The notes beneath the pieces were generated by a model. The model had not been told where the DNA came from. It saw nothing but the letters and a program-made list of their open reading frames with translations, and did not search any database. Shown here piece after piece: positions 1 to 64,000 of a DNA stretch of 64,000 nucleotides (position 1 is the first letter of the stretch; each line of letters starts with the position of its first letter). This DNA is from Cloeon dipterum (lineage: Eukaryota; Arthropoda; Insecta; Ephemeroptera; Baetidae), in NCBI RefSeq assembly GCF_949628265.1, contig NC_088788.1, positions 4,030,001-4,094,000 of the forward strand. Direction: 5' to 3'. The position numbers and the translations under genes are program-made.

Positions 1-53
1 TTTTAAAAAGCGTGGCGAGCTTTCCAATATATTGACAAATATTGAAATCGTTT

Positions 54-494
54 TTAAAGAGGAATGATACTGGAAAAGCCTGGAAAATGCTTGTTGCCAA
101 TGCATAAACTCATCCCTTGGGATTCAGTTAAAGCCTAAATTGACCTAAGAAGCACTCTAATTTTTTGAGAAAATTGGCTGGAAAGTTAGCGTGCTTTTCA
201 AATGGTAATGGCTGTCTCCTTACTTGAAATCCGATTTAATTTCAAAACCAAGAGTTTGCCCAATAAGTGGCATACACAATTGGACAGATCTCGACCAGAG
301 GAATCAAAATATGCCAAGAAAATATGTTCTAACAATGTCAATTTGCGAGAAAATTGACAAAATTTGAATTTTTACTTTAGGAAGATCCTTTTTACTATTG
401 CAAATTGTTGAACAAATTGTTAATCGATCAATTGTTTATGGCATCCAACAATTTAAATAATTTTCAATTGTTGCCCAGTATCATTCCACTTTAA
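54..494 (+). mobile_element. TTAA-flanked MITE, copy A
   Basis: Non-autonomous DNA element, 58-490, flanked on both sides by TTAA (54-57 and 491-494). The ends are inverted repeats of about 16 bp, AGWGGAATGATACTGG, and the body of about 430 bp recurs six times in the window. A pseudo-ORF in the middle is open in some copies, but different copies break it and it matches no transposase, so I treat it as non-coding. The TTAA target suggests a piggyBac- or Kolobok-type transposase acting in trans; the superfamily is inference. Confidence 0.85.
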
Positions 495-1152
495 TTATTT
501 GGTATTTCTTTTTTCTACTTTAAATGAGTTTTAGCTAACCGAAAAGAAATAAGTGATCTCTATAGGAAAATGTAAGGAGGGGAATTGATTTGGGAATTTG
601 TCTCATTTTTTATTGAGTGAAATTAATCGCAACAAGCATCACATTGAATTTTGTTAAATTATTATTATATTTCTAACGTTGTTTATTTATATTGTTTCAA
701 AACTTTGCCAAAAATTGTGAGAAGGAAGAAAAACTCGAATAAGATTCAATTAAATAGGACGAGACACCATAATTTAATTTTTAAAAAATCCACAAACCAT
801 TTTCTTAACTTGAAATTCCTAAAATTGACAAATAACTAAAATAGAATCATCATCAGAATAATCTCCATTTTTATCTTTTGCAGAAACTTTAATTGATTTT
901 CCAGTCTATCCCAGCAAGTCCTTGTTTTTTCCTAAGACAATTTGTTATTTAATAAAAAATTATTTTATTTCGGATTTTTAGGCAGCATCAACTAGTTTTA
1001 CCAATTCGTTCTATGTGCCAATTTCTTTATATTTTTCCGTGAATAATTTAAAATTGCGGTGACAGGGATGCGAATTTAGGTCTTAAGTTAATTTTAAATT
1101 TAAGGTAAATAAGTTTTTCAACAATAAGTGAACTTCTATGGAAAAATAATAA
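495..1152. other. AT-rich gap, nothing recognised
   Basis: About 660 bp between two oppositely oriented copies of the TTAA MITE. Only short AT-rich reading frames are present, with no splice-flanked exon and no family match. Confidence 0.6.
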
Positions 1153-1575
1153 TTAAGTGGAATGATACAGGGCAACAATTGAAAATTATTTGAATTGTTG
1201 GATTGATCGATAAACAATTTGTTCAAAAATTTGCAATAATAAAAAAAGGACCTTCCTACAGTAAAAATTCAAATTTTGCCAATTTTCTCCAAAATTTAGA
1301 GTGCTTGAACATATTTTCTTGGCAAATTCCGATTCGTCTCGTCGAGATCTGTCCAACGGTGTTTGCCACTTATTGGGGAAACTCTTGCTTTTGAAATTAA
1401 ATCGGATTTCAAGAAAGGAGACAGCCAATACCATTTGAAAAGCACGCTAACTTTCCAGCCAATTTTCTCAAAAAATTAAAGTGCTTCTTAGCTCAATTTA
1501 GGCTTTAACTGAATCCAAGGGGATGAGTTTGTGCATTGGCAACAAGCACTTTCCAGGCTTTTGCATCCTCTTTAA
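1153..1575 (-). mobile_element. TTAA-flanked MITE, copy B (inverted)
   Basis: Same family as copy A in reverse orientation. TTAA lies at 1153-1156 and 1572-1575. The left end reads GTGGAATGATACAGGGCAAC and the right end finishes GCATCCTCT. About 415 bp. Its reverse-strand frame is a shadow of the repeat and not a gene. Confidence 0.83.
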
Positions 1576-4500
1576 AATGTTGAAGTAAAAATTTTGAAAA
1601 TTGTAAAAAAATTTACAGTAAGAAAATGTTTTTAAAAATAGGATTTCTTATTTAACTAAATTTATTGTGTACACGTCAAGGAATTTTTAATTGTAACAGT
1701 TTTTAATTTTTGCTCTTTAACGTGCAAGCCAGAAAACGGTTCAAGTGAGAGAAACAGTTAAAAATAATTTATTGAACGTTGCAAATCCACTTCCGGGCAG
1801 ATCACTCATTCATTTTCGCGATCGAATGCTGCGGAGTGTGGTGGCTATATGGCTGGCGAGGGTGTGTTGGATGGAAATGCAAATCAGAGTGCGGTTTGCG
1901 CTGGAGAAGGAGGCGCCGCCGGTTCGAGCCTAAGAAGCGAGACGGCGAGCGAGCGAGCGACGGAAGATAATTTGAAGAAATACGACGACGGAGCGAGCGA
2001 GCGGAGATGTTTAACATTTTAGCGCACGCCTGACGCGCGCCTCTCGGCCGTTCGCTTCTTGTCTGATGCGATACACACACGAAAATTGCACCGCTAAGCT
2101 GATGCCTTATTGTGTTGTGCCTCCGCTGATGATTATTAACTTAATTTAGCGCTTCCTGCAAGTGCTCGCTGTACCATAGCACCGGGAATTATAATTACAA
2201 AGGGGCCTTTCTATGAATAATGCAGCATTATTTTTCGAAATGCGCGCTTCATTCATATGTTGTTGCCTTTTCCTGCCTGCGCCGCGCTTTTCTTCTTTTC
2301 CAGCTTCGTTTTTCACGCTCGGCGGCGTCCACGCAAGAAGCGAACAGTTTGCCAAAGGGGTGCTTTTTATTTTTAATATGTATACTCTTCCTGCGCTGAC
2401 TGATAAGGATGCACGTAGGCGCGTTTATCTCCGATCGCCACCGCCAGCACGCACCGCCGCAAATTGACGAGCTCCTTTATTCTTTTGCTGCTCTTGCTTA
2501 ATTATTCAGAACAAATTAATGGCACGTCCGTCTGTCACAATGCCAAGTCCGAAACTAGTTTTAGCACAGAACGCAGATACTGATCTCAAAAAATCATGAA
2601 AATCGTCTGGCAAAGTGTCCAAACTAAGCGTAAGAATATATTTTCCATCCTCCAACGAAGTATTTGCCTCAATAAAACCAGTAAAACTATAAATAAACCA
2701 ACCGAGAAGCCTGGAGAGCATTCTAAATGTCTAAAAATGCTCAATTATCCATTTTTTCTGCCAACACCTAAGCAGTTTCAGTAAATTTCTACAAGTTTTC
2801 TTGTCTTAAAAATCTCTTTGGTTATAGAAAATAGATCTAACTCATACAAAAAATTATACAAAAATAACTGATTGAAAACTATGAGGAATTTGCAGAATGA
2901 ACAAATTTAAAATTGCAATCTGCTCTTTTTTGCGTAGAAAATTTGTATTATTAAGTTGAATTTTAGGTAAGGGAATTTTTAAAGAAAACTTGAATTATAT
3001 GGTAGTTAGTTTTTGAGTGAGAAAACTGCTCTGTAAATGAAACCACCACTTGAAAAATTTATATCTTAAGATGAACTATGTAATCAAACTTGTTCTCGTT
3101 GATTGAAAGTTGTGGTTTTATTTTTCTCGAAATGTTTTAGGACCAATTCAAGAGATAATTTAAATTTAATTAGTAAAAATTCTTATCAAATATCATTTAA
3201 TATTAATTTAAAATGTATATTAGAGGAAATTTAACCTTCTTGATGAATAACTGAAAAAAGGATTCAAGCAGCAAAATTGCAAGTTGATGATCATTTCTTT
3301 AGGAAAGAAAAATAAATCTTATTAATGAATATTAAATATAAAGTGTCCTGTATTTACACATCAGTTATAATTTAAGTGAGCATGTGATTTTAGTCGGTAT
3401 TTCCTCGCTGAAAGTCGGATCAAATTGTGTCATTTTTACGGCTAAAATTCTTGTTTTCAGAGTGGAGGCTATATATATTTATGATTTCGGAGATATTTGG
3501 AACGAACGGATGAAAGAAAATGTCATATTTTGCAGCATTTTCTTCTGGAAAACACCATTACTTCATTTATTCAATCGGGTTATCCAGTTTCTCCAACAGT
3601 TTTTTATAAAACAAAAAATTTAAAGGATTATCCGATGGTTTAGAACGCTGGACCAGAATAAAATATTGACAGCTGGAGAGTTTTAAAGCAAATTATATAA
3701 TTTTGCGCACATTTTAGCAGTTCAGCTAGTTTTATCTGTCTACAAAATCACTTTTAAACGCCTAAAATTACCAATTCCATTGTCCTGCCAAAAACAATTC
3801 TTTCATTAGCAATTACCCTAAAAAAAAATCAAAATATAAGTTTCTCATTCCTCTGAGGAAAGTTTCGCTCCTGAGCATAAACACATTTTTAGAATTCCAG
3901 AGCAATTTTTTATTTAAAAGTAAATAAAACCTCAAAAGTTGCGCTAGAAGGGTTTACCTGTAAAATAAATCATAGCGATTTATGAGGTATGGCGTGAATG
4001 GCAACAATTCATTTTAATGGCAAATCAATGGCTCACTCGTCCGAAAGCCACCCAAACGAAAAAGAAATAGTCTGTCAATCACCCGGCCGTCTAATGAATT
4101 CGGTGCTTCATTTTATTGACGCCATTCAACGCTGGAATTCGGCAAAATAAGTTTGCTCTGTGATGTGTAATGCCCGAGTGCTTTTCTCTATTACCTAAAT
4201 CAATTTACGCCGCTTTGATCATTGCAGACCGAAAAGAATTCGGGGAATCTGCGAGGCGCCCACCTCTCGACTTCAATAACTTAAAGCGCGCCGTATAAAA
4301 ATGTCCAAACGAAATTAAAATTTTTAAATAATCCCGAATAATTTTACTGCCCGCGCGCTTAATGGCACATTTTTTTTAAAGCGCGCGTACCATGACTCTC
4401 TCGTAAATATATCGGGCGAATTCGAGCAGGATGTGAGCGTAAAACCATCCCGCTGAATCTGGTGCGTGTCTGAAATTTATGACGGACACGTCGTCTTTTT

Positions 4501-5817
4501 CATCTCATCATTTTATATGCTTTTGAGAGGCAATTAAAAATGCGGCCGCTCGGGTCACGTCGAGTCGAGCAGGATGAATTCTGCTCGCGAAATATTTGTG
4601 CGTGCCCCATAGCTTTAAAAATCATAAAATCTCGTCATTGCATTCATTTTGGGATATGAACAAACTCTCTTCTTCTTCTTCTTCTTTTTATACTTAAGGC
4701 TTTGATTGTGAGGCTGTAAAACATCACTGGAAAGATTGCAGTGATAATTTATGGTTTTTAAAAGGTGAGTTATCCAAAGAAATGTGTATTATTATAACTC
4801 TATTTATGATATTACAAGTGAAAAAATGTTTCAAAACGCTTTTCTTACAATTAGTACAATTAACTAGTTTTTTTTTTAATATTCATCATTATCAATCTGT
4901 GAAATTTCTTCTTTTGTGAGATATTTAGAGTTTAGTTAATCTTAATGTCAATATTAAATTTGCTATCGAAAGATGTCCTGTTTTCATTTGTTGGTTTTGA
5001 TATCGGTTTGGAAACAAACGATCAAATATATATGTCTACAACGGTACGTCCGGTTACCATTATTAAGTTTTAATTATTATGACACTTACTAAATAGAAAG
5101 GGATATTTTTTTATTAAATTTATAATAAAATAATCATCAAAATATCAATAATTTAAATGAAAGAAATGCATAAGTATGTTTATGAATATTTAATTTGAAT
5201 TAAGAAATATTTGAAATAATAAAAATACTAAAGCTTTTAAAGTTTGAAACATTTCAATGTCAAATTAAAAGAAATACTTTTAAACATTGTTTCTTATTGA
5301 TATTTTACTTTTTGCACATCTTTGTATTTATTTTAAAGTGTAAATAGCTCGTCGAGGCAGACATTCTGTGCAATTTCTTCTTTTGTGAGATATATAGAGA
5401 GGTAAAATAATTGTTGTAATTCTTAAATAGTTCAAAAATCAGTAGCTCATTTTCGAAACGCCAGTTTTAATGGAAATTTGTATATATTCATGTGTAAATT
5501 TTAAATTTATCGAGGAGACACGGAAAAATCAACGTATTTGTTGCAAAGCAGAACTTATTTCAACTGTCTCTAATTTTTATTTGCAAATGATGTCGATATT
5601 ATATATAAAGTCAGCAAATAAATTGACACTGTTGCCAAAGGGAAAATAAAATGTGACTGGAGTTCGGGTTTTTCCTTCCTTTAGTGGCTTATTCAAGGTA
5701 AAATTCTTGCCCTGTAAATTAATTTAAAATTTTAAAACGAAAATGTTGTCCTAAGTATCAGGCCAAATTACCCAAATTACACCAAAGTGGCATAAACAAA
5801 ACTGAAGTTGAACTTTC
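1576..5817. other. Gene-free stretch with two GC-richer islands
   Basis: No supported exon. Two blocks are clearly less AT-rich than their surroundings, roughly 1745-2480 (CGAGCGAGC-type runs near 1940-2010) and 4000-4620. They have no long true-ATG frame. A short direct repeat containing TTTCTTCTTTTGTGAGATAT lies at about 4896-4937 and 5364-5402. The rest is AT-rich sequence. Confidence 0.55.
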
Positions 5818-6223
5818 TTAAAGAGGAATGATACTGCAGAAGCCTGGAAAATGCTTGTTCCCAATGCACAAACTCATCCCTTAGGATTCAGTTAAAGCCT
5901 AAATTGACCTAAGAAGTGCTGTAATTTTTTGAGAAAATTGGCTGAAAATGGAAAGGGCTGTTTCCTCACTTGAGATCCGATTTAATTTCAAAACCAAGAG
6001 TTTCCCCAACAAGTGGCATACACAATTGGACAGATCTCGACGAGAGGAATCGCAATATGCCAAGAAAATATGTTCAAGCACTGTACATTTTGGAGAAAAT
6101 TGGCAAAATTTGAATTTTTACTGTAGGAAGGTCCTTTTTTATTGCAAATTGTTGAACAAATTGTTTATGGCATCAAACAATTCAAATAATTTTCAATTGT
6201 TGCCCAGTATCATTCCACTTTAA
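5818..6223 (+). mobile_element. TTAA-flanked MITE, copy C
   Basis: Element 5822-6219 with TTAA at 5818-5821 and 6220-6223. Full-length family member of about 400 bp, slightly shorter than copy A because of small internal deletions around 5943 and 6140. The 91-codon frame it contains is the repeat's pseudo-ORF. Confidence 0.84.
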
Positions 6224-7165
6224 AATTTTAAACCCAAAAACTCCATTACCAATCGTTATCAATTTTGAGCAAAAAAATTGATTTTAAGTTAATTTTTAAC
6301 TCGATCTTCTCAAGTTCTTGAAATAAGATGATAAAATCGCTGCAATGCAGTTAAAAAAATCATGAAGCCCCTTTATTTGCAAAAATTTATTTCTCTTCTG
6401 TTTTAAAACAATTCAACTGCTCGAATTTCTAGGAATTACTTTCCAAACATAAAGAGATAGAAAGAACAGTACCAAACTGTACGTGTTTAATTTTCCACGT
6501 TTAGTCTGGCATAATGCGTCGAGCACGGCGTTGGCCTTTTGGAGCTTTTAAGGGAAACACAAAATAAAAGGCGAGCGATTATGAGGAGCGATGAGCAGCA
6601 AGTTTTATTGTTGAAAAAAGCCGAAAATGCGAGAGAGAGAGAGAGGAGCAACAGCCCGGGTTTAATGCGCTCTGCATGCTTGGATTGCCGCTGTTTATCA
6701 GTCAGTCACTCGCAAGGAAGCCAACAACAACAGCAGCAACAGCAGCAGCAGCAATATTGCGCTGCGAGAGCAGCCATTTTGGTGCTCCGCAGAGCAAAAC
6801 GTCTCTCTAGAATGTATATTATGCCTTTTAAATTCACACAAAGCAGCTCAGCGCATAGGACGCGACGGCCGGGCGTTTGCACAAAGGGACACGTGGTATA
6901 ATATCGCACCAACCGCATCGGCAGCCGCGCATGCGTTCGCCTAATTAAAATTAACTCTTTCCTTCCACTTCTGATTGTGAGCCTCGCTGCGCCCACCCAC
7001 CGCACCGACTTGACAAATAAATTCTTCAGCACCAATGCGAAATTTCTCTCCAGCTCTCCAGCCCAGCGATTCAAAGTTTTATCTTAAGCAGATTTGGAAG
7101 AAATTAATTTTTACAATCTTAGTTACGCAGGAAGCCTTAATGTTCTTAAATTGTATCATTTTGTT
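6224..7165. other. GC-richer island with CAG tract, no gene seen
   Basis: Roughly 6480-7030 is GC-richer. It holds a GA-rich run near 6630-6646 and a CAG/CAA tract. Overlapping frames on both strands (120 codons plus, 122 minus) exist because of the trinucleotide repeat. Neither has splice support or a recognisable domain. Confidence 0.5.
6721..6754 (+). repeat. CAA/CAG trinucleotide repeat
   Basis: Imperfect CAA/CAG tract of about 34 bp inside a GC-richer island. It makes a poly-Gln frame on plus and a poly-Cys frame on minus; neither looks like a gene. Confidence 0.9.
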
Positions 7166-7546
7166 CAGGGTTGCATTTGCTTACCACCCGGTTTTTATCA
7201 CCACTGGTTTTTACCACTCAATTTTTACCAATTTCTTGCGCAAGAATTGCAAGAAATGAATTTATTCCATTTTTCTTCTGTGAAAATCTTAAATTTCGGT
7301 CGGAGTGCTCAAAATTTCCTCCACCGTGCAGATATTTTCTTTTAAATTGCCATTTTGCTGCCTCAATTTCTCCAAAAATTTATCTCTGACAATTTTTCAA
7401 GCCGAGGTTATTTGCAAATAATGAGTAAATTATTAAAAAATAAATTGAAAACTTTGCCTGCAAGAAACTGGTAAAAATTGATACAAAACGCATTTTACCA
7501 CTTTTTTTTAAAAAAAGTGCGGGTTTTTTGCAACCCTGATTTTTTA
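7158..7546. mobile_element. hAT-like non-autonomous element
   Basis: Element 7166-7538 begins CAGGGTTGCA and ends TGCAACCCTG, a terminal inverted repeat typical of hAT elements. The 8-bp flanks (ATTTTGTT and ATTTTTTA) match at 6 of 8 positions, as expected for an old hAT target duplication. Subterminal TTTTTACCA / TGGTAAAA motifs repeat near both ends. There is no transposase frame. Confidence 0.7.
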
Positions 7547-9720
7547 TATACAATTTCTAAACTACCATTCCCTCAATACCCTCTTTCATTCAATTAAAGA
7601 CTGGGAACCAGACATTTTTTTATTTTACAAAATTAAGGACATCAAATAGTTGAGCAGGAAATGCTTTTAGGAATACTGAAAATAGAAACATCTCGCTTTT
7701 TCAAGTGCAAGAAAGATATTAAATCTAACAGTTTGTTTATAATTTATTTTTTAATAATTAAATAGTGACTTTTATTCAAACAGTCTAGATTCCCATCTGG
7801 TAAATTTGTGCACGCTATTTCATTATAATTTTTCCGGTCGTTAAATTTGTCATGATACTATCATTTGCAACTCTATGTTAGATTTTATGCCATAGCTGTC
7901 GAATTGAACATGCGTGTAGAACATGTTTACAAAATTAAGGCACCTCTAGCTTAAAATATAATTTTCATTATGAACGATAACTGCAAATCTTAAATTTTAA
8001 AGAAATTGCTGTTCTAATGTTGTGGTGCAATGGTCTATTACTTTCATGAAATGTCCAATAAAAATTTGAAATGATCCTCTCCGCAGTCAAAAGTGGCTCT
8101 TCACGGCCGTTATTTATTTCTCCGAATTGCCATTTTATGAATTTGCGCGTGCAAAGTTGGATGATTTTTTTTTTTACTAACACGCGTGCAAGTAGTAAAA
8201 TTAAACTGTAAATATTAATTTTGCAAGCGATTTATTCCACATCGTTAATTATATCGCAAGATACGCATGAACGTATTTGCAGATTGAAATCGTGCGTCGT
8301 TTATTTACTTCTCTCCTCTTTGCAGCTATAAATTAAATTTTTTTCCTGGAAATCCGCCTTAAACCGTAATGACTTGATCTAATTTAAATAAATATGGTTT
8401 ATCAGATTTTTCAGAGGACAATACCCTACTTTCAACTGAAATAATTCACTTTTAATTGTAAAATAAATTTAATTTAAAGTCTCTCTTCAATTCTACAATT
8501 TAATATTTCTGCTACTACGAATTATATATTTACTAAATTTTCATTTGATAACCTGGATAAAAAAATCAGTTCACCAAATTGCGGAAGCAGTGAAAGATCG
8601 GATTATTTTGGATTAATGTTATCTTTATTTTAAGGTAGCTTCCTCTCCTCAATTTACGCGGTCATTACAAAGTGCTCCGTGAGTAAATACAGAATTAACA
8701 AGTTCAAAACCACATGCAGCAAATGATTATTTTCCGACGTTTCCTCTATCAGATTTCAATTTCCTGGTGTCTCGAGAGCTCTGCTTTCTTGCTTTCTTTC
8801 CGCCGTCAGCGAAAATAAATAAAACAAGAAAATGCAACGTGACGGCAGATTGATTTTCCGTTCGACCAGCAGAGCAAATTATTTTTGCACCAGCAATCTC
8901 GTCGAGAAGCAAGAGCAGTGCATCTTCCCGTTGCTAACAAAGCTGCTTGCAAGTCGGTCGCAACAAAGAAGGGCTAAAAACGTAATTGCAAGGCGCGCAG
9001 AGCAGAGCAGAGGCAAAAAGTGGTCTGCCTTGCCTCGAGCAACGCCGACATCGACGTCGTTTAAACTTTAAACTACATGCATTACGTTCATTTACTGTCA
9101 CTCGACAAAAACGGCATCGTAAAAACCATTCAAAGTTTCATTACTGCGAACAGACAAAAATGATTTATAAATCGGGAAATGCAATGACGTGCTGAAAGAC
9201 TCGTAAACTAGAATAATTCTTGAATAAATTGCACAATCATATGATTTATTTTAAAAAGTTATAGTTGTTAAGATTTAAACGTTGTTAATAATTAAAAATT
9301 GTACAATAAATCACATGTTAGCATTTATCTTCAATTTTTTCAATATTAAAATTTCGGAATAGTTTTTATTTAAAATTTACTTAATATTTCTAATGGAAAA
9401 TTAAACTTTTGTTGACTTTAATTTTTAATTAATGAACGTTTAAACAATTTAGATACCAATTTGGTATATGTAGTGCCGTTTCAGTCGCTATTCTTTAATA
9501 TTATTAAATTAAATTGGGACCGACTCTTCTTGTAATTATAATATTGAACAAATTTATTTCATAAGGACGACAATCTTTGTGCATGAAAATTAATTAATCG
9601 TACGACTTTTGGACATTTTAAAAAACAACCCTATGGGTATGTTCCACGTTAATTGAATAAAATTATAGGTGAGACGATTTATTATTTCTGACAACTTTGT
9701 GTATATAAATACTAATCAGG
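7547..9720. other. Gene-free stretch with one GC-richer island
   Basis: AT-rich sequence with one GC-richer block at about 8650-9200. The short frames there are not conserved-looking and overlap on both strands. Nothing else recognised. Confidence 0.5.
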
Positions 9721-10211
9721 ATTTTACTGATGGATTAAAAAATGAATTCAATTGACCAGTTGCATAAACCCTTAGTTATTGAAGCCGCCAACAGATGGCG
9801 CAACCACAGACTTTCTTAAAAATTTTGTTTTAAGCGGTTTTAAGGCATTTCCGCTGCAATTTCAGACTCTATCTAGCTATTTTGCTTTTTTTAATTAATT
9901 TGCATTTTTTTGACGTGCTGAAAACCAAAATCGGTTCATCCATTCACCGTAGAAACGTTGGAAAAGATTTTTTATTCCAAAAAATAGTTTTTCACGATTC
10001 TACGGCGATTGGCTGAACCGATTTTGGTTTTCAGCACGTCAAAAATTAGCAAATTAATTGAAGAATGCACGGTAGCTAAATTGAGTCTGAAATCGCAGCG
10101 GAAGTGCCTTAAAATCGAAAGTCTACGGTGGCGCCATCTGTTGGCGGCTTCGAACACTTAGGGTTTATGCAACTGGTGAATTAAATTCAAAATATTTTTA
10201 ATCCATTAATC
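9721..10211. mobile_element. Long palindromic fold-back element
   Basis: Near-perfect inverted repeat of about 490 bp centred near 9966. Matching landmarks are AGTTGCATAAACCC at 9759 with its complement ending at 10174, CCAACAGATGGCGC at 9788-9801 with its complement at 10131-10144, and a shared GACGTGCTGAAAACC block on either side of the centre. The arms are about 200 bp with divergence rising toward the outer ends. The architecture is that of a fold-back MITE. The target duplication is unclear because the arms fade gradually. Confidence 0.8.
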
Positions 10212-12827
10212 CTAAATTTACAGCATTATTGATTTTGGAATACCTAAAAACGTAAAATGTAACAATGCATAAAAAATGTATTGGTAAATTTAATTAGAGT
10301 CAGTCAAAAATGCTGAGCTTATATTAAAAATTTTAAAAGGTTTAATTTTGTTCCTAAATTTTCCGGTTTTTCAATTTAGCTATTGAACTAATTACTAATA
10401 ATACTTAATAATTTAGTATAAAAATTTTAGTTTAGCAAAGAAATTGCCAGAAAATTGCAATAAAAATAAATATTTTCAAAATAAAAATATATCTATTTTA
10501 AATCCGCGAAAAGATTATCAGATGATGCTTTCCTCACTTATGCGTTGTAGCGAGAATTGATTTCGCCGCACGCATACAATGTGTATAATGATCGATCGCC
10601 CGAAGAGCCGGAAAATCGTCCACAAGCTGCATGAAGAGAAGAGAGCAGATGCGGAGAAACCAAAGGTGCTGCGTGCGTGCGACTCGCGGGGTTTAGCGCT
10701 TTTTATTGATATTTAATGCTGTGTGTAATGAGTTTCGATCAGTACGCCGACAAAAACGGGTGGTTTCCGCTCTCTCGATCGTTTTTGCGCGCTCGCCACT
10801 CAAGGTGAGACTGTGATTCACTCAATTTCGTCCGCGATTCGTAATTCCACGATTGGAAATTCGCTTCTGCGACGGAAGCACTAAAAAAACCTGCTATGAA
10901 ATAGAAGAGTTGATTTTTGTTAGGGGTTAAAATATTTAGAATTGAATTCTTTTATTTATATTATACACAAAGATTTTCAGAAATAATAAGTTAGTAAAGC
11001 ATCGTCTCTTAAAATTGTATTCAATGAACATGGTAATGTTTTTTTATAAATCGTGAAATAACGCAATGATGTGCTGGATATATTGGTTTTATTTAAATTT
11101 AAAATACATTTACTCATTTTAACGGAAAATAAAAATTCTGTTAACCTGTTATTTTTAGTTTATAAGAAATCAAGATTTAAAGAATATTTTTAATGTCTAG
11201 AGCCGCGTCAATTATTGTAATAAATTAGAAAATAACAATGGAAAATGTGATTTATCCCATAGCTAAATATTGAAAATACAGATCAGATATACAGAAAATA
11301 ATGATGCCCCTATTCTTTAATTAAAGAAGAATATTTATTTGTAATCTTTGGATTCCGAAGAATTCTTATAATTTGGTTTCTAAAAAATCAGTCAACTTTG
11401 GTTCATTTCAATGCGAGTAATTTTTCTTGGGAAAATAGCAGCTTCATGGACATTTTTCAAAATTTCCGGACTGAATTTAAATGTTTCAGTTAGTTGGAAA
11501 ATCCTTTTCGCATACATTGAAAATTATTAGCTCAATTTATTTGTCATCATCCACGCACACTTCTTAAAAATAAAGTTAAAATTGAAAAATTAGCTTCACA
11601 GTTATTTTAAATTGTTCTGTTTACATGATTTAAATTCAAAATTTACTTAGATTCTCCCTGCTTATTAATAAATTTCCAGTTTTTATGCTTCGCGTGCTTA
11701 GGTTGGATTCATTATTAATTAAATTATATATTCCAGCGAGAATTTTAGTGCAATTTATGTGTTTTAGACGAAAATTTAAATTTTACGCGGTCAGGATTTT
11801 TGAAGCGGAATTAACGAGCATTCGTGAAAATCGTCAGAACGGTGTCAGAAAGGAGCGGAGTAAAAACAATTCACAGCGAATTATCTGAGAACGCGACGCG
11901 CGTATTTTTCTGCCCGTGCTGCGCGCTGAAAGGTAAAAAGGAGCAGAAGGCGCTGTAGGGGGCTGAATATCGCGGCGATATAAAAAAATTTAGATATATA
12001 TATATACACTTGCGCCGCTTGCGGACTCTTGAATACGTAAAAAAGCGTGTTTCTCTGTGTTATTCAGTTCCAGTGGTTGACTCGCAAGTCGGTGTTACAT
12101 CCTCCTTTTATTTTTTCACCGGCGATTCAATATTTTTTCTTCCTGTCGCTGCTGCCGCCGACTTCCTCTATTATAATGCACTTTTGTTGCCTATGATTTG
12201 ATATTTATACGAATGCAATTTATTGTTAGCCCCATTGATGAATTACAAAGGCGGAATTTTCCATGCTTTTCGGAACTTTCCATTATAAATTTTACATGCC
12301 GTATATGAAAATTTTGTCCAAATGAATGACGCTGTCTCATTGTTTAGCGAGTGCTATGAGAAAATCGTCAACCTTTTGGTGGGATCCTTTCGGAAATTGA
12401 GGTGTGCGTTCCCCATTCATTCGTCCGCAAAGTAATCAGAAGACGACAAGGCCGCCATGCTTTCTCACGATGACCAATACGGATTTCCACAGCAAACAAT
12501 TTTCGTGAGAATCATCTCCGCTGCCGCCACCGAAAATTGTACTTTTCCTGCTTGCCTTTTTGTTTCTCCGCCGAGCAAAAAGCAGTCTCGTGAACGATCG
12601 CCAATTTTTTACTCTCTTTTTGTCATTTCAGGAGGAAATTGAAATTCTCCTCGGCGTGACACTTGGCTTATTTATTACATAAAATGTAAATTATCTTCAC
12701 TTCATTTAACTTAATTTATAGGACAAGCAAATGAATCGCATTGGGAAATATTGGAATTGAATTGAATTAACAAGAAAGTTAATCAGGTAATAGAATAAAA
12801 ATCTATATATTTAGATTTTCGGGTTGT
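10212..12827. other. Gene-free stretch with GC-richer islands
   Basis: AT-rich with GC-richer islands at about 10,510-10,870, 11,880-12,200 and 12,420-12,660. No exon or RNA gene recognised. Confidence 0.5.
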
Positions 12828-13400
12828 GGTGGTCCTATTTACAAAAAATACGTACCGTTTGACTCGTCTTTGAGTGAACTAAGTAACTGAATTGGTTTGA
12901 AGAAGACAATTACTCGTCAACGTCGTGCTAAGGTGTTGAAACGGATTAAAAAATGCTAAATTTCACTTTATTGAGGGGGTTAAAAGGGGGTTGAGGGTTG
13001 GTGGGTCTCGCACCCCTTTAGTGCACTTGGGGACGTCAAGACGAGTCTAACGGTATTCGGTTTTTGAAATTCGGATGATTAGAAGTCGAGATTTGGTCGA
13101 TCATCGTTTTTCACCAACCTCAAAAAACAATGGTTTTCGAAGTTTTCAATTTTTATTAAAAGAAAATTTAGGAAAACACCATTCCAAATTTTAACGCTTG
13201 TAACTTAAGTTTTATGCTCTACAAAATGGTTATGAAAAAATAAAAAATTTCAATAAATTCATTTTCAAATTTGAGTTTAAAATCCAAAAATCAATTTTTA
13301 TGACCTTGACCTTCAACCTACCACTTTGAGGTCAATATAAAAGTTGATTGCCTTGTTGAGACGAGTTAATCGGTTTTTTAGTTCCTGTTCTAGGACCACC
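12828..13400. mobile_element. Fold-back element with GGTGGTCCTA ends
   Basis: Bounded by GGTGGTCCTA at 12,828-12,837 and its complement TAGGACCACC at 13,391-13,400. Next to each end lies a run of As and then an ACTCGTCT motif in inverted orientation. A third inverted copy of the TACCGTTNGACTCGTCT motif sits inside, at about 13,030-13,070. It is related to the element at 22.9-23.2 kb. No coding capacity. Confidence 0.65.
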
Positions 13401-14329
13401 CTGAGCAAAGTTACGAAGTACTCAAAATTCCCAGATTTTGATCTTTCAACGCCCGCAAACCCCGCAAAAATTAGAAAGTCGGAATTTTTCCCAACTGTTT
13501 TTTCGGCAAATTAGGGCAAAGTTTGCGGAAAAAATTTCTTCAAAATCCATGGATCCCTGGAAAACAATTTATTGCTTTCACAGATTTTGACTCATATTAT
13601 AGTCAATTCTCAAGAAATTGTGAGGCTAATTTTTAAATGTCCTAGCTGCTTTTAAATGATTGGGATTGGAAAAGGGAAACTCTCATTTATGAGAATTCCT
13701 GATTGGAAGATCTTGTCAACTTGTCCAAGTTTTAAAGCTCAACCCACTAAACTAATAATAAATTGATTTTTAGCCTTAAGGAGAGCAAGATGATAATATC
13801 AGTAAGATTAGAAGATATTAAAAAGGTGCTTAAATGTTTAACTCTAATCTAACAAAAATATTGGTGGATTTGGGGAAAGATTAATTTTCTGTTTTAATTA
13901 TTTAAATTTGTTGCGCAAAAAGTCGGTAAATATAGACCAAAAACTCACTTAATATGATTCCAACAAAAATTTTCTACCGTTTAGCCTGGAATTCGTGAAA
14001 ACATTCAACAAGACAAGTATATACTGTTAAATATAGGGCAAAAGTGGTTCCGAACTCGCAAGTGTCGATCTGACCGATTTTTCGGGCTAAACCTAAGGAA
14101 GCGAAAGAGCGAATTTCGAGACCTGCGCCAGTGCTTCCAGTGTTGGGGCACACTCGTCCTGATAGCTATTATTTCACGGCACGGGATCATACACACACAA
14201 TACATTATATATCGAGTGTGTGAGATTTGTGATGCATGGCATGCACACACATAATGTAAAACAATGTCATGCACCCATGGTCCGTGCCTCCATTATTGCT
14301 GCATGAGAGTGAGTGAGTGAGTGAAACCA

Positions 14330-14349
14330 AACACACACACACACACACA
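14330..14349 (+). repeat. CA dinucleotide repeat
   Basis: Uninterrupted CA tract of about 20 bp preceded by GTGA repeats. Confidence 0.9.
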
Positions 14350-17300
14350 ATATTCGAGGTTGGGCTCGGCCGGCCAAGCTTACAGAAATGCAGACACCGA
14401 ATGCGCGGAGCGCCAGTCGGCGCTGAAACGCGGCAAAAACAACACCTTTTCCGCCCTGGCCGCCCGCTTTTCCGACGCCTTTTGGCCCCGCACGCCGACA
14501 CACGCCATACTGTAGAAAAAAAGATGGACGACCGGATGTGTGTGCCTCAAAATGTGCTGCCGGCTGCCGTGACGTAAGCTCGAATTTCGCCTTTGCAAAA
14601 GATAATAATTAAAACCGTGACAAAGCATGATGGATTTTTTATTGCTTTTCGTCAACACTGCTGGCTTGTAAAAAAATGCGGAAGTAAAATCTAAATATAA
14701 TTGTGGTTGAGAGTTTTTTTTTACCATTAAATCAATAGTGCGGAATATTGCAGCTACTAAATTATTGCTCATGCTTCGAAAAAGAAATTGCTTTGGATTA
14801 AATTAAGTCATTCAACCTTAACTTGGTTCAAATGTGGTTTAATCGATTTTAAAATCAAATTTCTTGAAAATATAGGGGCAAATTTTACCAATTTCTAGCA
14901 AAAATAACTGGATGAAATCAATAAATGAAAGATTTTTTTGTTTAAAATAAATTTTTGGTAAGATGTTGCACTAAATTTAAGAAATTCCACCTGGAAACGA
15001 TGCACTCGATCGCCCTCAATTTTGTCCAAATTTTCTAAAAGTAATTACCTCTATTTATAGAACTAAAATATCAAGTAGAACAATTGGATCATAAAAATAA
15101 GGATGAAGTTACTGTTAAAAAAAGCAGAGCTCTGCATCGAGGTTTATTGATATTGGGAAACAATTTTTCAACTCTTCGCATTACTGTTTAAATTCGCGGT
15201 TTCATGATTGAACTGGTTGCTTTAACAATATAAACGTTCAACTATCAAACGAGGACATAGCTAAATTTTTTTAATATAATTTTCAAATTTCTGGAAAATG
15301 CATAGCGCTTGATCAATTTCTTCTTAGATTTTGATTCCAAATTTCAGGCAAATTTGGACCAAAACTAGGTTTTACTAAAATAAAATTATCGAGGATTTTT
15401 ATCTATTTTTTTCGCAATGTTCGAATAAAGTTTGAATGTATTTCCAATAAAATTAAACAAGGCGAAAAGATGTCAAATTTATCTTTCCGTAAATAAGATG
15501 ATTTGTTTCTTAATTCTGACATCCATCAAATTTTTGTACTAAATATGCCAAAAATCTAACGATCCCCAGACAAACATTTGAACTGAACAATGGTGCAAAG
15601 GCTCACGGCTTTAAATACCTGCAAAGTTGTAATTTCAGCTGAAACAAAGGATCGATTTCAGCGAGATACGCCCATGATACGCAATAAACTTTCAATTATG
15701 CACCCCGGCCGCTGTAATAAAACAAAAGAACTAGATTCTCGACAGATAAATCACACTCGTTTCGAAAAACCGGATGACTGAAAAGCAAATAATAAAAGAA
15801 AAACATTTACGCCCTTTAAATAGAGCCATAAACTGGGGGATTTCAGTCCAATTACACCGAGGGGGCAATTACGCAACAATCTCTATGGCATCGAGAGGTG
15901 TAATTGCGTTAGTTTATTTGTCCGACAAATAAGAGAGTCATTTATTTATTCTCACGGCGCGAGAGACAGAGAGAGCAGAGCAGCATTCGCGGCGACCCCT
16001 GACCCGAGCGAGCAGCGCTGGAAATTCATTTTCCCCGCACCTAATTTACCAATCAATCCAACCACCTGTCACGAGTGATCGGTCCGATCCTCATGCGCAC
16101 GCAACGAACGAAACAAACAATCACGTCACCTGCATGAACGCAAGAGAGCCGCGAGGAAAGCAAAAGGATGTGGAGCAATTTGTTTTCCGAGCAAAGGTGC
16201 ATTTCATTATATTTTCTTTCAGTTGAGATGAACCTGAGGCCGCCGGTGCAGCTCATGCTCTGTCATTATACATTATTCCCGCGAGCTGCATGCGAGCACA
16301 ATCTTGGATGTCAATTGCAATTCGAAACTTACAATCGCTATACATCGTATTTTTTGTTTGCATTACACACGATCAAAGACGGTAACTAAATGTCGTGAAT
16401 TAAAATTTTTATCAGAGAATTGATGCTAAAACGTGGCTGTTTTGTTTTAGTTTTTAAAATTTTATAAAGCAGGAGATTGAGAGAGCTTCATAATCTCTTA
16501 CAAGCGCATTGAATATTCTCTGACGTCAAATTTGGTGTTCATTCGATCGGACTCGTTGAAAGAAATCCAACAAAATTTTTATTTTTTTGATCCAGACCGC
16601 GAAAATATTATAGAGTTCTTAAAATTAGAAAAAATGTCCTGCAAAAATGCAGCGGGATCCAGATTCGTGCGACGCGCAGATGTGGCGTCCGGTGGAGAAT
16701 GGCGCGAAAAAACGGTCACGTGAAAATGCGCGAAAAGAAGCAAGTTTTGGTCAATATTGTGACATAATTTGTACTAATTGTGTCTTTTGGATCGTAAAAA
16801 CAAACTCTTAACGCTCGTACGGCAATCCAAAGAGAGCTTTTTGCTTCCCACCTTCAGACGCCATCTTGGATCTGCGCAGTGCGAACCAATTTTATCGCAC
16901 ATCTGGACCCCGCTGGAAAAATGGAAATTTGAATGAACTTTTTCCCAGATTTTCATTCTGGAGACAAAACTGTACGATGACTGTTTCAATATATATTTAA
17001 AAACTTTGCTAGAAATTTTTATATTTCAATTTAAGATAAAGATTTAAAGGATTTTAAAAGTTACAACCCTAACAAATCCGTTGGTGGGAAGCAGACAAAA
17101 AACACCTATCTATTTAAAAGCAGTTTTCTTTTTAAAAATGCGAATTATCACCGGTAATTAGTAACAGTGCAGTGTGTTATTCTTTACACAAACGGGAGCA
17201 ATTTCTTGCCGAAGGACTTGTACGCATAGCAGAACAATGAATCGCCGCCGCCATTCAACGCGCTGTTGTAAACAAATGTAAATAAATAATGTGCATACGG

Positions 17301-17500
17301 AGATAGGAAATAGTCATTCAGAGAGCGGGGGCGGTGGCGGTTAATGAGAGAAGCCGCTTCATCATTTCCGCTTTGAAAAACACCGTCAGGTAATTTGGAT
17401 ACTTGATGGCCATATTACCTGCCTGCATGCGTCATACAGTCTTTGTTGTGTGTGTGTGTTATAGCCTCCGCCGTCACTGCACGCTCCCTCTCATGCATGC

Positions 17501-17529
17501 ACACACACACGAGAGAGAGAGAGAGAGAG
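17501..17529 (+). repeat. CA/GA dinucleotide repeat
   Basis: Short CA tract running directly into a GA tract of about 18 bp. Confidence 0.9.
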
Positions 17530-17636
17530 CAGCCTGTCATTCGGGCATTATGGAAACGCGACCCCCGCCCGTTCCACGCTCCGACACAAACACAGCAAAC
17601 ACTCGCGCTGGGTCAAATGGGTTTTAATTTTTGAGA

Positions 17637-18187
17637 TTAATAATTAGGGTTGGGAAACTTACACGATTGAAGATTTTTTCTGTGCTCTATTTCTTTCCAA
17701 AAACCGTCTAAATTGCCAAAAAAACTTCTAAACCCGCCCAAAACCGTCTAAAATCCCCCGAATTAAGCCGTTTTCCGGGGATATTCTCATAAAGAATGAG
17801 ATTTTCTCGGGAACGTTTCGAAATGCACATGGTTATCAACCACTTTTTCAGCTTGGAAGATTAGGAGGATAATTAATAGATATATATCGTCGCTGGTGTC
17901 ATTTGTGTGACAAAAAATAATAAATAATCTTTATATAACTACATTTTCCTGCTTTTTCCAAGGAACTTTTGTAATATTTAAGTGAACTATTTGGCCTATA
18001 GTCTGATTAATTGAAAGAAAAACTTAAAAAATATTGGAAAATGCTTGAAATTGAGAAATCAGCCTCCTCAAAATAGTCTAATAAGAGTCTAAATAACCAA
18101 AAACAGTCTTTTTGAGGGCAAAAAGCGTCTAAAAATAAGCGACTATTTTGTACAAAAAAGTCTCAGTTTCCCAACCCTACTAATAAT
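17637..18187. mobile_element. hAT-like non-autonomous element
   Basis: Element 17,645-18,179 starts TAGGGTTGGGAAACT and ends AGTTTCCCAACCCTA. It is flanked by 8-bp direct repeats with one mismatch: TTAATAAT at 17,637-17,644 and CTAATAAT at 18,180-18,187. Many subterminal GTCTAAA-type motifs occur near both ends, a usual hAT feature. No transposase frame. Confidence 0.82.
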
Positions 18188-18201
18188 GGAAGAGGTTGCT
18201 T

Positions 18202-18598
18202 TTAAAGTGGATTCAGGGCAACAGTTGAAAATTATTTGAATTGTTGGATTCCATAAAAAATTTATTCAACAATTTGCAATAATAAAAAACGGACCTTCCT
18301 ACAGTAAAAATTCAAATTTTGCCAATTTTCTCCCAATATTTACAGTGCTTGAACATATTTTCTTGGCATTTTCCACTTCCTCTCGTCGAGATCTGTCCAA
18401 CGGTGTATGCCGCTTATTGGGGAAACTCTTGGTTTTGAAATTAAATCGGATTTCAAGTAAGGAGACAGCCATTACCATTTGAAAAGCAGGGAAACTTTCC
18501 AGCCAATTTTCTCCAAAAATTACAGCGCTTCTCAGGTAAATTTAGGCTTTAACTGAATCCTAAGTTTTGAAATTATGCATTGGCAACAAAATTTTTTA
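18202..18598 (-). mobile_element. TTAA MITE, copy D (inverted, truncated)
   Basis: Begins after TTAA at 18,202-18,205, only 15 bp from the hAT-like element to its left. It follows the family consensus in reverse orientation to about 18,598, where the distal end with its terminal inverted repeat is missing. Confidence 0.78.
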
Positions 18599-20023
18599 CT
18601 CAATAACTGATGGTCATGGATTTTAGTCAGCCATGTTCAATGCACTGCTATAGAAGCCAAAAGTTTCAAATATCCTTCGAGAGATCATAAAATTCTGATT
18701 TAAATAACCTTTTATTGCTAAAATGTAGAAAAAACCTGTTTTACATGAGAAAACCCCCAAAAATTAGCATACACCGTCGGATTGATCTCTACATATATGG
18801 AACCACACCCAAAATCTTTGAGAAAATCGGTAAAATATGAATTTTTATCGCAGTAAGGTCTTCATCATTTGATGATTTCACGTTGCAGCGTTTAAATTGT
18901 CCAACGGAATAGAAACCTGACCTAAAAATGCAACTGTTTAAAAATAAATCCATCAGCCTTTTTCGCTTTTTCATCTAATTAATATTATTTAATTAATTCT
19001 TAATCAGGGGGAAGTGAGCAAATTGAATCTTCTGGTGCACTGCTTTGTCTAGTTATCCGAATTGCAAGAGCGGTGCGCGGAGAAGAAAAGGCCGCGGACG
19101 AATTTCCCTCGGCGGGCGTAATTACACACCGTTTAAAAAAGCAAAATCGAAATGAGCGATCGTTTGATCTCTTAAATCACTGTGCGAGCAGTTTTCGATC
19201 GCGGGCTGAATTAAGATGGTCGGCCGCGATCACGATTTATCATGAATCTACGAGGTGGCCTCGCCGCGCGCGCTCTCCGAAATATACTTTTAACCTCAAT
19301 ATAATGGCGCGAGCTAGCGAGAGCGAGAGAGAGATATCATTATTGTTGTGTGCTGTGTGTGTACCTCGGTCGACAACAATTTAATGGGCCTTATTATTTA
19401 TTGAAGAGAAAATTATCCTTAATCACCGCCGCATGAAACAATATTGCAGCCAGTGTGAAAATGAATAACCACCCAGAATCGCGACCGGCGGAGCACGAGC
19501 GCCAGAATTTCGCCGCAATCTGCCGAAATGCGAAACGGCCGGCATGGCGACGATCCATCCGCGAGGAGCAGCAATTTGGCATTTCCGCAGAAGAGCCCCC
19601 CGATTATTGTGATCATGCTCTCGTCATTATCTTGTTTTATTTTATTAGGCACACTGCCAGCGTTGTAAATCAGAAAACTTTTCGTACATTGCGATCTGTA
19701 TATTGTATTTCGCAAATTACATGCAATTTTTCTGTAACGAGAAGAATGTGCGTTGAGATCGCTATCGATGAGAACTGATTATAGGAGCAGCAATAATGAG
19801 ATTACTATTTTTCTGATATTTCAAACCAAAATATTTCCCTCGGGGAATTTATTCCAATAAATTAAACGTTGCAATATCAGATGACAAAACATGTTTAAAA
19901 TTAATGTTAATTAACAGCCATAAAATAAATTTAAAAAAACATTGGAAGGGAGTAAAATTATTGTTATAACAAGAAGTTAATCTTGATTGAAAATTATTGT
20001 CTGTGGATATTTATGAATTTTAG
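18599..20023. other. Gene-free stretch with GC-richer island
   Basis: A GC-richer block at about 19,040-19,790 has overlapping frames on both strands (103, 107 and 98 codons) but no domain, splice context or true initiation context that I can support. Confidence 0.5.
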
Positions 20024-20465
20024 TTAAAGAGGAATGATACTGGAAAAGCCTGGAAAATGCTTGTTGCCAATGCATAAACTCATGCCTTAGCATTCAGTTA
20101 AAGCCTAAATTGACCTAAGAAGTGCTGTAGTGTTTTGAGAAAATTGGCTGGAAAGTTAGCGTGCTTTTCAAATGGTAATGGCTGTCTCCTTACTTGAAAT
20201 CCGATTTAATTTCAAAACCAAGAGTTTGCCCAATAAGTGGCATACACAATTGGACAGATCTCGACCAGAGGAATCGGAATATGCCAAGAAAATATGTTCA
20301 AGCACTGTACATTTTGGAGAAAATTGGCAAAATATGATTTTTTACTCTAGGAAGGTCCTTTTTTATTGTTGCAAATTGATGAACAAATTGTTTATCGGTC
20401 AATTGTTTAAGGCATCCAACAATTTAAATAGTTTTCAATTGTTGCCTAGTATCATTCCACTTTAA
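20024..20465 (+). mobile_element. TTAA-flanked MITE, copy E
   Basis: Element 20,028-20,461 with TTAA at 20,024-20,027 and 20,462-20,465. Full length (about 434 bp) and the closest to copy A. Both terminal inverted repeats are present. Confidence 0.85.
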
Positions 20466-22903
20466 ACGCCGTTTTTTTAGTTTTTTTTCTCTTATCAAAG
20501 AGCTACACGAGGAATTTCAATTGTTGCTTTAAAAACCGGACATCGAGCAGTGTCCCTTGTTACCAAGAGTGTGAATTTATTTTATTTTGACCCAATACAT
20601 AGTCGGAAAATAAATTGACTGTTCTTGCAATAGGAAAACAGTTTCAAATTCTTTTCCCTTAATTTTTATTTCTCCGTACTTATCAAAATATTTCTCCTAT
20701 GCAACTTATTGACTGTTGAAAATCTATATTTGGACGAAAAATCAACTAAATCGCTAAACATCTATGATATCTGCTTTGAAATCTACCTTTTCGATTGAAT
20801 CTGTGAATTTTTAGATCTTTAAAAATTAGATTATATCGAATCAAAGTTTCCCGGACCACCTATCCATTTAAATTTTTGTTCTCTAAGGGATTCAAAGAAA
20901 CAATAACACTCAAAGTTCATAAATCATGAGGATTCTTGAAGATTAAAAAAGAAAAATTGAAAAACAAAACGTTTTAAATCAATTTTCTTTCCAAAAGAAC
21001 ATTTACAGTAACTGCCTTAAAAAATAATTAACTTCACCATTTATACATCTCTGAAAACGACAAATTTATTCGGAATCAATTAGTTTTACTTCCCAGCAAT
21101 ATTTTTATCACAATTTTTCACTATCGTCCTCAAGGAATACTGAGACTGGAAATTGGGAGAAACCACTTTTTGCAGGCAATTTATAATTTTACTTTTTTTA
21201 ATTATTTGTCTACAAATATTCCCGGCACCTTACAATTATCGTCAGCGCAGAATGGTGAAAATTAAGGCCAAATTCATGAAGAGTTTCCAGAAAGTAATTT
21301 ACTCTAGTAAATTATACTAGAATTATATTTTGCAGCCTTTCTGTATTTTTGTGGCGAGAAACTGCACATTTGATAATTTCTAAAAGATAGGCAATTAATG
21401 CTTGTGCACGGATTTAACACAATCATTACATCAAGTATATAAAAATTCAAATTATTACATAAACATGCAACACAATTTTAATCGTATGTGAGAGAATTTC
21501 TCCTGACACGCAAATTGCACGCGTAAAAGGGTGCTAACTAACAGAACCCAGCTTCCCACGCTGGAGGGAGAGTCACCCTTAATTAATTCCGCGCATAATG
21601 AACCGCTTATATCTAGCCAAAATGCAAATTTCTCCGGTAAGAGGGGCGAATTCAGAGGAGACGAAGTTCCGAATTTCTCACCGTCGAGGCACATGTTTTC
21701 TACCCCGACTTTTTACGCCAGTTTCCGGTCGGAAATTCAACAGTTAAATCTCCATTGTGCAGCACGCATCAACGGTTGCGCCACTGCTGCCGCACTTGTG
21801 CTTTAATTTTACACTGGACGCGCAGGAGGAAAAGAAAAGGCTCGGCGTTCGTGGAAGCGAAGCGTGCACTCCGGCTTTTACATAAATAAAATACACAGAA
21901 ATAATTCGACGGACTGGGTGCCGACGACACGCGGCGAATTGAAATGGGCCACACAGCTCGACTAATTAGTTTGCATGTCGTCAGCTCAACTTGAGCTGCA
22001 ATCCTTTCAATCGGACGAAAGCAGCTCAGATAGAAGAGGCTTCGCCAGGGGATCCTCCTTTTCAAACTGTCAAGCTTGTTTGTTGTCAGCAGAATCACTG
22101 AATGCATCAACATTTAATTATTCAATCCTCTATAAAGTCGAGCAGTTTGAATTTCTTTCGCACAATACAACCATGAAATTCATTCATACCGTCTGACTTG
22201 CAAAATTTTACTGTGGGTTTATGCGTTTTTTAATGTGTTTAAACAGATGGTGACACGCGGGAGGTTAAGGAATTTTGGCTTACTGACCAATTACAAATTA
22301 AAAAAAAATTGAAGACGAATTTCTCACTTGCTTTTACGGTCAGGAAGGGAAATTTAAAATTTTTTGCAAGGAGAATAATCACATAATAAATTAGCTATTT
22401 CGGAATTTTACCGCCGATTCTGTTATTCATACATCTGCACGGTTTAATTAAATCTTCAGGTCCTGGCTGTGAAAGCAAATAGAAAATTTCCGGTTCCATA
22501 TTATGTTAAAAATTTACTAAATTTATTTTTATAACGTCATTCTTAATCATTTCAGTTTTTACGAGTTAAAGACGATTTTATTGAGGTGAAAAAGGCTTAA
22601 ATTGCATGTTGAGTACCAATCTGATGGTCTCGTGAGGATAGGAAACTCAAAATGAATATATTTCGGATTAATTTTGACAGTTTTGGTCGATTTTTTAAAT
22701 TCAGACGGTTTTAGACGGCTTTGTTTATTTATTTTAAATTTATATTTTCATGATTTGATCTATAGCCGCACATGTTATGCATACGATTTTCTTGCTAAAG
22801 AGACGTGGCGTTGTGTTAATTTTTTTGACCTCAAACTTTCTAAATATTTTCGCCGCACGCAAAAAATAGAAATTTTTAAATAAATCGTTATTTTTACAAC
22901 TCC
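20466..22903. other. Gene-free stretch with GC-richer island
   Basis: AT-rich with one GC-richer block at about 21,480-22,200. Near 22,680-22,725 there are GACGGTTTTAGACGG motifs resembling subterminal motifs of the 17.6 kb hAT-like element. Similar motifs recur at about 23,345 and 23,425, so a decayed hAT-like element may surround the next fold-back. Confidence 0.4.
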
Positions 22904-23198
22904 AAATCTCGGGTTCTAAACACCAGAATTGCAAAAACTGCATACCGTTCGACTCGTCTTAACCTTCACTAGACAGCCAAAATGTTTTGAGGGTGGTCAC
23001 CCCTCATCCCTCTTTCACCCTATGCATTGAAGTTTAAAAAAATCGCGTCGCATTGCACTTTCAGCAAATTTATTAACTGTTAAAAACGCTCTTAAAGCTT
23101 AACAAATAGCCTCAAATTCCATTGAATATCTTGAGGAGGTTAAGACAAGTCGAACAGTGTGCAGTTTTTGCAATTCTGACAATTAGAACCCGAGATTT
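22904..23198. mobile_element. Fold-back element with ~65 bp arms
   Basis: Inverted repeat with arms 22,904-22,970 and 23,132-23,198. AAATCTCGGGTTCTAA opens the left arm and its complement closes the right arm. GCAAAAACTGCATACCGTTC and ACTCGTCTTAACC also match across the arms. The arm motif is shared with the 12.8 kb element. No coding capacity. Confidence 0.78.
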
Positions 23199-24859
23199 AG
23201 AGACTGAAATGTTGGCAAAAATTAGAAAGATGAATTTTTTGCAAATATTGTCACAGCCAAATCCTTGGTTCGAGCCATTAGAATTTCAAGACTACCCACC
23301 GTAGATTAAAGTATATCAATTTCAAGATTTTTTACCATGAAATAGTCGGTTTTAGACAATTTCAAGTATGTTTCAAACAGCATAAAATTGCTCATTTGAT
23401 TTGGAACTCAGAAAAAATAGTCAATCGTCTAAAATTCACAGCCCTAAATATTACACATTTTTAGATAATTTATTTTAATGCAAAAATTTTATAAAAAAGA
23501 AAAAAAATACGAAGGTTTCTAGATTTTTTGTAGCTCAGTTTTGTTTTAGGTTCAAGAAATCTTTTTCCGAGCATCATTCTATTTATTTTTAACCCTAGTG
23601 GTCGATGAAACCATTTAATTGGCCACGCCTTGTGCACAATTCTTATAAAAGATTTTTTTTAAACAGTGGTCAAGCTGAAAAGCCGTTACATGTCATCAAA
23701 CCGGCTGCATATCGAATGACAAAGGAAGAAAGAAACAAATCTGTGTTTGTGTGACCCTTGTTTCGGCGCGTTCAGCTTGACAATCGAAGCGCAAACAAGA
23801 GATTGGAGCGGCCAAATTGGCCAGCTCGGAGGCGGCAGCGGCGGCGATCGCGGCGGCTACGGCAAAAAGTGGCATTTCATTCATTCCCTCGGAAAATTCT
23901 CTCACGGTGAGTGACGTCAGCCAGACTGACGGCATTCTCTACAGCTCATTGAGATTTTGCGGTTGAATGCAGCAGCTCTCGCGGTTCGATTGCTGCACTT
24001 TTCATTGATAAACACAAAGCTCCTCCCAGGCAGGGCATGACTCGTGTGTGCTGTTCTAGGCGCAGAAAAACGAAGCGACCGAATTGCCCGGCACTTTTTG
24101 CCCGGTGGCCCGACGCCGAAGGACGCGATCAGTTTAAATCGTCATGATGCGGCCCCGCAAGAAAGTTGACATGCAATTTCCGAGGAAATAACACGCTGCT
24201 GTTGCCTTTTTTGCCAGACGTTCACACTCTGGCTCGTATATTTAAGTCCATAGTACAAAAAATAAGGTTTATATTTGCCCAATATGGCTATGGTTAGTAC
24301 ACTAAGGTTGAAAATGAGATTAGTGGAAATAGATCGGTATATAATATCAATAAATGCGTTGTTTGTAATATCTTCTTATCAGCTGGGTTGACACTATTTA
24401 TTCTTTTTATGTCAATAAAATTTTTAAACTGGATTTCACCAGCAAAAATTTGGTTCAACTTCTGAAACAAATGAAATATTTAATCACAAGGTACCTCATT
24501 GTAGATTTTTTTGGTATTTCAGATTGATTTATGGATGAGAATATGAAAAATTAATTTTTTTCCCCATAATTTAGCTCAGTTAGGTTCAGTATATTTATAT
24601 TGACTGATTTTATCAGTGTGCAAAAAGGTTTCTTGAGCAATAAGGGAAAATTCTAACACCAGCTGATTTTGACACGGTAAAGCAAAAACCTCGTTCTGCT
24701 TTTCAAACAAAAGTACAAGTAGTCCAACTCACCCACTAACGTAAAAGCACATACTGAAGAATTTTGTATTGTCTCATACAAAAGAAAAATAATATATGTA
24801 CATGATTCGAATTTGGCACGGTCGAGGCACACGCAGAACAATTTCCGCTGTCTCCCTGC
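23199..24859. other. MELK downstream region, gene-free
   Basis: Lies downstream of MELK on the minus strand. A GC-richer block sits at about 23,690-24,240. The nearest minus-strand AATAAA signal I see is at 24,397-24,402, so a 3' UTR of about 460 bp is possible. No other exon seen. Confidence 0.45.
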
Positions 24860-42789
<17,930 letters not shown>

Positions 42790-43066
42790 TTTGACAGCGT
42801 TAGAATAACTTCACAGCAGTTTTGAAAGGAAACATGCGGTTTTAAAGATCTAAAAAGCTAAAATATTCTGCAGATCGTCGTTATTTTCCAGTGCAGCTGA
42901 CACTCCCTACAACTAGTGCCACACTTTAGCGCCAAACAACGGCAACCAATCAGGTTAAGGGGGGCGTGGTTGGTAAACAAGACGAGCTCCACCGACGATA
43001 AGAGCTCTGTCTGGTTCAGTCCAGCTCTAGTTTTAATAATTATAAATTTAAAACATCTACCTCACA
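42790..43066. promoter_or_regulatory. MELK/TTC19 divergent promoter
   Basis: The 277 bp between the two start codons. TTTGGCGCTAAA on minus (42,925-42,936) fits the E2F consensus. A CCAAT box lies at 42,946-42,950, a GGGCGTGG GC-box-like site near 42,962, and a CHR-like TTTGAA at 42,821-42,826, about 35 bp upstream of the MELK ATG. E2F, CCAAT and CHR together are typical of G2/M genes, which fits MELK. Transcription start sites are not visible from sequence. Confidence 0.65.
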
Positions 43067-44496
43067 ATGAATTGGTCCAGGTTGTGCTCTGCTTTATGGA
43101 GCAAATCTCTCAGGTTTATTTTGACACCTGTCACCACGCAAATCTCGAGGACCGCCGTGCAACGGCTGTCACCTTCCTCCTGGTCTAGACGTTTTTGCTC
43201 ATTCTCGTCACCAAAGCAATTTCACAATCAAAATTACAGTAAATTTATTCTAATCTCTGGCGTAATGTCATTTTTGGGATTGGAAAAAGAGAAAGAGGAG
43301 AAAGATGATGAGCTGATAATGACTCTAAAAAGATCCGTCCTTTTAATGCAGGTTTGTGGGTTAATTTATTTAAAAATTAGTAATAAAATGTTAATGTGTT
43401 CATGCATGTGTGTTATGCAAAGTATAATAATTAGAGGGGCTAGACACACCTAAATTTTCGCGATTTCATTGAAACTTTTAGAAATGTTGTAAATTTCCAT
43501 CCTTTAACCATGTATGTATAAAGTTATGTGTGAATTTTTTTAGATCTGCCAAATGAGCTCATTAAGATCTGCTTAAATTAGTAATTAAAAGGACCTGAAT
43601 AATTCTTATTGTTAGATTAATCTATATTAAAATAATTTTTAGCAAGGGGACCTGGCCAAAGCTGAACAAATGCTACACTTGGCTCTGCGCTTGGCCCAGG
43701 AAAGGATGTCCGTGGATGGAATTACTTACACATATGACCTGATGGCGAATTTGGCGCTGGAGAGGGGTGAACTGGCGAAGGCAGAAAAGCTATTCCTGAC
43801 TGTGATGAATAGGCTTCTAGTCGCTGGAGCTCAAGAGAATGACAACAAAATCTTACATATGAGTATCAAGCTGGCAAACATCTTTGCCGACGGATTTTTT
43901 GAAGGGAAAGATGCAAGCAAGGCTCAGGAGCTGTGCTCCAAAGCACATAATGGATATGAGTGAGTTTAAAACTAACAGGAAATAATAAAATAATAATTTT
44001 GTTTTCAAGTTTTTGCAAAGAGAGGCTGCAGAAGAAAATTGACTCTGGTGACAACGACAGCGACACGTATCTGCTGCTCAGTTTGGCCTATGAGGGTGAA
44101 GGACGATTGTATGCAGGACAAGAGATGCTGCCTAAAGCCCGGCTAAGCTATGAAAAAGCACTCGAGTGGAGCAAAAGAGGCAAAGACACCGACGAGCGGA
44201 TGTCATCACTTCTTGGCTACCTCGGCTACATAAGCGGCATGCAAGCTGAAATTCCTGCTGCTATGCATTACCTGGAGGAGGCGATCGCGATTGCCAGGAA
44301 AAACAATGGTGAACAATTGCAATCAATGCTTGTTAATTTGGGTATGCTTAAATTATACAATGGAGCTCTGGCTGAAGCTAGAAACAGTTGCAAAGAGGGC
44401 TTTAATTTATCCCGACAGGCCAAAGACTCTGAAACGGAAAATGAAGCTGTTCGGTGTTTAGAAGAAGTTAATGTAGCTTTTAAAAATAAAAAATAA
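43067..44496 (+). CDS. TTC19: TTC19: mitochondrial tetratricopeptide repeat protein 19
   Basis: Mitochondrial protein of the inner membrane/matrix that helps complex III by clearing Rieske-protein fragments (known for the family). Exons 43067-43351, 43643-43959 and 44010-44496 join in frame to 362 residues (human about 380). The first ~50 residues are rich in Arg and Ser with no acidic residues, as in a mitochondrial presequence. The core begins with the family hallmark GDLAKAEQMLHLALRLAQ, then TYDLMANLALERGELAKAE, and continues as TPR-like helices containing YLLLSLAYEGEGRLY, KARLSYEKALEW and MHYLEEAIAIARKN. Introns are short (291 and 50 bp). A polyA signal lies at 44,657-44,662. It shares a divergent promoter with MELK. 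Confidence 0.93.
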
Positions 44497-44656
44497 GTAG
44501 CGTTTTCATTGAGATAATATGTTTTTAATCTGTTAGACTTTTAAATTTTAATTTGCGCTCCAGGAGTGAATCTCTATAATGAAAACCTTAAAATTATATT
44601 TACTCAGGGAAGTTATGAGCTTTATTATTTATTGAATATGTGTACTTTGTTCCAAA

Positions 44657-44662
44657 AATAAA
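44657..44662 (+). terminator. TTC19 polyadenylation signal
   Basis: AATAAA 161 bp downstream of the TTC19 stop codon, the first canonical signal on this strand. Confidence 0.7.
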
Positions 44663-44867
44663 GGGAGTAAACAATGTTAATCATATTCTGTATTATTAAA
44701 TTTACTTCATATTTTGAAAATATTGGAAATAACATCAATTTTTTAATGCCAACAAGAAAAAAATCAAAAGTTAAACTGAATCAGTTCTTGGAATTAGCAC
44801 TGTTTTTGAGAAATTGAGATTCTCTTTTCAGAAAATGAACAAATTAATTTGATAGGATCATAGTACT

Positions 44868-45000
44868 TTGCGCGGGTACAAATTTTCAACCCAAACCCGC
44901 ACCGAACCCGCTTATTTCGTACCGCACCCATGTCTTTTTTCAAAATTTGAACCCGCACCAAACCGCACTTCGCTAACCCGCACCCGCAATCCGCCATATT
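44868..45000. repeat. Degenerate ACCCGCACC repeat
   Basis: About 130 bp with repeated AACCCGCACC / ACCGCACCC units, five or six imperfect copies, abutting the broken edge of the duplicated segment. The minus-strand frame through it is repeat-driven. Confidence 0.65.
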
Positions 45001-45027
45001 GAATTTACTAGCAGGGGGGTCACAATC

Positions 45028-45119
45028 CGCACCGCCTCTATAATTAACTACGCAGCTTTTGGCACAAAAACTTTACTGGTCATCGAGGATCAAAATATCT
45101 AAATTTGAAGATTAAAATA
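45028..45119 (-). pseudogene. Remnant of a fourth LRR-like copy (intron 1 fragment)
   Basis: Matches the part of intron 1 adjoining exon 1 in copies 2 and 3 (about 53,866-53,960 and 58,998-59,092). The shared core GCAGCTTTTGGCACAAAAAC continues to CAAAATATCT and TTTGAAGAT. At the point where exon 1 should follow, the sequence switches to the 3' end of copy 1. This indicates a further copy largely removed by deletion. Confidence 0.72.
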
Positions 45120-45126
45120 TAGAGTT

Positions 45127-47195
45127 TTAATAAACATATTTAATTTTCTCTCCGATCAAAATTCCACTTTCAGTATAACTGTCGAGAATGCTTATGAGTT
45201 TTTCATCCACGAACCAGCTGATTGATTCGTTGTTAATATTAGCGCCGGAGAAAAAGGCAGTCACGTCTGGAAACTCTTCATTAGTTGTCCTTCCATTCCT
45301 CAAACTTTTTGCAAGCGTGGAATATTCACTTCTTCGATCATTTAAGTAGAACTTCAAGGTCGTCAAATTGCTCAGGCACGCTGCCGCGCATTTGATGAAC
45401 TCAACGATTCCATTAAATAGGTCCACGTTGACGAAAAGTGCAAAGGATTCGACCTCCAGATCTATGACGAGAGTCTTGAGCTTCTGTAGGAAATCTTTCT
45501 CGGCCACTTTTGAAGTTAGTTTAATCAGATCTTCGAGGCAGGGGTCGCTCAGGATGACTTTCTCTAAGTCAGGCGCACTCAAAATATTCACCATCTCGTC
45601 GCTGCTTCCGTCCGGGCTGCGAATGAATATAGGAAAAATGAAGTTAAAACTGAAAATCCATAAATGAAAAACACATTTAAAATTATATGTGAAGATCACC
45701 ATAGGTATAAAAATGTATTTATAAAAAAAATATTTTTCGTATCGACTATTTAGACCATTTTGGGTGTTTTATGGAATTCTCGAGTTTGAAAAGTGGACCA
45801 TAAAAGCCTAATTTAAACTGGGTGAGTCGTGCGTAGGTGTCAAAAGGAAAAACAAACGACAGTCTGAAATTCCCAACCTTGTTGTAAAATAATACTTACA
45901 ACGAGAAATTCAATTCGACTTCTTTTAGACGAGCGTAAAATGTGATCGGTTCTGGGTCGTTGATGACTAGCCACAGCCGTAGTCTCTCAAGCAAAGGGCA
46001 AGCAGTGAAAATGTAATTTAAATTCAGGAACGGTTCCATCTGGCGGTCGTCGTGTTGGATGTTCAGTGCGTTTAATTTAGCTCCGAAGGTGTCAATAAAG
46101 CGGAACATAACCTCGGTCGGGAAGTCGAGCATAGTCAAGCTCTCAATATTGGTGAACTGCAGAATGTAATTCAAACTCTTCCAATCCCAGTCTGGGTCTT
46201 CGCACCAATGCATCTGAAATAATTGCAAGCGTTAAATGGACTTGTAACTATCAAAATAATATCTATTAAATAATTAATATCAATCATATTTTTGTACCAT
46301 CAAGTCAGTGACGTGAGGATGTGTTATGTGAATGTCCTCCTCTGGGTAATCGAACGGTATATTGATAAGTATCATTAAGTGTCGCAGATTTGAGTATCCA
46401 GGGACTACTTCATTTGGAGTAGAGGGGTCGTAATCTTCTTTCGGACGGAAGAGCTCAGAATACTGATGTAAAACATGCAAATTCGAAAGATTCCTCTTCC
46501 TCATGCACTCTATTTTAAGAGTTTCATTGTTCCTTGCCGTGTAGATAAACTCTTTCAAATTCGACATGCTTCTTTTCAATATTGCCGCACATTCGACACG
46601 ATCATAATTAAAATCGTCCAAGTCGTCAAAGCTGTCTGGGAAGTTGATACTGAGGATTTGCAGGCCTGGCAGATTTTCGCACAGTTGGAAAACGTCTTTT
46701 ATTTCGAAGCAGCACCATTCATCCAGCTGAAGGACCCGCAGATTTGTAAGCTGGTACAGCGCCTTCAACATCTCAGCATCCACGAGCGAATCGAATTTTC
46801 TGTAGTACCGACGTGTTTTGCTCGACACCAAAAGCTCTTCGATATTGGGAGTAAACTGCGAAATCCTAATCACTGCCTGCAAACAGTAGGCGAAATGATG
46901 AATAGAGATTCTAAATTATTCTTTTGTTAATACAAACCGATTTTAAATATTGGTATTTCAGCCGAATCGGACAGAAAGACAAAAAGGCGGTCAAGTCGAT
47001 GACCTTGAGACCAAGCGCCAAGTAGAGCTCCAGAGCAGGGCACATCAAGATTTTCATGTTCATTTCCTCCCGAATCAGACTCGTGCACTCATTAGTCATT
47101 AAGTATTTCACAACCTTCACAAGCATGGGTAAAGCTAAAAAATAAAATGTATAGAAATAAAATAAAAATTGACTGGAATTTTCTTTAATAAACAT
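45127..47195 (-). CDS. LRR/F-box-like paralogue, copy 1 (first exon replaced)
   Basis: Exons, 5' to 3': 47195-46938, 46876-46298, 46213-45900, 45616-45127. Exons 2-5 of the family are intact with conserved splice sites. The homologue of exon 1 (MADQDLFIVAKRM in the other copies) is absent, because similarity upstream stops near 47,330. The old intron 1 acceptor can be read through in frame from an ATG at 47,195, giving 546 residues with a hydrophobic start (FLFYFYTFYFLALP). A later ATG at 47,126 replaces a Leu codon of copies 2 and 3. Function unknown; leucine-rich pattern as in copies 2 and 3. It may be expressed with a new N-terminus or be a 5'-truncated pseudogene. Confidence 0.6.
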
Positions 47196-47767
47196 TGTTT
47201 TTTTTTATTTTTGCCTGCACGTAACGCCCCGCCAGCCGGAAATTTTTGGGGTTACGTGGTCAGCCGCTTAAGCCATACCGTGAATAGAAAAAAGAAGAAG
47301 AGAGCTCGTTGTCAGAACTGTGCCATAATACTTCAGACAATTATTTAATTTAAAACTAATGCATGAAATTTTGTTTTTGTGCAAAAATTTTCGATTAAAA
47401 AGTTCTTGCTGTAGTTTTTAGCCATTAAATTTTTTACCAATGGTCTCGTTTAATGATTAAATCAACGCAAGTGTTCTGGTATACGTGTATTATTTATGGT
47501 ACTATGCCGACACTGTTATTGATTCCTGCTGCTTTCAGGCCATCATATTAAAATTGCAATAAGGCTAAGTGTGCAGATCAACACATCTGTGCTTGTCTCA
47601 AGTGCTGGCCAAAATTGATAAGGACCCGCCCTGCGTGAATAATGAGAGATTAAGTCTCAAGGTCGTGGCAGTAAGTGGTGGGATTATACATCATAGGCTA
47701 TCTTGTATTGTCGACTGCTCAGAATTCATTCATTTTCACGACTGCTCGTGCTTTCTGCGTGAAAATA
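47196..47767. other. Copy 1 / EcKL intergenic region
   Basis: 47,196-47,330 is leftover intron 1 sequence of copy 1 (CCAGCCGGAAATTTTTGGGG, also in copies 2 and 3). From about 47,330 the sequence is unique and must hold the EcKL promoter. No exon 1 homologue found. Confidence 0.6.
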
Positions 47768-49025
47768 ATGGCTGAAGATTTGCGTACTTTTGTGACAAAG
47801 GAAGAGGTGCTGGCCGTCGCGCAGCAAATGCATGGAGCAGAGGTCGAGATTTCAGACTACGATGTGGAAAAGGGCACCAGCAGCGTGCAAGGCTTTCTCT
47901 CCAACATACTCAGGGTGAGCTTCAGGGCCAGGGTGGGCCAGCGGAACGTGACCTCCAAGTTTGTGGTGAAGAGGAAGCCGATCCTCGAGAGCCAGCTGTC
48001 GACGGTGGGCGAAATGCAGGCATTCGAAAACGAGATTGGCTTTTTCAAGCTCTGCGCGCCCCATCTGCGCGAACGGTGCCCTGACCTTCCGGCGGTCACC
48101 TGCTACCTGACCGACGAGAAGAACAGTATTATCTACATGGAGGACCTGAAAGAAAGTGGCTACGTCGCCCTGGTCAGGAACATTGGCGACCTCAAGCACG
48201 ACATTCTGACCGAGCGACACCTGGACCTGGTGATGCGCACCCTGGCCAAGTTCCACAGCGCCTCTCTAGGCATCGACTGGCTCGAGAAACTGCCCAGTCT
48301 CTTCAAAGAGGACGCCATGTTCACGTCAGGCGCCGAAATGATCAAAAATTTGTACGCCAATCTGCCGAGAAGGCGCTGGTACCGATCACCGAGCACCACT
48401 TTAAAGGAAACGCGATCACTTTTGCAGGAGCTCCCGATGGGTCACTTCCGAAGACTTTTTCCTGGCGCTCAAAGTCATCTGCGAGCCGGACCCTGCGGGC
48501 TTGAACGTCGTGTGCCACGGCGACGGCTGGGTCAACAACATGATGTTCAAGCTCGACCCTGACAGCGGAGAGCCGCTGAGCATCAAACTGATCGACTTTC
48601 AGATCTGCAGATACACGCCTGGCAACCGAGACCTGATGGACTTCTTGTACACGGTTTGCCCTGCTGAGGTGCGCAAGAAAAACGAAAAGCGGCTGCTGCG
48701 AGTGTACTGGGACACGTTTGTGGCTGAATGCAAAGAGCGCGGGGTGCCGGTGGCGCAGGACTGGGAGAAATTTTATCAGAATTTTGACCGAAACCGGGCC
48801 TTTGGTCTCATGATGGCGGTGTGCCTGCGTCCCTCGATTTTCGTGAAAGGCACGTTTCCCGAGGGTGACGAGGCTTTGACGGATGACCACATCAACACAG
48901 CACTCGAGGGGGGAAGTGAGGTCAGCGACATGATCAGGGAATTTGATCATAATCCAGAGTTTCGAGCCGAGATGATCAGCCTTATCGAGGAAACAGCTGA
49001 ATTGTTTTATAAATATTACGCTTGA
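47768..49025 (+). CDS. EcKL/CHK kinase-like protein with two frame breaks
   Basis: Member of the EcKinase-like (DUF1679/CHK) family of small-molecule kinases, related to choline and aminoglycoside kinases. Some insect members phosphorylate ecdysteroids; the substrate here is unknown. The start MAEDLRTFVT is followed by FVVKRKP, the probable ATP-binding lysine strand. Further on are IIYMEDLKESGYV, the Brenner motif HGDGWVNN (from about 48,516) and the metal-binding IDFQ (about 48,591). Intronless and visibly GC-richer than its neighbours. The frame changes twice, near the A5 run at 48,344-48,348 and the GGG at 48,439-48,441. Each fits loss of one base; adding two bases would give 419 residues, the usual family length. 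Between the breaks the sequence still encodes plausible kinase residues (ITEHHFKGNAITF). Either homopolymer assembly errors or a young pseudogene. Confidence 0.88.
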
Positions 49026-49238
49026 CCTTTTATTTGTCAAGTTGTGATAGAAATTATACATTATATATTAATCGTTGAATCAATGTACAGATTTCAATAA
49101 TGTTACATCAGGGCAAAACAATCAAACACGATTTTACCGATTATATACAAAAATGCAAGTGATTTTTTAATTTGAGTTTCTAAAATATGATACAATGTAC
49201 AATCATCTTTTGCGACTCGTCAAATGGATATATTTTGA

Positions 49239-49469
49239 CTAAACAGTCATATTTGGGGGTTTGTCATCATTATTGTCGTCTCGTTGCTGCTTATTTCCCT
49301 TTTTCTTCATCTCCTGATCCTTCTCCCACAATATGTCAAGCTCGATCTTCACTTCGTCATCGGTTGGCCTTCTGCCAAGCCGTTTTGTCAGCTCTATCAA
49401 TACTCCGCCGCGCCTCATGTTGTTGAAATAGCTTCTGGTAGACATAATTTTCTTTTGGTTTCCTCCCAT
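49239..49469 (-). CDS. Small basic hypothetical protein (76 aa)
   Basis: Not recognised. The terminal exon starts after a CAG acceptor at about 49,492 and its first ATG is at 49,469. The 76-residue product is Arg/Lys-rich (MSTRSYFNNMRRGGVLIEL) with an acidic helix containing RRPTDDEVKIELDILWEKD and a low-complexity Asp/Asn tail. There is no membrane segment. Two upstream exons, probably 5' UTR, fit the splice signals: one ending before GTAAGTGTG near 49,772 and one of about 100 bp between TTTTTTTAG (about 49,707) and GGGTAATTG (about 49,605). Neither has an ATG in frame. It converges with the EcKL gene; a minus-strand AATAAA overlaps the EcKL 3' end at about 49,028. It could instead be the last exon of a longer protein. 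Confidence 0.5.
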   Translation of the reverse strand: MGGNQKKIMSTRSYFNNMRRGGVLIELTKRLGRRPTDDEVKIELDILWEKDQEMKKKGNKQQRDDNNDDKPPNMTV

Positions 49470-49505
49470 TCTATTGTACTTCAGTGGAACGCTGGAAATT
49501 GTCAC

Positions 49506-50514
49506 AAAATTAAAATATTTGAATATTACAAAATTAATTTAAACAATTTCGTTCAGACTAAAAATTGTAATATGACTGTTTTATAAATGGTTTAAATTTC
49601 AATTACCCTTTATTTCAATCAAAAAATGCTATCGATAATCTTTCTACGAGTCCGGATTTCCAGTTGCTTAGCCGCAGTTTTGAAAACACCTATTCACGTA
49701 ATTCCTAAAAAAATATTTTTTCACATAATATATTAGCTCGTTTGGGAAGCACGCGGTAATCCTGACACACTTACGTTAAATGCTGAATTGTCCGATCCTT
49801 ATTAGAAGCACAGTTAAAAGATGCAGTTTAAACAGAGGGGACACGATGCGCGTAATAAAATTGACGAAGCGTCCGTGAAACATTCAATGCATGAGAGGGA
49901 AATGCTTATGGCCACAAATATTTCAAAACTCTCAAGCATCTTTATGTATATAGAAAGAAAAAATGTGTTTCCCTCATCTACACTGCATCGAAGTAGCTCT
50001 AACTTGCGAATATCCTTTTTCCTTACAGTGTTGCATGTCGTAAATTTATCTATCATCCCAGCTTCTAGGAAAATAATCTATTCAAAATATTTACCATAAA
50101 CAAATATGTATTGGCATACAGCAGGCCAAACATTAAATATATGATCGGAGCTGTAAATAAAAATGGATTTATTGCTTAAAATATATATTAGTGCTATTAA
50201 ATTTATTTTATTATATTTCATAGAAAATCTTGCCTCCTTATACTTTAATAAATTGGATATTAGTTTAAATTGAAGGTTTCAGCCGCGTAATTGTAGGCAA
50301 CGGTTAGCTGAACCGGATTAGCCTATATCTGGCGTCTAGCGCGCGGCTAATAAACTTTTGATTAATGGCCGAAAGGTGGAAGGGTCGGTGGCCAATTTTT
50401 TCTGTGGCATTTTTCGATTCTTCTCTCACGACTTTGACCGGCGCTGCTGGCGTGGCTGGAGCAGCTTTTAGCCAAACGGTGGCTGGAGGCTGACCACACG
50501 TGATTCAATATATT
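49506..50514. other. 5' UTR exons of small gene and intergenic DNA
   Basis: Contains the probable 5' UTR exons of the small minus-strand gene. Frames of about 80-90 codons lie on both strands at 49,814-50,099; neither can be linked by good splice sites to a known family. The rest is unique AT-rich DNA up to the start of the duplicated unit. Confidence 0.4.
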
Positions 50515-51210
50515 AGCTATGGCGGTCACGGCTAGCTGAGACTTTTAGTTGAAATAGTTAATTTATTGAAAAAAGGGATAAAAAGTTGGATAAAAACTTA
50601 TTTGGGGTATACTATTAAATGAATATGGAAAGCTGCAATTTTAACTCACGCTCTGCTGAGCTCAAAAACAAATAACCACAACACTCTGCGTAAACACATA
50701 GTCTCAAATTTAAAATTATGTAAAATATAAATTTATTGCATCTAAAAGACTTAATATATATATAAAAAACAATGCGGATTTAAGTTTCCTAAAACAATTA
50801 TTAATTCATGGTAAAAGCTAGCCCTCCGTATTCATATATTTTTTAGATTTCGTCAAATTAATTGAATTTTAATCGTAAATTTTGCTGTAACTGTACGTGC
50901 GTGCCTACATTTCAATCAATACTCACACACCTTAATTATTATAATAATGATGATACACATCCTCGCGCAAGCACCGTCAGTGACCCAACAAACTGCAAGG
51001 AACATTAAAAATATAAACAACACAATAGTTTAGGAGTATAATGTCATCTTTGGATTTTTCAAAAAATTCTTGTCACTCTTTTATTATTTCCAAGTGTTAT
51101 TGGACTTAATCAAGGAAAATATGTGAAAAAAGTGTTGCACAAATTTTTAAACTAATAAAACATTTTTATTACCTAAGCATTTCATTCATAACCTTCATAA
51201 TTATGGATAT

Positions 51211-54113
51211 TTAATAAACATATTTAATTTTCTCTCCGATCAAAATTCCACTTTCAGTATAACTGTCGAGAATGCTTATGAGTTTTTCATCCACGAACCA
51301 GCTGATTGATTCGTTGTTAATATTAGCGCCGGAGAAAAAGGCAGTCACTTCTGGAAACTCTTCATTAGTTGTCCTTCCATTCCTCAAACTTTTTGCAAGC
51401 GTGGAATATTCACTCCTTCGATCATTCAAGTAGAACTTCAAGGTCGTCAAATTGCTCAGGCACGCTGCCGCGCATTTGATGAACTCAACGATTCCATTAA
51501 ATTGGTCCACGTCGACGAAAAGTGCAAAGGATTCGACGTCCAGATCTATGACGAGAGTCTTAAGCTTCTGTAGGATTTCTTTCTCGGCCACTTTTGAAGT
51601 TAGTTTAATCAGATCTTCGAGGCAGGGGTCGCTCAGGATGACTTTCTCAAAGTCTGGCGCACTCAAAATATTCACCATCTCGTCCCTGCTTCCATCCGGG
51701 CTGCGAATGAATATAGGAAAAATGAAGTTAAAACTGAAAATCCATAAATGAAAAACACATTTAAAATTATATGTGAAGATCACCATAGAGGCATAAAAAT
51801 GTATTTGTTTAAAAAATATTTTTCGTATCGACTGTTTAGACCATCTCGAGTGTTTTATGGAATTCTCGAGTATGAAAAAGGGGATCATAAAAGCCTCCTT
51901 AAAATTGGGTGATTCGAGCGTTGGTGTCAAAAAGAAAATCCGGTCGCACAGGAAAAATAAACGACAGTCTGAAATTCCCAACCTTGTTGTAAAATAATAC
52001 TTACAACGAGAAATTCAATTCGACTTCTTTTAGACGAGCGTAAAATGTGATCGGTTCTGGGTCGTTGATGACTAGCCACAGCCGTAGTCTCTCAAGCAAA
52101 GGGCATGCAGTGAAAATGTAATTTAAATTCAGGAACGGTTCCATCTGGCGGTCGTCGTGTTGGATGTTCAGTGCGTTTAATTTAGCTCCGAAGGTGTCAA
52201 TAAAGCGGAACATAACCTCGGTAGGGAAGTCGAGCATAGTCAAGCTCTCAATTTTGGTGAACTGCAGAATGTAATTCAAACCCTCCCAAGTCCAATCTGG
52301 GTTTTCATACCAATGCATCTGAAATAATTGCAAGCGTTAAATGGACTTGTAACTATCAAAATAATATCAATTAATCGATTAAATAATTATTATCAATCAT
52401 ATTTTTGTACCATCAAGTCAGTGACGTGAGGATGTGTTATGTGTATGTCCTTCTCTGGCGGGTAGTCGTAGAAAACATTGATATGAATCATTAAGTGTCG
52501 CAGATTTGAGTATCCAGGAACTACTTCATTTGGAGTAGAGGGGTCGTAATCTTCTTTCGGACGGAAGAGCTCAGAATACTGATGTATAACGTGCAAATTC
52601 GAAAGATTCCTCTTCCTCATGCACTCTGTTCTAAGAGTGCCATTGTTCCTTGCCGTGTAGATAAACTCTTTCAAATTCGACATGCATCTTTTTAATACTG
52701 CCGCACATTCGACTCGATCAGTATCAAAATCGTCGTAGTCGTCAAAGCTGTCTGGGAAGTTGATGCTGAGGATTTGCAGGCCTGGTAGATTTTCGCACAG
52801 TTGGAAAACGTCTTTTATTTCGAAGCAGCACCATTCATCCAGCTGAAGGACCCGCAGATTTGTAAGCTGGTACAGCGCCTTCAACATCTCAGCATCCACG
52901 AGCAAATCGAATTTTCTGTAGAACCGCGGGGTTTTGCTCGACACCAAAAGCTCTTCTATATTGGGAGTAAACTGCGAAATCCTAATCACTGCCTGCAAAT
53001 CGTAAGCGAAATGAGAAATAGAGATTCTAAATTATTCTTTTGTTAATACAAACCGATTTTAAATATTGGTATTTCAGCCGAATCGGACAGAAAGACAAAA
53101 AGGCGGTCAAGTCGATGACCTTGAGACCAAGCGCCAAGTAGAGCTCCAGAGCAGGGCACATCAAGATTTTCATGTTCATTTCCTCCCGAATCAGACTCGT
53201 GCACTCAGTAGTCATTAAGTATTTCACAACCTTCAAAAGCAAGGGTAAAGCTGAAAATTAAAAATAAGAAAATTAAACTAAAAATTGACTTGAATTATCT
53301 TTAATAAACATTGTTTTTTTTTTATTTTTGCCTACATAAAAGGTAGCAATCAAGCCACGCAACGGCCCGCCAGCCGGAAAATTTTGGGGTTACTTGGTCA
53401 GCCGCTTAAGCCATACCGTGAATATGGCATTGGCAGAAGAGAGCTCATTGTCAGAGCTGTATGTGCCATGTACGCAAATCCATCGGTTAAATGGCAGAAA
53501 AAAATTGGCCCATTTTTTTCTTTTGGCAGAAATTGCTCAACGGGCTGGGAGGCGCACCGGCGCCGACTCGCTACTGGTTTGCACCTTTCCAGCATGCGTG
53601 ATTTGGCTTCACGGGACAAATGTCTAGCGTTTCAAAAAAAGTCCTCGGAGCGAAGGCAAGTGGCCCTTGAGTGGGCTGGGTCCCTGTGCGGCCTGGTGCG
53701 CCCATGTTATCCGTTCGCGGTGTTATTGGGACCCGGGTTTCAACATTCGTGCTAGTGCAGTGTGCGCCCTTCCCGGTCCTCAGACAGAGATAAAAAGAGC
53801 AAAAAAAAGAACAATCAAACTTCATTTTAAAAATTTATCAGTCACGCCAACGGCCAGTGAAATTGCTCATCCACCGCCTAAAATTAATTGCGCAGCTTTT
53901 GGCACAAAAACGTTACTGGTCGTTATCTTGCATCAAAATATCTCAATTTGAAGATAAAATGTTTAACTTACGAAGGTCTGTGATGTATTGAATTTTGGCC
54001 GCGGCTGTAGGTGAAAGGCCGAAATTCAAAGCAATTCGCCGAATGCGGTTCTCGCAGTAGCGCGAACTGAACTGCATCCTCTTGGCCACAATAAACAGAT
54101 CCTGGTCTGCCAT
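51211..54113 (-). CDS. LRR/F-box-like paralogue, copy 2 (intact)
   Basis: Exons 54113-53972, 53250-53054, 52992-52411, 52318-52005 and 51700-51211 join in frame to 574 residues. The N-terminus MADQDLFIVAKRMQFSSRY leads to LPLPLLLKVVKYLMTNE-like sequence resembling an F-box first helix. Leucine-rich segments follow (LTNLRVLQLDEW, LCENLPGLQILSINF, LLERLRLWLVIND, LSNLTTLKFYLN) with LRR-like spacing. There is no signal peptide or membrane segment. The pattern suggests a cytosolic F-box/LRR-type adaptor, but this is inference from leucine periodicity. All introns have GT donors and AG acceptors. A minus-strand AATAAA lies at 51,165-51,170, about 41 bp past the stop. Intron 1 is longer than in copy 3 because of an extra ~288 bp. 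Confidence 0.78.
53531..53818. mobile_element. ~288 bp insertion in copy 2 intron 1
   Basis: Flanking sequence (TTGGCAGAA on the left, CTTCATTTTAAAAATTTATC on the right) is continuous in copy 3 at about 58,932-58,970 with only about 11 bp between. The extra sequence is GC-rich and ends in an A-rich tract, as a SINE might. No convincing tRNA-like promoter boxes or target duplication were found, so its class is open and deletion from copy 3 is an alternative. Confidence 0.5.
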
Positions 54114-55240
54114 TATGTGAAACAATGGCTAGAACTATGTTGTAGCACGAGCTCGATCAAAGGTTGCCCCTGTTTAATGCCAGCAAAGCAGGGCAATCGA
54201 TTGGGAAATGTAGAAGGCTGGCTATTTGCCCGCAGTTTGTTTTTTATAAAGGCCCACACGTGCGATTCAGGGAGAAACGAAGCAAACAACCATCAGGTGG
54301 TTTCCTCGAGTGGGGGGAGGGTGAACTAAATTAAAATAGTTTAGGGGTAGGTGGCGGGAAACGTGCGTGCCAGCTATAGTTTAATTGTATTGTGCGTTAA
54401 ACGCATGAGGTTCATCTTATACGGCTTGATATCCTTTTAGAACACAAATTTATAAATTTTATTTGTACTGTTTTGTTGTTTGAACCGTATATTTTCTTCA
54501 ATATTTTTCTTTAAATTGGTTGTAAATTTGTTTATAAATTATAGCGGATACCATTGAATTTTGAAACTGTATGTTGAAAATATTGATCTCAGAGTGTGTA
54601 AACTGAAATTCCTACGTGATAAGTGATAAAATAGGTATTATTAGTAAAACACATAACTTATAGAAATTTTGTACGTAGGGTACTCCCGGTATTCATTTAC
54701 CATATTATTTGTCCATTATTATATATAAATAAAAGAACCGAATTATTAAAAAAAAAGGTTAGGAGATTCTGCAATGCAAAAGAGCATCTGTGATTCAACT
54801 CAAAACAATAAAGGTCGAAAATTACGAATATTGCTTCGATATATACAGGAGAGGTTTCTGCATTTACCCATTGTTTTTCGATAATAAGAAAACGAACAAA
54901 ATCAACCAAGGGTCAAAATTATAGAATTAAATCAAAGTGAAATTTTTCCGATCAGATGATCGAGATGATCATATTAACCGGCGGGCACGGTTGGCCGAGA
55001 CTTCTTTAGTTGGTGAATAATTATATCGAAAAAAGAAATACAAATTTTGGTAAAATATTTATGGTATACAATAAATTAAATGAATATGAGAAACTGCACT
55101 TTACGCTCTGCTGAGCTCAAACGCTCATACACAATAACTATAATGATAGTTAACATTCTGCGTAAACATTCTCAAATTTAAAATATAGTAGACTTAAAAA
55201 TTTAGAGGTTGTAAGTTTCCTGAAATTGCACACTTTTATT

Positions 55241-56223
55241 CATGGTGTCGTGACACGAATCGGCCTGATTTTCCCCAACATGCGCCTGCAGACCTAAGGC
55301 GCGGCCGCCGGACGCTCCGGCCGCCACCCAAGAACCACACCGTTTTATGTATAAAATTGGTCTTTCTTTATTTTTCCTTAAACGATAAGCGAGCACTGTT
55401 TATCCTAAAGTAACTTGGGCGCCCCAAACTGTAATTTTCCCATCTCTGGCTGGCACGTGACACCCCAAGTGGTGTCACACCACCCTCGAGCTTCGAGGCG
55501 GCTTTCGCCGGCTCGGTCCGCAGACGGTTTCCTGGCCTCTGCCGAGCAGCATCTCTCTCCTGCGCCTCTGCCTATTAGTTACCCCTCTTTTGCCTTGCCA
55601 GTCACAGTTAGAATTTATCTTTTATTTTCAAAGTCTCGTCCGCGTAACTTATCTTCAGTAACGTAATTAAGGCCAATTTTGCTCTTGAAAGTCTTTTTCT
55701 CTCTGTTAGAGTCACTCTGAATAATAAAACCAAACAACCTAATTTTTAAGCCCAATTCTTCGCTGTTTGTCTTTCTCTTGACCATGCAGCAATACAATTA
55801 AAGGAAAAAGTAATCTGAATATTTCATCATTCATCATTAATTAAAGGCTCACTTAAGGAGCAGCTCTGTCTTAAAACTCATTTGATTTAAAGTGATATTA
55901 CCGCGGCCTGTCCTGATTATTCTCGGCTTGTGGCCTCGCGTGGCTCTCGACGCTGAATAATTAAGATTGGCTCCGGGACTTACCAATTTTTTACAAGTAA
56001 ATCTTAGTTCGACTGATCTTGAATTATCAATAACCGAGAGACGATTGATCGTGAGAGACAGCCGCCGCGACGATGAGATAGAGGGATGGCACGGCGGCAG
56101 CGAGAAGGCTCGGCGAGGCCAAGAGGCCGCTACAGTTTTGCGGGCTGTAAGCTCTATAAGGGGTCGGAGGGAACTAATCATGAATTTTGGTATAGCTGTG
56201 TTGCAGATATTCGCAACACATGG
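55241..56223. mobile_element. Solo LTR with 5-bp target duplication
   Basis: LTR 55,246-56,218 (973 bp) begins TGTCGTGACA and ends TTCGCAACA, i.e. TG...CA termini. It is flanked by CATGG at 55,241-55,245 and 56,219-56,223. The unduplicated site is preserved in unit 2 as one CATGG at 50,807-50,811 in matching context. Inside are a TATAAAA (55,350-55,356), a GTGACACC/GGTGTCAC hairpin near 55,456 and AATAAA near 55,723. There is no internal retroelement coding sequence, so LTR-LTR recombination has left a single LTR. Gypsy or BEL/Pao origin is possible; the class cannot be decided from an LTR alone. Confidence 0.9.
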
Positions 56224-56641
56224 TAAAAGCTAGCCCTCCCCATTTACATATTTTTTAGATTTCGTCAGTAAATCGATTGTTTTCGTAAAATTTGCCGCAA
56301 TTGTGCGTGTGCCAACAGCTCAATCCCAACTCCCGCACTTTAATTACTCTGATAATGATGACGGACATCCTCGCACAAGCACCGTCCGCAAACAACAACC
56401 TGCAGCAGGTTGATTGAAAATATTTAAATGGCACAGTAATTTAGAGGTAATGTCATCCTTGAATTGTTCAAATATGTATTATTGTGAGCCTACTTTTCTT
56501 GTCACTCTTTTATTATTTCCAATGTCATGAGACTTAATCAGGGAAAATATGTATGCGAAGAAAACAAGTGTTGCAAAAGTCTTTTAAAATAATAAAACAT
56601 TATTATTAACTATACATTTCATTCATAATTATATAAGATAT

Positions 56642-59244
56642 TTAACAAACATATTTAATTTTCTCTCCGATCAAAATTCCACTTTCAGTATAATTGTCGA
56701 GAATGCTTATGAGCTTTTCATCCACGAACCAGCTGTTTGATTCGTTGTTAATATCAGCGCCAAAGAAAAAGGCAGTCACGTCTGGAAACTCTTCATTAGT
56801 TGTCCTTCCATTCCTCAAACTTTTTGCAAGCGTGGAATATTCACTCCTTCGATCATTCAAGTAGAACTTCAGGTTCGTCAAATTGCTCAGGCACGCTGCC
56901 GCGCATTTGATGAACTCAACAATTTCATTAAATTGGTCCACGTTGACGAAGAGTGCAAAAGAATTGACATCCAGTTCTATGACGAGAGTCTTGAGCTTCT
57001 GTAGGATTTCTTTCTCGGCGACTTTTGAAGTTAGTTTAATCAGATCTTCGAGGCAGGGGTCGCTCAGGATGACTTTCTCTAAGTCAGGCGCACTCAAAAT
57101 ATTCACCATCTCGTCCTTGCTTCCGTCCGGGCTGCGAATGAATATAGGAAAAATGAAGTTATAAACTGATAATCCATAAATTAAAAACATTACATTTGAA
57201 ATTATATGTGAAGATCCCCATAGGTATAAAAATGTATTTATAAAAAAATATTTTTCGTATCGACTATTTAGACCATTTTGGGTGTTTTATGGAATTCTTG
57301 AGTTTGAAAAGTGGACCATAAAAGCCTAATTTAAACTGGGTGAGTCGTGCGTAGGTGTCAAAAGGAAAAACAAACGACAGTCTGAAATTCCCAACCTTGT
57401 TGTAAAATAATACTTACAACGAGAAATTCAATTCGACTTCTTTTAGACGAGCGTAAAATGTGATCGGTTCTGGGTCGTTGATGATTAGCCACAGCCGTAG
57501 TCTCTCAAGCAAAGGGCATGCAGTGAAAATGTAATTTAAATTCAGGAACGGTTCCATCTGGCGGTCATCGTGTTGGATGTTCAGTGCGTTTAATTTAGCT
57601 CCGAAGGTGTCAATAAAGCGGAACATAACGTCGGTCAGGAAGTTGAGCATAGTCAAGCTCTCAATATTGGTGAACTGCAGAATGTAATTCACACCCTCCC
57701 AATCCCAATCTGGTTCTTCCCACCAATTCATCTGAAATAATTGCAAGTGTTAAAAGGACTTGAAACTTCCAAAATAATATCTATTAATCAATTAATAAAT
57801 AACATATTAACAATCATATTTTTGTACCATCAAGTCAGTGACGTGAGGATGTTTTATGTGAATGTCCTCCCATGGGTAATCGGACGATATATTGATATGT
57901 ATCATTAAGTGTCGCAGATTTGAGTATCCAGGGACTACTTCGTTTGGAGTAGAGGGGTCGTAGTCTTCTTTCGGACGGAAGAGCTCAGAATACTGATGTA
58001 AAACATGCAAATTCGAAAGATTGCTCATGCACTGTGTTCTAAGAGTGCCATTTCTCCTTGCCGTGTAGATAAACTCTTTCAAATTCGACATGCTTCTTTT
58101 TAATACTGCCGCACATGCGACACGATCAAAATAAAAATCGTCGAAGTCGTCAAAGCTGTCTGGGAAGTTGATACTGAGGATTTGAAGGCCTGGCAGATTT
58201 TCGCACAGTTGGAAAACGTCTTTTATTTCGAAGCAGCACCATTCATCCAGCTGAAGGACCCGCAGATTTGTCAGCTGGTACAGCGCCTTCAACATCTCAG
58301 CATCCACGATCGAATCGAATTTTCTGTAGAACCGAGGGGTTTTGCTCGACACCAAAAGCTCTTCTATGTTGGGAGTAAACTGCGAAATCCCAATCACTGC
58401 CTGCAAATAGTAAGCGAAATGATGAATAGAGATTCTAAATTATTCTTTTGTTAATACAAACCGATTTTAAATATTGGTATTTCAGCCGAATCGGACAGAA
58501 AGACAAAAAGGCGGTCAAGTCGATGACCTTGAGACCAAGCGCCAAGTAGAGCTCCAGAGCAGGGCACATCAAGATTTTCATGTTCATTTCCTCCCGAATC
58601 AGACTCGTGCACTCATTAGTCATTAAGTATTTCACAACCTTCAAAAGCAAGGGTAAAGCTGAAAAATAAAATTTAGAAAATTAAACTAAAAATCTAAAAA
58701 TTGACAGGAATTTTCTTTAATAATTTTTTTTTTAATTTTGCCTTCATAAAAGGTAACAATCAAGCCACGTAACGCCGCGCCAGCCGGAAATTTTTGGGGT
58801 TACGTGATCAGCCGCTTAAGCCATACCGGGAATATGGCATTGGCAGAAAAGAGCTCGTTGTCATCAGAACTGTGCCATGTGCGCAAATCCATCGGTTAAA
58901 TGGCAGAAAAAAATTGGCCCCTTTTTTCTTTTGGCAGAAGCACAAGCGAACTTCATTTTAAAAATTTATCAGTCACGCCAACGGCCAGTGAAATTGCTCA
59001 TCCACCGCCTAAAATTAATTGCGCAGCTTTTGGCACAAAAACGTTACTGGTCGTTATCTTGCATCAAAATATCTCAATTTGAAGATCAAATTTTTAACTT
59101 ACGAAGGTCTGTGATGTATTGAAGTTTGGCCGCGGCCGTTGGTGAGAGGCCGAAATTCAAAGCAATTCGCCGAATGTGGTTCTCGCAGTAGCGCGAACTG
59201 AACTGCATCCTCTTGGCCACAATAAACAGATCCTGGTCTGCCAT
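56642..59244 (-). CDS. LRR/F-box-like paralogue, copy 3 (intact)
   Basis: Exons 59244-59103, 58658-58462, 58400-57828, 57731-57418 and 57131-56642 join in frame to 571 residues with the same intron phases as copy 2 (1, 0, 0, 2). Near-identical to copies 1 and 2 in exon 2 and most of exons 3-5, but different in short patches: FDDFDDFYFDRVA, INISSDYPWEDIH and the exon 4 start MNWWEEPDWDW. Three residues (RKR or similar) are missing after TQCM relative to copies 1 and 2. Unlike copy 2 it has no close canonical polyA signal. Its 3' flank separates it from the solo LTR by about 420 bp. Function unknown. Confidence 0.78.
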
Positions 59245-60200
59245 TATGTGAAACAATGGCTAGAACTACGTTGTAGGACGAGCTCGATCAAAGGTTGCCC
59301 CTGTTTAATGCCAGCAAAACAAAAGCAGTGCAATCGATTGGGAAAAATGTTGAAGGCTGGCTATTTGCCCGCAGTTTGTTTTTTATAAAGGCCAACGTGC
59401 GTTTCAGGGAGAAACGTAGCAAACAACCATCAGGTGGTTTCCTCGAGTGGGGGGAGGGTGAACTAAATTAAAATAGTTTAGGGGCGTAGGTGGCGGGAAA
59501 CGTGCGTGCCAGCTAGTTTAATTGTATTGTGCGATAAACGAATAAGGTTCATCTTATACGGCTTGAAATCCTTTAGAACATAAATTTATAAATTTGATTT
59601 GTTAAATTTTGTTGTTTCAACCATTATCTTCAATATTTTTCTTTAAACTGGTTGTAAATTTGTTTATAAATTATAGCGCAAATCATTGAATTGATACTTT
59701 AAGTTGAAAATATTGATCTCAAAGTGCATAAACTAAAATTCCTAAATGATAAGTTAGGTATTACCATTAAAAAAATATGAGAAATATTACTATTTAGAAA
59801 ATTTTATCGTATCGTGCTCCCGGTATTAATTGTTAATATAAAAATAAAAGAACGAAATTATTAAACAAATTAGGTAGGAGATTCTGCAATGCAAAAGAGC
59901 ATCTTGGTTTCGACTCAAAAGAACCAAGGTTGAAAATTACGAAAATTATTTATGCATAGGAGAAGTTTCTGCATTTACCAACTTTTAAGAACATGAAGAA
60001 AATCAACCAAGGGTCAAAATTTTAGAATTAAATCAAAGTGATGAGTCTAGAAACTACTAAGAACCAAAAGGTTAATTTTTCACAGCACTATTTCGATTAT
60101 TCCGAATAGAGAACAAATGATCAACATTCTCTCAAACAATCTGTGTCTGAAATGATAATAATTTCCCCTGGCGCCGTTTGCAGCAAATAATGCTATATCA

Positions 60201-60330
60201 GCTTGTGATTGGCTGAAAACCAATCTATATAGTCACGTGATCATGACGTCATGACATGTGATGGGCAACCAGCAGCTAACGCAGGGAAACACCTATATGG
60301 ATACACCCACTTGTGCATTTCACTGCGACA
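60201..60330 (+). promoter_or_regulatory. Ac45 promoter: CCAAT, CLEAR-like E-box, CRE
   Basis: Within 130 bp of the start codon: inverted CCAAT (GATTGG, 60,207-60,212); GTCACGTGAT (60,232-60,241), 9 of 10 bases of the CLEAR consensus GTCACGTGAC bound by TFEB/MITF; a full CRE palindrome TGACGTCA (60,244-60,251) inside TCATGACGTCATGA; and a further E-box CATGTG (60,255-60,260). V-ATPase genes are known Mitf/TFEB targets in animals including flies, which fits the downstream gene. Confidence 0.72.
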
Positions 60331-63259
60331 ATGGCGGCCCGTTGGCAAGTCTTACCTTCTGTGCTTGTCATATTTTTGGCATCTACGCTTATTCAGGCCG
60401 ACAATGGCTTGAATCTCGATGTGCCGAACGTCGAGGAGAGTGTACCGGTGCTGCTGTGGCAGTCACCGGCTGCAAAAGGCCAAGTGGACATCGTGAAAGA
60501 TGTGCCCAAGAAGACGGCCGCCGGGCTGGAAAAGGTGGACGATGAATTGTTCACCAACTTACTCAAGGTATGTTAATTTAAATACCATCACTCTAGAGGT
60601 TGTTTTGAGACTTGCGAATTCAAGATTTCTCTCCAACGGACCGAAATCTTGTTTTTCTTTTTAGATTTTTAATTAGAAAAATCGATGTTGACTCCAACAT
60701 CTGTTTTGTTAATTAATGGAAATTGAAAAACACTTTAAATTTTAAATAGATAACAACCTGTATTTTTCTTTCAGGAGAAAATAAGTTCGAAGGGAAGCAA
60801 ACCGCTTGTCCTCTTGTTCCTGGAGGAGAATCTCAGTTCGGAAGACTTTGTCACAGACGAAGACAAGGTTTTCCCCCATCTGCAGAAAATTATCGACAAG
60901 TCTCGTGACACCATTTACCTGCCATCTGTTGTCTCGCCCACCACTGCCCTGAAGGAACTTGACCAGGATGGCTACACCTGGTTGTCGTATAACTCTGAAG
61001 AACTGCCAGAGAGCGAGTCCATCATCCTGGTCATCAACCTGGACGATGCCCAGGAGGGCGAGAGCAGACCCCAGATGCTTTCCAGGCACGATGAGAAAAT
61101 CAGCTCGATCTACAGTAGCGCCCTGAAGGTATACTTTTATTTTAAACTTATTTAGGTGCTGGAATTCGTGAATCTGAAATAAAATAAGCCCCATTCTAGT
61201 ATTAGCTGGAACTTAGATTTAGGAATTTTGTGTAACACTTTTTAAAATTCTTCGGAGAGTTAAAATACAAAAATCTTTAGCAAAAAATGTTGTCTGGCAT
61301 TCTGCATTTTGTGGTTTTCTAACTCTCTTAATTTTAAACCGACCATTATGTGTCTGAATAATTGCCAAAATTTATTTGTTTGAAATGTATCGATTAACCA
61401 ACAATACTGTTTTAAATCCAGCTCATTTGGGGGTATTTTCTTCCTCAGTAATTGAGGCAAAATACCAATAATAGTATTAATTTTTCAAACTTATTATCAG
61501 GTGTACAGCAACGTACTTGGAATCTACACTTCGCGTTACTCGTCCTGGAACTCTGCCGAAGTCTCGGTTCACAGAATACGGCGTCAAGCTGCTCCGTCGA
61601 CCTCTGTCACTTACAACAACGGCACTTTTTTACATGACAGTAACAACAAGGTGGTCATGTACGTCAGAGGCGACCCGATATTGATAAAGGGCAACACCCC
61701 GATCAGGTTGAATCTGACCAGCGCCACCACCATCACTGTCGACGAGAAGCAAGACATGCAAACCTTCAGCGTCGTCTTCTCTCAGCCGTCCAAGGTCGGA
61801 TCAAAAGGTTATTTTTTAATTGATTTTTAATAAGTTGAAAAATCGCAGGTGACCCTTCGGTTCCGCTTCCCAATTCTGTTCACTGGCTACTGGAACATCG
61901 GAGAAGTGGAGGTGCAGAACGGTTCCGACGCGCCGATTGTTCTGTCGCTCATGGACAACATCACTGTTCCTATGAACTTCTCATATCACTGTAGTGCTTA
62001 CAACACAACCTTCAGAGAGGGCACCAATGCACTCGTGCTGACTGAATTCCAGGTAGGATGAGTTAATTAATGCGGCTTTGATATTTTTTCAATTTTTTTG
62101 CTCAACAAATTTTGGGGTTTTTCTAATTTTGACTTGTATTTGCACTGCATTGTTTTTTAATAGAGGTTTTGTTCAATCTATTATTAAATTCACCACCAAT
62201 TGTTGAAAAGAAGGGTTTTATAAAAGGGAGGGTTAGAATTTGTCCAGTTCTCTCTTTGTATTATTTTTTTTCGATGGCCAGTAATGTGAAATCCTTTGCG
62301 GTGTTGATTTTGTGTCCTGCTGACGAGATTCTATAGGCCGTAAAGTAGTTGTATGCTTCAAGAATGATCTCCTTTTATTTTTCCCGCTCAACCTAAAAGA
62401 AATATATTTTTAATTAAAAGTCTTGAGGAAATTTTGTCCGAAAATATGTTTATGCTTGGGGATTGTGGTCAATCCATTAATTTTTACGCAGCTAACAATA
62501 AGTAGAAGGCAAGTGTCAACATTTCTTGAAAAATCAAGAAATTTAAAAGGAAAATTGAGTGTTTTCACACCAAAAGAGTACTCAAAATGCGGAAAATCAA
62601 TGGTTTGCTTTGAAATGTTGATATTTCTTTTAAACTTTCAATGTTCTCAAGTAAATTTGAGTTTTTCTAACCTATCATTTCTATTTTTTCGTCCATCGAA
62701 TGGTTAAAAAACTCGATAAACTAATAATCACTAAGCTTAGAAAAAATGCTGCAAAAAGGGAATGTGCTGGCTAAAATTTCGTTCCAAATAATATTTCATT
62801 GCACTGTGTCGAATTAATTTATAAAAATTATTGTTTTTTCATCTTTGAACACGGCTATTTAAGTCTAAAAACAACTAAAATTCGTCTTGAAAATAATAAT
62901 AGAAATTGAAAACTAATTTTGAATATTGTCAGTGACGTTTTTCTTCTCTAAAAATAATATTGATTTTCACTACTAACATGAGCATCCGGAATTAATTCAT
63001 AGCTGTGAAACCAAAAATTTAATCCCTGTCCTTATTTTTTTGTCAATTTCAGGTGCAGCCATTCAACTACCATCTGCGTTTCAACGACGCCTACGACTGC
63101 AGCTACTTCTTCACGATCCCCATCTTGTCTGGTCTGTTCTGCACCATTTTCCTGGCCATCATCATGGCGTACGGCCTGTCGATGATCCTGGACATCAAGA
63201 CCAACGACCGATTCGACGATCCCAAGGGCAAGACCATCACTGTCACTGCCACAGATTAA
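60331..63259 (+). CDS. ATP6AP1: V-ATPase accessory subunit S1 (Ac45)
   Basis: Type I membrane glycoprotein that assembles with the Vo sector of the V-ATPase and aids its assembly and sorting. Exons 60331-60567, 60775-61128, 61501-61794, 61849-62052 and 63053-63259, all introns phase 0, give 431 residues. A signal peptide is visible (hydrophobic VLPSVLVIFLASTLI, then QADNG). A furin-like RIRR lies at 222-225, as expected for a processed Ac45. Several N-glycosylation sites follow (NLT, NITV, NFSY, NTTF). The conserved membrane-proximal region contains FTGYWNIGEVEV and YDCSYFF, then one transmembrane helix (about 383-409) and a short tail ending DDPKGKTITVTATD, typical of the family. The start is the first ATG giving a signal peptide. 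A polyA signal lies at 63,920. Confidence 0.95.
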
Positions 63260-63919
63260 TTGATTTACATGCAAACAGCGAGCTTCCAGTTCTAGATTCA
63301 GCAGTCAATACGCATGTTGTGTAAATACCACTTGTTGTTGTTGTTATTAATGTGGATCCGTGAGGTGTGCATATTTAGAATGAATGAGGATATAATTATA
63401 TTTATTCCCACTTTGAGATGTAGTTTTTTCGGAGGTGAATCTGCAACGCACAAAACCGATTCTCAATCTCGATGTATCTACCGTGGAATCTCGTAAAATT
63501 ATGAAAATCGTGTATCTTTATCCAGACTTCCCGTTGTAACATATCAAAATGCAACCACAAAATGTACTCAGTTCTGAATGGTATTCTACTAAGATTTTTA
63601 GGGTTTTGATGATGTGTACATAATTCCATTTACTTTTGTGATATTTGTGTACATAGTGACTGCATTTCTCATTTTTGAACACAAATCACAGCGTTCAAGT
63701 GCAAGCAACAAAATACCGAGATCTGTTCAAATGAATTTCAATGTTATTTTTGATTGAATATATATATTGAGTAATCCAATTTTTGCTGTCAATTAATGTT
63801 TCTCACGTACCAATATTAAAAATGCTTAAGGCGTGGAATCGAATTATAATGTATACAAAACGGTTGTAATTTACGTGTCTTGAATCAAAGTGTGTAGACA
63901 CTCGATGTCAAAAATTAAA

Positions 63920-63925
63920 AATAAA
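63920..63925 (+). terminator. Ac45 polyadenylation signal
   Basis: AATAAA about 660 bp past the Ac45 stop, in AT-rich sequence with a GT-rich stretch downstream (ACAAGTTTGTTTTT). Confidence 0.65.
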
Positions 63926-64000
63926 GCAACAATTGTTAGAACAGGACTTCACAAGTTTGTTTTTATTTGGCCATAACATTAAATCACATTTTATCAAAAA

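Follow-up and report, generated by a model that had tools for sequence, protein, structure and literature searches.

Gene models of the three copies

The 64-kb window, by which we mean the whole stretch of DNA analyzed, contains three related gene copies on the minus strand, designated c1, c2 and c3, which are a young tandem group inside a very large family of leucine-rich repeat (LRR) proteins of one animal genome, probably that of an arthropod and possibly of a mayfly. Both c2 and c3 are intact: each has five exons and GT/AG introns, and they encode proteins of 574 and 571 amino acids, respectively. The c1 copy also has GT/AG introns and is open for 525 amino acids from exon 2 onward. The limits given for this group in the preliminary description are the last base of the c1 stop codon (45127) and the first base of the c3 start codon (59244). 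The features are as follows.

59103-59244, minus strand: c3 exon 1, with the start codon, the N-terminal helix and the first base of the LP motif's split Pro codon; a homologous exon 1 is present in 10 auto-modelled paralogues
58462-58658, minus strand: c3 exon 2, with the rest of LPLPLLLKVVKYLM (Cullin-2-box-like) and the first LRR; the exon differing least among c1-c3
57828-58400, minus strand: c3 exon 3, with LRRs 2-7 and the start of LRR 8; contains patches 1 and 2
57418-57731, minus strand: c3 exon 4, from the remainder of LRR 8 through the strand of LRR 12; patch 3 at its beginning
56642-57131, minus strand: c3 exon 5, with the last LRRs, then the C-terminal tail with the stop codon
53972-54113, minus strand: c2 exon 1 (gene model)
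53054-53250, minus strand: c2 exon 2 (gene model)
52411-52992, minus strand: c2 exon 3 (gene model); patches 1 and 2
52005-52318, minus strand: c2 exon 4 (gene model); patch 3
51211-51700, minus strand: c2 exon 5 (gene model)
46938-47134, minus strand: c1 exon 2 (gene model, and blastn with the exon-1 flank as query); the copy is 5′-truncated
46298-46876, minus strand: c1 exon 3 (gene model); patches 1 and 2
45900-46213, minus strand: c1 exon 4 (gene model); patch 3
45617-45899, minus strand: c1 intron 4; conversion signal (pairwise divergence)
45127-45616, minus strand: c1 exon 5 (gene model)
45030-45116, minus strand: intron-1 relic directly past the c1 stop codon; 84% identity over 90 bases to the c3 flank at about 59003-59090

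The exon structure had been described as common to all three copies, and this holds for exons 2-5, whose lengths modulo three are equal across c1, c2 and c3, but not for exon 1, which is missing from c1. A blastn search of the 64-kb window with the exon-1 flank found no exon 1 upstream of c1; the flank matched c3, c2 and the intron-1 relic, and otherwise gave only short matches of no weight. Lacking exon 1, c1 is probably a decaying copy, and the relic past its stop codon is perhaps the remnant of a further, lost copy.

A large LRR family

Each protein has about 15 tandem leucine-rich repeats with LxxLxL strands, read from the sequence, and the original LRR label is thereby borne out. Among eight members searched against Pfam, LRR_14 was detected in three (best E 6.9e-8) and LRR_At5g56370 in four (best E 2e-4), with c3 itself under the cut-off for both. 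When the family profile was compared with PDB sequences, the best match was TIR1 (E 6.4e-9, summed over stretches each weak alone), and a profile of the sister branch weakly matched TIR1, Skp2 and FBXL17 (E 0.022 to 0.3).

The paralogue comparisons were made within one genome and at the level of sequence. The family is spread over roughly 154 places or more, which cluster towards the ends of contigs. Of 23 complete paralogue models built automatically, 21 have intact frames, a count to be read with the fact that the script imposed exon phases and avoided stops near exon borders. In the majority of distant paralogues, exon 2 is 41-63% identical and exon 3 24-41%. Within c1-c3, exon 2 has zero synonymous and one to three nonsynonymous differences; given the absence of synonymous differences, this similarity may reflect recent homogenization rather than constraint.

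Variable patches, selection and conversion

The three variable patches singled out in the preliminary description are real, and they lie at c3 residues 199-211, 277-298 and 305-320. Of 523 codons shared by c1-c3, 57 differ in amino acid and 30 only synonymously. The amino acid-changing differences are clustered, with 26 neighbor pairs within three residues versus 16.4 expected (p = 0.00075), while the synonymous-only ones are not (4 pairs versus 4.7 expected, p = 0.74). In an out-of-sample test, the same patches were again hypervariable in three other paralogue groups: pN was 4.4-fold higher in the patches than in the rest, a ratio matched by none of 5000 placements, and pS was 2.6-fold higher (p = 0.0024). 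The patches fall in three of the 15 repeats, mostly after the strand. A register test was run both with and without the patch-bearing repeats; with these excluded, the other 12 repeats had their highest variation at the same repeat positions (p = 0.0014). This placement in LRR loops is consistent with the proposal that the patches form an interaction surface.

Pooled omega was 1.66 for patch 1, 0.50 for patch 2, 0.75 for patch 3 and 0.45 for the rest, so that dN/dS was not uniformly below 1 over the patches. With all patches pooled, the bootstrap median was 0.76 (interval 0.46-1.25). Nonsynonymous change in the patches exceeded intron divergence in each of the four close pairs examined (Fisher test, p between 2e-6 and 0.019), three of which are pairs of c1-c3, where the patches had been picked by eye, leaving L024/L025 (p = 2e-6) as the sole unbiased pair; in two more distant groups, patch change was about equal to intron divergence. 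A custom-written FUBAR-like scan, which takes no account of recombination within exons, returned seven sites with a posterior above 0.9, two of them in patches, and 106 purified sites. Whole-gene omega ranged from 0.26 to 0.97 across all 55 pairs. The diversifying selection suggested earlier is thus favored by patch 1 and by the intron comparison in close pairs, but not by patches 2 and 3 or by the pooled interval, and we consider it fairly probable that some positive selection has acted on the loops. Since 1 lies within the pooled interval and the patches have raised pS, conversion or loose constraint accounts for part of the pattern.

Conversion between divergent alleles, the other option put forward at the outset, is supported by the raised pS and by two local signals. 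Intron 4 differs by only 1.8% between c1 and c3, versus 6.7 and 8.2% between c2 and these two copies, and a tract common to L027 and L029 spans patch 1. A run test on the exons of c1-c3 alone yielded no pair that passed. The two options are therefore each partly supported, and we regard an LRR family with both conversion and loop hypervariability as very likely.

The N-terminal module

Exons 1 and 2 encode an N-terminal module common to the family, which was searched for the BC-box consensus, (S,T,P)Lxxx(C,S,A)xxx-hydrophobic, and for the Cullin-2-box pattern, both as given in passages of PMC4878042. In sister-branch exon 1, the BC-box consensus was found strictly in 22 of 42 sequences (shuffles: mean 1.3, maximum 6), and in 34 of 42 when N or G was allowed first (shuffles: mean 2.1, maximum 7); these 42 exons are a sample (40 of 91 matches plus two) retrieved through their similarity to a single BC-box exon, and are related and non-independent. 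The consensus was found in none of the 17 N-termini of the window branch, c2 and c3 included. In the sister branches, the BC-box is followed by a Cullin-2-box-like LPxxLxxK. The pattern hydrophobic-Pxx-hydrophobic-xxx-hydrophobic is present at the exon 1/2 junction in 16 of 17 window-branch proteins (L033 fails) and in all three sister genes read (L041, L042 and L048). At this junction lies a codon, split after its C, that encodes Pro in 15 of 15 paralogues read, c2, c3 and the three sister genes; c1, which has no exon 1, consequently has no Cullin-2-box proline. Mean nonsynonymous rate was 1.31 in exon 1, the highest of the regions compared, 0.92 in the LRRs and 0.73 in exon 2. Such a rate in exon 1 is surprising if it encodes a docking helix.

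Compared with 13 SOCS boxes from this genome, the sister exon 1 profile scored 17.4, above all 100 column shuffles (maximum 12.3), at a low probability of 19.7%. The window N-terminus aligned with the SOCS boxes at a probability of 1.0%, its score being reached by 5 of 100 shuffles, and with the sister exon 1 profile at 1.8%; a control pairing of two unrelated boxes (F-box versus SOCS) gave 6.8%. The early remark that this N-terminus belongs to no described family holds for Pfam and PDB sequences, and the sister-branch motifs point to a VHL-box-like region.

Discussion

We propose, with a probability of roughly 0.45 and from sequence features, that these genes encode LRR substrate receptors of the Elongin/Cullin-2 type whose loops have diversified, and that the window genes are a derived branch. 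The proteins would act inside the cell as substrate receptors for a Cullin-RING ubiquitin ligase, docking to Elongin C and Cullin 2 through the N-terminal module (BC-box helix plus LPxxLxxK Cullin-2-box) and selecting the target through the LRR loops; duplication and conversion would reshuffle the loops, and selection would retain some of the new variants. A ligase-receptor role of the whole family is somewhat short of an even chance, and lower still for the window branch itself, which has LPxxLxxK without the BC-box consensus and so either docks another way or is no longer a ligase subunit.

The mammalian PRAME family is described, in excerpts of two reports, as a multi-copy, rapidly evolving LRR family with positively selected sites grouped on one face, for which conversion was considered (PMC1262708), and PRAME as binding Elongin C and associating with Cullin 2 (PMC3584020). 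By that description the present family is likewise multi-copy and fast-evolving, but its window branch has no BC-box consensus, its five-exon genes belong to an invertebrate, and its loci outnumber the human PRAME genes that those excerpts mention. LRR-1, ZYG-11/ZER1 and FEM1, the VHL-box proteins of Cullin-2 ligases, are few and conserved genes, unlike the large, fast-evolving family here; LRR-1 also has an LRR substrate domain, and none of these proteins was among the PDB matches of the family or sister-branch profiles. The BC-box plus Cullin-2-box consensus is shared with them, following the relevant passages of PMC4878042. TIR1/COI1 and FBXL proteins resemble the family through the TIR1 match and through length (571 versus 594 amino acids), but differ in having an F-box domain, which no member here has at cut-off; part of PMC4030839 describes long intra-repeat loops contributing to the ligand and substrate surface of TIR1. 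In the F-box expansions of Caenorhabditis, as portrayed in portions of PMC8665587, tandem arrays encode an N-terminal docking domain under purifying selection, with dN/dS peaks in the target-binding region. Those proteins, unlike ours, have an FBA2/FTH target domain and a clear F-box. APL1 of Anopheles is an LRR immune gene with a small paralogue group and without the N-terminal module found here. According to PMC9222773, conversion between its paralogues accounts for its diversity.

F-box-type receptors, in which exon 2 would encode an F-box of very divergent sequence (helix 1 being LPxxLLxKVVxxLM) docking Skp1 ahead of TIR1/FBXL-like LRRs, are in our judgment unlikely. LPxxLLxK does lie directly ahead of the LRRs, at the expected F-box site, the TIR1, Skp2 and FBXL17 matches point the same way, and the window-branch N-terminal profile scored 18.8 when compared with 20 F-boxes from this genome, higher than any of 100 column shuffles (maximum 17.4). 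The profile probability for the F-box is low (8.9%), however, and only 14 columns align, the second half of the F-box being missing, whereas the genome's own F-box set, when split in two, gives halves that align at 99.5%. In Pfam searches no family member reached the cut-off, the F-box appearing in one of 10 N-termini (E 0.048) and one of eight full proteins (E 0.12), a single member in both cases; none of the 30 F-box places in the genome coincides with a place of this LRR family (compared by eye), and the label "F-box-like" is not confirmed. The Skp1 domain occurs at one place only in the genome, the sister exon 1 profile scored no better than shuffles against the F-box, and the BC-box motifs of the sister branch would be needless in an F-box protein.

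It is rather doubtful that the window branch consists of recognition proteins with LRRs but no part in a ligase (binders, decoys or receptors of immune type) whose loops diversified after loss of the docking helix. The missing BC-box consensus, the fast evolution of exon 1 and the c1 copy, in which exons 2-5 are still open without exon 1, all argue for this, but retention of LPxxLxxK and the better conservation of exon 2 in distant paralogues suggest a docking role. Mostly neutral birth-and-death, in which loosely constrained loops collect change that conversion spreads without adaptive recognition, appears improbable. LRR loops are variable in many proteins, and the pooled patch omega, the raised pS and the whole-gene omega below 1 fit such a process; the omega of patch 1, the excess of patch change over intron divergence in close pairs and the largely intact frames speak against it.

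Extending the Elongin/Cullin-2 reading, we tentatively raise, with the odds against it, the possibility of an insect repertoire of Cullin-2-type LRR degradation receptors that numbers some 150 or more and lies towards chromosome ends, with conversion swapping short loop cassettes between loci. This would be a germline system generating new target specificities (e.g., for pathogens, for selfish genetic elements or for competing reproductive proteins), and one of its branches would have lost the helix that binds Elongin while retaining the recognition half. Nematodes, plants and mammals are known to have fast-evolving families of ubiquitin-ligase receptors, and most targets of these receptors are unknown. 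With 11 close paralogues differing in defined loops, an LRR family of comparable kind in a compact insect-type genome would make it testable whether conversion passes recognition cassettes between receptors, and what the receptors recognize. If our reading is true, Elongin-based receptors, besides F-box ones, can expand likewise outside mammals.

Gene copies c1-c3 and their neighborhood

Three tandem leucine-rich repeat (LRR) gene copies, c1, c2 and c3, share this part of the window with three other features:

43643-44496, plus strand: gene for a TPR protein, with TPR models below their cut-offs; we take the protein to be TTC19-like
45127-59244, minus strand: c1, c2 and c3
47767-49025, plus strand: intronless ecdysteroid-kinase-like (EcKL, PF02958) gene at the expected site of c1 exon 1
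60280-61830, plus strand: open frames presumably resembling the V-ATPase S1 accessory subunit, with no Pfam match in the three pieces scanned

GT/AG introns divide both c2 and c3 into five exons, which encode 574 and 571 residues, respectively; c1 retains exons 2-5 only, with a frame open over 525 residues. Protein identity is 92% for c2/c3 and 93% for c1/c2. On the upstream side of c1, where the EcKL gene occupies the opposite strand, homology stops, and a 90-base relic of intron 1 lies past the c1 stop codon. These two breaks make it probable that the array was cut and then rejoined. The reading frame changes between the two halves of the EcKL gene (E 3.8e-15 and 1.2e-25), and a relative at C5:22346817 shows 76% identity over 194 residues inside a 448-residue open frame. 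The EcKL gene may be a degenerate inserted copy.

Family size and distribution

Translated searches of the genome yielded at least 128 matches to exon 3, 149 to exons 4-5 and 122 to a divergent member (E up to 0.001 in each), and at least 83 to exons 1-2 (E up to 1). Merging the exon-3 and divergent-member matches gave at least about 154 family places in 55 clusters, 14 of which have three or more members; the figure counts places at a spacing of at least about 3 kb, not genes. Merging was manual, on positions resolved to 1 kb (127 from 128 exon-3 rows, 85 from 122 divergent-member rows), and omitted rows resembling further exons of the same gene. The outer 20% per side of the five large contigs holds 85% of the places against 40% expected (0/20000 cluster-wise simulations). 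In the open-access mayfly literature we found no printed account of such an LRR family, and the terms 'LRR', 'F-box' and 'leucine-rich' are absent from the main text of Almudi et al. 2020 (PMC7250882) and of PMC11491810.

Intact frames were found in 21 of the 23 complete automatic gene models, and 11 further exon chains were incomplete. The tree and later counts exclude the L018 model, which has 69 stops and whose exon chain began in an incomplete copy and continued in its neighbor, and L047, which has one stop. In the tree of 24 proteins, c1-c3 group with eight close paralogues (100/100); deeper branches fall outside.

At C2:6345388-6387883, four family copies have identical exon-5 scores, and three exon-3 matches of equal score are spaced by exactly 13,533 bases (6358906, 6372439, 6385972); these copies form either a tandem array of very recent origin or a repeat due to assembly. 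At C2:10.106-10.136 Mb, four fragments (L019-L022) about 8-11 kb apart carry little beyond exon 4, two having a piece of exon 5; these are relics of copies or of unequal crossing-over. A sister-branch exon-1 probe gave 91 matches genome-wide at E up to 1. At C4 33.87-34.09 Mb there are 22 matches to it (E 3.9e-4 to 0.8), 21 of them outside the count of 154 and one also among the exon-3 LRR matches listed.

Amino acid differences cluster in recurrent patches

The preliminary description had singled out by eye three short patches in which c1-c3 differ (c3 residues 199-211, 277-298 and 305-320), and the clustering is borne out. Amino acid differences occur at 57 of the 523 codons common to the three copies, with 26 neighbor pairs against 16.4 expected (p=0.00075), while the 30 codons with synonymous differences only are unclustered (p=0.74). 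Because the patches had been chosen by eye, they were tested out of sample on three further sets of paralogues from this genome (L017/L023, L024/L025 and L026-L029). There, patch pN was 4.43 times that of the rest, a value reached by 0/5000 random placements, and patch pS was 2.63 times that of the rest (p=0.0024). Dropping alignment columns near indels altered little, which argues against alignment error as the source of the signal. Hypervariability of the patches thus recurs across the three groups and is a persistent feature of this section of the family.

By our reading of its sequence, the protein has 15 predicted leucine-rich repeats, which are 21-38 residues long and begin with LxxLxL or a close variant. 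Patch 1 falls in repeat 4 (positions 14-26), patch 2 in repeat 7 (positions 2-23) and patch 3 in repeat 8 (positions 5-20). Across all repeats, the nonsynonymous rate was 1.15 at positions 6-19, after the strand, versus 0.69 elsewhere (p=0.0004, rates rotated within repeats), and in the 12 patch-free repeats it was 0.89 versus 0.56 (p=0.0014), positions 6-19 having been picked after the table was seen. Repeat windows set in advance gave p=0.11 (6-9), 0.018 (6-12) and 0.019 (6-14), and positions 6-14 gave p=0.0058 with the patch repeats excluded. The synonymous rate at positions 6-19 did not differ (p=0.16 for all repeats, 0.22 for the 12 patch-free repeats). The closest solved relative by profile is TIR1, whose hormone- and substrate-binding surface is described in PMC4030839 as partly built by long intra-repeat loops.

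Selection and gene conversion

Diversifying selection and conversion had been offered as alternative causes of the patches, and our analyses indicate that both contribute in part. Conversion between family copies is plain. Over the exons and introns of c1-c3, site patterns switch 92 times versus 121 expected (0/5000 permutations); this mosaic signal arises from exons and introns combined, GENECONV-like runs in the exons of c1-c3 alone having none with p<0.05. In intron 4, c1 and c3 are near identical and c2 is different. The group L026-L029 occupies two places separated by 0.23 Mb. Within it, L027 and L029 match at 15 consecutive polymorphic sites (alignment columns 201-217) spanning patch 1 (columns 201-214), even though L029 is different from L027 at 94/149 sites and from L028 at 33/149. 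The raised patch pS fits imported tracts, or homogenization blocked at the patches by selection.

As to selection, pooled omega was 1.66 in patch 1, 0.50 in patch 2, 0.75 in patch 3 and 0.45 in the rest. The uniformly low dN/dS (<1) that had been named as counter-evidence was thus not found, but it is in patch 1 only that omega exceeds 1; for all patches together the bootstrap gave 0.76 (0.46-1.25), short of a value clearly above 1. A grid-based site scan, a type of estimate weakened by conversion, returned seven sites with posterior >0.9, two of them in patches, and 106 purified sites. Compared with the divergence of introns 2-4, patch nonsynonymous change was higher in L024/L025 (13.6% vs 2.5%, p=2e-6), c1/c3 (p=0.0005, on a yardstick lowered by an intron 4 that looks converted), c1/c2 (p=0.019) and c2/c3 (p=0.014); the c1-c3 pairs are non-independent, and the patches were chosen on these same copies. 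L017/L023 and L026-L029 add nothing to this excess, since patch change there is close to intron divergence. We reject uniform relaxed evolution as the sole explanation on the out-of-sample patch test, the repeat-position test and the patch-versus-intron comparison.

The N-terminal module

Searches of the N-terminus against Pfam and PDB sequences gave no significant match. In the window branch, to which c1-c3 belong, exon 1 contains a helix-like stretch, xxRIRxIAxxFG, and at the exon 1/2 junction a Pro codon is split after its C in 17/17 genes read, giving LPxxLLxKV. The sister genes L041, L042 and L048 have the same codon split, and in their exon 1 and related exons SLENLAVRDI- or SLLELSRRKI-like stretches replace the window-branch helix. 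Homology of exon 1 between the branches, for which profile comparison gave a non-significant probability of 1.8%, would rest on their shared location, phase and junction and on the resemblance of their first residues.

We compared both branches with consensus patterns for the BC-box and Cullin-2-box, docking motifs for Elongin C and Cullin 2, taken from PMC4878042. The BC-box consensus occurs in 22/42 sister-branch exons 1 in strict form and in 34/42 with N or G first (shuffles, 1.3 and 2.1). These exons (40 of the 91 probe matches plus two) were found by similarity to one among them and hence represent motif conservation, not 42 independent cases. A canonical BC-box is present in 0/17 window-branch proteins. 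The relaxed form (G or N first) is found in 11/17, by our reading on GLSPTAAAKI and similar stretches; it is missing from other members of the branch and carries no weight here. At the junction, 16/17 window-branch proteins and 3/3 sister genes match the Cullin-2-box consensus.

In profile comparison, the sister branches scored above 100/100 shuffles against an Elongin-type box, though at a probability of only 19.7%, with no F-box support. The preference is reversed, very weakly, in the window branch, which matched F-box helix 1 over 14 columns above 100/100 shuffles (probability 8.9%; two unrelated boxes reach 6.8%). We reject the label 'F-box-like' of the preliminary description for want of an F-box match that reaches a cut-off; the 14-column match of the LP helix is what remains of it.

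Rates bear on a docking role in both directions. What speaks for it is the better conservation of exon 2 among distant paralogues. Against it, the mean nonsynonymous rate peaks in exon 1 (1.31, versus 0.92 in the LRRs and 0.73 in exon 2), and exon 2 of c1-c3 has zero synonymous differences, so that its likeness among these copies may reflect recent homogenization.

A putative family of ligase substrate receptors

The account we favor, inferred from anatomy and evolution, is that the family may comprise LRR proteins acting inside the cell as substrate receptors for Elongin/Cullin-2 ligases. We place it slightly below even odds (about 0.45), since the rapid evolution of exon 1 and the absence of synonymous differences from exon 2 of c1-c3 count against it. 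The window branch has kept the second putative docking motif, the Cullin-2-box, and the first, the BC-box, is absent. By published descriptions, the nearest parallel in both anatomy and mode of evolution is PRAME of mammals, and the F-box genes of Caenorhabditis offer a parallel in mode of evolution. An expanded LRR superfamily is described for a springtail (PMC10432511). In the mayfly, tandem duplication would enlarge a family of LRR receptors, and conversion would shuffle their target-binding loops, with some of the changes being favored.
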